A stretch of 64,000 nucleotides of DNA from a virus. Below are positions 1 through 64,000 of this stretch, one piece after another; positions within the stretch are counted from its first letter, which is position 1; each line of letters opens with the position of its first letter. The notes under the pieces were generated by a model. The model was not told where the DNA came from, made no database searches, and saw only the letters and a program-made list of their open reading frames with translations. The DNA lies in the IMG/VR virus record IMGVR_UViG_3300032240_000659, positions 62,001-126,000 of that record. One strand, written 5' to 3'. Position numbers and translations under genes: made by a program.

Positions 1-634
1 GGCCTTCTGCATCATCGCGCAAGTTCTTTTTAGTGTTAGATGCCATAATAGCGGCAGCGGAATTAAGTCCTTCAACACCGCCAGCGGCCGTTGCCATTTT
101 TTGTCCTAGATCACTTTCAATAGTTTCTTGACTTAGTTTTAAGAATCGCTGATTAGCATCTTGTGCATTTAATCCAATGCCTGTTAAACTTGGGCCCATG
201 TCTTTGAGCAATTTTAAATTGCCGTCCATGGTCATACCGGCTGCTTTAGTTTGTGCGGCAAATTCTACAACATTATTTCCGCCAACGCCTTGCTTGCCAG
301 CTTGTGCTATATTTTCACGGCCTTGTTCTAATGTTTGAACAAATCCACCTAACGTTTTTCCAACACCTGGTGCAAAGCTAGCAAGATTGCTGAATACTGT
401 TGCCGCTTCTTTACCGTGTGCCCCAATACCCATAAAAGCAGATATGACGGGCGCGGCTGCTTTGCCTGTTTCTTTTAAGTTGTTATAAAAATCAGATAAT
501 GCAGATTTTTGGCTAGTATCCGTACCACTAGGTGTTCCGCTTGTGCTAGGCTTTGACCCAGAATTGCCCCCAAATACATTTTTCAATGCACCCTCAAATG
601 CGCCTTGCAACTCCGATAGTGAATAGTCAGCCAT
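1..634 (-). CDS. N-terminal part of a tail-length (tape-measure-like) protein, cut by the window edge
   Basis: An open frame reads on the minus strand from ATG at 634 to base 1 (211 codons) without a stop, so the gene continues outside the window. The visible part starts MADYSLSELQGAFEGAL, then has a Gly/Ser/Thr-rich linker (about residues 22-40), then Ala/Gly/Gln-rich helical sequence. A GGAAA ribosome site lies upstream of the ATG, and a late-promoter match lies 40 bases upstream. Low-complexity helical composition and position next to the gp26-like chaperone-type gene fit a tape-measure protein, which sets tail length. No family motif is visible, so the role is inferred from context. Confidence 0.5.
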   Translation of the reverse strand, partial: MADYSLSELQGAFEGALKNVFGGNSGSKPSTSGTPSGTDTSQKSALSDFYNNLKETGKAAAPVISAFMGIGAHGKEAATVFSNLASFAPGVGKTLGGFVQTLEQGRENIAQAGKQGVGGNNVVEFAAQTKAAGMTMDGNLKLLKDMGPSLTGIGLNAQDANQRFLKLSQETIESDLGQKMATAAGGVEGLNSAAAIMASNTKKNLRDDAEG

Positions 635-658
635 AATAAATTTCCAGAAATGTATGTA

Positions 659-667
659 TATAAATAC
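659..667 (+). promoter_or_regulatory. T4-type late promoter TATAAATAC
   Basis: TATAAATAC matches the T4 late promoter core (TATAAATA) recognised by gp55-bearing polymerase. It lies about 30 bases before the gp26-like ATG. A transcript starting just downstream would exclude the upstream in-frame ATG at 654, which supports the start at 696. Confidence 0.75.
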
Positions 668-672
668 CTATG

Positions 673-684
673 TTATATTTATCC
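673..684 (-). promoter_or_regulatory. Late promoter (minus strand) for the tape-measure-like gene
   Basis: Read on the minus strand this is GGATAAATATAA, the ATAAATATA variant seen before several late genes here. It faces the gene starting at 634. It sits only 6 bases from the plus-strand late promoter at 659-667, so the two late units diverge from overlapping promoters. Confidence 0.6.
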
Positions 685-695
685 GGAGTCCTATC

Positions 696-1523
696 ATGGC
701 CAATAACCCACTACAAAAGTATTTTCGTCAACCAAAAATTTTTATTAACTTGCCTAGTCACGGCATTTATAATAAAGAAGGAACACTCAACGGAGAGCCA
801 ACTAACATGCCAGTTTACGGTATGACTGGTATGGACGAAATTATTGTAAAGACTCCAGATGCATTGATGACCGGAGAAAGTACAGTTAAAGTTGTTGAAA
901 GTTGCTGTCCTACTGTTGCAGATGCTTGGGGTTTAAGTGTTTTAGATACTGATGTTATATTTGCAGCCATTAGAATTGCTACCTACGGAAACATATTAAG
1001 CCTGTCAAATACCTGCACAAATTGCAAGACAGACAGTGATTATGACGCAGATTTAAATAAAATCATTGATCATTTTGCAGCCTGTAAGTACGATAACACT
1101 ATTATAGTTGACAATTTAACAATCAAAACACAGCCGTTAACCTACAAACAAAGCACAGATTTCAGTTTAAAAAACTACGAATTACAACAAAAGTTAGCAC
1201 AAATACAGCAGATGGAGGATACTCCAGAACGTCAGCATAATATTAATTTACTATGGCAAGAACTTGCAGAAAGTCAAAAAAATGTATTTTCACTAACAAT
1301 TGAAAGTGTAGAAGTAGACGGAACAGTGGTTACTGAACGCGGTTATATCACTGAATGGTTAGCAAATTGCGATAAAAAGATTGTAGATGCTATCAAAGAA
1401 CACATTGAATCTAACAAACAACAATGGACTATGCCAAGATTTCCAGTTAAATGTGATCACTGCGGGCACGAAACAGAGTTACTACTTGATCTAGACCAAA
1501 GTAATTTTTTCGAATTAGCCTAA
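696..1523 (+). CDS. 26: gp26-like baseplate hub / tail assembly protein
   Basis: A 275-residue protein resembling the T4 gp26 baseplate family (T4_baseplate type). Two Cys pairs, CTNC near residue 107 and CDHC near 262, suggest a zinc-binding site. ATG 696 is chosen because GGAG precedes it by 8 bases and the late promoter at 659-667 lies just upstream; an in-frame ATG at 654 lies before that promoter. The gene ends in a run, T TTT TTC at 1505-1511, a canonical -1 slippery heptamer, just before the stop at 1521. In T4, gene 26 is followed by gene 51; here a gp51-like frame follows in -1. The family call rests on recognised sequence pattern, not a search. Confidence 0.75.
   Translation: MANNPLQKYFRQPKIFINLPSHGIYNKEGTLNGEPTNMPVYGMTGMDEIIVKTPDALMTGESTVKVVESCCPTVADAWGLSVLDTDVIFAAIRIATYGNILSLSNTCTNCKTDSDYDADLNKIIDHFAACKYDNTIIVDNLTIKTQPLTYKQSTDFSLKNYELQQKLAQIQQMEDTPERQHNINLLWQELAESQKNVFSLTIESVEVDGTVVTERGYITEWLANCDKKIVDAIKEHIESNKQQWTMPRFPVKCDHCGHETELLLDLDQSNFFELA
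1505..1511 (+). other. Candidate -1 ribosomal frameshift site (T TTT TTC)
   Basis: In the gp26-like frame the codons are TTT (1506-1508) and TTC (1509-1511), preceded by T at 1505. This is an X XXY YYZ heptamer on which both tRNAs could re-pair one base back. The -1 frame is open from 1505 to 1744. I see no obvious strong stem-loop just downstream. Confidence 0.6.
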
Positions 1524-1744
1524 TTAATACCCCGTTTGCTGAAATAGAAGCAAAGTTAGTTAGGCTAGACCAAGAAGTTAAGCAGTTTAAAACAGAATTG
1601 TTTAGACTTGCTTGGTACATGAGGGGAGGTGTTACTATCAATGACCTCCTATATACCTATAGTTTTGAAGATAGGCAAGCTATCTATACTGTTGTTACTG
1701 AAAATATGGAAACAACAAAAGAAACCCAACTACCGTTTATTTAA
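1505..1744 (+). CDS. 51: gp51-like extension in the -1 frame of the gp26-like gene
   Basis: The frame is open from just after a TAA at 1502-1504 to the stop at 1742-1744 (79 codons). It has no ATG with a ribosome site near its beginning; the first ATG is 38 codons in, within the recognisable sequence WYMRGG. The C-terminal part (WYMRGGVT, then a stretch ending ETTKETQLPF) resembles the small conserved protein after gp26 in marine T4-like phages, the gene 51 position in T4. It most likely appears only as a C-terminal extension of the gp26-like protein after a -1 slip at 1505-1511. The last 8 bases overlap the convergent gene ending at 1737. Confidence 0.65.
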   Translation, partial: FFRISLINTPFAEIEAKLVRLDQEVKQFKTELFRLAWYMRGGVTINDLLYTYSFEDRQAIYTVVTENMETTKETQLPFI

Positions 1745-2651
1745 AGTCTTTGAATAGAGGACGATCAAACTGAGACTGTTGACCGGTGTTGGCCGTTGAT
1801 CCAGTTCCAGTAGGGCCTTGGCTTGATGCGTCAATATCTTGTTGAGCAGTTGTAGCAGGATTTCCGCCCTGTCCTGCGTTATTTCCAGTACCTTGTTGTC
1901 CGTATCTTAGTTTATCGCTGAAAAATCCTAAAAGTGCATCTTCACCCCATGCACCTAAGTATCCAACAGCTTGTCCAAATATAGAACTTGCCATAAAATT
2001 AGCAATATCCTGTGCAACTTCTTTATTACTAACTAGCGCAACGGCTGCTAGTCCTCCACCTGTGCCTACAATATTAGTAAAAAAAGAACCAGCACGTTTA
2101 CTAAACATGCCAAAGAAAGAGCCTAACCATTTTCCAGGTTTTTGTCCAGCCCAGTTAGCAACTATTATACTAGCCCACTTGCCTATAAGCACTGCCATTT
2201 CTCTTCGATGATATTTCTCAAAGTCATCAGCTGTCGCTTGTCCTGAATCTAATAATTTTTGAGCTGCCTGCATATTATTATAATATGTCATCAAAGGTGC
2301 AACAAACATATATCCAAGATAGACATTTTTAAGTTTGTTAGCCCAGTCGGCAACGTTTCCTAATGATGCTCTAATTGCGGCAACATTGGCAGCATATTTG
2401 GCATCTGCAATTTTCTTGATGGCCAGTTGTTCAGCATCTGCCATTAATTTTGCATCTTGAGCTAGCTCTTTACCAACTAGACGGTTGGCTTCTTTTGCAG
2501 ATAATTTTCTACCACTTGCCGCCATAGCACTAGCTAGTTTCTCTATAGCTTGGGCACGATCACCTTTACCCAATAGCCATGCTCCGCCTTTAGCCAGAGC
2601 ACTGCCTAAGCCCTCATTAGTAGATTCTGAAATAACATCAACAATTTTCAT
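1737..2651 (-). CDS. Structural-type protein of unknown function with hydrophobic segments
   Basis: A 304-residue protein I do not recognise. It is Ala/Lys-rich and helical in residues 15-105. Hydrophobic stretches follow at about 108-122, 150-166 and 190-212, and a low-complexity Gly/Gln/Thr/Asn tail fills residues 250-298. The hydrophobic segments and polar tail fit a virion or injected protein, but no enzyme motif is seen. The start lacks a ribosome site, and a late-promoter-like AATAAATACA lies only 6 bases upstream, so the mRNA could be leaderless. It converges on the gp51-like frame with an 8-base overlap. Confidence 0.6.
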   Translation of the reverse strand: MKIVDVISESTNEGLGSALAKGGAWLLGKGDRAQAIEKLASAMAASGRKLSAKEANRLVGKELAQDAKLMADAEQLAIKKIADAKYAANVAAIRASLGNVADWANKLKNVYLGYMFVAPLMTYYNNMQAAQKLLDSGQATADDFEKYHRREMAVLIGKWASIIVANWAGQKPGKWLGSFFGMFSKRAGSFFTNIVGTGGGLAAVALVSNKEVAQDIANFMASSIFGQAVGYLGAWGEDALLGFFSDKLRYGQQGTGNNAGQGGNPATTAQQDIDASSQGPTGTGSTANTGQQSQFDRPLFKDFK

Positions 2652-2656
2652 AGTAA

Positions 2657-2666
2657 TGTATTTATT
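2657..2666 (-). promoter_or_regulatory. Late-promoter-like element directly before the 304-residue gene
   Basis: The minus strand reads AATAAATACA ending 6 bases before the ATG at 2651. If it works like other late promoters here, the transcript would begin at or very near the start codon. Confidence 0.45.
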
Positions 2667-2668
2667 AA

Positions 2669-2688
2669 AGAAGAACTTACGTTCTTCT
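2669..2688 (-). terminator. Hairpin, possible end of the 7653-3116 transcription unit
   Basis: AGAAGAAC, loop TTAC, GTTCTTCT form a perfect 8-bp stem. On the minus strand it is followed by a short TTTAATAAAT stretch. The T run is weak, so termination is only probable. Confidence 0.4.
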
Positions 2689-3115
2689 GTTCTTCGCTTT
2701 CGCTCGAACTGTTTTCTTTCTTTTTAATGATTATTAACGCGAAGCGTTTAAGATATTATCTAGATTGTTCAGTCACACTTTGCCCAGACCGGGCAAAAAT
2801 GAACATTATCTGAGTTGCACAATATCACTTAGCGTTACAGCATTACAGAGGCGGTCATCCGGTACCTCGAGCTGTGTCTTTATATGACGGCGGCTTACTA
2901 ACATACGCTAACATGCTAGCAAACGTGGGCTATTAACCCTCTTTTTGCCTTTAACTTTCCTTTAAACAACCAAACCGCGGCAGCTTTGCGATCCTCGTCC
3001 TGTTAAGGATGGTGGTTGAGTACTCTTAGCAGCCAGAGATTCCGTCCCTGCGATCCGAGATCCAGGTGTAGGGCGCACGATATTTGCTTGCGCTTGCTTA
3101 TACTGCTTAAGGAGC
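2689..3115. other. Non-coding stretch with strong local structure
   Basis: About 430 bases with no convincing gene on either strand. It appears richer in GC than its surroundings. A nested hairpin lies at 2766-2805. I looked for tRNA arms (a GGTTCGANTCC-like T arm with a matching acceptor) on both strands and saw none. It lies between the GIY-YIG nuclease gene and the 304-residue gene. It may hold an unrecognised RNA, an origin or remnants of an inserted element. Confidence 0.4.
2766..2805. repeat. Nested inverted repeat (two-stem hairpin)
   Basis: The outer arms are TGTTCA (2766-2771) and TGAACA (2800-2805). The inner arms are TTGCCC (2780-2785) and GGGCAA (2791-2796) around an AGACC loop. 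No T run follows on either strand, so it is not a standard terminator. Confidence 0.55.
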
Positions 3116-3547
3116 CTATGAATTTAATTTTTTTATATTGGAGCCGTGGACGCGAACTTGAATATGCCCGTTGTAATAGTCGTCGCTTTCAAGAACTTTA
3201 CGAGTAAATTGTTCTCTAGCTTCAACGTATGAGCACTCTGCCTTTGATGTACAGTAAAATAATATCTCTCTTGAGAAGTTATCTTTGCCTAATGTGTCTA
3301 TATCTGCCTGTAGATTAGGGCTTGATCCGTAATATTCTTGCCAATCACTGTCAATCTTACTTCTAATCTTCTTTTTTTTCTTAGTACCGTTTTTAAGTTT
3401 TACTGTTTTATAGGTTGTTTTAGAAAATTTGGCTAGTTTCTTGCCTATATATTTGCGTCCACTGATGAGATTTGTAATGATATACACGAACCCAACGCAA
3501 TCTTCCGGTAAAATTTCGACAATATTGTTTTGATAAGTCCATGACAT
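3116..3547 (-). CDS. GIY-YIG nuclease (Seg/homing-type)
   Basis: A 143-residue protein with the GIY-YIG core: GFVYIITN near residue 19 and KYIGKK near 32. A Lys-rich stretch follows (KNGTKKKKK), then YYGSS, and later an Arg/Glu helix (YVEAREQF) that would carry the catalytic Glu. The family comprises small phage nucleases related to Seg homing endonucleases; many cut DNA at specific sites and promote their own spread. It is the last gene of the gp55-47-46 unit and lies beside a structured non-coding region. The short C-terminus leaves little room for a separate DNA-binding domain. Confidence 0.75.
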   Translation of the reverse strand: MSWTYQNNIVEILPEDCVGFVYIITNLISGRKYIGKKLAKFSKTTYKTVKLKNGTKKKKKIRSKIDSDWQEYYGSSPNLQADIDTLGKDNFSREILFYCTSKAECSYVEAREQFTRKVLESDDYYNGHIQVRVHGSNIKKLNS

Positions 3548-3550
3548 GCT

Positions 3551-3814
3551 TTAGTTAGCATCATCTGTAGCCTTTGCCTGTTGTTTTTGAGCCTGTCTTT
3601 TTGCTTCTCGCTCTGCAAGAATTATTTCTTTTTCATCCATCCATTCGCGAATAACTACACGTCTAGCAGAACAAATTCGACGAATATCACTTAATATATG
3701 GCGCAACCGTATTGCGCTAGCTTTTGTGCCTTCGTTCATCCATGTTTGATTTTCCGCAAAGTATTTGCGAAATTCTGCTAACAGTTTATCGTGCAGGTCC
3801 TCGTCTTGATGCAT
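3551..3814 (-). CDS. Small conserved phage protein, basic and helical
   Basis: An 87-residue protein that I recognise only as a conserved-hypothetical type of T4-like phages. The sequence is predicted almost fully helical, with many Arg and Lys residues (RLRHILSDIRRICSARR in the middle, KRQAQKQQAK at the end), which could bind nucleic acid. It sits between the GIY-YIG gene (3-base gap) and the 76-residue membrane protein (stop/start overlap), so it is co-expressed with the gp46/gp47 genes. No function is claimed. Confidence 0.6.
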   Translation of the reverse strand: MHQDEDLHDKLLAEFRKYFAENQTWMNEGTKASAIRLRHILSDIRRICSARRVVIREWMDEKEIILAEREAKRQAQKQQAKATDDAN

Positions 3815-4044
3815 TACTTCTTATTGTCCTTGTCTAACATAGGAGCAATTTTTTCAATTTCATGCTCATGTGCAAAACGTGCTGGCGGGTTTACATGCCA
3901 ACTATCCGATGTAAAAATTCTAACTGGTTTCCAATACTTAGAAATCATATTATTGATAGCAATGATGCCAGCAACTACTACAATAAATCCTAGCATTGTT
4001 AAAATACTTCCAGCTAAAAATACTGCCGATTGATCCATATCCAT
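3814..4044 (-). CDS. Small single-pass membrane protein
   Basis: A 76-residue protein with one clear hydrophobic helix (about residues 8-31, with VFLAGSILTMLGF and VVVAGIIAI) and a charged C-terminal half carrying WHVNPPARFAH. The start overlaps the gp46 stop in a TAATG arrangement, so translation is probably coupled. The role is unknown; the family looks like an inner-membrane phage accessory protein. Confidence 0.6.
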   Translation of the reverse strand: MDMDQSAVFLAGSILTMLGFIVVVAGIIAINNMISKYWKPVRIFTSDSWHVNPPARFAHEHEIEKIAPMLDKDNKK

Positions 4045-5819
4045 TATTCTGTTACCTCTAAATCATTTGCGTACGAAGTAAAGCCATTTTCTTTAATAAC
4101 TTTAAGTACATTGTTCACACGTCCAATTAATTCGTCTTTGTGACTAATTAAAAATACGTTCTTTTTGCGTTCACGTGCTATTTTCTTAAGCACAGCTAAC
4201 GCACCTTCTACACCACTAGCGTCTAACCCGTTGTCAATAAGTTCGTCAATGAACAATAAGTTAATGCTTTGATATAAACTTTCCCATACGTCACGGAATG
4301 CCCACGACAATGATAAAATTAATCGATTACGCTCACCTCTCGACAAGTTATCAAAGTCTAGATCCTGCCCAAGTTGCATAATTTCTACAGTTAAATCATT
4401 TAAGAATGTAACTGTGTGAGGTAATCCCATCTTGTCCAAATAGTAAGTTAGTCTATTGTTCAAGTAGGCCAAGTTTTGATCTATAATCTTCTTGCGAATA
4501 AAGCTGTCTTTAGAAGTTAACAACTTGAGCAGAAACTCTTGATGTTCTTTTAATGTATTAAGTTCATTAACAGAATCCCAAGTAATCTCCTGCATAGCAG
4601 TATTTCTTAAATCGTCAATTTGTTCTTGATAAGGATCTGTTTCCCCTGCTTTGATTGTTAGTTGGGTTTCTAATGTCTGTATTGTATTTTGATGTTTTAA
4701 TGCTTGTTCTAAACTATCATAATATGTAGACGGGCGCCCATTAATATCACCAATAACACTTAACTCTTTGTTAATTTTGGCAAGGTCTGTTGTTACCTTG
4801 TTTAGATACTTGTTGGCTTCATCTAAATGTCCCTGTGCAGTAGCAGTCATTTCTTCATGTTTATGATCATGTAGTGCTTGTTCACAAGCATGACATGTTT
4901 TGTTTGCTAGACTTTCTAATTCTTTTGTATACTTTACAACACTTTTTTCAGCTTGCGCCATTGCGTTTTCTAAAGTAGCACGTTCTTTGTTTAAACTTTT
5001 AATTTTTGCAGATTGCTCATCATACACTTTTAGTTTTGCATGAGATTCTAACTCTGCATCTATGTCAACATTTTCAAGTTCAACAATGGCACGACCTATT
5101 TTTTCTAAATCAGTGTCGTGTTGAGTATTCCAAGCGTTTTGTCTAACAATTAATGCATCAATACTCTGTTGAATCTTCTCATTAGATTTTTTTGCAGCCT
5201 CGATATCTGCACTTTCTTGAAAAATAGAATCTTTAGTTTGTCGAATAAGTTCTTTAAGTGTTTCTGCCTTTTCAGATAATAACGTAACACCTAGCAGTTG
5301 CTCAATGATTGCACGTTGATCTGCGGCCTTCATTGACAAAAACGGCTCAGTATAAGTGTTTAATGCTATGATATGCTTGAACATATCATGACTCATACCA
5401 AGAAGTTCGTCTAAGTCTTTTTGAGTTTCTCTCATGTCGCCCTGAGCATCGTCACTTTCTTCGGCACCTTGTTCTTCGTTGTTAACGTAAAATTCCATTA
5501 TACTGGGTTTACGTCCCCTTTCAACCCGATAATCAATACCGTCTTTTTCAAACGTAAGTGTAACTAACATATTTTTATTGTTAATTTTATTGATTAGGTT
5601 ATCTTTTTTAATATTAGTAAGTGCATTACCAAACAATGCAAAACTTAATGCGTTAACAATAGTGGTTTTACCAGTACCATTACGGCTACCGCTGTCATCA
5701 CCGCCTTGGTCTAAGTTCTCACCTAGTACAAGAGTTAAGTTTTCTTGGGCAAAGTTTACCGCCTGAGTTTGATTACCCACACTCATAAAGTTTTTAACTG
5801 TTAGTTCTTTTATTTTCAT
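4044..5819 (-). CDS. 46: gp46-like recombination nuclease subunit (Rad50/SbcC type ATPase)
   Basis: A 591-residue SMC-type ATPase. The N-terminus has a Walker A region ending NGTGKTT (residues 47-53). Long coiled coils flank a zinc-hook motif CHAC near residue 308. The C-terminal part carries the ABC signature LSRGERNR near 490 and Walker B LLFIDE near 520. With gp47 it forms the Mre11/Rad50-like complex that resects DNA ends for phage recombination-dependent replication and degrades host DNA. A long acidic insertion (LDQGGDDSGS) precedes Walker A. The start overlaps the gp47 stop by 4 bases, so the subunits are made together. Confidence 0.93.
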   Translation of the reverse strand: MKIKELTVKNFMSVGNQTQAVNFAQENLTLVLGENLDQGGDDSGSRNGTGKTTIVNALSFALFGNALTNIKKDNLINKINNKNMLVTLTFEKDGIDYRVERGRKPSIMEFYVNNEEQGAEESDDAQGDMRETQKDLDELLGMSHDMFKHIIALNTYTEPFLSMKAADQRAIIEQLLGVTLLSEKAETLKELIRQTKDSIFQESADIEAAKKSNEKIQQSIDALIVRQNAWNTQHDTDLEKIGRAIVELENVDIDAELESHAKLKVYDEQSAKIKSLNKERATLENAMAQAEKSVVKYTKELESLANKTCHACEQALHDHKHEEMTATAQGHLDEANKYLNKVTTDLAKINKELSVIGDINGRPSTYYDSLEQALKHQNTIQTLETQLTIKAGETDPYQEQIDDLRNTAMQEITWDSVNELNTLKEHQEFLLKLLTSKDSFIRKKIIDQNLAYLNNRLTYYLDKMGLPHTVTFLNDLTVEIMQLGQDLDFDNLSRGERNRLILSLSWAFRDVWESLYQSINLLFIDELIDNGLDASGVEGALAVLKKIARERKKNVFLISHKDELIGRVNNVLKVIKENGFTSYANDLEVTE

Positions 5820-6829
5820 AGGCTATTATAAATTGCAAGTAGTGTATTCTTGTCAAATTGTTCAGAGTCGATGTTTATAATCTGACTTGATACAATTTGA
5901 TCTACACTTTCAAATGCTTGAATATCAATATTTGTATTAATTTCAACTTCTTTGCGTTCTGTGATTAAAGTAAGTTCTCTAATATCATAATCGGCAATAA
6001 ACTTTTCTTTAATAAAACTTGCTTCTTCGTATGTAATGTCAATGTCTAGTGTAACACGTAGATGTTGCTTGGGTTTAATTAAAGTATCAGCTTCGTCAAT
6101 GAGTTGGCTTAATTTTACTGTACGGAAAGTTGGCTGAGCCGGCCAAGAATGATATTCTGGAACTCCACCCCACTCTAATATCATCATACCTCGTTCATCG
6201 TCCCACGTATCTGCATAGTTGTGAGGAAACGCATTGCCAATATAGATCATATTGCCTTTTTGCTGACGCTTGTGAAAGTGTCCGCTAAACCCAAGCTCAT
6301 ATGATTTAAAACTTTCTAAATTAATTTCTCCATGATCCGGCATTTGAACCATAGCGTTCATAAAGAAGTTAGGTAATTCAAAGTGACCAAAGATATACTT
6401 GCCGCCTTTTTTGCCTACAGTCTTCCATTCGTCGCCAACCAGCCACGGGCATAGCGTAACGTTACCAATAGTAGTAGGCTCGTGTACAACTGTAATGCCA
6501 GGAATATACTTGCCAAACTCAACAGAGTGAATATCTCGTTTATCTTTATAATATAAATCATGGTTGCCAGGAAAAAAGTAAAAATTATTGAAGGCTTTAC
6601 CCAACTTTTCCAGGGCCCTAAGGCTATAGTCCATTGTAGTGATATTAAGACTATTGCGGTTGTGATGCCAATCACCCATAAAAATTCCTGTGTCACAGCC
6701 TTCCTCCTTGGCTTTGGCAATGTACCAATCTACAAAATCTTCACAGTCTTTGTTGTGAACACTACTATTTGACTTTAAGCCAAAGTGAATGTCTGTAAAA
6801 CAGGCAACTTTTTTAAACAAATTTGTCAT
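5816..6829 (-). CDS. 47: gp47-like recombination nuclease subunit (Mre11/SbcD type)
   Basis: A 337-residue metallophosphoesterase. Motifs come in family order: DIHFG (D13, H15), GDWHHNR (D53, H55), GNHD (88-91), GHFE and later SGHFHKRQ near residue 185. These residues bind two metal ions for DNA end cleavage. Its length matches T4 gp47. It lies between gp55 and gp46 with 4-base overlaps on both sides, the usual coupling in T4-like phages. The expected role is end resection with gp46 in the host cytoplasm. Confidence 0.93.
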   Translation of the reverse strand: MTNLFKKVACFTDIHFGLKSNSSVHNKDCEDFVDWYIAKAKEEGCDTGIFMGDWHHNRNSLNITTMDYSLRALEKLGKAFNNFYFFPGNHDLYYKDKRDIHSVEFGKYIPGITVVHEPTTIGNVTLCPWLVGDEWKTVGKKGGKYIFGHFELPNFFMNAMVQMPDHGEINLESFKSYELGFSGHFHKRQQKGNMIYIGNAFPHNYADTWDDERGMMILEWGGVPEYHSWPAQPTFRTVKLSQLIDEADTLIKPKQHLRVTLDIDITYEEASFIKEKFIADYDIRELTLITERKEVEINTNIDIQAFESVDQIVSSQIINIDSEQFDKNTLLAIYNSL

Positions 6830-7653
6830 TCTTGAGTCTCGTCAAAACGTTTCATAGCATTTGCGTGTTCACCTGCCCCGGTTCTGCTATAACTTGGATT
6901 CATACCGTTAATTTCTAAAATATCATCGCGGATATTTTGATTACGTTTTTCAATATTAATAACACGAACAAAGCTATTAGTCACAGCCGCAGTAAAATAA
7001 GCAAACGGATTGTCTGACTTGCTTTCGTCAAATTGTAAACCGATCTGTGCTAACTGTAAAATGGCTTGACCCTTCATTTCGTCATTATAAGTGTATCCGC
7101 GAACGTTACCGCGTGTAGCATATCGCTCACACAACTTAATCATCATGCGGGCTAATGTTGGTGTAATTTGTCCAGCATCTTTATCAAAGTAACCTGTTTC
7201 TAAGTCACCCTTCCAGTGCGATTTTCCAACACATACAAGTTCATCTTCTTCATTAAACTTCCAATGCTGAAATGGTGGAAAGTTAACTTTGTCTCTATGA
7301 TCTGCTAGACTTTTAGGGTTTTTCTTACGTGTATTGTTAAGTGGAATGTGATCAAATGTCATAATCCTAAACACTAAATCTGTTTTAGGAATCTTTTTGT
7401 AATCAACTTCACAATCAGCCTGTTTGACCTTTGCACCAGCGGCTTTTCTACGTTGGTAATCTTCATCACCTAGTCTTTTTGCCTGTGCTCGTTTAGCTTC
7501 TGCAATAGTTCTAATGTTAATCTTTTCTAAGTTAGGGAGAATAATGTCATATTGATGGTATTTTGGATCTGTAAAACTACAATATGTGCTTTTACTTCTG
7601 TGTATCTCCGCTAACATGTCTTTGTTATTCAAATAATTTACTTTTATTGTCAT
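6826..7653 (-). CDS. 55: gp55-like sigma factor for late transcription
   Basis: A 275-residue protein. Its C-terminal region (about 189-246) matches the sigma region 2-like core of T4 gp55, including SDNPFAYFTAAVTNSF and a following basic IEKRNQN stretch. It is longer than T4 gp55 (185 residues) because of a basic N-terminal extension with an Arg/Lys-rich helix near residues 55-80. It should direct host core polymerase to ATAAATA-type late promoters, several of which occur in this window. ATG 7653 has AGGAA upstream. It is the first gene of the unit that starts at the palindrome-bearing sigma-70 promoter at 7676-7704. Confidence 0.88.
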   Translation of the reverse strand: MTIKVNYLNNKDMLAEIHRSKSTYCSFTDPKYHQYDIILPNLEKINIRTIAEAKRAQAKRLGDEDYQRRKAAGAKVKQADCEVDYKKIPKTDLVFRIMTFDHIPLNNTRKKNPKSLADHRDKVNFPPFQHWKFNEEDELVCVGKSHWKGDLETGYFDKDAGQITPTLARMMIKLCERYATRGNVRGYTYNDEMKGQAILQLAQIGLQFDESKSDNPFAYFTAAVTNSFVRVINIEKRNQNIRDDILEINGMNPSYSRTGAGEHANAMKRFDETQE

Positions 7654-7675
7654 GCGAACGTTCCTATGTTGTGCT

Positions 7676-7704
7676 ATTATAAACTACGTAGTTTATAAAG
7701 TCAA
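7676..7704 (-). promoter_or_regulatory. Sigma-70-type promoter with a palindromic spacer, before gp55-47-46
   Basis: On the minus strand: TTGACT (7704-7699), a 17-base spacer, TATAAT (7681-7676). A perfect 22-base palindrome (half-site TTATAAACTAC, 7677-7687, mirrored in 7688-7698) covers the spacer and most of the -10 box. This looks like an operator. The plus-strand late promoter for gp48 begins at the -35 box, so early and late promoters diverge from shared bases. Confidence 0.75.
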
Positions 7705-7713
7705 ATAAATATA
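7704..7713 (+). promoter_or_regulatory. Late promoter of the main virion cassette
   Basis: AATAAATATA lies 20 bases before the gp48 ATG at 7734, with GAGG as ribosome site between them. It matches the ATAAATATA consensus seen at 13266, 33367 and 39575. Confidence 0.7.
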
Positions 7714-7733
7714 TTACCAAAGAGGGTATTATT

Positions 7734-8738
7734 ATGGGTTTATTTGATTCAGGCGCCGGGCTTGCTTCGTCAATTGGCGCAGCCACAAATGCAGTCGGCG
7801 CCGTTGGCGGCGCAATTAATGTTGCAAGTAATTTGGGGTCTGCCATATCAAACCTTGGTAGCGCAGAAGATTTTGGTAGCGCAATGCGTAGTTTAAATTT
7901 ACCAGCGGCCGGTGAAGCAATTGGTGATTTAATGGGCGCAGTTGCAGAGTTTGGCGGCGACGCAAATGCAAATGACTGGCGTGTCAGATTAAGTCTCCCT
8001 AAATGGACTAGTTTTAGATCTAGTCCTGTGTTACAACCTTTAAAAGATGCAGGCGGATGTGTGTTTCCGTATACTCCAACAATCACAGTTGCTAGCGGCG
8101 CAAAATATACACAAATACCAACTGTTCACACAAACTATAATTTTCAAGCGTTCCATAGTAGTGACCCAGGCTCCATAAGTTTAACAGCGCCTATGCGAGT
8201 TGAAGATCAAAATCAAGGTTTATACTGGATTGCAATGGTGCATTATTTACGTAGCTTAACTAAAATGTTTGCTGGATCTGATCCAAAGGCTGGAAATCCG
8301 CCCCCAATTGTATTTTTAAACGGTTATGGAAATTATGTTTTTAAAAATGTTCCAGTAGTGGTTACTAAAATGTCAGTTAGTCTTGTTAAAGAATGTGATT
8401 ATATTGGTGTTGATGTAGTTGGTAGCGCAATGGGTGCAGTAGAAGGTGTTACTGACTCTATTGGCGGACTAGCAGATACACTTGGCGGAGCCATACCGTC
8501 GCTAGGAGGCATTACTAGTGCAGTTAGTAGTATTGCCGGAGGTGTTGGCCAAGTAGCAGGACTTCTAGGAACATTTGGAGTAGGCGGCTCAACCAGCGGA
8601 GGCGTTAGTTATGTTCCAACAATTAGTGAGTTTTCAGTTACGCTACAACCAGTATACAGCAGAGACAGTGCTCGTAAGTTTAGTCTAGACAGATTTGTCC
8701 AAGGCGGATACCTAAATAATTCTTTTGGATATATTTAA
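7734..8738 (+). CDS. 48: gp48-like baseplate tail-tube cap
   Basis: A 334-residue protein. The N-terminus (1-75) is Gly/Ala/Ser-rich. The core (about 80-235) has the tube-like pattern known from marine T4-like gp48: FPYTPTITV, then YTQIPTVHTNYNFQAF, then an Asp/Gln stretch followed by YWIAMVHYLRSLTKMF and PPIVFLNGYG. A Gly-rich insertion (about 240-290) precedes a C-terminal segment. In T4, gp48 caps the baseplate hub and starts tube polymerisation. It is the first gene of the late plus-strand unit, followed directly by gp53. gp54, its relative, is not separately seen. Confidence 0.8.
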   Translation: MGLFDSGAGLASSIGAATNAVGAVGGAINVASNLGSAISNLGSAEDFGSAMRSLNLPAAGEAIGDLMGAVAEFGGDANANDWRVRLSLPKWTSFRSSPVLQPLKDAGGCVFPYTPTITVASGAKYTQIPTVHTNYNFQAFHSSDPGSISLTAPMRVEDQNQGLYWIAMVHYLRSLTKMFAGSDPKAGNPPPIVFLNGYGNYVFKNVPVVVTKMSVSLVKECDYIGVDVVGSAMGAVEGVTDSIGGLADTLGGAIPSLGGITSAVSSIAGGVGQVAGLLGTFGVGGSTSGGVSYVPTISEFSVTLQPVYSRDSARKFSLDRFVQGGYLNNSFGYI

Positions 8739-8739
8739 T

Positions 8740-9039
8740 ATGTCAAATTATACAAATACAAGTCCGTGGTATCTTACTCAGACTAAACAAGACTATCTAG
8801 ATGTTTTAACAATTAGGCCTGTCAGTGCAGAGGTAGATGATTTTTATTATACTATTGAATCACAGTATGCATTTCGACCTGACTTATTGGCATTTGACTT
8901 GTACGGAGAAGCTAATCTTTGGTGGGTTTTTATACAACGAAATCTTAATGTTCTTCAAGATCCAATATTTGATTTTGTTCCGGGAAAAAAAATCTATATT
9001 CCAAAGAAAAGTAGTTTGTTTACGGTATTAGGATTATAA
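8740..9039 (+). CDS. 53: gp53-like baseplate wedge protein
   Basis: A 99-residue protein with the gp53 signature: YAFRPDLLAFDLYGEANLWW, then a FIQRN turn, then DPIFDFVPGKKIYIP. ATG 8740 is chosen because it follows the gp48 stop by one base; an upstream in-frame TTG would overlap gp48. It is shorter than T4 gp53 (196 residues) and corresponds to the short form in marine phages. gp53 joins wedges to the central hub. The position between gp48 and the hub protein fits. Confidence 0.88.
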   Translation: MSNYTNTSPWYLTQTKQDYLDVLTIRPVSAEVDDFYYTIESQYAFRPDLLAFDLYGEANLWWVFIQRNLNVLQDPIFDFVPGKKIYIPKKSSLFTVLGL

Positions 9040-9040
9040 T

Positions 9041-11251
9041 ATGGATTTGTTAAATGCAGCCACTAATGCTGTTAGTACCGTGTCTAACACATTATCAAGT
9101 TCAGGGCTGGCATCTGGATTAAGCAGTACATTTAATTCCTTAACAGGTAAACTTGGATCTATTGGTTCGTTTTTTAAACCACTAAACGGAGTTAAGTTGC
9201 CTTTGGCTAATCCTTTATTTGCTTATGCATCTTATGATTATGTTATTGGATTAGGATGTTTATCTGCTAAAGAAGTTACTAACCCAGATACAACTTATAT
9301 GGCAGGCAAGCCTGTTAATTTAATTTGCAAAAGTGCAAATGCTGATCCCCAGAACAGAGTAAAAACACCTTACGGAAAGTTTGATTTTTTTATTGATAAT
9401 GTAGAACTTAAAAGCACAATTGGTTTAGATTCTGGAAATACTACAAACATTACTGACATATCATTTTCTATAACAGAACCTTATAGTATGGGTATGTTTA
9501 TGATTTCTTTACAAACAATAGCTCAGCAATTAAAATGGGATAATTTTAAAGAAGCACCATTTGTTCTTACTTTAGAATTTAGAGGAAATAAAGAAACAGG
9601 ACAAATGGTCAATATACCCGGTACAAAAAGATTTATTGCTTTTAATTTTAATGACATAAGCATGAAAGTTACAGAAGCAGGAGCAGTTTATAATTGTACC
9701 TGTATGCCATATAACCAAGGAGCACAAACAGATCAAGTTGCTACTTTTAAAAGTGATGTATCTATTACTGGTGATACAGTACAAAGCATTTTACAAACTG
9801 GAGAAAAAAGTCTTCAGTATGTTGTTAATGAAAAATATAAAGCAACTGCTAAGGCTGCCGGCAAAGATACTATACCTGACGAAGCAATTATATTATTTCC
9901 AGAAGATACTGCATCGTCGGCATCTAGCGGATCTAGCGGATCTGAAAGTACTGGTTCTGCAACTACTACTCCGGGTGCTGCCGATACAAAAGCGTTGTTT
10001 ACAAAATTAGGTGTAACTAGAAGTACAATAAATTCTACATTAGTTCAACAAGAAATTACTGTTAATGCTATAGGCAGTGCTGATTTAGGATTCAATGATT
10101 CTAGAAAAGGTGATACACCTTTAGGCAAAGAAAATAAAGTATGGGATCCTGTAAAACAAATTTTTGTTAGATCAAATAATCCAATTGATACAAAAATGAC
10201 CGACATGAAATTTGCTCAAGATACTGATATTACTAATGCTATAAATCAGGCTATTCTTAACAGTAAATTTGTTACTGAAACATTAGATGCAAGTAATTTA
10301 ACTAAGGAAGGCTTTAGAAATTGGTGGCGTATTGATGTTCAAAAATATCCGAATGGCCCAGTTCAGAATGCAACCGGCAGAGTTCCTTACATTTATGTGT
10401 ACAGGGTAGTTCCTTACGAAGCACATGCTAGTAAACTTGCGCCACCAAATACTAAAACCCCCGGATATGCAAATTTAAAACTTCAAGCAGTTAAACACTA
10501 CAATTATATCTATACAGGAAAAAATGTTGATATTATTAGATTTGATATTACATTAAATACAGGTTTTACTGCTATCATGGCATCTGATGGTTTAGAAAAA
10601 TCTCAAGATGCAAAAACAGCCGCAGCCGATAGCACAGAACCAGAAAAACAAACAGCAGGTAATCCACTAGCACCTGGTAATTCACCTTCTACAATGCCAG
10701 GAGTTATTCCTACAACGGTATCTTATTCAGGGACTAACACTAAGTCTGATAGAAAAGGCGGCGGCGGCAAAGAAACTCCCGGCCACCGTGCGGCTCGATT
10801 ATTTATGGATGCTGTTACAAATAGTAACGAACTTGTTAATTTAAATATGGAAATTATTGGAGACCCTTATTATATTGTACAAAGTGGCATGGGCAATTAT
10901 ACTGCGCAGGCTACACAGTATAAAAATTTAAATTTAGATGGTAGTATAAATTATCAAAACGGCGAAGTAGATATTCTTGTTAATTTTAGAACACCGATTG
11001 ACATTAATCAAACAACCGGGTTATATAACTTTGGCGGATCAAGTAAAACAGCTCCTGTTATCGGATACAGCGGTCTTTATCAAATAACAAATATAACAAG
11101 CAAATTTCAATCTGGGCAGTTTAAACAAACTTTAGTAGGGCAACGCAGGCCCCAGCAGGAAAACCCAGTTGAAGCAACACCGGATCAAACATTTTCTACA
11201 GGTAATCAGAAAGTAGATCCTAAAGACCCATACGGATACGGAGACGGTTAA
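9041..11251 (+). CDS. Large baseplate hub-type structural protein
   Basis: A 736-residue protein with a hydrophobic, Ser/Leu-rich N-terminus (NAVSTVSNTLSSSGLASGL). A beta-rich body follows, with two low-complexity linkers (Ser/Gly/Thr near 287-305 and 540-590). It sits between gp53 and the gp5 spike, where T4-like phages place hub components, and its stop overlaps the gp5 start in TAATG. I infer a gp27-like hub role from order; no gp27 motif was recognised. It is much longer than T4 gp27 (391 residues), so it may combine hub and additional domains. Confidence 0.6.
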   Translation: MDLLNAATNAVSTVSNTLSSSGLASGLSSTFNSLTGKLGSIGSFFKPLNGVKLPLANPLFAYASYDYVIGLGCLSAKEVTNPDTTYMAGKPVNLICKSANADPQNRVKTPYGKFDFFIDNVELKSTIGLDSGNTTNITDISFSITEPYSMGMFMISLQTIAQQLKWDNFKEAPFVLTLEFRGNKETGQMVNIPGTKRFIAFNFNDISMKVTEAGAVYNCTCMPYNQGAQTDQVATFKSDVSITGDTVQSILQTGEKSLQYVVNEKYKATAKAAGKDTIPDEAIILFPEDTASSASSGSSGSESTGSATTTPGAADTKALFTKLGVTRSTINSTLVQQEITVNAIGSADLGFNDSRKGDTPLGKENKVWDPVKQIFVRSNNPIDTKMTDMKFAQDTDITNAINQAILNSKFVTETLDASNLTKEGFRNWWRIDVQKYPNGPVQNATGRVPYIYVYRVVPYEAHASKLAPPNTKTPGYANLKLQAVKHYNYIYTGKNVDIIRFDITLNTGFTAIMASDGLEKSQDAKTAAADSTEPEKQTAGNPLAPGNSPSTMPGVIPTTVSYSGTNTKSDRKGGGGKETPGHRAARLFMDAVTNSNELVNLNMEIIGDPYYIVQSGMGNYTAQATQYKNLNLDGSINYQNGEVDILVNFRTPIDINQTTGLYNFGGSSKTAPVIGYSGLYQITNITSKFQSGQFKQTLVGQRRPQQENPVEATPDQTFSTGNQKVDPKDPYGYGDG

Positions 11252-12798
11252 TGGCAACAAATGACAGTAATTTTATATCAGCCGATAGTCCAATTAATCG
11301 GCCTGGCCCATACTTAGCTAGAGTTATTAGCCATTTAGATCCAACTTATATGGGAATGTTAGAAGTTGAGATCTTGCGTCCAGGCGGAGGCAGTAATGAA
11401 ACCGGAGCAATACATGCAGTTAGTTATATGAGTCCATTCTACGGAGTAACTAGCATTGCCCATGCTTCGGAAAATAATGATTATAACGGAACACAAAAAA
11501 GCTACGGATGGTGGGCAGTTCCTCCTGATGTGGGATCCACAGTTGTTATTATGTTTATTGACGGCAACCCTAAGTATGGATATTGGATGGGTTGTGTTGC
11601 AGATGAAAATATGAATTTTATGATTCCTGGTATTGCCGCATCTAGTCAAGTTGTTGACGAAACAAAAAGAATGCCAGTAGGTGAGTATAATAAGCGAGCA
11701 ACAGAAAGTGAATCAGTCATAGTAACGGATCCTGAAAAAACTAAAAAACCAAAGCACCCACTAGCAGCCGCTTTTGAAACCCAGGGGCTATTAGAAGACG
11801 ACATTAGAGGACTTACTACTTCAAGTGCTCGCAGAGAAACTCCTAGTATGGTGTTTGGTATTAGCACCCCCGGCCCATTAGATAAGCAACCTAACGCTCA
11901 ACGAGGCACAATTGGTAAACTAGAATACGAAATTCCAAACGCACCCGTCAGCCGCCTTGGTGGCACAACATTTGTTATGGACGACGGTGACGACAAATAC
12001 TTGCGTAAAACTCCCGCAAATGAGGGTCCGCCTGAATATGCTCAAGTTGAACAAGGAGAAACAGACGGTGATGTAACAATTCCTCATAATGAATTATTTA
12101 GAATAAGAACACGCACTGGACATCAAATTCTATTACATAACAGTGAAGATTTAATTTATATTGGCAATGCCAAAGGCACCGCTTGGATAGAATTAACAAG
12201 CGATGGTAAGATTGACATTTATGCAGAAGACAGTGTTAGTTTACATACAAAACAAGATTTAAATTTTTATGCAGACAGAGACATTAATTTTGAAGCCGGA
12301 AGAAATTTTAATTTAAAAGTTGCAAATCGTCATCAAACAGAAGTTGGTGGCAACAAAATTTTAATTGTTGATGCAAATAATATTATCAAAGTTTCTGGTA
12401 CACACGACGAAACAATCACTGGTGTTACCACAATCTCCACAGGTGCTGGACATACAATTACCGCAAGCGGAGATTTTGAAGTTAAAGCAGCCAATACTAA
12501 TATTGACGGCGGCAATATTCATTTAAATTCTGGAAAATTTGCAGGACAAGCCGCCGAAGTGCCAGACCCATTAAGCGTATTTGAAAACCCAACTGAAGAT
12601 AGTGCAACAACTGTTGAAAGTATTATGCTACGTGTTCCGAGTCACGAACCTTGGCCACACCATGAAAATTTAAACCCTACAGATTTTAAACCAGATATGA
12701 CAGATAGAGAAAGCGGTTCAACCATTGCAACGCCGCCATTGTGGAAAGAATACACTACAATAACAGATACATTCCAAAAAGTTAAAGGAGCAGATTAA
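11251..12798 (+). CDS. 5: gp5-like baseplate central spike protein without an apparent lysozyme
   Basis: A 515-residue protein. Residues 15-130 look like the gp5/VgrG OB fold (YLARVISHLDPTYMGMLEVE, later GWWAVPPDVGSTVVIMFIDG). Residues 325-430 form a triple beta-helix type spike with repeated short strands (IDIYAEDSVSLH, DLNFYADRDINFEAG, TGVTTISTGAGHTITASG). T4 gp5 has a lysozyme domain between these parts. Here that span (130-320) is polar and linker-like, without a lysozyme-type catalytic pattern that I can see. The C-terminal 90 residues are an unusual extra region. The protein should form the membrane-piercing spike. Confidence 0.85.
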   Translation: MATNDSNFISADSPINRPGPYLARVISHLDPTYMGMLEVEILRPGGGSNETGAIHAVSYMSPFYGVTSIAHASENNDYNGTQKSYGWWAVPPDVGSTVVIMFIDGNPKYGYWMGCVADENMNFMIPGIAASSQVVDETKRMPVGEYNKRATESESVIVTDPEKTKKPKHPLAAAFETQGLLEDDIRGLTTSSARRETPSMVFGISTPGPLDKQPNAQRGTIGKLEYEIPNAPVSRLGGTTFVMDDGDDKYLRKTPANEGPPEYAQVEQGETDGDVTIPHNELFRIRTRTGHQILLHNSEDLIYIGNAKGTAWIELTSDGKIDIYAEDSVSLHTKQDLNFYADRDINFEAGRNFNLKVANRHQTEVGGNKILIVDANNIIKVSGTHDETITGVTTISTGAGHTITASGDFEVKAANTNIDGGNIHLNSGKFAGQAAEVPDPLSVFENPTEDSATTVESIMLRVPSHEPWPHHENLNPTDFKPDMTDRESGSTIATPPLWKEYTTITDTFQKVKGAD

Positions 12799-13244
12799 TG
12801 AGCTCAAATGCAAATCTATATAATAAAATTACACTACCAAGTGCCGCAAACAATAACAGAGAAGTTAGTCCTAAAATGTATAAAGGATTCAGTACAGTTA
12901 GCACTGATACTGAAAACTTTAGTCTTTATGATTTAGATTTAATTAAACAAGATTTAATAAATCATTTCTATGTTCGACAGGGCGAGCGTTTAATGAATCC
13001 CACATTTGGTACAATTATCTGGGATCTCTTGTTTGAGCCTTTGACAGAACAAATTAAAAATCTAATTTTACAAAATGTAAATCAAATTATAAATTATGAC
13101 CCTAGAATAAAAGCAGACAAAGTTACTGTTACTGCTTACGAATCTGGGGTGCAAATAGAATGTCAATTAACATATTTGCCGTATAACGTAAGTCAGAGCA
13201 TGAAATTAAAGTTTGATCAAGCTAACGGATTACTAGCACAATAA
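12798..13244 (+). CDS. 25: gp25-like baseplate wedge protein
   Basis: A 148-residue protein of the GPW/gp25 family, related to type VI secretion TssE. The central region has DLDLIKQDLINHFYVRQGER and NPTFGTIIWDLLFEPLT, the family core, followed by the DPRIKADKVTV segment. About 45 N-terminal residues precede the core. In the baseplate it links the sheath starting ring to the wedge. The start overlaps the gp5 stop in TAATG, and gp6 follows, as in T4 (order 25 near 6 is typical of marine T4-like phages). Confidence 0.92.
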   Translation: MSSNANLYNKITLPSAANNNREVSPKMYKGFSTVSTDTENFSLYDLDLIKQDLINHFYVRQGERLMNPTFGTIIWDLLFEPLTEQIKNLILQNVNQIINYDPRIKADKVTVTAYESGVQIECQLTYLPYNVSQSMKLKFDQANGLLAQ

Positions 13245-13265
13245 ACTTAGCAGTTAATTTTATTC

Positions 13266-13275
13266 AATAAATATA
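13266..13275 (+). promoter_or_regulatory. Late promoter before gp6
   Basis: AATAAATATA, followed by GAATA, lies 16 bases before the gp6 ATG, with AGGA as ribosome site. The same AATA run with GAATA recurs at 33367. Confidence 0.65.
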
Positions 13276-13291
13276 GAATACAGGATAAATT

Positions 13292-16200
13292 ATGAGCGCA
13301 ATTGACAGACAAAATAGATTACTAGTTGCTGAAGACTGGAAAAAAGTATACCAATCATTCCGAAATGCGGACTTTCAAAGCTACGACTTTGAGAATCTAC
13401 GCCGTACAATGATTGATTATATCCGTCAAAATTATCCTGAAGATTTTAACGATTACATTGAGTCTAGCGAATACCTTGCCCTAATCGACCTTATTGCGTT
13501 CTTGGGCCAAAGCATAGCTTTCCGTGTTGATTTAAATGCTCGTGAAAATTTCTTAGAGCTAGCAGAGCGCCGTGAAAGCGTATTGCGACTAGCGCGATTA
13601 ATTAGCTACAATGCTAAACGTAATCTTGCAGCCAAAGGATTGTTAAAATTTACCACCGTGTCTACCACACAAACTGTTATTGATAGTAACGGAAGAAACT
13701 TAGCAGGACAAGTCATTACTTGGAACGATCCAAGTAATTCTAATTGGTATGATCAGTTTATTAAAATTGTCAATGCGGCAATGAGCACCAATCAACAGTT
13801 TGGAAACCCTAGCGATAAATCAACAGTTTACGGAATCCCAACTGCACAATATCGATTTGAAGCTTCTAATAACGATGTTCCGGTATATGCATTTACTAAG
13901 TCAATTGCCGGACGTCAAATGACATTTGAAATTACTAGTACAACTTTTAAAGATCAAAATTACATCTATGAAGAATCTCCTAAGTTAGGAAATAAAATTG
14001 CCTGCATTTACAGAGATGATGGCAGAGGTGCAGCCAGCGCAGGAACTGGATTCTTTTTTAATTTTACACAAGGCTCGTTAAATCAAGGAGTATTTACAAT
14101 TAGTCAACCAAGTACTAACGAGTCTGTTGATGTTGACAGTCAAGGTATTAATAATACTGATGTTTGGTTGTATAGACTAGATAAAAACGGCGCAGAAACA
14201 GACGAGTGGACTAAAGTTCCTAGCTTTGAAGGTAATAACGTAATTTATAATAGTTTAAATAAAAAAATTAGAAATATTTTTAATGTTCTTACTCGAGCAA
14301 ACGATGCAATTAGTTTGCAATTTAGTGATGGCACATTTGGCAATCTTCCATTAGGGACTTTTAGAACATACTATCGTATTAGCAATGGTTTATCATACAC
14401 AATTAACACAACAGATATTCGAAATGTTGCAATTAGTATACCTTATGTAACTCAGCAAGGCCAGTTAGAAACGTTATCAATTACAATGTCGTTAGCAAGT
14501 TCAGTATCTAACGCAGACACTTCAGAAACAAATACAAGCATTAAACAAAATGCTCCGCAAACATATTATACTCAAAATCGTATGATTACTGGAGAAGATT
14601 ATAATATTAGCCCATTGTCTACAAGCCAAAAAGTTTTAAAAGTAAAAGCAGTGAATAGAACTAGTAGCGGTATTAGCCGTTATTTTGATTTAATTGATCC
14701 TACTGGAAAATATAGTTCAACAAATTTATTTGCTGATGACGGATTGTTATATAAAGAAACATATACAAATTCTTTTAAATTTTCTTATGTAAGTAAAACT
14801 GATATTGAAGGTGTTATATACAACAATGTATACGAAGTTCTTAAAAAACCAGAGTTAAAGAATTTTTACTATTCAAATTTTATTAGTTATGTTACACTAA
14901 GTTTAAATGTTGTATGGTATAATAAAACTTCAGACACTACTAGTTCTAGCGGGTATATTGGATCAGTGGTGGACCCTGCAATATATAAAGTAGGTAGCGC
15001 AACATCAACAGAATTAAAATATTTTCAACCAGGTGCATTGATTAAATTTTCAGCGCCAACTGGTTATTATTTTGACACTACTAATTACAACAAGTTAGTA
15101 GCAGGAACCCCTGCTTCCTTAGGCGCTTCTTTAACTGTTTGGGCATCGGTTGTATCGGTTGAAACGGACGGTACCGCCAGCGGAACAGGTGTTACCCTAA
15201 CCGGAATGGGCCCTATTGTATTAAATCAAAATATTCCTTCTTTATGTACTATTGAGCAAATTATTCCTAAATGGAGAACAGTTATTGATAGTAGTGTTAG
15301 AACTGCAATGACAGATTTAATTTTTGCTAACAAACCATTTGGGTTAAGATATAATGCATCAACACAAGCATGGCAAATTATTTTTGAATCTAATTTAAAT
15401 GCCTACTCTCAATTTAGTTTAGGTAAACAAGGAGATTCAACAAATACACAACAAGATTCAAGCTGGATGTTGTTGTTTACAACAGACAACGAATATTACA
15501 CTGTCACTAGTAGAGAACAACGTTACGTATTTGAAAGCGATAAACAAATTAAATTTTACTTTGATAACGCTAATAAAATATACGATAGTAGATCTAACGA
15601 AGTTGTTAAAGATTCAATTAATGTATTAAGCATCAATACTAAGCCTGATAGTGTTCAAAGTTTTACATTAGATTACAAGTGGGAGATTATTTCTCCTTAT
15701 ATTGGGTTAGATGGCTATATTGACAATAAGAAAATTGTTGTTACTTTTGCAGATACTGACGACAATGGGGTAGTTGATGACCCAGAATTATTCTTAAAAA
15801 TTGTTGATCCAGCAACATCGCCGACTTCAAAATATATTGTTCAAGAAAAATATTCTATATCTTTAGGCCAAGAAGATTATAGATATATTGATAATAGTAA
15901 CAATATTGTAAAAGTAGTGTTGAATGAAACTGCAATAGGTCCAATAGGAAACTATACTAACGGGCAATATTTTTATATTGTTGATACCGACACTGTTAAA
16001 CAATTGAATAATCAAATATTAACAGTTACTTTAGATTATAAAGTATATCAGGGTAGAGACGAAATTAAATTTCAATACATCCATAATTCAAATTATGAGT
16101 CAAGAATTGACCCTAGTCTAAGTAATATCATTGATATTTTTGTTTTAACTAAAGGATATGATACTATTTTTAGACAATGGTTAGCAGGTGTTATATCTGA

Positions 16201-16750
16201 TAAACCTCTTCCACCTAGTAGTGACGAATTATACAATATATTGTCTCCTGATTTAAATTTAATTAAATCTATTTCTGATGAGATTGTATATCATCCAGTT
16301 AGCTATAGCATTTTATTTGGACAGTCAGCTGATACTAATTTACAAGCTAGTTTTAAAGTAACTAAAGCACAGGGTCAGGTCATTTCAGATAATGATGTAA
16401 AGTCAAAGATCATTGTAGCAATTAATGAGTTCTTTGCTTTAGAAAATTGGGACTTTGGAGATACGTTTTATTTTACTGAACTATCTACATATGTAATGAA
16501 TCAACTTGCACCTAATATTTCTAATTTTGTAATTGTACCAAGACAAAGCGGATTAAACTTTGGCAGTTTATTTGAAATTAAATCAGCAAGTGATCAGTTG
16601 TTCATCAACGGTGCAACTGTTGATGATATTGAAATCATTTCTGGAATAACATCAACTAGTATTAAATCAGTAAGCGGCACAGCAGTAGACACTACAAGCT
16701 CAGCCCAACAAACAGTAACAAGTTCAACATACGGAGCAACAAATGGCTGA
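13292..16750 (+). CDS. 6: gp6-like baseplate wedge protein (baseplate J family)
   Basis: An 1152-residue protein with the typical gp6 beginning of marine T4-like phages: a helical N-terminus (NLRRTMIDYIRQNYPEDFND, then an ESSEYLALIDLIAFLGQS stretch, then RVDLNARENFL and RRESVLRLARLI). A long beta-rich middle and a C-terminal gp6/baseplate J fold follow. T4 gp6 has 660 residues, so this is the long form, with insertions in the middle (about 500-900). gp6 forms the ring of the baseplate inner wedge. The stop overlaps the next gene's start by 8 bases. Confidence 0.9.
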   Translation: MSAIDRQNRLLVAEDWKKVYQSFRNADFQSYDFENLRRTMIDYIRQNYPEDFNDYIESSEYLALIDLIAFLGQSIAFRVDLNARENFLELAERRESVLRLARLISYNAKRNLAAKGLLKFTTVSTTQTVIDSNGRNLAGQVITWNDPSNSNWYDQFIKIVNAAMSTNQQFGNPSDKSTVYGIPTAQYRFEASNNDVPVYAFTKSIAGRQMTFEITSTTFKDQNYIYEESPKLGNKIACIYRDDGRGAASAGTGFFFNFTQGSLNQGVFTISQPSTNESVDVDSQGINNTDVWLYRLDKNGAETDEWTKVPSFEGNNVIYNSLNKKIRNIFNVLTRANDAISLQFSDGTFGNLPLGTFRTYYRISNGLSYTINTTDIRNVAISIPYVTQQGQLETLSITMSLASSVSNADTSETNTSIKQNAPQTYYTQNRMITGEDYNISPLSTSQKVLKVKAVNRTSSGISRYFDLIDPTGKYSSTNLFADDGLLYKETYTNSFKFSYVSKTDIEGVIYNNVYEVLKKPELKNFYYSNFISYVTLSLNVVWYNKTSDTTSSSGYIGSVVDPAIYKVGSATSTELKYFQPGALIKFSAPTGYYFDTTNYNKLVAGTPASLGASLTVWASVVSVETDGTASGTGVTLTGMGPIVLNQNIPSLCTIEQIIPKWRTVIDSSVRTAMTDLIFANKPFGLRYNASTQAWQIIFESNLNAYSQFSLGKQGDSTNTQQDSSWMLLFTTDNEYYTVTSREQRYVFESDKQIKFYFDNANKIYDSRSNEVVKDSINVLSINTKPDSVQSFTLDYKWEIISPYIGLDGYIDNKKIVVTFADTDDNGVVDDPELFLKIVDPATSPTSKYIVQEKYSISLGQEDYRYIDNSNNIVKVVLNETAIGPIGNYTNGQYFYIVDTDTVKQLNNQILTVTLDYKVYQGRDEIKFQYIHNSNYESRIDPSLSNIIDIFVLTKGYDTIFRQWLAGVISDKPLPPSSDELYNILSPDLNLIKSISDEIVYHPVSYSILFGQSADTNLQASFKVTKAQGQVISDNDVKSKIIVAINEFFALENWDFGDTFYFTELSTYVMNQLAPNISNFVIVPRQSGLNFGSLFEIKSASDQLFINGATVDDIEIISGITSTSIKSVSGTAVDTTSSAQQTVTSSTYGATNG

Positions 16751-19700
16751 TAGTATCAATCCATACGAAGGTAAGATAACCGCGTCTAATTTCCTTCCAC
16801 GATTTTATAAGACTGATACTAATAAAAAGTTTTTACAAGCTACGTTAGATCAATTAATTGTCAACGGAACTGTTAAAAAAGTTAACGGTTATATTGGAAG
16901 ACAAAATAGTAAAGCAACAGTTGGCTCTGATATATTTCTTAAGACTCCTACGACTACTCGTCAAAATTATCAGTTAGAACCAGGTATGGTTATTAAAGAT
17001 ACTTTAGGAAATACTACATTTTTTAAAGATTATCAAGATTATATTAATCAGTTAGGTGTATTTGGCGCCAACACAGATAACCATGCAAGAATAAACAAAC
17101 AAGAGTTTTATAGTTGGGATCCGCACATTAACTGGGATAAATTCATTGATTTTCAAAACTACTACTGGCTCCCATATGGACCTGACGTAATTAAAATTTA
17201 TGGCAAAGAGCAAGAAATTGCTAGCGAATATACTGTAGTGGTAGAATCAGAATTAGATAGTAATGAGTATTTGTTCACCCCTAATGGATTAACACGTAAT
17301 CCAACTCTTAAGTTATTTAGGGGCAAAACTTATACATTTGATATTAATAGTCCAGGTAATCCTTTTAGTTTTAAAACTACTAGAACAGCTGGGTCATTGG
17401 ATCGATATATCACTGAAACATTAAATGTTGCGGCAGTTGAAAAAGGTGTTATTACTTTTACTATTCCAGTTAATGCTCCTGATATTTTATATTATGTCAG
17501 TGAGACAGATATTAACCTCGGCGGAGTTATTCACATATTATCTGCAACTGAAAATTCTTATATTGATGTTGAATCAGAATTATTAGGTAAAAAAACTTAC
17601 ACGTTATCAACTGGTGTACAACTAAGCAATGGTATGAAGCTTCAGTTTGGCGGAAATGTTTTTCCTAAATCTTATGCATCTGATAAGTTTTATGTTGAAG
17701 GGGTTGGAACAGCAATTAAGTTAGTAAAAGAATCAACATTAAATTTTGTTAGTTCGTATACTGTTAGCAAATCAGTTCCTTTTGAGTCTGTTCCTTTTGA
17801 TCAAGGCCCATTTAGTAACACTACATCTTACGCAGGACATTTAGATTATATTGTTATTAATAGATCAAGTAAAGATCAAAATCCATGGAGCCGTCATAAT
17901 CGCTGGTTCCATAAAGATGTCATTAATGCTAGTGCTACATTTAACGGCAAAGTTGCAGAATACGATCAGTCTTTTAGAGCAGTTCGCCCCATCATTGAGT
18001 TTGAAGCTGATTTAAAATTATTTAATTACGGAACAATCGCGGTCGGCGATGTTGATTTAGTAGACACATTTACTAAAGATGTGTTTTCAACCGTCGAAGG
18101 GGCAGTTGGTTATAATATTGATAATTCTACAGTAGTAAATGGCCAACGAATTTTATTTACGGCTGACACAGACTCTAGGGTAAAAAATAAAATTTTTAAA
18201 GTTGAGTTTGTTACAGTAAATTCTCCTTCAGGTTCTCTAGTTCGACAAATTCATTTAGTTGAAGAAACTTTACCTGTTACTAATCAAGTTATATTAGTTA
18301 AACAGGGTTTAAAAAATTCAGGACAGTCTTATTGGTTTAATGGTAACACATGGAATTTAACACAGCAAAAAATTAAACCAAACCAAGCACCGTTGTTTGA
18401 TGTATTTGACTCGGACGGAGTTAGCTACGGTGATACAGTAACATATAACGGGTCTACATTTGCAGGTACTACTATTTTTTCTTATGCCGTTGGTACTTAT
18501 TACGATGACAAGCTAGGTTTTAATATTAAGTACAAAAATATTAATAACTTTGGTGATATTGTTTTTAATTTTGATCTATTGATGGACGAGTTTCAATATA
18601 AACAAAATACCGATGTTAACATTCAAAATATAAATGTTGGATACCTAGCTAAATCAGTAGACTTAACAACTGTTAACTATGTAAACGGCTGGCAATTAAA
18701 CTTATTAAAGACGGTGCAAGCAGCCGTAAGAATTTATAAAAATTCAAACTTAACTAACAATTTTTCAATTGATATTTTTGATGACATTACAAATTTAACA
18801 GATTTAGTTGTTAGGGTGTATGTTAATGGAATTAGGGTTGATAGTTCTAAATGGTCTGTAATAGATGCACCTACATACAAACAAGTTGTTTTTAATGCAC
18901 CTGTTGCCATTGACGATGTAGTTACAATTAAAACATTTGCAAGACAACCTATTAATAACAATGGGTATTATGAAATTCCTATCAACTTACAAAATAATCC
19001 TAAAAATGGACAAATTACAGAATTCACACTAGGCGAAGTTAGCGATCATGTAAACTCTATTGTGGATAACTTGTCTAATTTTACAGGAACATTTCCAGGC
19101 TCAAACAATTTAAGAGATCTTGGCAACATTACACCGTACGGAACTAAATTTGTACAGCATAGTGGCCCGTTTGGATTAAGTTTATATCACATTACTTCTG
19201 AAACTAATAATATTGTTAAATCGTTAGAAAAAGCAAGAGACGATTACAATAATTTTAAACGCAATTTTATTGCAGTGGCAAATAAGTTGGGGTTAGATGC
19301 TGACCCAGTTCGACAAGTAAATGAAATTTTAAAAATTATTAATAAAGATAAACCAAATACTGCACCTTATTACTTTAGTGATATGGTACCTTACGGTGCT
19401 TCTATTAAAAATACATATACTGTTGTTGATTACAGAATTAAAACATACCCACTTTCTACAACATTTAATTTAGATACATTATCAAACAAAGCCGTGTCTA
19501 TTTACTTAAATGGACTACAACCACCAACAGGCACACAGCTTTTATACGGTAAAGATTATACATTTGATAGTCAGGGGTTTTTTGTATTGTCAGATACTGT
19601 TCCTTTACAAAATGATGATACATTAACAGTAATTGAATTTGAAAGTACCGATGGTTGTTTTGTACCAGAAACTCCAACTAAATTAGGAATCTGGCCAAAA

Positions 19701-22700
19701 TATGAACCTAAAGTTTATGTTGATTCTAGTCTAGTGACACCGCGTACAATGATACAAGGCCACGACGGCAGTCAAGTTTTAGCCTATGGTGACTTTAGAG
19801 ATGATTTAATTATTGAATTAGAAAAACGCATTTTTAACAATATTAAAGTTGAATATAATTCGTCTATCTATGACATTTACGATATTGTTCCTAGTTATAA
19901 TAGAACAAATGATTACAGTATAACAGAATTTAACGAAGTGTTAGCTCCTAGTTTCTACAAGTGGACTGCTCTTGTTGACAGAGATTTTACAAAACCGTTA
20001 AGTTTTGATAGATATAATCCTCTTACATTTAATTATAGAGGGCATACAGCGCCTGACGGTAGAGAAGTTCCGGGTTATTGGAGAGGAATTTACAGATGGT
20101 TATATGATACCGACCGTCCAAATATTTGCCCATGGGAAATGTTAGGATTTACAATACAGCCAAGTTGGTGGGAACAATTATATGGACCTGCACCATATAC
20201 CCGAGATAATCTAGTCATGTGGCAAGATATTTCTAACGGACTAGTTAAAGAACCTGGAAAACCCCCAGTTAAATTAGAAAAATTTGCTAAACCATTTTTA
20301 ATGCAATGTATACCTGTTGACAGTAATGGTAGTATATTAAATCCTATTGAAGCAGGAGCCGCCACCGGCATTATTACAGCCGCCACCCAGGGAGATTTTG
20401 TATTTGGTGATGTAAGCCCAATAGAAGCAGCCTGGAGAAGAAGCAGTCATTATCCATTTAGTGTAATGCTTGCTTCTATGTTATTAACACCTGCAAAGAC
20501 ATTTGGTGTGCTTCTTGATAGATCTCGAATTGTTAGAAATCTTGCCAACCAGTTGATTTATAAAGACACTGGTATTCGTGTAACGCCCGCAGATATTAAA
20601 CTACCAAACTTGTTTTCAAGTTCATCGAGAGTACAAACATCAGGTATTATTAACTATCTTGTAAATTATATTTTAAGTGACACATTAAAATCATATGAAC
20701 AATATGTTTATGATTTAACTTATATTAATTTTAAACTAAGTTACAGAGTTGGCGGATTTACAAGTAAAGAAAAGTTTAATCTACTGCTTGATTCTAGAAG
20801 TCCAATGTCAACTGGTAGCGTATTTGTTCCGCAAGAAAATTATGATATTATTTTAAACAGCTCAAGTCCTGTTAAGAAAATTACATATAGCGGTGTGATT
20901 ATTACAAAAATGCAAGACGGTTTTGAAGTTAAAGGTTATACAAAAACTCGTCCGTATTTTAAATATTATCCATGGATAGAATCTGGTATCAATATCAATA
21001 TTGGCGGAATATCAGAAGCATTTGTATCCTGGACTAGCAGTCAAAAATATATTGCAGGAAAAATCGTAAAATATAGCAACAAATATTATAGAACACTAAC
21101 AACACATACTTCAACAAGTGTATTTGAACCAGCGTACTATCAATCGTTGTCATCATTACCAGTAGTTGGCGGAAAAAATGCATACTTAAGAAAAACTTGG
21201 GATAGGACAGATCCTATAACCGTTCCATTTGGTACCAAATTTAGAACAGTACAAGAAGTAGTAGATTTTCTTTTAGGTTACGGCGAGTATTTAAAAGACC
21301 AAGGATTTATATTTGATGATTTTAATAATGCATTAGCCCAGGTGACTAACTGGGAAACTAGTGCTAAAGAATTTTTATTCTGGACAACACAAAACTGGAG
21401 TTCAGGACAAGACAAGTGGGATGAGTGGTTACCAAACACTGCCACACCATACGAAGCAATTGTAAGATATAACGGAGATTATTACAGAGCTATTAAGTTG
21501 TCACAACCATCTCCGTTCTTTATAGAAGACGACTTTGTTAAATTAGATGGATTAAGTTCTATAGGTAGTAGTGTTATTACACTAAGTCCTGCAGCCGCAA
21601 AATTAACATTTAGTACAGTATACTGTGTAGTTGAGGACATTAAAAATCAATTTAACGGATATGAAATTTTTAAAGTTGACGGAACTCCTATCGCTCCTAC
21701 TTTTTTAAATTCTTATAGAGAAGACAATTCAGTTAGTTATACTCCACGTGGCGACGATGGTATATACGGTGCTAGTTTTTATCTAGTTCAACGAGAACAA
21801 GTTGTTGTTATTGATAATACTACAATGTTTAACGACATGTTATATAACTTAGAAAGCGGTTATAAGCAAGATAGAATTAAAGTTTCAGGTTATGTAAGTG
21901 TTGATTGGAAAGGATCTTTTGATGTTCCTGGGTTTATATTTGATCAAGCAAAAATTAACAATTGGGAATCTTGGCAAGATTATGCATTAGGTGATATTGT
22001 TAAACATAAAGAATTTTTTTATAGTGCTGGTAAATTTTTGCCAGGCACAGAATCTTTTATTGCAACAGACTGGGTTAAGTTAGATAAAACTCCAACACCT
22101 AAATTAATACCAAACTGGAATTATAAAGCAAGTCAATTTGAAGATTTTTATAGTTTAGATAGCGATAATTTTGATGTAGGACAACAAAAAATTGCACAAC
22201 ATTTAATTGGTTATCAGAAACGCCAATACCTTGAAAATATTATCCAAGATGATGTTAGTGAATTTAAATTTTATCAAGGCATGATTATTGAAAAAGGCAC
22301 ACAAAATGTTTTAAACAAACTGTTTGATGTGCTAAGTGCTGAAAATCAAGAAAGTTTAAAATTCTATGAAGAGTGGGCATTGCGTGTTGGACAATACGGT
22401 GCTAACGGTTCTTATGAAAATATTGAATTTATTATTAATGAAGCATTGTTTAAAAACAATCCTCAAGGATTTGAATTAGTTAATACTTTAAATTCAAAAG
22501 TAAATGATTTTGTAATACGTCAATTGCCGGCTGATGTATATTTAAAACCACTTGGCTATAATTCTTCTCCTTGGCCACAAAATAAAAATTACACTCCGTT
22601 TTTAAGAACTGCAGGGCATGTAAGAGCTGACGAAGTTCTTCTTACATTAAAGTCTCTTGATAGTATCATTTCTGCAGATATTTCTAAATTTAAAAATAGT

Positions 22701-25700
22701 GATTGTGTGTGGTGTACATTTGACGTTAATAGTTGGAATGTTTACAGATATACTAATACTGATTACAGAGTAACTAGTGTTAATTTTAGTAGTGCATCTA
22801 AACAATTAACTGTCGTAGTTGATAAGTTAATTAAAGAAGCCGCCGGAGATTATATTGGTCTTGATGGTCTTACTGGATACTCTGCTTTTTATAAAGTTAT
22901 TTCAGTTACATTAAATTCAATGATTTTATCTGGGCCAACAACGTTGCCTCCTGGTGAATTAACTGCTACAGGCAAAGCGGTTATTTCTAAATTTGTTTCT
23001 CAAAGAACTAGCTCTATTGATAATATTGATTCTATTGTTCCTAATAAGTTAGTACCAGGAGAGTTAGTATGGGTAGACGATGCCGGTGACGGTAAATGGG
23101 CTACTTTAAAATATAATCCAGTATATTCAAGAGTTGAAGTATCTTCACCGGCACCTCAAGCTGGATTAGGGTTTGGTAAAACAATAGCATCTGATTATAA
23201 AGGATCAATTTTAGCTACATCTACAAACAACGGTGAATTATTAATATATTTAAAATCTGGTACAATGACCCCCTGGGTACAGCGAAGTACTATATCTGTA
23301 CCTTACATTGCTTCAGGCTTTGATAACTCTTTAGTATCTACGGTATTAGCAATATCTCCAAATGGGCGTTGGTTAGTTACTGGTACACCGTTAGCATCTA
23401 ATTCTAAAACTTCTGTGATAAATGGATTAACTGTTGCAGTCTCCACAGGCACTACTTCCGTTTTTACTAACCACGGTGCAATTACAATATATGAAAAAGA
23501 TATTAATAACATCTATAATATTGTTGCTACTGTACTAAGCCCATCACCTGCATCAAATGAGTTATTTGGGTCTAGCATTGTTTTAAGCGATGTTAACATT
23601 TTAGTCGGCGCACCTGGTACAAATAAAGTATATAAATTAAATTTTGGAACAGCCTGGACATATGATGTTTTAAGTACGTTAACAGGTGCTACTGGGTTTG
23701 GCACAAATCTTTCTTTAAGTTTTGATGCATCTACTCTTGCAGTATCTGCAATTGGCCAAGTTACTGTTTATAAAGATGGACACAGTACTGTATTAAGTAA
23801 CGGATCATCTGCTTTTGGCACCAGTATTAGTTTATCATATACCGGCGACTTTATCGCTATATCCGATCCACTAGCAGATGGCAAACAAACAGATCAAGGT
23901 GCTGTTACAGTTTATGCCTACAATGGTACAACCTATACTGTAAAACAAACGTTGGTAAATTATAATCCAGAGACAGCAGAACTGTTTGGAACTACTGTAA
24001 AATTTATGAATGATTATAAAACATTAGTCGTTTATACCGCCAATGCCGATAGTGTTATAGATACAACATTTGATGCAGATCAAACTTTGCATCCCACAGA
24101 GTCTGGAAATTCAACAACATTAGATAGTAGTGCTACTACGATTATTACAAAAAAAATAAATGGCGGTAGGGTTGATATCTATGATTTATATTCAACTAAA
24201 TGGGTCTATAGCGAAAGTTTAGAAAATTTAGGCGATACTTCTGATAGATTTGCTCAAGGGCTTGCAGTATTTGCTAACGGTATATTAGTTGGTGCTCCGG
24301 CAACATATAATCAAAATTTAATTTCTGGCAAAGTATATTTTTATACAAAAGATATTAATACATATACTTGGTCTGTACTACATAAAGAAATTAATAAACC
24401 TGATGTGTTTAAAATTAAGAGAGCATTTATCTATAATAAACCAGCAAATAAATTGCTAACATATCTAGATGTAGTTGATCCAATTCAAGGAAAAATTCCT
24501 GGTATAGCTGAAAAAGAAATCAAATTTAAAACGTTTTATGATCCAGCAATATACTCTGTAGGATCTGCATCTGTTAATGTAGACGAAGGAATGGCGTGGT
24601 CGATAAATCAAGTAGGGGCCTTATGGTGGGATTTAAGAACTGCTAAATTTGTTAACAGTTATGATACTGATATTGTTTATAGAAATAGCACATGGAATAC
24701 TCTTGCTGTTGGAGCAAGCATTGATGTATATGAATGGGCACAGTCTAGTTTAAAACCGTCAGAGTGGGATGCACAAGCTGATACCGAAGCAGGAGTTGCA
24801 ATTGGTATTAGTGGTAAAACTCTCTACGGAGACACAGTTTATAGTACAAGTATTCGTTACGATTCTATTAGTAAATCAAAAAAAACAACATACTATTACT
24901 GGGTAAAAAATAAAAAAACAATACCTGCACTTCCTTTTAGAAATATGTCAGCACAAGATGTTGCAAACATTATTGCAAATCCACGAGGCGAAGGTTACAA
25001 GTATCTTGCTTTGACAGGTTTAAATTCTTTTAGTCTTGTTAATGTTAAGAGTTTACTAAGTGCAGAAGAAACAATTCTTTCAGTTGAATATTGGACTGTT
25101 GATAAAATTGATCAGAATGTTCATACACAATGGGCAATTATCAGTGAAGATTCCCCAACCTTGCCTGCAACTATTGAACAAAAATGGTTTGATAGTTTAT
25201 GCGGTAAAGACAGCTACGGAAGACAAGTTCCTGATATTACACTACCTATCAAATTAAGATATGGTGTTGAAAATCGCCCACGTCAAAGTATGTTTGTTAA
25301 TAGGTTTGAAGCATTGAAACAATTAGTTGAACAAGCTAATTTATTTTTAATAGAAAAGCAAATTGTAACAACTAGAAATATTTCAGCATTAAACAGATAT
25401 GACGCTGAACCAAAAATAGTTACAGTTGACGGTATTACTGATGTGCCTAGCGGGTTGTACGACAAAATAATTGATACTGATGCAGAATTAAATTATACAA
25501 ATTTTATTTCGTATCAAAAACCAAATCTAGAACCAATTATTGTTAATGGAAGAATCACCGGAGTCAATATTATTTCTAAAGGTGCTGGCTACATTTATGC
25601 TCCATACATTACAATTCATGGTTCGGGTGTAAATGCAAATATACGCACAATTATTAATGAACAAGGTCAAATTATTGGTGCTAATATTATTTCTAGCGGT

Positions 25701-28700
25701 ACTGGATATGACAGTAATACATTATTAATTGTTAGAGATTTTTCTGTATTAGTACATAGTGATAGTCAGGCTGCGGGCGCATGGAGCATTTACTCATACG
25801 ACCCTACAAACAACATATGGTCAAGAATTGTTTCTCAAACATACGATGTTAGAAACTACTGGAAAAAAGTTGATTGGTATGCAACTGGGTATAGCCAATT
25901 TACAGCAATTAATATTGCAGTCAACACGTTAGTTGATTTACAAGATACAGATATTAAAGTTGGAGAAGTTGTAAAAGTAAAAACAACAAATAACGGTACT
26001 TGGTTATTATTAGAAAAATACTCAAACATTGTATCAGTTGATTGGACTCTTTCTTATAAAGTAGTTGGGATTGAAAATGGAACAATACAACTGACATCTA
26101 ATCTTTATAAGTTTGTTGGCTCTAATGTTGGCTATGATGCTGTATTATATGACGGCGGTGTATTTGACAACGTAGCAGCCAATGAATTAAAAATTATTCT
26201 TAATGCTTTAAGAGACGATATACTAGTTGATGATTTAAAATCTCAATATTTAAATTTATTCTTTACTAGCGTAAGATATGCATTGAGTGAACAACTATAT
26301 ATTGATTGGATTTTTAAAACTAGTTTTGTAAAATCAAAACATTTAGTTGGAGATTTACATCAGGCAGTTACATTTAAAAATGATAACTTGTCAAATTTTG
26401 AAGATTATATTTCTGAAGTTACCCCTTACAGAACAAAAATTAGAGAATTTATAAGTTCATACACAAAAATAGATAATTCTCAATCTGTTGTAACAGATTT
26501 TGATTTACCACCTACCTATAATGCAGAAACAGATACAGTATCATCAATATTAACCTATACTTCAAATGCTGGAATAGAAGTAGGAGATTCTGCAATAAGA
26601 TCTTACCCATGGAAAAATTGGTTTGATAATGTTGGATTTAAAGTAACCGATATTAAAATAGTAGACGGCGGCACTGGCTATATTTCTCAACCAGTTGTTA
26701 AAATTGTTGGAACTTCTCGAACCCCGGCATCAGCTACGGCATATATTGCTAACGGAAAAGTTAACAGAGTTGTATTAGTAACTAGCGGTGATGGATATTT
26801 AAAAGCCCCTACAATTTTGCTTGATGGAGGATTATCATCATCGGGTATAGCTGGAAGGGCAGTAGCAATTATTTCCGATGGAACAACTCGCTCTTCATTA
26901 ATTAAAATGAAATTTGATAGAATAACTAGTACTTATTTTATTACACAGCTTCAAGAAACTGAAACATTTACCGGGATATATTCAAAAAAACAATTTCCAT
27001 TAACATGGGCACCAAATACAAGAATTGGACAATCATCTGTTACAATTAACGGTGTTGAGGTACTACGAGATGATTATACATTATCAATTGTTAAGTCTAC
27101 ATCTAGAGGATACACATCATATTCCGGCTCATTAATATTCAATACTGCACCTCTTGCAAATACGTCTATCTCTATAACATATTTGAAAGATTGGAGTTTG
27201 TTAAATGCAGCCGATCGAATTCAATATTATTATAATCCTACAACTGGGCAATTAGGTAAAGATTTATCACAATTAATGACAGGCATCGATTACGGTGGTG
27301 TTATTGTTAATAGTTTAGGATTTGATCTTAATTATGGTTGGGGTGCCGCTGGTTGGTATACTGATAGATGGGATAGCTATGATTCTGAATTTGATGATTA
27401 TATTAAAACAGTTGACGGCAGTACTCATAGTTTTACGTTACCATATGTGCCGGACTCTGGTACAGTTTTAAACATTTATTATTCTAAAGTAGGTACAACA
27501 TCTTTTGTACGGCTTGATGATCCGTATTATGGAACAGTAAATCAAACAAATGTCAATGCAATAATGATGCCCGTTATAGCAGACGGAACATTAGCAACGG
27601 TTACTATTCCTGGAACATTTGCTGTTAGTGCAGGCGATTCATTTATTATTAGAAAAATTACTAGTGATGGTTCTCTTAAATTTAATGAATTAGATTACGA
27701 TACGGCATTAAGTGGCGGAGAACTAGCTGAATACAGTTCTGCTACCGGGTTACGTGCTGATGATATTATAGTCGACGGCGACGAATTTAACAGCCAAATA
27801 ACAAATAGTGGTCCAGAGGAAGTTGTTCCTGGACAAGTAATTGACTCTGTTGCAATTAAAGTTTATGATCGACTAGCCTCCGGCTCTGCAAATATACATG
27901 TTGACAATTATTTTGCAAACGGTACAGATAAAATTTTTCCAATAACACAAACAATAAACAGCAACCAGGCTGCGTTTGTTAAAATTAATTCTGTTATTAA
28001 AAATTTAGTAGATGATTACTCTATTGATTATAAAAATAAATCAATTGTTTTTGTTAGTGCTCCTGCTGCCGGAAGTCTAGTGTCTATTTTTAGTTTTGGT
28101 TTTAGCGGTTCTAATATTTTAGATGTTGATTATTTTATTGCTGACGGTGTTTCAGCAGAATTTATTACTAAGGCACCTTGGGTTTCTTCTGTAAAATCTT
28201 TAGTTTATATAAACGGAATACCAGTCAATGTTGTATTGTTTAAAACAGATAATACATACGATACGTATAATCGAATTGGAATTAGATTCTCTCAAGTACC
28301 AGTAGTGGGAGATGTAATTAATTTTATTATTGTTAGCGGATCAGAACAAACATTTTCTATTACTAAAACTGAAAAAATTTCAGCTAACGGTAGTTTAACA
28401 TATATTTTACAAAATCAAATAGGCAACACATTGCCTGCAGAAGCTAACATGATTGTTAGAGTTAATCAAACAATTCTTAAAGGTCCGGACACTAGTTATT
28501 TTACTATTAAGAGTAATAGATTAAATTATCAACTACATCCAGTTAGGTTTCCTAAACTAGGAGTTGATGCTAATCGTATTACTGTGTATGCTGCCGGAGA
28601 ATTACTAGCAGTTGGTTACGATTATATTGTAGATTTAACAGGTATTACTATAAAAATTAATAAAAATACATATGCCAAGTATTCTGGAAAAACACTATCA

Positions 28701-34003: not shown

Positions 34004-36226
34004 ATGACATATCTAGTAAAGTTTACAGATAATACAAAAACAGCCATAACAGTATTAGATTCTGGTCTTAATAGTTCTACAAGCGTTAACTTTGTAGGAA
34101 AAAATTATTCAGGGTATGCTTCTGTTATAGCAGAAAATTTCTTACACCTGTTAGAAAATTTTGCAAACGGTAGCGCACCGACAAATCCAATACAGGGGCA
34201 ATTGTGGTATAGCACTACTGATTCGTTATTAAAAGTATGGGATGGCACTAATTGGAATTCTACTGGGTCTGTTAAAAAAGCACAAACAACTTCCCCTCCA
34301 ACATCTAATGCAATAGGAGATTTATGGGTTGACACTACTACTAAACAATTATATGTTTGGGGAGGTTCTAGTTGGCTATTAATTGGGCCACAATATAGTT
34401 CTGGAAATCTTACAGGCCCTAAAAACGAAGATGTGTATGATACTAATGGAACACTTCGTAATATCTTATCTTTCTATGCCGGCAATAATATTATTGCAAT
34501 TATTAGTAAGTCATCATTTACACCTAAAGCAGTAATTACAGGTTTCTCATCAATTAATCGAGGAATTAATATTAGTTCTAATAATATTGATGATACTAAC
34601 GGATCGACTGCATTAACAAAACTTTGGGGAACAGCAGAAAAAGCAAATGCACTAATAGTAAATGATAAAGTTATTGATGCAAGTAATTTTTTAAGAAGCG
34701 ATGTACCAAGTATAACAAATAGTACATTTAGTATTAGAAGCAATAGTGGGCTTAGTATTGGTAGCGACTTATCTTTCAGTATTGCTTCTGACGATACTTC
34801 TTCAACTCCTGCAACTGTGTTGTATTCTAAAACTGGAGATAAAAGTATACAATTTAGATTAACATCCAATAATACATTATTCACATTAGTACAATTAGAT
34901 GCTACCAATGGAGGTAGAGTTGGAATAGGTGCGGGAAATGTTAATCCTCAAGCAACACTTGATATTAAAGGTACAGTAAAATCTTCTGGAAATGTAACAG
35001 TTACTGATACTACAGATGCTACTATAGTTGGAGCAACTGCAAGTATTACTACTGCCGGTGGGTTAAATGTTAATAAAAAAGCAGTTGTTGGCGGCAGTTT
35101 ATCTACATACGGTAATATTTTAGTTAATAATTTAACAGGTAATGTTGCAACATCTGGGTCTGTAATTATTCCAGGTACTGATTTAGCTTCTGGATTATAT
35201 GATATTGGTAGTTCTACTAGAAAGTTTGGAACACTATATACAACTAATGTTAGAGCAACTGATTTGTATGGAACATTTCACGGTACATTAGATGGTGATG
35301 TAAGTGGCAAAGCATCGGGATTAACAACCGCAACTACATTTAAAGTCGACGGCGACGTTGTTAGCTCAGATCTAGGTACATCTTTTAATGGAGTATCTGG
35401 CACCGGTAATGCAATATTAAAAACAGTATTAGCTACTACACATATTACTGGGAAAGATCAAGCATTAACTTCTTTAGCATCTGATCAATTTTTAATTTAT
35501 AGAACAGAAGGAACTACTGGAAGTCTAAAAAAGACATCTAAACAACTTTTTATATCAAATATTCCAACTGTCCCAGTAGGTGCAATAATGCCATTTGCTG
35601 GTCCTAAATCTAGTATTCCTAACGGATACTTATTATGTGATGGTGGCGAATTACTAATTTCTGATTACCCTGATTTATATAATTTAATTAAATTCACATA
35701 TAGACCAGCAAGCCAGTTAAAAGGTTATTCTACATTTGCACTACCTGATTTAAGAGGTCGATTCCCACTAGGTATTGACAGTATGGATAATAATAGGCAA
35801 GTTCCTGATGCAACAGCCTCAATAGATCCAATAACAGGACTTCCTTCATTATTAATTGATGCAGGCGGAAATAGAAACGGCTCAGGAACTGCATCAACTG
35901 ATCCGGCTAATCGAGTAACTGATACCACTGCTGATGTATTAGGCGGCTCGGCAGGATTTGAATCAACAAGATTGATATCTTCTAATCTTCCTGACCATAA
36001 ACACTCTTTAAAAGATGGCAATGATCAATTTTTTGCTGCCGGTTTAGGTACTGTAACAACTGCTAATGCAACTAACTTAGCAGGATTTTCATCTGGCGGC
36101 GGCGGCGGACTTGGACTTAACAACAGCGGTAGTGTAATTGGATCTTCTGGATCACCTACACCTTTATCAACTATGAATCCGTTCTTAGCTATTAATTATA
36201 TTATTTTTACAGGTAAACTTGTATGA
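34004..36226 (+). CDS. Tail fibre with C-terminal phage tail-collar domain (paralog 1)
   Basis: A 740-residue protein. The N-terminal 130 residues hold a module shared with the next three fibre genes: VGKNYSGYASVIAENFLHLL, PIQGQLWYSTTD, then IGDLWVDTT. A long beta-rich shaft follows. The C-terminus has a tail-collar domain from about residue 525: PVGAIMPFAGPKSSIPNGYL, LPDLRGRFPLG and SNLPDHKH. Collar domains form the receptor-facing foot of fibres such as T4 gp12. It overlaps the following fibre by 4 bases. Confidence 0.82.
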   Translation: MTYLVKFTDNTKTAITVLDSGLNSSTSVNFVGKNYSGYASVIAENFLHLLENFANGSAPTNPIQGQLWYSTTDSLLKVWDGTNWNSTGSVKKAQTTSPPTSNAIGDLWVDTTTKQLYVWGGSSWLLIGPQYSSGNLTGPKNEDVYDTNGTLRNILSFYAGNNIIAIISKSSFTPKAVITGFSSINRGINISSNNIDDTNGSTALTKLWGTAEKANALIVNDKVIDASNFLRSDVPSITNSTFSIRSNSGLSIGSDLSFSIASDDTSSTPATVLYSKTGDKSIQFRLTSNNTLFTLVQLDATNGGRVGIGAGNVNPQATLDIKGTVKSSGNVTVTDTTDATIVGATASITTAGGLNVNKKAVVGGSLSTYGNILVNNLTGNVATSGSVIIPGTDLASGLYDIGSSTRKFGTLYTTNVRATDLYGTFHGTLDGDVSGKASGLTTATTFKVDGDVVSSDLGTSFNGVSGTGNAILKTVLATTHITGKDQALTSLASDQFLIYRTEGTTGSLKKTSKQLFISNIPTVPVGAIMPFAGPKSSIPNGYLLCDGGELLISDYPDLYNLIKFTYRPASQLKGYSTFALPDLRGRFPLGIDSMDNNRQVPDATASIDPITGLPSLLIDAGGNRNGSGTASTDPANRVTDTTADVLGGSAGFESTRLISSNLPDHKHSLKDGNDQFFAAGLGTVTTANATNLAGFSSGGGGGLGLNNSGSVIGSSGSPTPLSTMNPFLAINYIIFTGKLV

Positions 36227-38133
36227 GCTATACAATAAACAAAACAGACGGGTCAATATTAACTGAAATTGTAGATGGTACAATTGATCAAAATGCTACT
36301 AACTTAACATTAGTTGGTAAAAATGCATTATCATACGGTGAAGCATTTAATGAAAACTTTGTTAAAATATTAGAAAATTTTGCAAATACAATTGCGCCAT
36401 CAAATCCTATTACAGGACAATTATGGTATGATACAAGCGAATCCAGATTAAAAATCTATAATAATAATTCTTGGAAAGTTGCTGGGGGAACAATAGTAGC
36501 AAATAATATCCCTTCTTCAATAACCCAAGGAGATATTTGGATTGATAGCAAGCGCCAACAACTGTATTTTAATGACGGAGTTGCTACTAGACTAGCAGGT
36601 CCTGTATATACGGCAACTCAAGGAATTTCTGGATTTAGTGTTACTGATATAGTTGACCTTAACGGAATATCTTATACTGTTGCAATGTTATATGTTAGCA
36701 ATACTTTAATAGGAATTTTTAGTAAAGCAACTTTTTATCCCGCAACTACTATTCCTGGATTTGGAACTACTAGCATTTTAATTAACGGAGTTTCTAAGAC
36801 AGTTAGTAAGCAAGTTGTTACTGGCTATACTGCTAGTGATTCTTCCGGTGGAATTTTTAAAACAACAACAAGTGTTGCACAATCTTTATTAGCAGCCGAT
36901 GGTTCATTAAGAACAGCAGAAAGTTTTTTATCTGGCACTGTTGATTCTGCGACTACTGGAACAATAAGCATCTTAAACACTACACCATTATTGTTAGGCA
37001 CTGGCGGTTCAAGTGGTAGAACTGAAATTAAAGTATCTTCTAATTCTTTCCAGATAAATTCCCAGACACTGGGACAAACTATGCAATTTAATTTGTATGA
37101 TTCAACTGGCACATTAAATCCTGCATTTTTTGTCAACGGAAACAATAAATTTGTTGGAATTTATACAAACGCTCCTACTAACACACTTGATGTTGGCGGA
37201 GATGCTAGAATTAGAGGTAGTCTAACAGTTGAGGGAAATCTTACAACTATTAGTAGTACTAATATTCAAATTTTTGATAAACTAATCGAAATTGGAAAAA
37301 GTGATACCGCTTCAAATGCAACAGCAAGTGGCGGCGGAATTAACTTAGACGCTGGATCTGATGGCGACAAAACTATTATATGGGACAATACAGGATATAA
37401 CTGGACAAGTAGTGAGCATTGGAATATTGCTACTGGTAAATCGTATAAAATAAATGCAAGCACAGTACTAGATGCATCATCGGTTTATTCTACAAATGCT
37501 CCAAATTTAGTAAGTGTTGGAACATTAACATCATTGCGTGTTGGAAATTTATCTGTTAGTACCGATAATGTTATTAGTTATTATAGCACAGTAAATGTTA
37601 ATGGTAATGTAGTTATTCAACCTAAAGGTACTGGAACAGTTGATGTAACTAATACCGCAGCCGGTCGATCAAGAATTACATCAGTTGCAGAGCCTACAAC
37701 TAATACAGATGCCGCAACAAAATATTATGTTGACTCAACAGTAAAGTCTTATAATTTATCCACGCATTTAGATACAACTAGTTTAACCAATGCTCAAATA
37801 GCTACAAACTTATTAACAAAAATATTTCCACCGTCGGAGCATTTACTATCAACTGGACCAAACGTTTATGCCGCAGTAATAGCTAGGGTTGCTTGTTATG
37901 ATCAAGGTACTACTGTTACAGTTACAGCTGGATCATTTGTTATAGGTAAAGTTTATATAATTGTTGGTGCGTCTGGCACAACTTGGACAACTATTGGGTC
38001 ACCAACAAACAATGCAGGACAAGTATTTACAGCAACCGGTGTCGGATCTGGCACTGGAACAGCCGCCCCCTACTTGAGACAATTTCTTTTAAACACAGGA
38101 AGTGGAACTTGGGCTTACCAACAAGATCTATAA
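36223..38133 (+). CDS. Tail fibre with inserted tip module (paralog 2)
   Basis: A 636-residue fibre. It shares the N-terminal module with its neighbours (LTLVGKNALSYGEAFNENF, PITGQLWYDTSE, TQGDIWIDS). The shaft includes a typical parallel-beta segment and ATKYYVDSTV. Residues about 555-620 (SFVIGKVYIIVGASGT, then VFTATGVGSGTGTA) match a module that recurs in unrelated phage virion proteins, and it interrupts the C-terminal domain. No collar domain is seen. Likely a fibre or fibre-hinge protein. Confidence 0.75.
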   Translation: MSYTINKTDGSILTEIVDGTIDQNATNLTLVGKNALSYGEAFNENFVKILENFANTIAPSNPITGQLWYDTSESRLKIYNNNSWKVAGGTIVANNIPSSITQGDIWIDSKRQQLYFNDGVATRLAGPVYTATQGISGFSVTDIVDLNGISYTVAMLYVSNTLIGIFSKATFYPATTIPGFGTTSILINGVSKTVSKQVVTGYTASDSSGGIFKTTTSVAQSLLAADGSLRTAESFLSGTVDSATTGTISILNTTPLLLGTGGSSGRTEIKVSSNSFQINSQTLGQTMQFNLYDSTGTLNPAFFVNGNNKFVGIYTNAPTNTLDVGGDARIRGSLTVEGNLTTISSTNIQIFDKLIEIGKSDTASNATASGGGINLDAGSDGDKTIIWDNTGYNWTSSEHWNIATGKSYKINASTVLDASSVYSTNAPNLVSVGTLTSLRVGNLSVSTDNVISYYSTVNVNGNVVIQPKGTGTVDVTNTAAGRSRITSVAEPTTNTDAATKYYVDSTVKSYNLSTHLDTTSLTNAQIATNLLTKIFPPSEHLLSTGPNVYAAVIARVACYDQGTTVTVTAGSFVIGKVYIIVGASGTTWTTIGSPTNNAGQVFTATGVGSGTGTAAPYLRQFLLNTGSGTWAYQQDL

Positions 38134-38145
38134 TCAGGAATAAAA

Positions 38146-39564
38146 ATGCCATATTCAATAAACAATTATTACGGACAACAAGTAGCAACGGTTGCTGACG
38201 GAACTGTAAACAAATCATTTAGCCTTGGTCTAATAGGTAAAAATTATGCTGGATACGGCACAACCTTTAACGAAAATTTTTACAGGCTACTAGAAAACTT
38301 TGCAGGTGCTTCAGCTCCTAAAGAGACCGCAGTACCTGGACAAGTTTGGTATGATTCAACATCAGATTTACTAAAGTTAAAATATTATACAGGAACAAAA
38401 TGGAATACTTTAGCAGTTAATAACATAACTACAGTAACTGATGCCCAAGCCCCTGCAAATTCTAAACTTGGAGATTTTTGGTACGATAAATTAACTAACC
38501 GTTTATCCATTTATAATGGAACTGATTATGTTTTGGTAGGACAGCAATCTATCTTAGGATTTGGAACAACGCAAATGAGGAGCCGAAGTGTTAAAGCTAG
38601 CGGGTCTAATACTTTAAAAGCTATTGTTGAAGCAGTTGTGAACGGTGTAACAACTTATATTATTTCTTCAAACCCTGATTTTACCTTAGACAACAGTACT
38701 AATACTATACTTGGATTTAGTTTAATTAAAACAGGGATCACGTTAGCAAATTCTGACACAGGAATCACTTCATCCGCTGATCGTTTCTGGGGAACTGCTA
38801 GCAATTCTGATAAATTAGGCGGTCGTCCAGCATCTGATTACGCATTATCTACAAATACTTCTTTTTCTACAATAACTGGTTTTGCAGATGCTGGCCTTAC
38901 TGTTGGCACAGAGTTTAAGATTTTTAACGATCAAGGAACCATTCCAACGTTAGTTAATCAAATAGGCAACACTATTGTTTTTAATGTAACATATAACGGT
39001 TCTCAAATAACTCCATTAAAAATAACAGGCAAAGATGTATTACCTGGTACAACAAATTATTCAAATATTGGTTCTCCCACAGTAAAGTTTGCCAGCATTT
39101 ATGCTACAAATTTTTATGGAATTACTGATAAAGCAGATTCGTTGAATGTTGGCGGCGTTTATAGAACTGCAAGCAGTGCAGTTGGCCCAAATACTATTGT
39201 TGTTAGAGACGATCAAGGTAAAATAGCTGGAGCAGTTGCTACCTCTGCAGAAGCAGTAAAACTTCAGAACATTCGAAATATTAACGGCGTGGGATTTGAT
39301 GGAACAGCTAGTATTACAATTCCGTTTGATGCTCAACAGCTTGGTGGAACAGCGCTTAATTCAACAGTAGTAACTTCTAGTTTAACTACTGTTGGTACCT
39401 TGTCTAACTTAAGAACAACCGGGTATGTTAAAATGCCAGTATATCCAACCCCAACAACTAGAGACTCTATAATAACAGCACCAGAAGCTGGCATGGTAGT
39501 TTTTATAACAGCAACTAGTAAATTCCAAGGATTCGATGGTACATTTTGGACAGATCTAAACTAA
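38146..39564 (+). CDS. Tail fibre (paralog 3)
   Basis: A 472-residue fibre. The N-terminal module is shared (LGLIGKNYAGYGTTFNENFY, AVPGQVWYDSTS, LGDFWYDKLT). The middle has a fibre repeat type (RFWGTASNSDKLGGRPASDY) that also occurs in paralog 4. The C-terminus (MPVYPTPTTRDSIITAPEAG, then FDGTFWTDL) is a short phage fibre tip. A purine-rich AGGA site precedes the ATG. Confidence 0.77.
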   Translation: MPYSINNYYGQQVATVADGTVNKSFSLGLIGKNYAGYGTTFNENFYRLLENFAGASAPKETAVPGQVWYDSTSDLLKLKYYTGTKWNTLAVNNITTVTDAQAPANSKLGDFWYDKLTNRLSIYNGTDYVLVGQQSILGFGTTQMRSRSVKASGSNTLKAIVEAVVNGVTTYIISSNPDFTLDNSTNTILGFSLIKTGITLANSDTGITSSADRFWGTASNSDKLGGRPASDYALSTNTSFSTITGFADAGLTVGTEFKIFNDQGTIPTLVNQIGNTIVFNVTYNGSQITPLKITGKDVLPGTTNYSNIGSPTVKFASIYATNFYGITDKADSLNVGGVYRTASSAVGPNTIVVRDDQGKIAGAVATSAEAVKLQNIRNINGVGFDGTASITIPFDAQQLGGTALNSTVVTSSLTTVGTLSNLRTTGYVKMPVYPTPTTRDSIITAPEAGMVVFITATSKFQGFDGTFWTDLN

Positions 39565-39574
39565 TAAAGACAGC

Positions 39575-39583
39575 ATAAATATA
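39575..39583 (+). promoter_or_regulatory. Late promoter before fibre paralog 4
   Basis: ATAAATATA, with an AAGGA ribosome site further downstream, precedes ATG 39605 by 21 bases. Confidence 0.6.
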
Positions 39584-39604
39584 CTAGAACAAGGAACAAG
39601 AGAA

Positions 39605-41137
39605 ATGCCATATACCATAAACAAGACAAGCGGGGGAGTAGTTACAGTAGTTGCAGACGGCAGTACTGATAGTACACTTGATATTAAATTAATTGGTAAG
39701 AACTTTGCTGGATACGGTGAAGTACAAAACGAAAATTTCGTAGCTCTACTAGAGAATTTTGCTAATAGTAGCCCTCCCGCTAAGCCTATAGCAGGTCAAG
39801 TCTGGTTTGACACCTCAAATAAAAAATTAAAATTTTATGATGGCAATAAATTTCGTACTACAGGCGGCGCTGAAATTGGAACAACTGAACCAGTTGGGTT
39901 AACTGAAGGTGATTTTTACTTTAATACTAATACCCGCCAATTGTTTGCTTGGTCGTTAACTGGATCGGCTAACGGAACAGCACCAGGGTTTGTATTAGTT
40001 GGGCCGGAAGCAACGTCTGGACAAGGTCTAACTCAAATGAAATCAAGGGTTGTCAATGGTCGACCAGTTGGAAATCCATCAGGTGCATTGACACAGCATC
40101 CAATTATTGAATCTCAAGTAGGTAATAATACTATTTTTATTATTAGTACAGATAGTGATTTTGATTTAGATTCATCTAATTCAATAACCGGGTTTACAAC
40201 AATTAAACAAGGTATTACTTTATGCTATACAACTACCAGCGCCCAACTTGGACAAACTACTAGCAGCCATAGATTCTGGGGTACTGCAAGTAATTCAGAA
40301 CGTCTTGGTGGATATTCAGCTAGTGATTATTCTAGATCAAGCAATGCATCGTTTACAAGTTTAGTTAATTTTGCTGATGTTGGTTTTACGGTAGGTACAA
40401 CTCCAAGATTAAGAGTTTTTAATGAAAGTGCAAGCACTCCTACTATTCAAAATCAGCTGTCTGATACTATAGTTTTTCAAACTACTGTTGCATCTGCTAC
40501 TAAAACTCCGATGCAACTAGTAGGTAATAACATTTATCCAGGTGCAAATTTAGTATCCGACATTGGATCATTAACTGCTGGCGCCGGATCTACTGCTTTA
40601 AAATTTAATAATGTTTATGCTCAATATTTTAAAGGTCGTGCTGACGAAGCAGTTGCATTAATGGTTAGTGGTGTAGCCGCAACAGCTTCGGTTGCATCAG
40701 CAAATAATTCAATTGTTGCAAGAACAGATACTGGGCAAATTAATGCAACACAATTTAACGGATTAGCAACAAGTGCTCAATATGCCGACTTGGCAGAAAA
40801 ATATCTAGCAGATGATAATTATGAACCTGGTACAGTAGTTATGGTTGGCGGCGATAAAGAAGTTACGGCAGCAACTTTTGGCTCAGTAGCATTTGGTGTT
40901 GTTAGTACTAATCCAGCTGTTAAAATGAACAGCGAGTTAAAAGACGGAATATATATTGCATTAAAAGGGCGTGTCCCTGTTAAAGTTCGTGGTGTTGTCA
41001 ATAAGGGCGACCCAATAGTTGCACATAACATTGGTATTGCAGTTGTTGATTCTGGGACTGGAAATCGACAAATTGGTATTGCTTTAGAATCAAGCGACGA
41101 CAATAGCATCAAATTGATTGAATGCGTTATACTTTAA
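39605..41137 (+). CDS. Tail fibre with YADLAE C-terminal domain (paralog 4)
   Basis: A 510-residue fibre. The N-terminal module is shared (IKLIGKNFAGYGEVQNENF, PIAGQVWFDTSN, TEGDFYFNT). The middle shares RFWGTASNSERLGGYSASDY with paralog 3. The last 120 residues form a domain common at the end of T4-like fibres: YADLAEKYLADDNYEPGTVV, IALKGRVPVKVRG and DPIVAHNIGIAVV. It has its own late promoter. A receptor-contacting or tip-folding role for this domain is inferred. Confidence 0.78.
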   Translation: MPYTINKTSGGVVTVVADGSTDSTLDIKLIGKNFAGYGEVQNENFVALLENFANSSPPAKPIAGQVWFDTSNKKLKFYDGNKFRTTGGAEIGTTEPVGLTEGDFYFNTNTRQLFAWSLTGSANGTAPGFVLVGPEATSGQGLTQMKSRVVNGRPVGNPSGALTQHPIIESQVGNNTIFIISTDSDFDLDSSNSITGFTTIKQGITLCYTTTSAQLGQTTSSHRFWGTASNSERLGGYSASDYSRSSNASFTSLVNFADVGFTVGTTPRLRVFNESASTPTIQNQLSDTIVFQTTVASATKTPMQLVGNNIYPGANLVSDIGSLTAGAGSTALKFNNVYAQYFKGRADEAVALMVSGVAATASVASANNSIVARTDTGQINATQFNGLATSAQYADLAEKYLADDNYEPGTVVMVGGDKEVTAATFGSVAFGVVSTNPAVKMNSELKDGIYIALKGRVPVKVRGVVNKGDPIVAHNIGIAVVDSGTGNRQIGIALESSDDNSIKLIECVIL

Positions 41138-41140
41138 TAC

Positions 41141-41149
41141 ATAAATAAA
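41141..41149 (+). promoter_or_regulatory. Late-promoter variant before the 429-residue gene
   Basis: ATAAATAAA lies 25 bases before ATG 41174, with AAGGAG as ribosome site. It is a weaker match than the ATAAATATA sites. The element lies between inverted ATGCGTT/AACGCAT arms. Confidence 0.5.
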
Positions 41150-41173
41150 AAACGCATATAATAAGGAGTTAAT

Positions 41174-42463
41174 ATGGCCGCTGGTCAAGGTAATAAAATT
41201 GAATTTCAGGACTATAATAATATATACAATATTATAGCCCCTGTTCTTGGAAGAAACTATGGCGGAACTGCTAGCGTTGGCTATGATAATTCTCCGAGTG
41301 CATCAACAGTTGCACAATATGCAAAAATATCTGCTCTACAATGGAGCAACTTAAGATCTGACATTTCACGTTGCCGTGGCCACCAAACCGGAGTAGATTT
41401 ATTAACTAACACTACGACTGTTAACGGACAAACTCCTTTAAGTCTCCCTAATCCAAGCGCACAATTTACTGCAACTTGCTCTGGTACTACACTAGTAGTA
41501 TCAGCAGTAGCATCGGGAACTATTCAAATTGGGTCAGTATTGTCGGGAGGCTCTATATCCGGAACCTACACAATTACAGGATTTATAAGTGGCACAAATG
41601 GCGGAATAGCTAACTATCAAGTTACTCCTGCTTTATCAATTGCAACTGCGTCAACTGTAGTATCTACTTATTATATAAAAATTACAGAAAATGATAGATC
41701 ATTGTATCAAACAATGGCCCAAGCTGCCTATGATAATAGAATTATTTCACCGCCTTCAAGTATTCCTGCCGCTAGAAAAACTACTGCAAACTTAATCCCT
41801 GGCGGAGATAAAACAAATACAGGGGGTTGGAGCGGAACTATTCGTCAGACTATTACAATATCTTTCCCACAAGAAGCAAGTGCAACTAATCCCGCTGACG
41901 GTGCCCATAGTACTGCAAGAGCATATTTTAATAGTGGAAGTCAAATATTGTTTTCTGCGTCATTTGCTAAGAATAATTCTGAAAGTAAAAACGTATCTTG
42001 GGAAACATTGTGTTCAAATTTAGGAACTATCAGATTTGGATACAACAGTTTAAGCATTACTGGTGGTGCAGGTAGTTCAACTGCAACAACTTATTCAACG
42101 TACTCTGGATATACATTACTTCCAGCTTCTGGTGCTGGTCCAAGTAGTACAGAATTGTTATTTAAACTAGTAATTAATGCTGGATCTGCTGGTACTATTG
42201 GACAGTATAATCCTAACAGTATTAAATTGTATGGAAAAAAAGTAAATAGTGGCGGCTTTGACATACTTACTTTTGTATTTGAATTTAACGACGATGCAGG
42301 TTCTACTACACCATTTGGAAGAACACCGGCACCGACTGATACACCAGTTGATGAACCAGTAAATGGTACAATGACTACATCGATACAAGCTGAATATGCA
42401 TATTCTACAACTGGCTATATTACAGTAACTCCGCCTACCGGAGCAAGTGGAACTCTTGCTTAA
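41174..42463 (+). CDS. Virion protein of unknown role, last gene of the late cassette
   Basis: A 429-residue beta-rich protein. The N-terminus (NKIEFQDYNNIYNIIAPVLG, then GYDNSPSAS) and the central part (WSGTIRQTITISFPQ, ARAYFNSGSQILFSASFAK) look like a marine T4-like structural family I know only as conserved-hypothetical. Residues about 97-172 (FTATCSGTTLVVSAVASGTI and following) form a separate Gly/Thr/Ser-rich beta module that seems inserted between the conserved parts. The C-terminal 40 residues are low-complexity. A fibre or tail decoration role is likely. Confidence 0.55.
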   Translation: MAAGQGNKIEFQDYNNIYNIIAPVLGRNYGGTASVGYDNSPSASTVAQYAKISALQWSNLRSDISRCRGHQTGVDLLTNTTTVNGQTPLSLPNPSAQFTATCSGTTLVVSAVASGTIQIGSVLSGGSISGTYTITGFISGTNGGIANYQVTPALSIATASTVVSTYYIKITENDRSLYQTMAQAAYDNRIISPPSSIPAARKTTANLIPGGDKTNTGGWSGTIRQTITISFPQEASATNPADGAHSTARAYFNSGSQILFSASFAKNNSESKNVSWETLCSNLGTIRFGYNSLSITGGAGSSTATTYSTYSGYTLLPASGAGPSSTELLFKLVINAGSAGTIGQYNPNSIKLYGKKVNSGGFDILTFVFEFNDDAGSTTPFGRTPAPTDTPVDEPVNGTMTTSIQAEYAYSTTGYITVTPPTGASGTLA

Positions 42464-42472
42464 CCAATCTTC

Positions 42473-42501
42473 TTGACATAAAAAACTAAGTAGTGTATTA
42501 T
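42473..42501 (+). promoter_or_regulatory. Sigma-70-type promoter for the glycosyltransferase block
   Basis: TTGACA (42473-42478), a 17-base spacer, TATTAT (42496-42501), followed by a GGAG ribosome site and ATG 42521. It has no ATAAATA element, so the next genes can be made before or independently of late transcription. Confidence 0.7.
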
Positions 42502-42520
42502 TATCACTACGGAGTAATTT

Positions 42521-42871
42521 ATGGACGAAAAAATTGAAAAAGCATTATCGGTGGCCAACTATATGGCCACTTTATCTAATCAACGTAGAATAATTTTTGA
42601 AGAGTTTAATCAAAAACAATTTTATTATACAAACGGTGGAACGTTTAAAGTTGATCACACGTTAATCACATTCGTTAAAAACACTATTGATCTTGGTTAT
42701 ACTGAGCAAGTTCCATTTTTAGATTCTAATCATATACCTATTATTATATCTAATGTGCAAGATTTCTTTGATAATATTGTTTCTATCTATTTTGAAGCAT
42801 TAAATGAATATGCTGCCAAATATGCAGATATAAAAAGTAAACGAAAAATTGGGGATATTGTAGAGTTATGA
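42521..42871 (+). CDS. Conserved phage protein beside the glycosyltransferases
   Basis: A 116-residue protein of a family I recognise from marine T4-like phages but without known function. The N-terminus is VANYMATLSNQRRIIFEEF, the middle GGTFKVDHTLITFV, and the end a helical NEYAAKYADIKSKRKIG. It has no transmembrane helix or enzyme motif. It is the first gene after the sigma-70-type promoter and its stop overlaps the next start by 4 bases (ATGA). Confidence 0.65.
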   Translation: MDEKIEKALSVANYMATLSNQRRIIFEEFNQKQFYYTNGGTFKVDHTLITFVKNTIDLGYTEQVPFLDSNHIPIIISNVQDFFDNIVSIYFEALNEYAAKYADIKSKRKIGDIVEL

Positions 42872-43734
42872 AAAATGGTGCATTAATATTTGCCCAAAAT
42901 AATAAACTTATTGACTATACAAAACTAGCAGTATTTGCAGGTAACAGAGTAAAACAGTTTTTAGATATACCCGTTAGTATAGTAACAGATAATGTTAAGT
43001 GGCTAGAAGAAGTATATCCTACACACCCATTTGATACTATTATAGAAATTCCTTACTATGACGAATACTATCATAGAGAAATCCACACTCATAAAGAAAT
43101 ACATGACGGAGAGTTGTGGTCATCAAAAATGGAGTGGAAAAATATATCTAGGACACAAGTATATAATTTGTCTCCCTACGATAAGACGTTAGTAATAGAT
43201 AGTGATTATATTATTAGTTCTTCTGTTTTAAAAACAGCATTTAATATCGACGCTGATTTACAAATTTATAGTGATAGTTTTGATTTAGCAGATTGGAGAT
43301 CAACATCTGAATTTCATAGGGTAAATCCTTACTCGGTTAAATTTTATTGGGCAACTACTTTTGTTTTTCAAAAAAATTTAATTACTGAATCTTTTTTTAA
43401 TTTAATTGACTATATTAAATTAAATTGGTTTTATTTTAGAACTCTTTATAGTATACAATCTCCATTATTTAGAAACGATTTTGCATTTAGTATTGCTATA
43501 CACATTATGAATGGCAAAACTAATGGAGAATTTTCTAGTGATCTACCTGGCAGGATGTACTATTCATTAGACAAAGATTTTCTAGTATCTGCTAATAATG
43601 AAAAATTAAAATTTTTATTATCTAAAAAAGATTATCCTGGAGAATATACTTTAGCAAAAACTTCAGGACTTGATATTCATATTATGAATAAACAAAGTTT
43701 AATAAGAATGATAGACGGAGGTTTAGGTGTCTAA
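42868..43734 (+). CDS. GT-A type glycosyltransferase
   Basis: A 288-residue protein. It starts with a strand typical of nucleotide-sugar folds (GALIFAQNN). Near residue 110 a DSD motif (TLVIDSDYII) would bind metal and nucleotide sugar. A W/F/Y-rich C-terminal half follows, with IHIMNKQSLIRM near the end, where a histidine often completes the metal site. Donor and acceptor are unknown; phage DNA, virion protein or host surface sugar are possible. It is AT-rich and overlaps the next GT gene by 8 bases. Confidence 0.65.
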   Translation: MKNGALIFAQNNKLIDYTKLAVFAGNRVKQFLDIPVSIVTDNVKWLEEVYPTHPFDTIIEIPYYDEYYHREIHTHKEIHDGELWSSKMEWKNISRTQVYNLSPYDKTLVIDSDYIISSSVLKTAFNIDADLQIYSDSFDLADWRSTSEFHRVNPYSVKFYWATTFVFQKNLITESFFNLIDYIKLNWFYFRTLYSIQSPLFRNDFAFSIAIHIMNGKTNGEFSSDLPGRMYYSLDKDFLVSANNEKLKFLLSKKDYPGEYTLAKTSGLDIHIMNKQSLIRMIDGGLGV

Positions 43735-44563
43735 AGGATTTCTTGTCTTAGCACAAAATACAGAAACAGTTGATTACATTCAACAGGCATATGCATTAGC
43801 ATTGTCAATTAAAGCCAGTCAAAAAACTTATAAAAATATTTCATTGGTAACTAATGATCTAGTCCCAGAAGAATATCAAACTGTATTTGATAATATTATC
43901 CCGATACCCTGGGGAGATAGTACATCTGGTGTAGGCTACCGAGCTGAGAACAGATGGAAATTATATCACGCAACTCCATATGAAGAAACAATAGTTTTTG
44001 ATACTGATATGCTTCTATTAGAAGATATTACTGTATGGTGGGAATATTGTAGTAAATATAATCTGAAATATTGTTCAAGAATTACTAATTATAAATTAGA
44101 ACCAGTAATTGATACTGTGCATAGAAAAGCATTTATATCCAACCAACTTACTAGTCCATATTCTGCGCTACATTATTTTAAAAAATCACAAACTGCTTTA
44201 GAATTTTATAAAACATTAGAATTTGTTTGTAATAATTGGGAATGGTGTTATAGTAAGTTTGCTCCAAATGAATATCAACCCTGGTTAAGCATGGATTTAG
44301 TTGTTGCTATTGCCATAGAAATTACAGGATTTCACGAAGAGGCAATTGATATATGCAGTCCTTTAGAATTTGTCCATATGAAAGCACCGCTTCAAGGTTG
44401 GGCAAATGACTCTATACACTGGCAAGATAGTGTTTTTTATTTTTTAAATTCTAAAGGGGATTTAGTAGTTGGTAATATTAAACAATCAAAATTGTTTCAT
44501 TATGTAGAAAAAGATTTTTTAAACCAACGAATTATTGACGGATTAAAAAGGTTAATTGTATGA
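43727..44563 (+). CDS. GT-A type glycosyltransferase, second copy
   Basis: A 278-residue protein starting at GTG 43727, with GGAGG about 8 bases upstream inside the previous gene. It has FLVLAQNTE at the N-terminus, a DTD motif (TIVFDTDMLLLEDI) near residue 85, and FVHMKAPLQGW near 220, fitting the GT8-like order of nucleotide-binding strand, DxD and late histidine. It is about as long as its upstream neighbour and shares the general pattern, so the pair probably arose by duplication. The substrate is unknown. Confidence 0.68.
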   Translation: MSKGFLVLAQNTETVDYIQQAYALALSIKASQKTYKNISLVTNDLVPEEYQTVFDNIIPIPWGDSTSGVGYRAENRWKLYHATPYEETIVFDTDMLLLEDITVWWEYCSKYNLKYCSRITNYKLEPVIDTVHRKAFISNQLTSPYSALHYFKKSQTALEFYKTLEFVCNNWEWCYSKFAPNEYQPWLSMDLVVAIAIEITGFHEEAIDICSPLEFVHMKAPLQGWANDSIHWQDSVFYFLNSKGDLVVGNIKQSKLFHYVEKDFLNQRIIDGLKRLIV

Positions 44564-45177
44564 TTGATAACGAAGAAGTTGTGTTTCCAGCATCCCCACC
44601 GGATAATCGATTTTATGTCTACTATAATAGTAATAATGGCAGTATATTAGCAGTAGCGAATGGTTTATTAGATAGAGAAGATTTTAATTCTTATATTGAA
44701 ATATCACCGGAGCTTCATCAAAAGCTATCTAGTGATACAGTAAGATTATTAGATTGGGCTGTAGTAAAAACACCAACTGCAAATGACAACTATATTATTG
44801 AAATAGTACCAAAGAATTTTAAAGGTCTAAGTTTTGAAAACAAAATGTTTGATCTAATTTTAAATGAACCAACAATTGATACAGAGCTAACGGTTGAATG
44901 GTCATTGGCAACTAAACATTGGGTAATTAATATTTTACCCGACACTAAACTTCGGTTAATGGGTAAAAAGTTTTTAACAGAAAAACTTTCTTTTTTTATT
45001 GTCCTTGAAAACGATTTTGATTTCTTAATAAGAAAAATTTTTATAAATTCAAGTGACCTAATGAATAAAGAAATATACATACCTTTTGAATCAAAAATAG
45101 AAGAACAGATTGATAATATTTCAGTTGTTACTAGAAAATTATTTAATAATTACGGATTAATAAAAACATATGAGTGA
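44560..45177 (+). CDS. Unknown protein between glycosyltransferases
   Basis: A 205-residue protein I do not recognise. It opens with PPDNRFYVYYNSNNGSILAV, a pattern of short beta-strands, and contains EWSLATKHWVIN. No transmembrane helix, signal peptide or catalytic motif is visible. It overlaps both neighbours (4 and 8 bases), so it is part of the glycosyltransferase unit and may help their substrate binding. Confidence 0.5.
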   Translation: MIDNEEVVFPASPPDNRFYVYYNSNNGSILAVANGLLDREDFNSYIEISPELHQKLSSDTVRLLDWAVVKTPTANDNYIIEIVPKNFKGLSFENKMFDLILNEPTIDTELTVEWSLATKHWVINILPDTKLRLMGKKFLTEKLSFFIVLENDFDFLIRKIFINSSDLMNKEIYIPFESKIEEQIDNISVVTRKLFNNYGLIKTYE

Positions 45178-46066
45178 TAATATTAAAGTTATTGAACAGG
45201 ATATTATTTTCCTAAGTTACGATGAACCTAACGCTGAAAAAAATTATGCAGACTTACTGACTAAAGCACCTTGGGCAAAGCGTGTACACGGAGTTAAAGG
45301 TAGCGATGCCGCACATAAAGCCTGTGCCGCATTAAGTGAAACAGAATATTTTGTCACTGTAGATGCCGACAATATTGTTGATCCTAATTTCTTAAAAGTA
45401 GAAATTAATTTAGATGAATTAGGACTTACATCTGATCATGTATTCAGTTGGTGCGGAAAGGTGCATGTTAACGGACTTATGTACGGCAACGGCGGATTAA
45501 AACTATGGACCCGTAAGTTTGTAAACAATATGCGTACACATGAAAACTCAGATCCTAATGACGTTAAGGGTTTAGTTGAGTTTTGCTTTGACGACAAGTA
45601 TTATCAATTTAATGAAAACTATAGTGAGAGCTATACTAATGCAAGTCCATTTCAAGCATGGAGAGCAGGATTCCGCGAAGGCGTAAAAATGTCATTGGAC
45701 CAAGGTGCTCGAGCAACAGATATTAAAAAAATCTGGTGGCAAAATTATGATCGACTATTAATTTGGTGTAATATTGGTGCTGATGTTACTAATGGATTAT
45801 GGAGCATATACGGAGCCAGAGAAGGTGCTTATCTTACTAACTGTACAGATTGGGACTATGCTAATGTAAGAGATTTTGATTGGTTAACAAACCAATGGGA
45901 AATACAATACAGCAAAAATGCGGATCGTTTACAAGAAGCTGTTACTATGGTAGGCAGTGCTCTGCGCCATGAGTGTAAATTAGAAATTACAGATATAGAT
46001 TCTACTGGTAGTAAATTTTTTAAGACTGTATTTAATAATAGTCCAAGAATTATTCGTAGAAGATAA
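45170..46066 (+). CDS. Glycosyltransferase-like protein (DAD motif)
   Basis: A 298-residue protein. The beginning (IIFLSYDEPNAEKNYADLL, then WAKRVHGVKG) followed by YFVTVDADNIVDPNF near residue 62 is the GT2-like pattern with a DxD-type metal site. GNGGLKLW and FQAWRAGFREGVK follow. The same pieces recur in the C-terminal half of the next gene (VVDADAILEKNF, YGNGGVKLL, FSTWRSAFRECVK), so the two are paralogs. The start of the next gene overlaps this stop in TAATG. Confidence 0.7.
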   Translation: MSDNIKVIEQDIIFLSYDEPNAEKNYADLLTKAPWAKRVHGVKGSDAAHKACAALSETEYFVTVDADNIVDPNFLKVEINLDELGLTSDHVFSWCGKVHVNGLMYGNGGLKLWTRKFVNNMRTHENSDPNDVKGLVEFCFDDKYYQFNENYSESYTNASPFQAWRAGFREGVKMSLDQGARATDIKKIWWQNYDRLLIWCNIGADVTNGLWSIYGAREGAYLTNCTDWDYANVRDFDWLTNQWEIQYSKNADRLQEAVTMVGSALRHECKLEITDIDSTGSKFFKTVFNNSPRIIRRR

Positions 46067-47418
46067 TGTACGATATTTTTTATATTGGTTCTGAAAACGA
46101 TGAATGGAAAAAAATAAAAACAAAATTTCCATTAGCTAAACGTGTTGATGATTTTTACACAGCCCAAAAAAAATCATTTACTGTATATTTTTGGGTAGTA
46201 TGGAACGATTTACATATAGACGATAATTTTAATTTTAATTTTAAAATTTCTAAATGGGATGAAGAATACATACATGTATTTCGTAATGGAAATTTTTATG
46301 ATGGTATTTGCTTATTTCCTAAAAAAATATCAGTTTCTAACAGAGAACTAGAATATCGATTCTTTACGAATAAAAAAGAGATAGACATACAAGCTAGTAT
46401 TCCTGTTACTCATGATATTTTTTATATCAATACTTATGATGAATACAAAGAGGCCTTGACTACATCTAAGACTAATATGTTTTGGGTAGTATGGAAAGAT
46501 TTAGAAATTAATCATGATTTTATGTTTAATTATCAAGTTCCATATTATAACCAACATATTACTCATGTTTTTAAAAACAATGAATATTTTGACGGCGTCT
46601 GTTTGTTTTCCAAAAAATCAATGGTAAGTAGTAAAGAGTTTTTATATCGATTTTTTACCAGTAAAAAAGAAATAGATATACAGGCTAGTGCCCCTAAACC
46701 GTTTGATGTTGTGTTTATAAGCTATTATGAATCCAACGCAGATTTACATTATACTGCACTAACTAAAAAACTTGGAAGGTATGTTCATAGAGTTGACGGA
46801 ATAAAGGGCATTCATAATGCCCATATTCAAGCCGCAAAGTTAGTTAGTTCGGATCTATTTTGGGTAGTAGATGCAGATGCAATTTTAGAAAAAAATTTTA
46901 ATTTTGAATTTCCACAAGTAGTTCATCATGACACTTATACTAAATCAACAGTACATGTATGGACAAGTCGTAATCCTATAAATGATTTACAATACGGTAA
47001 CGGTGGTGTTAAACTACTCCCACGTAAATTAACTTTAAATATGGATTTATCAAAACCTGATATGACTACAAGTATATCGCCATCATTTAAATCAATGCCA
47101 ACAGTTTCAAATATTGCTGCCTTTAATACAGATCCATTTAGTACATGGAGAAGTGCATTTAGAGAATGTGTTAAATTATCATCTAAAACCATACAGGGTC
47201 AAGTCAATGATGAAACTGAAGAACGTTTAAATATCTGGTGTTCTGTAGGCGAAGATCGATTATATGGCAAATATTCTATATCTGGCGCACTCGCCGGCCG
47301 CGCATACGGTCAAGAAAATGCCGGTAACTTACCGGCACTTAGTAAAATTAATGATTTTGATTGGCTTAAGGAGAAGTTTGAGCAAGATTGTTCATTAATG
47401 GAAATACATCTGCAATAA
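46066..47418 (+). CDS. Glycosyltransferase-like protein with duplicated N-terminal domain
   Basis: A 450-residue protein. Residues 1-110 and 112-212 are a tandem duplication: FWVVWNDLHIDDNF and FWVVWKDLEINHDF, YDGICLFPKKISVS and FDGVCLFSKKSMVS, then EYRFFTNKKEIDIQAS and LYRFFTSKKEIDIQAS. Residues 215-450 form a GT2-like domain paralogous to the preceding gene, with DAD near residue 269. The 3' end overlaps thyX on the opposite strand by 53 bases. The duplicated part may bind the acceptor. No signal peptide is seen. Confidence 0.68.
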   Translation: MYDIFYIGSENDEWKKIKTKFPLAKRVDDFYTAQKKSFTVYFWVVWNDLHIDDNFNFNFKISKWDEEYIHVFRNGNFYDGICLFPKKISVSNRELEYRFFTNKKEIDIQASIPVTHDIFYINTYDEYKEALTTSKTNMFWVVWKDLEINHDFMFNYQVPYYNQHITHVFKNNEYFDGVCLFSKKSMVSSKEFLYRFFTSKKEIDIQASAPKPFDVVFISYYESNADLHYTALTKKLGRYVHRVDGIKGIHNAHIQAAKLVSSDLFWVVDADAILEKNFNFEFPQVVHHDTYTKSTVHVWTSRNPINDLQYGNGGVKLLPRKLTLNMDLSKPDMTTSISPSFKSMPTVSNIAAFNTDPFSTWRSAFRECVKLSSKTIQGQVNDETEERLNIWCSVGEDRLYGKYSISGALAGRAYGQENAGNLPALSKINDFDWLKEKFEQDCSLMEIHLQ

Positions 47419-48040
47419 CTTTTGCACAAGTCTTTGCAACTTCTTGATGCTCTTTCTGTGTACCGTTAGCACTACGTAGTTCAATAAAGTGAACCCAACT
47501 ACGCAATGTACCATTCATATATAATCGACTTTCAATCAATCCTTCGGGTAGTACAGCACGAGCTTGTTCTTTTGCTATGCCGTTGGCAATAGCCCATTCG
47601 TATTCGCGTTTGGCCGCATAGATAACTCTTTGTTGGGCACGATACCATTCGTTTTGTAAAAGTGTATCATCAACTTCTACACTGTTCTGTCTATTTTTTT
47701 CGTCTTGTAATCTAGCTTCTCTGGTAACAAAGTTAAGATCCTTTGTTGGGTCAGCATAACGTTGGCTAAACTCTTGGAAGCTAAAACTTCTGTGTCGTAA
47801 GATTTGCCGTGCAATATCTCGTGTTGTCGTAATTTCCATGCAAGCTGACACCATTTCGAGTGGTGACCAGTGTTGGTGTTTGACGAGGTACTTGATGAGT
47901 TTATCACTTGTTTCTGTATTAAATTGATTGCTAGGGTTACTTACACGAGCACAATATGCAATAAGTTCTTGGGCATCATTAATACCTTGGTTAGCAAACT
48001 CTGCTGTTGGCTGTGAATAAGACACTAATTTAACATTCAT
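47366..48040 (-). CDS. thyX: Flavin-dependent thymidylate synthase
   Basis: A 224-residue ThyX that makes dTMP from dUMP using methylene-tetrahydrofolate, FAD and NADPH. The signature RHRX7S is at residues 82-92 (RHRSFSFQEFSQR). The C-terminal part has LPEGLIESRLYMNGTLRSW, where the catalytic Ser and an FAD/dUMP contact lie in this family. It supplies dTTP for the AT-rich phage DNA. The start overlaps the upstream gene by 4 bases; the 3' end overlaps the convergent glycosyltransferase. Confidence 0.95.
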   Translation of the reverse strand: MNVKLVSYSQPTAEFANQGINDAQELIAYCARVSNPSNQFNTETSDKLIKYLVKHQHWSPLEMVSACMEITTTRDIARQILRHRSFSFQEFSQRYADPTKDLNFVTREARLQDEKNRQNSVEVDDTLLQNEWYRAQQRVIYAAKREYEWAIANGIAKEQARAVLPEGLIESRLYMNGTLRSWVHFIELRSANGTQKEHQEVAKTCAKVIADVFPLMNNLAQTSP

Positions 48041-48357
48041 AGTTTTTTCTTTTTTAAGAATTTTTCGGTTGATCTTTTTATATCTTTTTTAACTTTAATT
48101 GTATCAAGTTTAAAATCAATATTGTCTATTTTTTCTTCGTAGCTTTTGCATAGCTCGGATAAGTTGTGTTCAAACTGATCCCAGCCTGCTTTTTTAACGC
48201 TAGATGTTATTTTTATTTCCCAAGTTTTACCGTCTTTAAAGTTAATAAGCACCGCGTTGAGATAGCTAAATGGTAATACATTTAGTTTTACCTCGCCAAA
48301 TACTTCAGGCCAATGTTCAACAGCATCTTTGGGAAGAGTGCTTCCCAAAGACGTCAC
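48037..48357 (-). CDS. Conserved protein of T4-like phages, unknown role
   Basis: A 106-residue protein. The N-terminus (GSTLPKDAVEHWPEVFGEVK, then VLINFKDGKTWEI) is a conserved pattern I know from marine T4-like phages. The last 25 residues are very basic (KKDIKRSTEKFLKKKK), which could contact DNA or RNA. It overlaps thyX and the next upstream gene by 4 bases on each side, indicating coupled translation. No function is assigned. Confidence 0.6.
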   Translation of the reverse strand: MTSLGSTLPKDAVEHWPEVFGEVKLNVLPFSYLNAVLINFKDGKTWEIKITSSVKKAGWDQFEHNLSELCKSYEEKIDNIDFKLDTIKVKKDIKRSTEKFLKKKKL

Positions 48358-48977
48358 GTTGTTTCTTTAACCTTTTTCTTTACAGGTGCTAATTCTTCTG
48401 CTTTACGCCTAAAATCAGCGGCTTGTTTAGCTAACTTATCAGCTTGGCTACGATAAAATTTAGCAGTAGTTTCTGGATCTGCATCTGCGGCAGGCTCAGT
48501 CACTGGTGCTACTTCTACTTCGTTAATACTTGATGAAGAAGTTTTACCTGGGTCGCTTTGAACAGGCTGAGTTGTTCGTTGCTCTGGGCCCGGAGCGATT
48601 GACAAATCATCAACAACTATACCACGCTGTTCTGCAATAATCTGATTAAGTTCAGACAATATAATAGATACAGCAGTAGTTGGAGTCATATCAACTTGAT
48701 TAGTTGGAATCTTAACAAGACGCCCTTGAGAATGCAATGCTGCCAACATTGTACTACCGTCTGGAAAACTTGTACGAGCCATAGCTTCTGCAAATTCATA
48801 AGAATCTTGTCCAGCAGTACTTTCCACTAAATTGATAATAGCATCGTGGTATGCATCTGGTAAATTTTCAGTAGGGACGATGAGGCAACTATTTGACTCA
48901 CCGGGCAATGTGCGATATGCTACCACACATTTTTTGCCCGTTGCACGAACTCTACCGACGTGCTTTAGTTCTGCCAT
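48354..48977 (-). CDS. Conserved phage protein with linker and helical tail
   Basis: A 207-residue protein. The first 120 residues are a folded domain (GRVRATGKKCVVAYRTLPGE, later YEFAEAMARTSFPDGSTMLA). A Pro/Ser/Thr/Glu-rich linker follows at about 128-165, then a charged helical tail (YRSQADKLAKQAADFRRKAE). The pattern is typical of a conserved-hypothetical family in marine T4-like phages. The tail could be a coiled coil for oligomerisation. It overlaps both neighbours. Confidence 0.6.
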   Translation of the reverse strand: MAELKHVGRVRATGKKCVVAYRTLPGESNSCLIVPTENLPDAYHDAIINLVESTAGQDSYEFAEAMARTSFPDGSTMLAALHSQGRLVKIPTNQVDMTPTTAVSIILSELNQIIAEQRGIVVDDLSIAPGPEQRTTQPVQSDPGKTSSSSINEVEVAPVTEPAADADPETTAKFYRSQADKLAKQAADFRRKAEELAPVKKKVKETT

Positions 48978-49225
48978 TATTGTTTTGCCCCTTCGGATTG
49001 TTTGGCAACTTGGTCTAAGAAGTTTGTCAACTTAGTATAGGTTTGCCCAACTGCGGTCATTTCGTTTGGCTTAAATGCACCACGTGAACTTGCAATATCA
49101 ATAATAACTTTCATTGCGTTAAGATCGTTAATGTTTAGTTCTGCAGCCGCTTCTGGTGCAGGTGCTTGAGCTGTTGCACCGTCAACTGGTGCCGCGTTTT
49201 GAGTTTCTTGTCCGTCTACGTTCAT
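48977..49225 (-). CDS. Small conserved phage protein
   Basis: An 82-residue protein. The first 30 residues are low-complexity Ala/Pro/Gln, followed by a compact helical part (INDLNAMKVIIDIASSRGAF, then YTKLTNFLDQV) conserved in T4-like marine phages. A strong ribosome site AAGGAG precedes the ATG. Its stop overlaps the next gene start in TAATG. The role is unknown. Confidence 0.6.
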   Translation of the reverse strand: MNVDGQETQNAAPVDGATAQAPAPEAAAELNINDLNAMKVIIDIASSRGAFKPNEMTAVGQTYTKLTNFLDQVAKQSEGAKQ

Positions 49226-49259
49226 GTTATCTCCTTAAGTAGAAAAGTACGTACTATAA

Positions 49260-49547
49260 TTATCTGGTCTGTAAATATGGACATGCAATCGTGAAAAAAC
49301 TAAGTTCTTTTTCGCTTTCAAACCCAATACGGGTGTTGTATACAATTGTTTTGGTATTGTCTAATGTAATACCTTGTCCTATATAATACCTACTATTTAA
49401 ATTAAATAGTATCCATTGGTTGATAGATTTGACTAGCGAGGGTGTATATCTGTCAACAGATGTATATTTAAAATGCGGGCAAGCCACATCCACTCTACGT
49501 AAATTAAAATAGTTTAGTGGATTAGGCTTGCCATTCTTTAGAGCCAT
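49260..49547 (-). CDS. Small conserved phage protein after the VWA gene
   Basis: A 95-residue protein with NYFNLRRVDVACPHFKYTSV near the N-terminus and WILFNLNSRYYIG in the middle. I know it only as a T4-like conserved hypothetical. Two Cys (CPHF and CPYL) are too far apart to call a metal site. Its start overlaps the VWA gene stop in TAATG, so it may act with that pair. Confidence 0.6.
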   Translation of the reverse strand: MALKNGKPNPLNYFNLRRVDVACPHFKYTSVDRYTPSLVKSINQWILFNLNSRYYIGQGITLDNTKTIVYNTRIGFESEKELSFFTIACPYLQTR

Positions 49548-50734
49548 TAAGCGTGTTCCTTAACTTGTTCGTAGTATGCGTACTCGCCAAACGGAGGAAC
49601 AATTTTGTCGTTGCCGTGGATGACAAATACTGTATCACAGTAGTTTTCATCACCCCAGCTACCGTATGGATAACCGTCAGTAAACATGATAAACTTTTTA
49701 GGTTGAATATCATTTTCCTTCATGTATTCCCAGTTAGCATCAAAGTCTGTTCCGCCTCCACCCATTGGCTCATAGCTGTCAAACTCGTCAATATTATAAC
49801 CGTCAAAATTTGCCTCGTTATAAATGCTGGTATCAAAACACCAAACTTTAATTTTAAAATCTTGATATTCTTGCATAATACCTTTGATTTCACTCATAAA
49901 GTCTTTAGCTTGTTCATCACCAATTGAGCCAGACATGTCAATACTTACACAGATATCAATAGTTTCTTTAAACTGAGTACCTGGCAAAATTGCGTTCATG
50001 TGCCATCCCTTACGGTTAGGGCGCATAAATGAATAGTCATCTTTAATGGTGCTTTGGATTTGCTGACGCAAAATCTCACGCCAATTCATTTTAGGCTCGG
50101 TGAATTCTTTAATCATTCGCTGAATGCTTGCAGGGGTATTTCCTGCACCCGCAGCCTGAGCCGCCGCCATAACTGCTTCACGCATCTCGTCACGGATTTG
50201 TTTTAGTTCTTCTTTAGAGTAACTAGGTCGATCACCAGTGCCATCTTTGTCACCCCAGTCAATGTGATCGTCAAGAAGCTGGCCCAATGCATCAAGTTCT
50301 TTTTCATCTTGTTCGTCAAAGATTTTGTCGTAGATTTCTTCCGCACCCATACCGTAGTATTTAGGATCGTGAAAAATAGTAATGCCTGGAATATTATGAT
50401 CACCAATTTTATCTCTAACAATTTGACCATTGGCACAATAGTCTGCGGCAATGTTAAAGATACGTGCATTACGACCTTCTCGACGTGACATATGATCAAA
50501 TACGTTGTGCAAAATTTCGTGAGCAATAACAAATTCAACCTGTTTAATTGTAAGAGGTTCAAAAAACTTACGATTAAAATAAATGGCTCGACCGTCTGTT
50601 GCGGCAGTACCCGTCCAATCTGTAGCTTCTTCAATCTTCAAACGTGTGGCCATATTGCCAAAGAAAGGATGACGTAGCAAGAGTCCAACTCGTGCTACAA
50701 TAATTTTATCAATAATTGGATCTGCGTGTGCCAT
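49547..50734 (-). CDS. VWA-domain protein with metallopeptidase-like N-terminal domain (DUF2201 type)
   Basis: A 395-residue protein. The N-terminal domain has a zinc peptidase-like HEILH at residues 72-76 with H81 (HEILHNVFDH), the DUF2201 N-terminal type. The C-terminal domain is a von Willebrand A fold with a DMSGS metal-site motif near residue 265 and GGGGTD further on. Such proteins pair with MoxR-type AAA+ ATPases, and one lies directly upstream. The family is thought to act as a chaperone or remodelling partner. It has its own sigma-70-type promoter at 50760-50788. Targets are unknown. Confidence 0.82.
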   Translation of the reverse strand: MAHADPIIDKIIVARVGLLLRHPFFGNMATRLKIEEATDWTGTAATDGRAIYFNRKFFEPLTIKQVEFVIAHEILHNVFDHMSRREGRNARIFNIAADYCANGQIVRDKIGDHNIPGITIFHDPKYYGMGAEEIYDKIFDEQDEKELDALGQLLDDHIDWGDKDGTGDRPSYSKEELKQIRDEMREAVMAAAQAAGAGNTPASIQRMIKEFTEPKMNWREILRQQIQSTIKDDYSFMRPNRKGWHMNAILPGTQFKETIDICVSIDMSGSIGDEQAKDFMSEIKGIMQEYQDFKIKVWCFDTSIYNEANFDGYNIDEFDSYEPMGGGGTDFDANWEYMKENDIQPKKFIMFTDGYPYGSWGDENYCDTVFVIHGNDKIVPPFGEYAYYEQVKEHA

Positions 50735-50759
50735 ATAAGTTCCTTTTTAATATGTGTAT

Positions 50760-50788
50760 AGTATAACAGGACCCGCAGGTCCTGTCAA
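50760..50788 (-). promoter_or_regulatory. Sigma-70-type promoter with dyad spacer, before the VWA gene
   Basis: Minus strand: TTGACA (50788-50783), a 17-base spacer, TATACT (50765-50760). The spacer region holds an inverted repeat, CAGGACC/GGTCCTG around TGCG. It could be an operator. Alternatively the stem is a terminator for the upstream AAA+ gene, being followed by TTATACT. Either way it separates the AAA+ and VWA genes. Confidence 0.72.
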
Positions 50789-50804
50789 ATACTGCAATGC
50801 CAAA

Positions 50805-51893
50805 TTACTTTTCAGTAGCCTGTGCAATATACTTACCAAACTTAGCGTGGAAGGCATCAAAACAAGCAATCTCGTCAGGATCCAACGGCAACTTATATTG
50901 GCTCAATGCAACTTTAGTGCCCATGATAACCAATTCTGTTTCAAAATTGTCCATCATAAATTGGAAAAAGTTGTTAACTTGATCGTTCCAATTTTTAGCA
51001 TTTTTATCGCAAGCATCTTTGAGTTCATAGCACAGGCTAATAGTCAAAGAATACATAGCTGAAATCTCTTTAGATTTCATTTCCTTAACTTTGCCGCTAA
51101 GAATATCTGACGGATTAGGCATCTTGCCTGACACTTTTCGGTGTGCCATAAACTTAACAGCAAGACCTTCCCCAACTGCTCCTGACACCAAATCAGACAT
51201 TGTCTCAGTATCAGTATCGTCGTCGTGCAACAGTTCGCTAACAAACGCCCAGCTACGTGGAGTAGCAAATGCACGTGAGCTAGACTTTGGATCAAAGTCG
51301 TACAAGTCTTTCTTAGAGAAAGACAAGAAACCAACTACATCCTTGTGTACTTTGTTTTCAGTAGCCCAGTCAAAATAGTCGTCCCAATCCACTGTCATTT
51401 CCAAGTGAATGAAACGATTAGCCAACGGCGCTGGCATGCGGAAAGTAACACCTTTGTCAGTTTCACGATTGCCTGCGGCAACCATTACTACATTGTCTGG
51501 CAGTACATAAGTACCAACACGACGATTCAAAATAAGTTGATAAGCCGCGGCTTGTACGCTAGGAGCGGCGCTGTTCATTTCATCCATAAACAAGATAATT
51601 TGTTTATGTTGTTTGGCAAATTCTTGGCTTGGCAATTCACTAGGAGGAGCCCAACGCATAGTGCCATCGTTGGAATCAAAATATGGAATACCCTTAATGT
51701 CAGTAGGTTCCCAAAGAGAAAGACGAACGTCGATCACGTGAGCATCAAGCTCAGTACCGAGTTGTTTGATAATATCGGATTTACCAATACCTGGAGGGCC
51801 CCACAAGAACAATGGGCGCTTATTTTTAAAAGCCTTACGCAAAGACTTTTTAGCTGCCTTTGGGCCAACTGTACGGCTAAGAATTTCTGCCAT
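50805..51893 (-). CDS. MoxR-type AAA+ ATPase
   Basis: A 362-residue AAA+ protein. Walker A is GPPGIGKS (residues 32-39), Walker B ILFMDE (about 100-105). A sensor-like VVMVAAGNRETD follows near 135-146, then MPAPLANRFIHLEM with an arginine-finger candidate. MoxR ATPases remodel proteins and usually work with a VWA partner; the next gene downstream encodes one. It has a near-perfect sigma-70-type promoter (51950-51978). The C-terminal region (about 290-360) lacks recognised motifs. Confidence 0.88.
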   Translation of the reverse strand: MAEILSRTVGPKAAKKSLRKAFKNKRPLFLWGPPGIGKSDIIKQLGTELDAHVIDVRLSLWEPTDIKGIPYFDSNDGTMRWAPPSELPSQEFAKQHKQIILFMDEMNSAAPSVQAAAYQLILNRRVGTYVLPDNVVMVAAGNRETDKGVTFRMPAPLANRFIHLEMTVDWDDYFDWATENKVHKDVVGFLSFSKKDLYDFDPKSSSRAFATPRSWAFVSELLHDDDTDTETMSDLVSGAVGEGLAVKFMAHRKVSGKMPNPSDILSGKVKEMKSKEISAMYSLTISLCYELKDACDKNAKNWNDQVNNFFQFMMDNFETELVIMGTKVALSQYKLPLDPDEIACFDAFHAKFGKYIAQATEK

Positions 51894-51949
51894 TTTGCTT
51901 CCTATCTTAAGTTAAAAAATACACTGTTGAATTAACGCTGTATGTATGT

Positions 51950-51978
51950 ATTATATGGCAAAATAGGCATTGTGTCAA
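51950..51978 (-). promoter_or_regulatory. Consensus sigma-70 promoter before the AAA+ gene
   Basis: Minus strand: TTGACA (51978-51973), a 17-base spacer, TATAAT (51955-51950). Both hexamers are exact consensus. The leader to the ATG at 51893 is about 50 bases. No palindrome is seen in this spacer. Confidence 0.85.
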
Positions 51979-51995
51979 GCAAAATTTGAACTTTT

Positions 51996-52406
51996 TTAAT
52001 CACTTTCGTCCAAATTGGCAATTTCCTTTTGTCTCTCATTCATTGCTTTAATGAGTCCAAATTTTCTAATGTCGTCGGAAAACAACATTAACTCAAAACT
52101 CTTTTTTTCGGAAAATACTGTAACACTTTCGGTAGTTAAGTAGTACGGGCAATCAATGTATCGCTCTAAGAATATAATAGTTTGAGGACTAAGCTCAATT
52201 GATTCAGTGAATGGAATTTCATAAGACTTTAGTTCTAAATCATTTGTTAAAAATTCAAAACCTTCTTCACTTAGTCTAAATGCGTGATCTTTTCCTACCC
52301 TAGTTGACTGCCACCATTTTCTTCCAAACAGTTGGACATTGGCATTATCTATGCTTTTGCCCCATTGCTGTAAGAATATTTTAGTTAAGGCAGTCCTAGA
52401 AATCAT
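51996..52406 (-). CDS. Unknown conserved phage protein
   Basis: A 136-residue protein of a type I know from marine T4-like phages without function. It has TKIFLQQWGKSIDNANVQLF and AFRLSEEGFEFLTNDLEL near the N-terminus, and FLERYIDCPYYLT in the middle. Predicted mixed alpha/beta, with an acidic end. It overlaps the next upstream gene by 4 bases and is read from the late promoter at 52715. Confidence 0.55.
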   Translation of the reverse strand: MISRTALTKIFLQQWGKSIDNANVQLFGRKWWQSTRVGKDHAFRLSEEGFEFLTNDLELKSYEIPFTESIELSPQTIIFLERYIDCPYYLTTESVTVFSEKKSFELMLFSDDIRKFGLIKAMNERQKEIANLDESD

Positions 52407-52687
52407 TTTATAATTTCGCCTTGGGTTAATTTAACAACTTGGAAATCGGAAGTTCCAAAAGTAAGATTTAATTTCTTTGCCAAATTATGTGCGTGTCCAG
52501 GATTTGAAAAAGAAACTTTTTTATATTTAGGGCCAGGGTAGCTGGTAAGACTATTAAAGCTCTTTAGGTTAAAGGGCTCGTTCTTGTAGAACACAGCCCA
52601 GATAGCTTCCGCTTCTAATACTTGTTCTGCTTTGTATGTTTTTTTACTAACATACTCTAATAATATTTTTGGCTTTGGTCTACTCAT
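52403..52687 (-). CDS. Unknown conserved phage protein
   Basis: A 94-residue protein that opens with basic KILLEYVSKKTYKAEQVLEA and contains GPKYKKVSFSNPGHAHNLAK. I recognise it only as a conserved marine T4-like family. An AAGGA ribosome site precedes the ATG, and a TATAAATATA late promoter lies upstream. It may be a small virion or late regulatory protein. Confidence 0.55.
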   Translation of the reverse strand: MSRPKPKILLEYVSKKTYKAEQVLEAEAIWAVFYKNEPFNLKSFNSLTSYPGPKYKKVSFSNPGHAHNLAKKLNLTFGTSDFQVVKLTQGEIIK

Positions 52688-52714
52688 AATGCGTCCTTAT
52701 AAATTAAGTACGCA

Positions 52715-52724
52715 TATATTTATA
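52715..52724 (-). promoter_or_regulatory. Late promoter inside the minus-strand gene block
   Basis: Minus strand: TATAAATATA, an exact T4 late core, ending 28 bases before ATG 52687. It sits directly after the stop of the 82-residue gene, so the two downstream genes can be expressed late. Confidence 0.6.
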
Positions 52725-52726
52725 TC

Positions 52727-52975
52727 TTATTTTCGATCTTCGAAGCCACCGCCATCCATAGTGACATTAATAACTTCTGTGTCTACACTACGTTTTAACG
52801 CGGTATACATAGTTTCGTAATCTTGATTTACTTTGTCTAACAATTCTGCTAATGACAATGATAACAATCTAGCCTTTTGTATATCAATAGATACTGTTTT
52901 AGATTGACTTAGTTCAGCGGTTCGAATTTGCTGTATAAATTGTGTAATTGATGTTGTATTAATCTGATTTTGCAT
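52727..52975 (-). CDS. Small conserved phage protein
   Basis: An 82-residue protein with a helical middle (KARLLSLSLAELLDKVNQDY) and a C-terminal NVTMDGGGF. A similar ending is conserved in T4-like marine phages. No catalytic or membrane motif is seen. The start overlaps the next upstream gene by 17 bases. Confidence 0.55.
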   Translation of the reverse strand: MQNQINTTSITQFIQQIRTAELSQSKTVSIDIQKARLLSLSLAELLDKVNQDYETMYTALKRSVDTEVINVTMDGGGFEDRK

Positions 52976-53438
52976 TTGCTAGTACCTGTTTCATTTCGAT
53001 TTCAGTTTTAAAAGGCCCTTTAAACGGATATCGCTCAGCAGTAATAGCCTTAGGACAAAATGACTTAACCCATCCTTTATCAAATTTAATAATATAATAA
53101 CCTGCACAATATAGACTTTTACTAGCATTGCTCTTTGTAAAAAGAGGTAATTTACGTCTTACGTCATACATTGCATTATATGGTTTACACATAGTAGGAT
53201 AGCTATGGCATTCATGGGGTTCGTCAGAAGTAACTTTAATTTTACTATTTGTAAGAAAAAATCCTTTACCAAATTGTTTGGTAAGATCGTCTTTCTTGTT
53301 GAACATAACTTCTCCACTAGTACTGCTTAGGATAAATTTGTTATTTTCTTTTTTGTGTAGAGTAGCAATTTTATTACCGTCTTGTTCAACAATCCAAAAT
53401 TTGCCATCTACGATTGGCTTTGCGTGTATCTCTGTCAT
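52959..53438 (-). CDS. Conserved phage protein with Cys/Lys-rich core
   Basis: A 159-residue protein with KVTSDEPHECHSYPTMCKPY, then YDVRRKLPLFTKS, YCAGYYII and KGWVKSFCPKAIT. The strongly conserved Lys/Tyr/Cys pattern is familiar from marine T4-like phages and lies beside RNase H. It could be a nucleic-acid-related protein, but no known domain is recognised. It overlaps the RNase H stop by 4 bases. Confidence 0.55.
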   Translation of the reverse strand: MTEIHAKPIVDGKFWIVEQDGNKIATLHKKENNKFILSSTSGEVMFNKKDDLTKQFGKGFFLTNSKIKVTSDEPHECHSYPTMCKPYNAMYDVRRKLPLFTKSNASKSLYCAGYYIIKFDKGWVKSFCPKAITAERYPFKGPFKTEIEMKQVLANAKSD

Positions 53439-54457
53439 GGTGTTACCTCTTCGGTTAATTTACGCCAAGTAACAGCTTTCTCTGGAAACTTGGCTTGGAA
53501 TGGTTCTGCATACGATTGAATGTTGTCAGCAATTTTTTTCATATCCCAAGTATTACAAAATTTAAGCATACGAATGCCAACTTGTGAAATATCTTTTGGA
53601 ACAGCGTTTGTGTTAATAGTCTCTTTAATCAAATCTTTAATGTTAGCAGGTTGCGCTCTAAGATCGATTAAGATACGATTGCGTTCGTAGTCGTCTAGCA
53701 CCCTGTGTTCTTGACCGTTATGATCAACCCAACGTTGAAGCATGAGATTGTTCCACGCATAGCCTTTACTATTGCGATCTTGAAACGCTTCGGTTAGTCC
53801 TACTTTACTTTTTGTACCTTTAACACGCACACCTGGATATGCTGAGAAGACATTGTCACTAGTATCGCCACGCATACATTTTTCAAACAGTAACCATTCT
53901 GGGTGTACTGCTTTTGGCTCTCCAGTTTTCTTATCAAGTACAGGTTTACCTTTTTTATCAAAGATGCCTTCAAGGGTGTGTGTTTCTTCAGCAACACCGT
54001 TAAACTGTCTTACATTTGATGCAAGCAATTGATGAAAGTCGCTGTCTGTACTGATGATAACATGATCAGCATTTGGATGGCTTTGAATAAAGCCTGCAAT
54101 TAAATCATCTGCTTCTAGTTGGGGATGTTGTAATACAGTAACATTAGTTTTCTCTGTAATAAACTTTTTAAATTCGTCAAATGCTTCCCAGAACAATTTA
54201 TCTTCTTCTTGTTCAGCAGAAGTCATAGCCGCACGAGTTTCGGCACGATTAGCTTTATAAGGCTTATAGTAGTCCTTACGCCAGCTACGACCTTCGAGGC
54301 AGAACACTACATGACTGCCATTAAAGTCATTCCACGCTTTCTTAATACTGTTAAAAGTGATATGAAAAGCCATACCTAGCTTAATGTCAGCATCACCTCT
54401 AACAACATGTCGTGCTCTAAAAAATGTATTTGCTGTGTCTACTAAGATGTATGTCAT
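53435..54457 (-). CDS. rnh: T4-type RNase H (5'-3' exonuclease, FEN family)
   Basis: A 340-residue 5'-nuclease. Acidic metal-site residues appear in family order: ILVDTANTFF (D7), LEADDLIAG near 120, STDSDFHQLL near 140 and GDTSDNVFS near 205. T4 RNase H removes RNA primers from lagging-strand fragments with the phage replication complex. The middle has an insertion (DKKGKPVLDKKTGEPK). The last 100 residues lack further motifs. It overlaps both neighbours by 4 bases, so it is transcribed with queE. Confidence 0.85.
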   Translation of the reverse strand: MTYILVDTANTFFRARHVVRGDADIKLGMAFHITFNSIKKAWNDFNGSHVVFCLEGRSWRKDYYKPYKANRAETRAAMTSAEQEEDKLFWEAFDEFKKFITEKTNVTVLQHPQLEADDLIAGFIQSHPNADHVIISTDSDFHQLLASNVRQFNGVAEETHTLEGIFDKKGKPVLDKKTGEPKAVHPEWLLFEKCMRGDTSDNVFSAYPGVRVKGTKSKVGLTEAFQDRNSKGYAWNNLMLQRWVDHNGQEHRVLDDYERNRILIDLRAQPANIKDLIKETINTNAVPKDISQVGIRMLKFCNTWDMKKIADNIQSYAEPFQAKFPEKAVTWRKLTEEVTP

Positions 54458-54903
54458 TCTACTTCGGCTTTGCCGTTACCTAATTTGTTTACGTTGATAA
54501 AACCTGCACTACGATTAGGATCTAATCCTTCATTAGAAAACATATTTCGGGCTAAATCTCTAAACCAACGATCTACAATTTCTTCGTCTGGATCACCATC
54601 AAAACCATAACCTGCTTTCTTTAATTGTAACACAAATTCGTCGTTCCAATCAAGCTCAAAAAATCCGTTCCTTACATTATCTTTATTTACTTTTGTATCT
54701 AAAACAGCTACCCAAGCTTCGCCTTTTTTGGTAGCAATTTCTTTGGGTGTTAGCTTTGCATCCTCTGCTTCTCGCCGCGCCTGTTCGGCTTTTTTTTGGT
54801 GCTCGGCTGTTGTTTCTACAGCTATTGCTAATTTTGCTTCTGCGTCTGCAATGTTTTTTTCAATCTTGTCTAAGCCAATTAAGCGTTTAAAAATATTTTT
54901 CAT
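54454..54903 (-). CDS. Conserved phage protein with basic helix and C-terminal domain
   Basis: A 149-residue protein. ATG 54903 is chosen because it forms TAATG with the queE stop; an upstream in-frame ATG lies 12 bases inside queE. Residues 10-55 form a charged coiled-coil-like helix (EKNIADAEAKLAIAVETTAE). A folded part (EAWVAVLDTKVNKDNVRNGF, then FELDWNDEFV) follows. It resembles a conserved-hypothetical family of marine T4-like phages. No role is assigned. Confidence 0.6.
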   Translation of the reverse strand: MKNIFKRLIGLDKIEKNIADAEAKLAIAVETTAEHQKKAEQARREAEDAKLTPKEIATKKGEAWVAVLDTKVNKDNVRNGFFELDWNDEFVLQLKKAGYGFDGDPDEEIVDRWFRDLARNMFSNEGLDPNRSAGFINVNKLGNGKAEVE

Positions 54904-55766
54904 TAGGTACCCCACTCGTTTTTAAATAATGGAACTTGTAATCTGTCACTATAACGTAATCCATTTTTCATTGCTAGTTCTGCGACACGGCGATTATTAA
55001 GAGTGTACACGCTTTCAACACCTCCAACAGGCATAAGATAAACAGGACCCTTAAAACCCTCTGCACGATATATATCTGCTGTTTCAATTGCTTCCTCCGC
55101 ATCTTCTTCGGTGGATACAACAAGTTTTAAGTATGTGTAACCAACTTCTTCATATTCGCACACAACATCTGGACGAATAGCTTCATGTCTTGCTTCACCA
55201 CTACAACTTAATTTAGCACTTACACTAAATGTAATTTCTTTGTGATAATCAATTTCTGGTAGCTGCCATTGTAGCAAATAATCTTTAAATTCTGGATTTA
55301 ATTTTTGAGTACCATTTGTTTCAAATGTAATCTCTTTTAATCCCTTCATTTTAGGATGTGATAACAAGTCTGGATAAGCACGTTGCCAACCTAACAAAGG
55401 TTCACCACCTGTAATAACTAGATGCTCGTCTTGCCATTCGTTGAAGGGCAATATCTCCATGATTCTGTCGGCAATTGAGTCTGTTGTGAGCATAGGACTA
55501 AGGTCCTTAAAACTTGGATGCCAAGAAGCATAACTATCGCAACCAGTACTAACAAGGGGAAGTTCATTGTAGGTAGTCCATTTGTTATATTTTTCTTGCT
55601 TTTCTGCTAATACATCTGCTTCTCCACTTAATGTACCTTTGAGCATGCCAAAGCCTGCACACTTAAAGTTACATCCAAATGTACGTAAGAAAACGGACGG
55701 TACACCCATGTAACGTCCTTCGCCTTGTATGCTATAAAATAATTCTGCAATTTTAATTTTTGACAT
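54903..55766 (-). CDS. queE: 7-carboxy-7-deazaguanine synthase (radical SAM QueE)
   Basis: A 287-residue radical-SAM enzyme that converts 6-carboxytetrahydropterin to 7-carboxy-7-deazaguanine. It opens YSIQGEGRYMGVPSVFLRTF, the QueE hallmark, followed by CNFKC (C32, C36). The expected third cluster Cys is not two residues later but 39 further, in TGCDSYASW (C76), leaving a long inserted loop (CX3CX39C). TGGEPLL and FETNGTQ follow, as in the family. ATG 55766 is chosen for an AGGA site 8 bases upstream. With folE, the QueD-like gene and the DpdA-like gene it suggests a deazaguanine pathway. Confidence 0.9.
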   Translation of the reverse strand: MSKIKIAELFYSIQGEGRYMGVPSVFLRTFGCNFKCAGFGMLKGTLSGEADVLAEKQEKYNKWTTYNELPLVSTGCDSYASWHPSFKDLSPMLTTDSIADRIMEILPFNEWQDEHLVITGGEPLLGWQRAYPDLLSHPKMKGLKEITFETNGTQKLNPEFKDYLLQWQLPEIDYHKEITFSVSAKLSCSGEARHEAIRPDVVCEYEEVGYTYLKLVVSTEEDAEEAIETADIYRAEGFKGPVYLMPVGGVESVYTLNNRRVAELAMKNGLRYSDRLQVPLFKNEWGT

Positions 55767-56094
55767 GCTGTTTCCTAAGTTCATCTACATCTTCTATAGC
55801 AGATTGTAACACACTTGCATAGTTAAGAGCAACCTGTTTGTTCATCATAATACAAGTTTCAAAATCAGTATACCCTTTGGTTAATAGTTGCCAAATATGA
55901 TACCACCTTGATTTTGACCAAAAGTTTGTTCTAGTTGTAGTATAGATAGTAACAACTATGCCTGTATCTTCTGCTTCAATATCAATAGTATGTGTACAAT
56001 CGTCTGAACCGCATTCGCATACTGCTTTATACATTTTTGATGTACCCCAGTCTTTGACTAGTAATACACCTTGTGCTGGTGTTTGTGATTTCAT
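55753..56094 (-). CDS. Small Cys-containing conserved protein
   Basis: A 113-residue protein with CECGSDDC near residue 26, a pattern that could bind zinc, followed by HTIDIEAEDTGIVVTI and a basic, Trp-rich middle (SKSRWYHIWQLL). It is a conserved family of T4-like marine phages with no known function. Its stop lies inside the queE start region (14-base overlap), so its translation is coupled to queE. Confidence 0.55.
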   Translation of the reverse strand: MKSQTPAQGVLLVKDWGTSKMYKAVCECGSDDCTHTIDIEAEDTGIVVTIYTTTRTNFWSKSRWYHIWQLLTKGYTDFETCIMMNKQVALNYASVLQSAIEDVDELRKQHVKN

Positions 56095-56309
56095 TTACAG
56101 TTTTCCAACCACATATCTAAACGATTAACAGCTTCTTCAAAATCTACAGCCCATACCTTAGCTTCAAGTTCGCCGTCTTTAATATTAATATCAAACGGAA
56201 CAACACCGTTCATTCTAAAGTCATGTGGTGTGTCCACACATACTGTAAACTCTTGCAAGTTTTTAGCACGGTTAATAAACTGATCCATTATATCTTTTGC
56301 AGTACTCAT
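56091..56309 (-). CDS. Small conserved protein, unknown role
   Basis: A 72-residue protein: a helical N-terminus (AKDIMDQFINRAKNL), then FTVCVDTPHDFRMNGVVPFD, then a C-terminal EAVNRLDMWLENCK. No domain is recognised. It overlaps both neighbours by 1-4 bases and is probably co-translated with the acidic protein above it. Confidence 0.55.
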   Translation of the reverse strand: MSTAKDIMDQFINRAKNLQEFTVCVDTPHDFRMNGVVPFDINIKDGELEAKVWAVDFEEAVNRLDMWLENCK

Positions 56310-56815
56310 TATTCTTCCTTTGGTTTTGGAAATGACTCACTAAACGGCCATGCAGTGCTTGGTTCAGGTCTAGGTTTTAGTTTAACATTTTCTTCAATAA
56401 CTGTGCCATCTTCATCGCACAGGCTAACTTGGAATGGTGCATCAATAATTAAGTAGTCGTCTTCAACTTGCCAGTCATGTTCACCGTCAAACAGCCATCC
56501 TGCTCCGCCTTCGTGATATGAACTTTCAAACTCTTCTTTTTGTTCGTCTGTAAAATCGTCACTAAATTCAAACCAGCAAGCATGTTGGTCATCTAGCTCT
56601 GCACCCCACCCGCAATCGTTTTTAGCATGTGCTTGTATGTCGCCTTCGTAGGGCAGATTCATATCCATATCTTCTTCTACAAAGCCTTGTCCCCATCGAT
56701 AGTGATCGTCGATGTTAACCCAACTAATAGTACCATCTGCATTATCTCGCCACAGTTCAATGTGCCAGCAGATACTTTTTTTGTGTAAGGGTTTAATTAG
56801 ATATACTTTACTCAT
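56309..56815 (-). CDS. Acidic unknown protein
   Basis: A 168-residue protein strongly rich in Asp/Glu (DDFTDEQKEEFESSYHEGG, EEDMDMNLPYEG) with many Trp. It is beta-rich and has no motif I know. An acidic, Trp-rich protein could mimic DNA or bind a basic host protein, but that is only a possibility. The C-terminal end is Pro/Lys-rich. It lies between folE (8-base gap) and the 72-residue gene. Confidence 0.5.
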   Translation of the reverse strand: MSKVYLIKPLHKKSICWHIELWRDNADGTISWVNIDDHYRWGQGFVEEDMDMNLPYEGDIQAHAKNDCGWGAELDDQHACWFEFSDDFTDEQKEEFESSYHEGGAGWLFDGEHDWQVEDDYLIIDAPFQVSLCDEDGTVIEENVKLKPRPEPSTAWPFSESFPKPKEE

Positions 56816-56823
56816 TTTCTACC

Positions 56824-57582
56824 TTAGCGTGGTGCAAACTCTTGTTGCAATTTAATGTTATCAAAAAACTCTTTCTTTGTATTACCGTCAGTGTTAAACG
56901 CACCTTTGAGTACAGTAGTTTGAGTTAGTGAACTATGTGCCATAATACCGCGATTTTCACAGCAACCGTGTGTAGCTTGAACATAGACTGCTACGTTTTC
57001 TGATTCGGTTGCTTTTTGGATCTCCCTAGCAATATCGTTACACAACTCTTCCTGGAGAGTGCCGCGACGAGCACACCACTGAGCAATACGAGTGTACTTA
57101 GACAAACCAATAAGTTTTTGTGCGGCAATGATGCCAATGTAAGCGACACCAGCAACGGGCTGATGATGATGACTGCACATAGAGCGCAACTCACTACGTA
57201 CCACCAGCATACCTTCGTAGCGGTCCTGCGAATCATTTGGAAATGCCGTTGCGTCTGGTGCTGGTTCATATCTTCCTGCCATTATTTCGTTGTAATACAT
57301 CTTGGCCAGTCTACGTGCTGTGCCTTTGCTATTGGGATCGTTTTCTCGATCAATAAGTAATACATCTAAAACTTGTTCAAATGCCGGCGTTGCTTCGTCA
57401 ATTAGTTTTTCTAAATCACCTTCATGCAAGTAATCGCTAATGTTATCACCAGCCCAAAAACGTTTTCCTTCACGTTTCATCTTAAAGCGAAGATGATCGC
57501 TTAATTTTGCTATTTCATAGCCGCCATCTCCAGCCATAGCATCTAATGCTGTTTCCTGGTTGTATGTTCTTGATTCTGTCAT
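56824..57582 (-). CDS. folE: GTP cyclohydrolase I
   Basis: A 252-residue enzyme that turns GTP into dihydroneopterin triphosphate, the first step of both folate and 7-deazaguanine synthesis. The zinc ligands fit exactly: C136, H139 (CSHHHQPV) and C207 (HGCCENRG), with the same spacing as E. coli FolE (C110, H113, C181). GLSKYTRIAQWCARR follows, as in the family. The first 60 residues (FKMKREGKRFWAGDNISDYL) are an extension typical of phage forms. A sigma-70-type promoter lies 41-68 bases upstream. Confidence 0.95.
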   Translation of the reverse strand: MTESRTYNQETALDAMAGDGGYEIAKLSDHLRFKMKREGKRFWAGDNISDYLHEGDLEKLIDEATPAFEQVLDVLLIDRENDPNSKGTARRLAKMYYNEIMAGRYEPAPDATAFPNDSQDRYEGMLVVRSELRSMCSHHHQPVAGVAYIGIIAAQKLIGLSKYTRIAQWCARRGTLQEELCNDIAREIQKATESENVAVYVQATHGCCENRGIMAHSSLTQTTVLKGAFNTDGNTKKEFFDNIKLQQEFAPR

Positions 57583-57622
57583 TATTATTCTCCGATGTTA
57601 AGGCAGTGGATTGCCATGTAAT

Positions 57623-57650
57623 ATTATACTATTATTTAGGTCTGTGTCAA
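57623..57650 (-). promoter_or_regulatory. Sigma-70-type promoter before folE
   Basis: Minus strand: TTGACA (57650-57645), a 16-base spacer, TATAAT (57628-57623). The -35 box lies within the 3' end of the small membrane-protein gene. It serves folE and the genes toward queE. Confidence 0.72.
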
Positions 57651-57842
57651 TATTTTGTTTGCTCGAAGCTTTCGGCATTCTTCTCTAACTTCAAGTGGGA
57701 TATCCGGATGCCATTCTGCCATTCCGCAGTCGTATACTCGTGTTCCTTCTTTAGGAGCAATCCATAATAGTGTTGGTATTGCTACTAATGTTAGAAGTAA
57801 CATAACAACTATCAAAGCGATTCGCTTAATAGAATTTGGCAT
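57636..57842 (-). CDS. Small single-pass membrane protein
   Basis: A 68-residue protein with an N-terminal hydrophobic helix (residues 8-28, IALIVVMLLLTLVAIPTLLW). A conserved tail follows: VYDCGMAEWHPDIPLEVREE with CRKL. The tail pattern occurs in a conserved small-protein family of T4-like phages. A signal anchor is likely, so the tail would sit outside the inner membrane. The role is unknown. Its last codons contain the folE promoter -35 box. Confidence 0.65.
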   Translation of the reverse strand: MPNSIKRIALIVVMLLLTLVAIPTLLWIAPKEGTRVYDCGMAEWHPDIPLEVREECRKLRANKILTQT

Positions 57843-58075
57843 AATTTTGCATCCTTTAATGATTTGAATGTAAATGTCATATGTGTTGGATATGGCTTAT
57901 AATAAAATCGATCACCCGGCAAACCAAATACTTCTAATACACTTGCACACTTTTCGTTCCACCATTGATTATTTTGACTATTCCAATTTATGGTAATAAC
58001 ATGATTAGAATCTGTTATGTCAACCCACCAATCTGGTTTAGTATAAATCTCAGCGGGTTTGTGATTTATTTTCAT
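57812..58075 (-). CDS. Small Trp-rich unknown protein
   Basis: An 87-residue protein with DWWVDITDSNHVITINW, then QWWNEKCASVLEVFGLPGDR and FTFKSLKDAKLCQILL. The last segment resembles the end of small alpha/beta phage proteins, but I cannot name a family. It overlaps the upstream gene's end by 26 bases and the membrane protein by 31 bases, so these tiny genes are tightly packed. Confidence 0.5.
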   Translation of the reverse strand: MKINHKPAEIYTKPDWWVDITDSNHVITINWNSQNNQWWNEKCASVLEVFGLPGDRFYYKPYPTHMTFTFKSLKDAKLCQILLSESL

Positions 58076-58226
58076 TTTCTAAAAATTTAATTTCGTCTCG
58101 AATGTATTCTTTATATTCAGCAAGAACTTCTAGTTTCCTGCCACTCTCACCAGTTAGTCGAAGTGTTTCTAAATCTTTTTCGATCATTGCTAATTTATCT
58201 TTTAGCTCTTGAATTGTTAAACTCAT
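58050..58226 (-). CDS. Small coiled-coil protein
   Basis: A 58-residue protein starting at ATG 58226 (an earlier in-frame ATG lies inside the upstream gene). Almost all of it is a charged helix with heptad-like spacing (IQELKDKLAMIEKDLETLRL, then EYKEYIRDEIKFLENE). It probably forms a dimer. Its start overlaps the phosphoribosyltransferase stop by 4 bases. Confidence 0.55.
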   Translation of the reverse strand: MSLTIQELKDKLAMIEKDLETLRLTGESGRKLEVLAEYKEYIRDEIKFLENENKSQTR

Positions 58227-58741
58227 TTCCAAAATTCTTCCCAAGGATAAACTAACCAACAATCTTCTTCGGCTTTATTTACTTCCCAGTAAGTATAATC
58301 AACATCTTCCTTACTAGACAAGTTATTTGTGAGTACAGCAAATCTTACATTTTGTCCCCACACATGATTCCAACGTTTATCATTTGGTAAACATAGACTT
58401 TGCCAGTCTTGTTTAATCCAAGCAATAGTTGAACCTTGATCGTTAATATCGTCGACTACTAGAATGTTTTTACACAATGGATCGCCAACGTTTGCGGCAT
58501 TGTATCCAAACGCATCTTCAGCCATACCGCAATCACTAACTTTAATCCCGCCATCTCTAAGACTAACCATAAGCGTAGCCATAGGAATATCTAAGTATTG
58601 ACTAATTAAATTAGCCGGAACAAGACCACCTCGGCTAATGCCAACAATATAATCAGGGTACCATTTATCTTGAACCATTTGACGAGAAAGATCTAAACAG
58701 GCACCTTCTACTTGTTGCCAAGTATAATATATCTTTTTCAT
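58223..58741 (-). CDS. Phosphoribosyltransferase
   Basis: A 172-residue type I phosphoribosyltransferase. The PRPP-binding motif is ILVVDDINDQGST (residues 93-105, D97 and D98). An upstream YIVGISRGGLVPA loop with basic residues completes the fold. Such enzymes join a base to PRPP, mostly purine salvage (xanthine/guanine type). A long insertion follows the PRPP loop. In a phage with a deazaguanine pathway it may reclaim bases from degraded host DNA, but the substrate is not visible. Confidence 0.8.
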   Translation of the reverse strand: MKKIYYTWQQVEGACLDLSRQMVQDKWYPDYIVGISRGGLVPANLISQYLDIPMATLMVSLRDGGIKVSDCGMAEDAFGYNAANVGDPLCKNILVVDDINDQGSTIAWIKQDWQSLCLPNDKRWNHVWGQNVRFAVLTNNLSSKEDVDYTYWEVNKAEEDCWLVYPWEEFWK

Positions 58742-58971
58742 GCTGTTAATGCTGAAGCCAATGTTGCCATTTCTTCCTTAGTTATAAAGAAATTATAAGT
58801 AGCAGTATCTTGTACTATGCCGTCTTTTAAACTTTCTTGAACCATATCAACACTGAACAAGCCTTTAGGGCTTAGTACTTCGTGTTTCTTTAGCAATAGG
58901 CGAAAACTGTCTTGCTCTTTAATAACTATTTCTTTATAGCTATCTTTAACCGATTCGTGTAATTGTGTCAT
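58738..58971 (-). CDS. Small unknown protein
   Basis: A 77-residue protein with a charged N-terminal half (SVKDSYKEIVIKEQDSFRLL), then QESLKDGIVQDTATYNFFIT and a helical end (KEEMATLASALTA). No motif or family is recognised. It overlaps both neighbours by 4 bases. Confidence 0.5.
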   Translation of the reverse strand: MTQLHESVKDSYKEIVIKEQDSFRLLLKKHEVLSPKGLFSVDMVQESLKDGIVQDTATYNFFITKEEMATLASALTA

Positions 58972-59231
58972 TGTAAGTTCCTTGGTCTATTAATATCTTC
59001 TAAAACAACACCAGCAATGCGTTCAAACTCTTCGTCAGAAACACTTTCATCCATGGCTAGTTCTTCTAAGTCAACGGGTCTGCTCATTAACTGGATTTCT
59101 TCTTTTGTCTTGCCTTCAAACATGCCTGTAATTTCTTTGACTAATTCGTCAAGTTCTTCTTGAGTGCCGTCAAAGTTATCAAAACACCCCGGCGCAAATT
59201 CAATTTTTGGGATTTTATTTTCTTCAGTCAT
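58968..59231 (-). CDS. Small acidic unknown protein
   Basis: An 87-residue protein starting at ATG 59231 (earlier in-frame ATGs lie well inside the upstream gene). It is acidic and helical: ELDELVKEITGMFEGKTKEE, then VDLEELAMDESVSDEEFERI. The N-terminus (PKIEFAPGCFDNFDGTQEEL) is a conserved-looking beta part. No known domain; unknown role. It overlaps the 131-residue gene by 8 bases. Confidence 0.5.
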   Translation of the reverse strand: MTEENKIPKIEFAPGCFDNFDGTQEELDELVKEITGMFEGKTKEEIQLMSRPVDLEELAMDESVSDEEFERIAGVVLEDINRPRNLQ

Positions 59232-59619
59232 CGCCTTTAATGCTTTCAAAAGTTCTATACTTACCCAAAGCATTAATGTAGTCATCATATAACTTCGTTA
59301 GCTTTGGATGCTTAGCCTCTAGTTTAACATCTCTTTCGGGAATACACAAGACTTTTTCAATTGTCTTTAGCCGTTCTTCTAAATCTTGTCCGTTCAATAC
59401 TAAGTTGCCTTTAACTTCTAATGAAGGAGGATTAGTTTGTTTAATTGTTAGTGCGGCATCGTACGGAGTAGTTGTAGTACCAGTAGTCCAAATAGTATTA
59501 CCAGTACCGGCACCTGATGTTAAAAACTGTCCAGATGTTGTTCCTGTTGTTAATGACGGAATAGCGCCATACCCTGGCGCCAATGTTCCGTTAGATTGTG
59601 TTGTTGTGAAGTACGCCAT
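59224..59619 (-). CDS. Small virion-like protein, Gly/Thr-rich with helical tail
   Basis: A 131-residue protein. The N-terminal half is Gly/Thr/Ser-rich (LTTGTTSGQFLTSGAGTG), of the kind found in phage fibre shafts. The C-terminal half is a helix with KTIEKVLCIPERDVKLEA, then LTKLYDDYINALGKYR. The combination is conserved in marine T4-like phages near small structural genes. The 126-residue gene at 60063 has the same layout. The expected role is an accessory virion protein. Confidence 0.55.
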   Translation of the reverse strand: MAYFTTTQSNGTLAPGYGAIPSLTTGTTSGQFLTSGAGTGNTIWTTGTTTTPYDAALTIKQTNPPSLEVKGNLVLNGQDLEERLKTIEKVLCIPERDVKLEAKHPKLTKLYDDYINALGKYRTFESIKGDD

Positions 59620-60088
59620 TTTTTCTATTAGTCAAATAATTATCGTTGTGGATCCATTTATTTTTAACGAGGAATCCCCATTCACGACGTTGCGGTCCCG
59701 GCATAAACAGTGTCCATGCAGTAACATTGGGGTCAAGCTCAATTCGGTGATAACTTTTAGCACCGCATATACGAAAATGTCCAGGTCCACGCCACGTACA
59801 TATTTCTCCAATCATTTCATTTTTATTATTGAACATTGGTGTCCATTCATAGTAGCCGCCTTTCAAGATCAATGTAGCATACGGCCACGGATGGTCATGG
59901 ACATCATCCGGATCACCTTTGTGAAATTTGTGTAAGAATATGTTAAACGGAAAATTTTTTCTATCTTTTAAAAATAGATAATAGCGTGTTACTAATGGCT
60001 CGTTGCAGGTACGATCCATAATAATCCGCTTTCTATCGTAATTTTCTAAAAATGAAAAAAATTTATTTTTTATCTTTTGGATTATCAT
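59591..60088 (-). CDS. Cupin-fold protein
   Basis: A 165-residue protein. ATG 60088 is preferred over 60094 because AAGG then has proper spacing. HKGDPDDVHDHPWPYATLIL is a metal-binding cupin motif 1 (H and H around residue 65) and a Gly-rich turn (KGGYYEWTP) follows. Later RICGAKSYHRIEL is cupin motif 2 with a second His. Cupins bind Fe or similar metals and often act on sugars or small acids. No partner gene shows the substrate. It overlaps both neighbours. Confidence 0.65.
   Translation of the reverse strand: MIIQKIKNKFFSFLENYDRKRIIMDRTCNEPLVTRYYLFLKDRKNFPFNIFLHKFHKGDPDDVHDHPWPYATLILKGGYYEWTPMFNNKNEMIGEICTWRGPGHFRICGAKSYHRIELDPNVTAWTLFMPGPQRREWGFLVKNKWIHNDNYLTNRKNGVLHNNTI

Positions 60089-64000: not shown

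Follow-up and report, generated by a model that had tools for sequence, protein, structure and literature searches.

Xu, Hendrix and Duda reportedly described in 2004 a conserved -1 frameshift in the tail assembly chaperones (TACs) of long-tailed phages. This mechanism, best known from gpG/gpGT of lambda, was reviewed in 2016, and T4 was named there as an exception to it (PMC5009743). The locus investigated here belongs to a freshwater T4-like phage and raises the question of how a second reading frame, open across the end of a gp26-family gene, comes to be translated. The features that bear on this question are directly observed: a slippery site, the -1 frame itself, a downstream stem, their conservation among relatives, the homology to gp26 and gp51 of T4, and a tree of the shared domain.

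The window, that is the whole stretch of 64,000 nucleotides that was analysed, was taken from an uncultured virus record of 128,134 bases, in which it spans positions 62001-126000. This record also encodes a gp23-type capsid protein (PF07068), a gp20-type portal (PF07230) and a prohead protease (PF03420), and the phage is therefore T4-like in the broad sense. A freshwater-2 RNA (RF02980, 75.9 bits) is found directly downstream of the gp23-type capsid gene of the same virus record, outside the window (L121 2252-2332 on the minus strand, approximately C1:54252-54332 of the record).

A chaperone gene and its second reading frame

The 0-frame gene occupies positions 696-1523 of the plus strand and encodes a short tail assembly chaperone (TAC-N) of the gp26 family, with 275 residues and the C-terminus ...QSNFFELA*. 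Its product matches PF12322 with 51.4 bits (E=1.4e-13), above the curated cut-off of 24.5, and phrog_150 (baseplate hub) with E=1e-14. A start at 654 was rejected, since the relatives align from residue 1 of the 696 start. The gene ends with the codons AAT TTT TTC GAA TTA GCC TAA, in which the heptamer T_TTT_TTC at 1505-1511 (plus strand) has the correct X_XXY_YYZ register for simultaneous -1 slippage, TTT being the P-site codon and TTC the A-site codon. The preliminary description of this DNA had placed the heptamer in the right frame, and both the 0-frame codons and this register confirm it. The 0-frame stop TAA (1521-1523, plus strand) is located 9 nt past the heptamer, so that the slippery-site feature of the lambda G/GT type is present.

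The -1 frame is indeed open from 1505 to 1744, as had been stated, and comprises 79 codons. The extension proper (TAC-C), at 1511-1744 of the plus strand, comprises 77 codons after the slip followed by TAA, and the predicted junction of the frameshift product reads ...DLDQSNFF/RISLINTPFAEIEAK, or in short ...SNFFRISL across the shift. The claim that no ATG lies near the beginning of this frame was borne out: the earliest TTG is found 77 nt past the 0-frame stop and the earliest ATG 98 nt past it, within a conserved WYMRGG motif. Protein family scans with the -1 frame alone returned no Pfam match and no informative PHROG match. The 77-residue tail is mostly helical; AlphaFold2 models of the short form and of the extension, built as separate parts, have a pLDDT of 77 each, and a Foldseek search with these two models gave no PDB match (best E above 1).

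The divergent neighbour of the chaperone gene encodes 760 residues when completed from the record (L121 8352-10634). It belongs to no Pfam or PHROG family and has no match among 50,697 phage records. In phage RaK2, the divergent neighbour of the chaperone gene is annotated as tape-measure-like. The preliminary description had used the same term for the present neighbour, which is a putative tape-measure gene on the basis of its position only; the searches did not confirm this identity.

Some 1.2 kb past the chaperone gene, the window contains a Polynucleobacter-1 RNA (Rfam RF01718) at 2964-3098 of the minus strand, with 106 bits and an E-value of 6e-22. Among 19 related phage loci that were scanned, 11 carry this RNA downstream of the chaperone gene and again on the same strand (L001, L002, L005, L009, L010, L012, L017, L019, L022, L037 and L039). 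This recurrence suggests that Polynucleobacter-1 RNA, whose function is unknown, is encoded by this phage clade.

Conservation of the shift site and of a downstream stem

Related loci were collected by two scans of viral contigs and from cultured phage records. A readable gene end was available in 92 of them, and 90 of these, less than 97% identical to one another, constitute the distinct set. An in-frame T6 heptamer is present in 90 of the 90 distinct loci (T_TTT_TTC in 89, T_TTT_TTT in one), a count for which no p-value is given, the related loci not being independent. The preliminary description had proposed an alignment of related phages as a check, and the heptamer proved to be kept in the entire distinct set, the -1 frame being conserved as well. 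One apparent loss of the gene end, in L008, was rejected: read from its 3' end, this locus has a junction identical to that of L005, which places an indel upstream in the L008 contig.

The codon usage at the site is unusual. Outside the shift site, TTC is a rare codon of these genes (139 of 738 for Phe, 19%); at the site it is used in 90 cases out of 91. The codon before the heptamer always ends in T (AAT, AGT, GAT, CAT, ACT, TCT, GGT, TAT, GCT or CGT). Where the extension has 77 codons (71 loci), no variation occurs in the heptamer or in the next G, and the five bases that follow this G rank with the most variable ones (entropy 1.2-1.9 bits). The distance from the heptamer to the 0-frame stop ranges from 3 to 33 nt among the relatives and is mostly 9. 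The length of the -1 frame is kept at exactly 77 codons in 70 of the 90 loci, the mean identity of the extension in a 16-sequence alignment is 70%, and the third codon position is the one that varies most, a substitution pattern of the coding type. A conserved coding -1 overlap without a start of its own, as in lambda G/GT, is therefore present, with an ATG near the stop in some relatives.

A second conserved element, missed in the preliminary description, is a stem downstream of the heptamer. Its 5' arm lies at 1516-1528 (conserved core 1518-1527) and contains the 0-frame stop; it pairs with a 3' arm at 1555-1567, both on the plus strand and both supported by folding and by covariation. The stem begins 4-6 nt after the heptamer, and its conserved core 6 nt after it. 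A short-spaced stimulatory structure of this kind is common, though not universal, in the lambda G/GT type. The folding energy is -20.5 kcal/mol, with a z-score of -6.23 against dinucleotide shuffles. An inner hairpin at 1535-1554 (plus strand), in which 1535-1540 would pair with 1549-1554 and stack within the loop, is predicted by the single-sequence fold only and does not appear when 62 sequences are folded to a consensus.

Changes on both sides were observed in 7 of the 13 stem pairs among these 62 related sequences, which had been selected for pairing at 8 or more of the 10 core positions, so that any percentage of paired positions is biased upward. The compensatory exchanges (among them U-A to A-U and G-C, or A-U to G-C) nevertheless go beyond the effect of selection alone. 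The covariation score of the stem is 0.287, compared with 0.174 +/- 0.010 for shuffles, none of 500 being as high, and sliding the partner lowers it to 0.089 or less; RNAalifold recovers the same stem unaided. In the 90 unselected loci, the 60 nt past the heptamer fold with a mean z-score of -3.68 and 82% of them are below -2, as opposed to -0.35 to +0.13 at four control positions in the same loci. The sequence of the stem differs between clades. In a second clade (L099, L105 and L106), a different stem is found at nearly the same place and is also compensating, its arms being GGCTAACGAA/TTCGTTAGCC in L099 and L105 and GGCTAGCGAA/TTCGCTAGCC in L106. The stem is weak or absent in L084, L090, L091 and RaK2.

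Origin of the longer product

The main rival to frameshifting is translational coupling, in which the -1 frame would be a separate small gene restarted at or near the 0-frame stop, yielding a free C-terminal protein instead of a fusion. Several relatives offer suitable starts: an ATG overlaps the stop or lies just past it in L024, L025 and L027, ATG-TGA overlaps with the 0-frame stop would permit coupled initiation in Atu_ph07 and Phosso, an ATG is found at codon 6 of the -1 frame in 13 loci and within its first 25 codons in 25 of the 90, and some records annotate a separate CDS in this frame. However, 55 of the 90 loci, the window included, have no ATG, GTG or TTG in the first 25 extension codons, and the independent start with a ribosome site whose discovery in relatives would, according to the preliminary description, have spoken against a frameshift was looked for with little result, a Shine-Dalgarno-like site accompanying just one of the 35 early starts. 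The conserved residues FR..L moreover come before any possible start, and coupling leaves unexplained the fixed rare TTC, the fixed preceding T and the stem at its fixed short spacing. For want of starts in most loci, with Shine-Dalgarno sites nearly absent and the heptamer and stem unaccounted for, a coupled restart is disfavoured and is considered improbable.

Even less probable is transcriptional slippage, whereby the polymerase would produce from the T-run a mixed population of mRNAs, part of it in the other frame. The conserved element is indeed a T6 run, and hairpins can promote polymerase slippage (PMC5009743). Yet the length of the run is constant at six T, with C as the next base in 89 of the 90 loci, despite TTT being the commoner Phe codon, whereas the runs reported for such slippage are longer, Tn with n>8 (PMC3711429); this disfavours the explanation, and the codon register and the 4-6 nt spacer fit tandem tRNA slippage instead.

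Chance, an assembly error or a pseudogene, with neighbouring frames and a fortuitous T-run, is the least credible explanation, which the comparative data in practice refute: although similar arrangements occur in the window by a loose criterion, 90 distinct loci from many samples and from cultured phages conserve this one, with a coding-type substitution pattern and a covarying stem. The criterion, an in-frame slippery heptamer within the last 15 codons combined with a -1 extension 40 or more codons long, is satisfied by 3 of the 61 window ORFs of at least 100 aa. The arrangement alone is thus hardly beyond chance, and it is the comparative conservation that lifts it above. The two others, 43727-44563 (plus strand) and 48037-48357 (minus strand), were rejected as frameshift genes, being ordinary overlapping genes with an ATG. 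The latter ORF ends in TTA AAA AAG AAA AAA CTA TGA and overlaps the start codon ATG of a following gene, apparently one for a ThyX-type thymidylate synthase; the A_AAA_AAG heptamer of this ORF is probably coincidental.

Programmed -1 frameshifting, the reading advanced in the preliminary description on the model of lambda G/GT, is strongly supported by the universal slippery site, the conserved -1 frame, the lack of a start codon and the covarying hairpin. The locus very probably directs the synthesis of two proteins, TAC-N (275 aa) and TAC-NC (349 aa). Most ribosomes would stop at 1521-1523 and release TAC-N. The hairpin would delay a minority of them while TTT occupies the P site and TTC the A site; each tRNA-Phe would then shift back by one base to pair with TTT TTT, and reading would resume in the -1 frame at CGA (1511-1513) to give a smaller amount of TAC-NC. 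By analogy with lambda gpG/gpGT (PMC5009743), the role of the N part would be to coat the tape-measure protein, and that of the C part to recruit subunits of the tail tube. We infer the frameshifting event, its efficiency and this role in tail assembly from the sequence comparisons. No second PF12322 gene, nor any separate gp51-like copy, was found in the 128-kb record, which may be incomplete. The likeness to lambda has its limits, since the present protein belongs to a different family (PF12322, gp26-like, with CxxC motifs) and the window combines a T_TTT_TTC site with a strong hairpin whose arm holds the stop codon.

Relation to genes 26 and 51 of T4 and to other phages

In T4, gp26 has 208 residues and matches PF12322 over its whole length, and gp51 has 249 residues and matches the same family over residues 1-201, with about 45 extra residues at the C-terminus. 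The two proteins also match each other (hhalign, E 4e-17) and are hence paralogues. The extensions of phages Sf-FS3, IC12 and phiAS5, in which T_TTT_TTC ends the gp26-type gene ahead of a short -1 frame, match the C-terminus of T4-type gp51 (E 1e-14). For their frameshift product the match spans the length of gp51 (E 1e-22), and the frameshift product of the window's clade matches those of the three phages (E 7e-14). Taken by itself, the extension of the window's clade shows a weak match to the gp51 C-terminus (probability 60%, E 8e-5). On these similarities, the short form corresponds to gp26 and the whole predicted frameshift product to gp51. The -1 frame alone was rejected as an orthologue of T4 gp51, as it has no gp26-like domain and its weak match is to the gp51 C-terminus only. 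The notion of a fusion between gp26-like and gp51-like proteins, put forward in the preliminary description, has therefore to be abandoned: gp51 is itself a gp26 paralogue with an extension, and the -1 frame corresponds to this extension only.

The T4 solution consists of a short gene 26 and a long gene 51 fused in frame, on opposite strands, whereas a single frameshifting gene is found here. T4 gp26 ends in EFFELL*, compared with NFFELA* in the window, and its Phe-Phe pair is written TTC TTT, which is not slippery. A hidden frameshift in T4 gene 26 or 51 was rejected, the end of gene 26 having neither an open -1 frame nor a slippery site. In a maximum-likelihood tree of the shared domain, whose root is arbitrary and in which a few gp26 rows are long, gp26 and gp51 of T4 group together (support 99/96) beside the frameshifting Straboviridae phiAS5, Ci1 and VH7D (94/91), within wider frameshifting lineages. 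The likely order of events, as suggested by this tree, is frameshifting first and then a duplication in the T4 branch. T4 does possess two separate genes, as had been noted at the outset, but they do not appear to be the ancestral arrangement and would descend by duplication from a frameshifting ancestor. A single frameshifting gene with a T_TTT_TT(C/T/G) site was probably the ancestral strategy of the whole gp26/gp51 family, lost in T4 by duplication; one copy would have kept the short form with its site synonymously destroyed (TTC TTT), and the other would have fixed the extension in frame. If this is true, the frameshift strategy is conserved across jumbo phages, cyanophages and several Straboviridae.

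The breadth of the signal can be appreciated in cultured phages. T_TTT_TTC, or else T_TTT_TTT or T_TTT_TTG, is found in the jumbo phages Atu_ph07, Phosso, PA5oct, 121Q, RaK2, Vibrio 2.275, XacN1 and RAS14, in the Kyanoviridae Sf-FS3 and S-CAM1, in DLP6, phiN3 and the Rhizobium phages IC12 and Y68, and in the Straboviridae phiAS5, Ci1, VH7D and XZ1; the site is T_TTT_TTT in phiN3 and RAS14 and T_TTT_TTG in RHph_Y68. Sf-FS3, DLP6, phiN3 and RHph_Y68 have the same layout as this locus, a short -1 ORF behind a gp26-family gene whose end is T_TTT_TTC/T/G, but the annotation makes this ORF a gene of its own, 'gp51 baseplate hub assembly catalyst', the extension is somewhat shorter and lacks WYMRGG, and the stem sequence is different. 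Records of cultured jumbo phages present the -1 extension as a hypothetical protein of its own or as a truncated one, or leave it unannotated (NC_042013, L024; PV764938, L025; NC_071039, L026; KM507819, L027; NC_019526, L033; and others).

The preliminary description had taken loss of the heptamer with retention of both frames as evidence against a frameshift. Nowhere in the window's clade was such a case found, whereas it does occur in a distant branch of the Ackermannviridae type, where Vibrio phage K369, Salmonella phage PhiSH19 and Dickeya phage RC-2014 (L123, L126 and L127) keep both frames without a canonical heptamer. The long form is consequently not made by the heptamer everywhere, and these three phages may use coupled initiation (TAATG in RC-2014) or a weaker shift site.

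Part of this picture has precedents. Vladimirov, Gautam and Davidson (Virology 2022, 566:9-15) are reported to have identified the TAC genes of T4-like phages. According to PMC10885494, which cites them, a short gene accompanied by a longer, fused one takes the place of a frameshift in some T4-like phages, and PMC12846349, another citing paper, mentions poly-T shift signals in TAC-N genes of T4-like phages as well as a TAC -1 frameshift with a conserved poly-T motif, GTTTTT, in the myovirus Adele of Pseudomonas (Vandenendeviridae/Andersonviridae). Adele differs from the present locus in phage group and in motif, and is likened to it by mechanism. TACs of T4-like phages, the 26/51 solution and poly-T shift sites have thus been published before. 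Literature searches found no published report of the present shift signal in jumbo phages, and novelty may lie in the covariation of the hairpin and in how widely the T_TTT_TTC signal occurs, judged against papers citing Vladimirov 2022.

T4 has long been listed as an exception. A likely ancestral frameshift, with its shift site and its covarying stimulator, can be read directly in the present locus and its approximately 90 relatives. The annotation of many phages can be corrected in consequence, the small 'gp51' or 'hypothetical' ORFs that follow gp26 being the ends of a predicted frameshift product. Frameshifting, the duplication in T4 and the Ackermannviridae without a canonical heptamer form a natural series, which lets one ask how a fixed protein ratio survives a change of mechanism.
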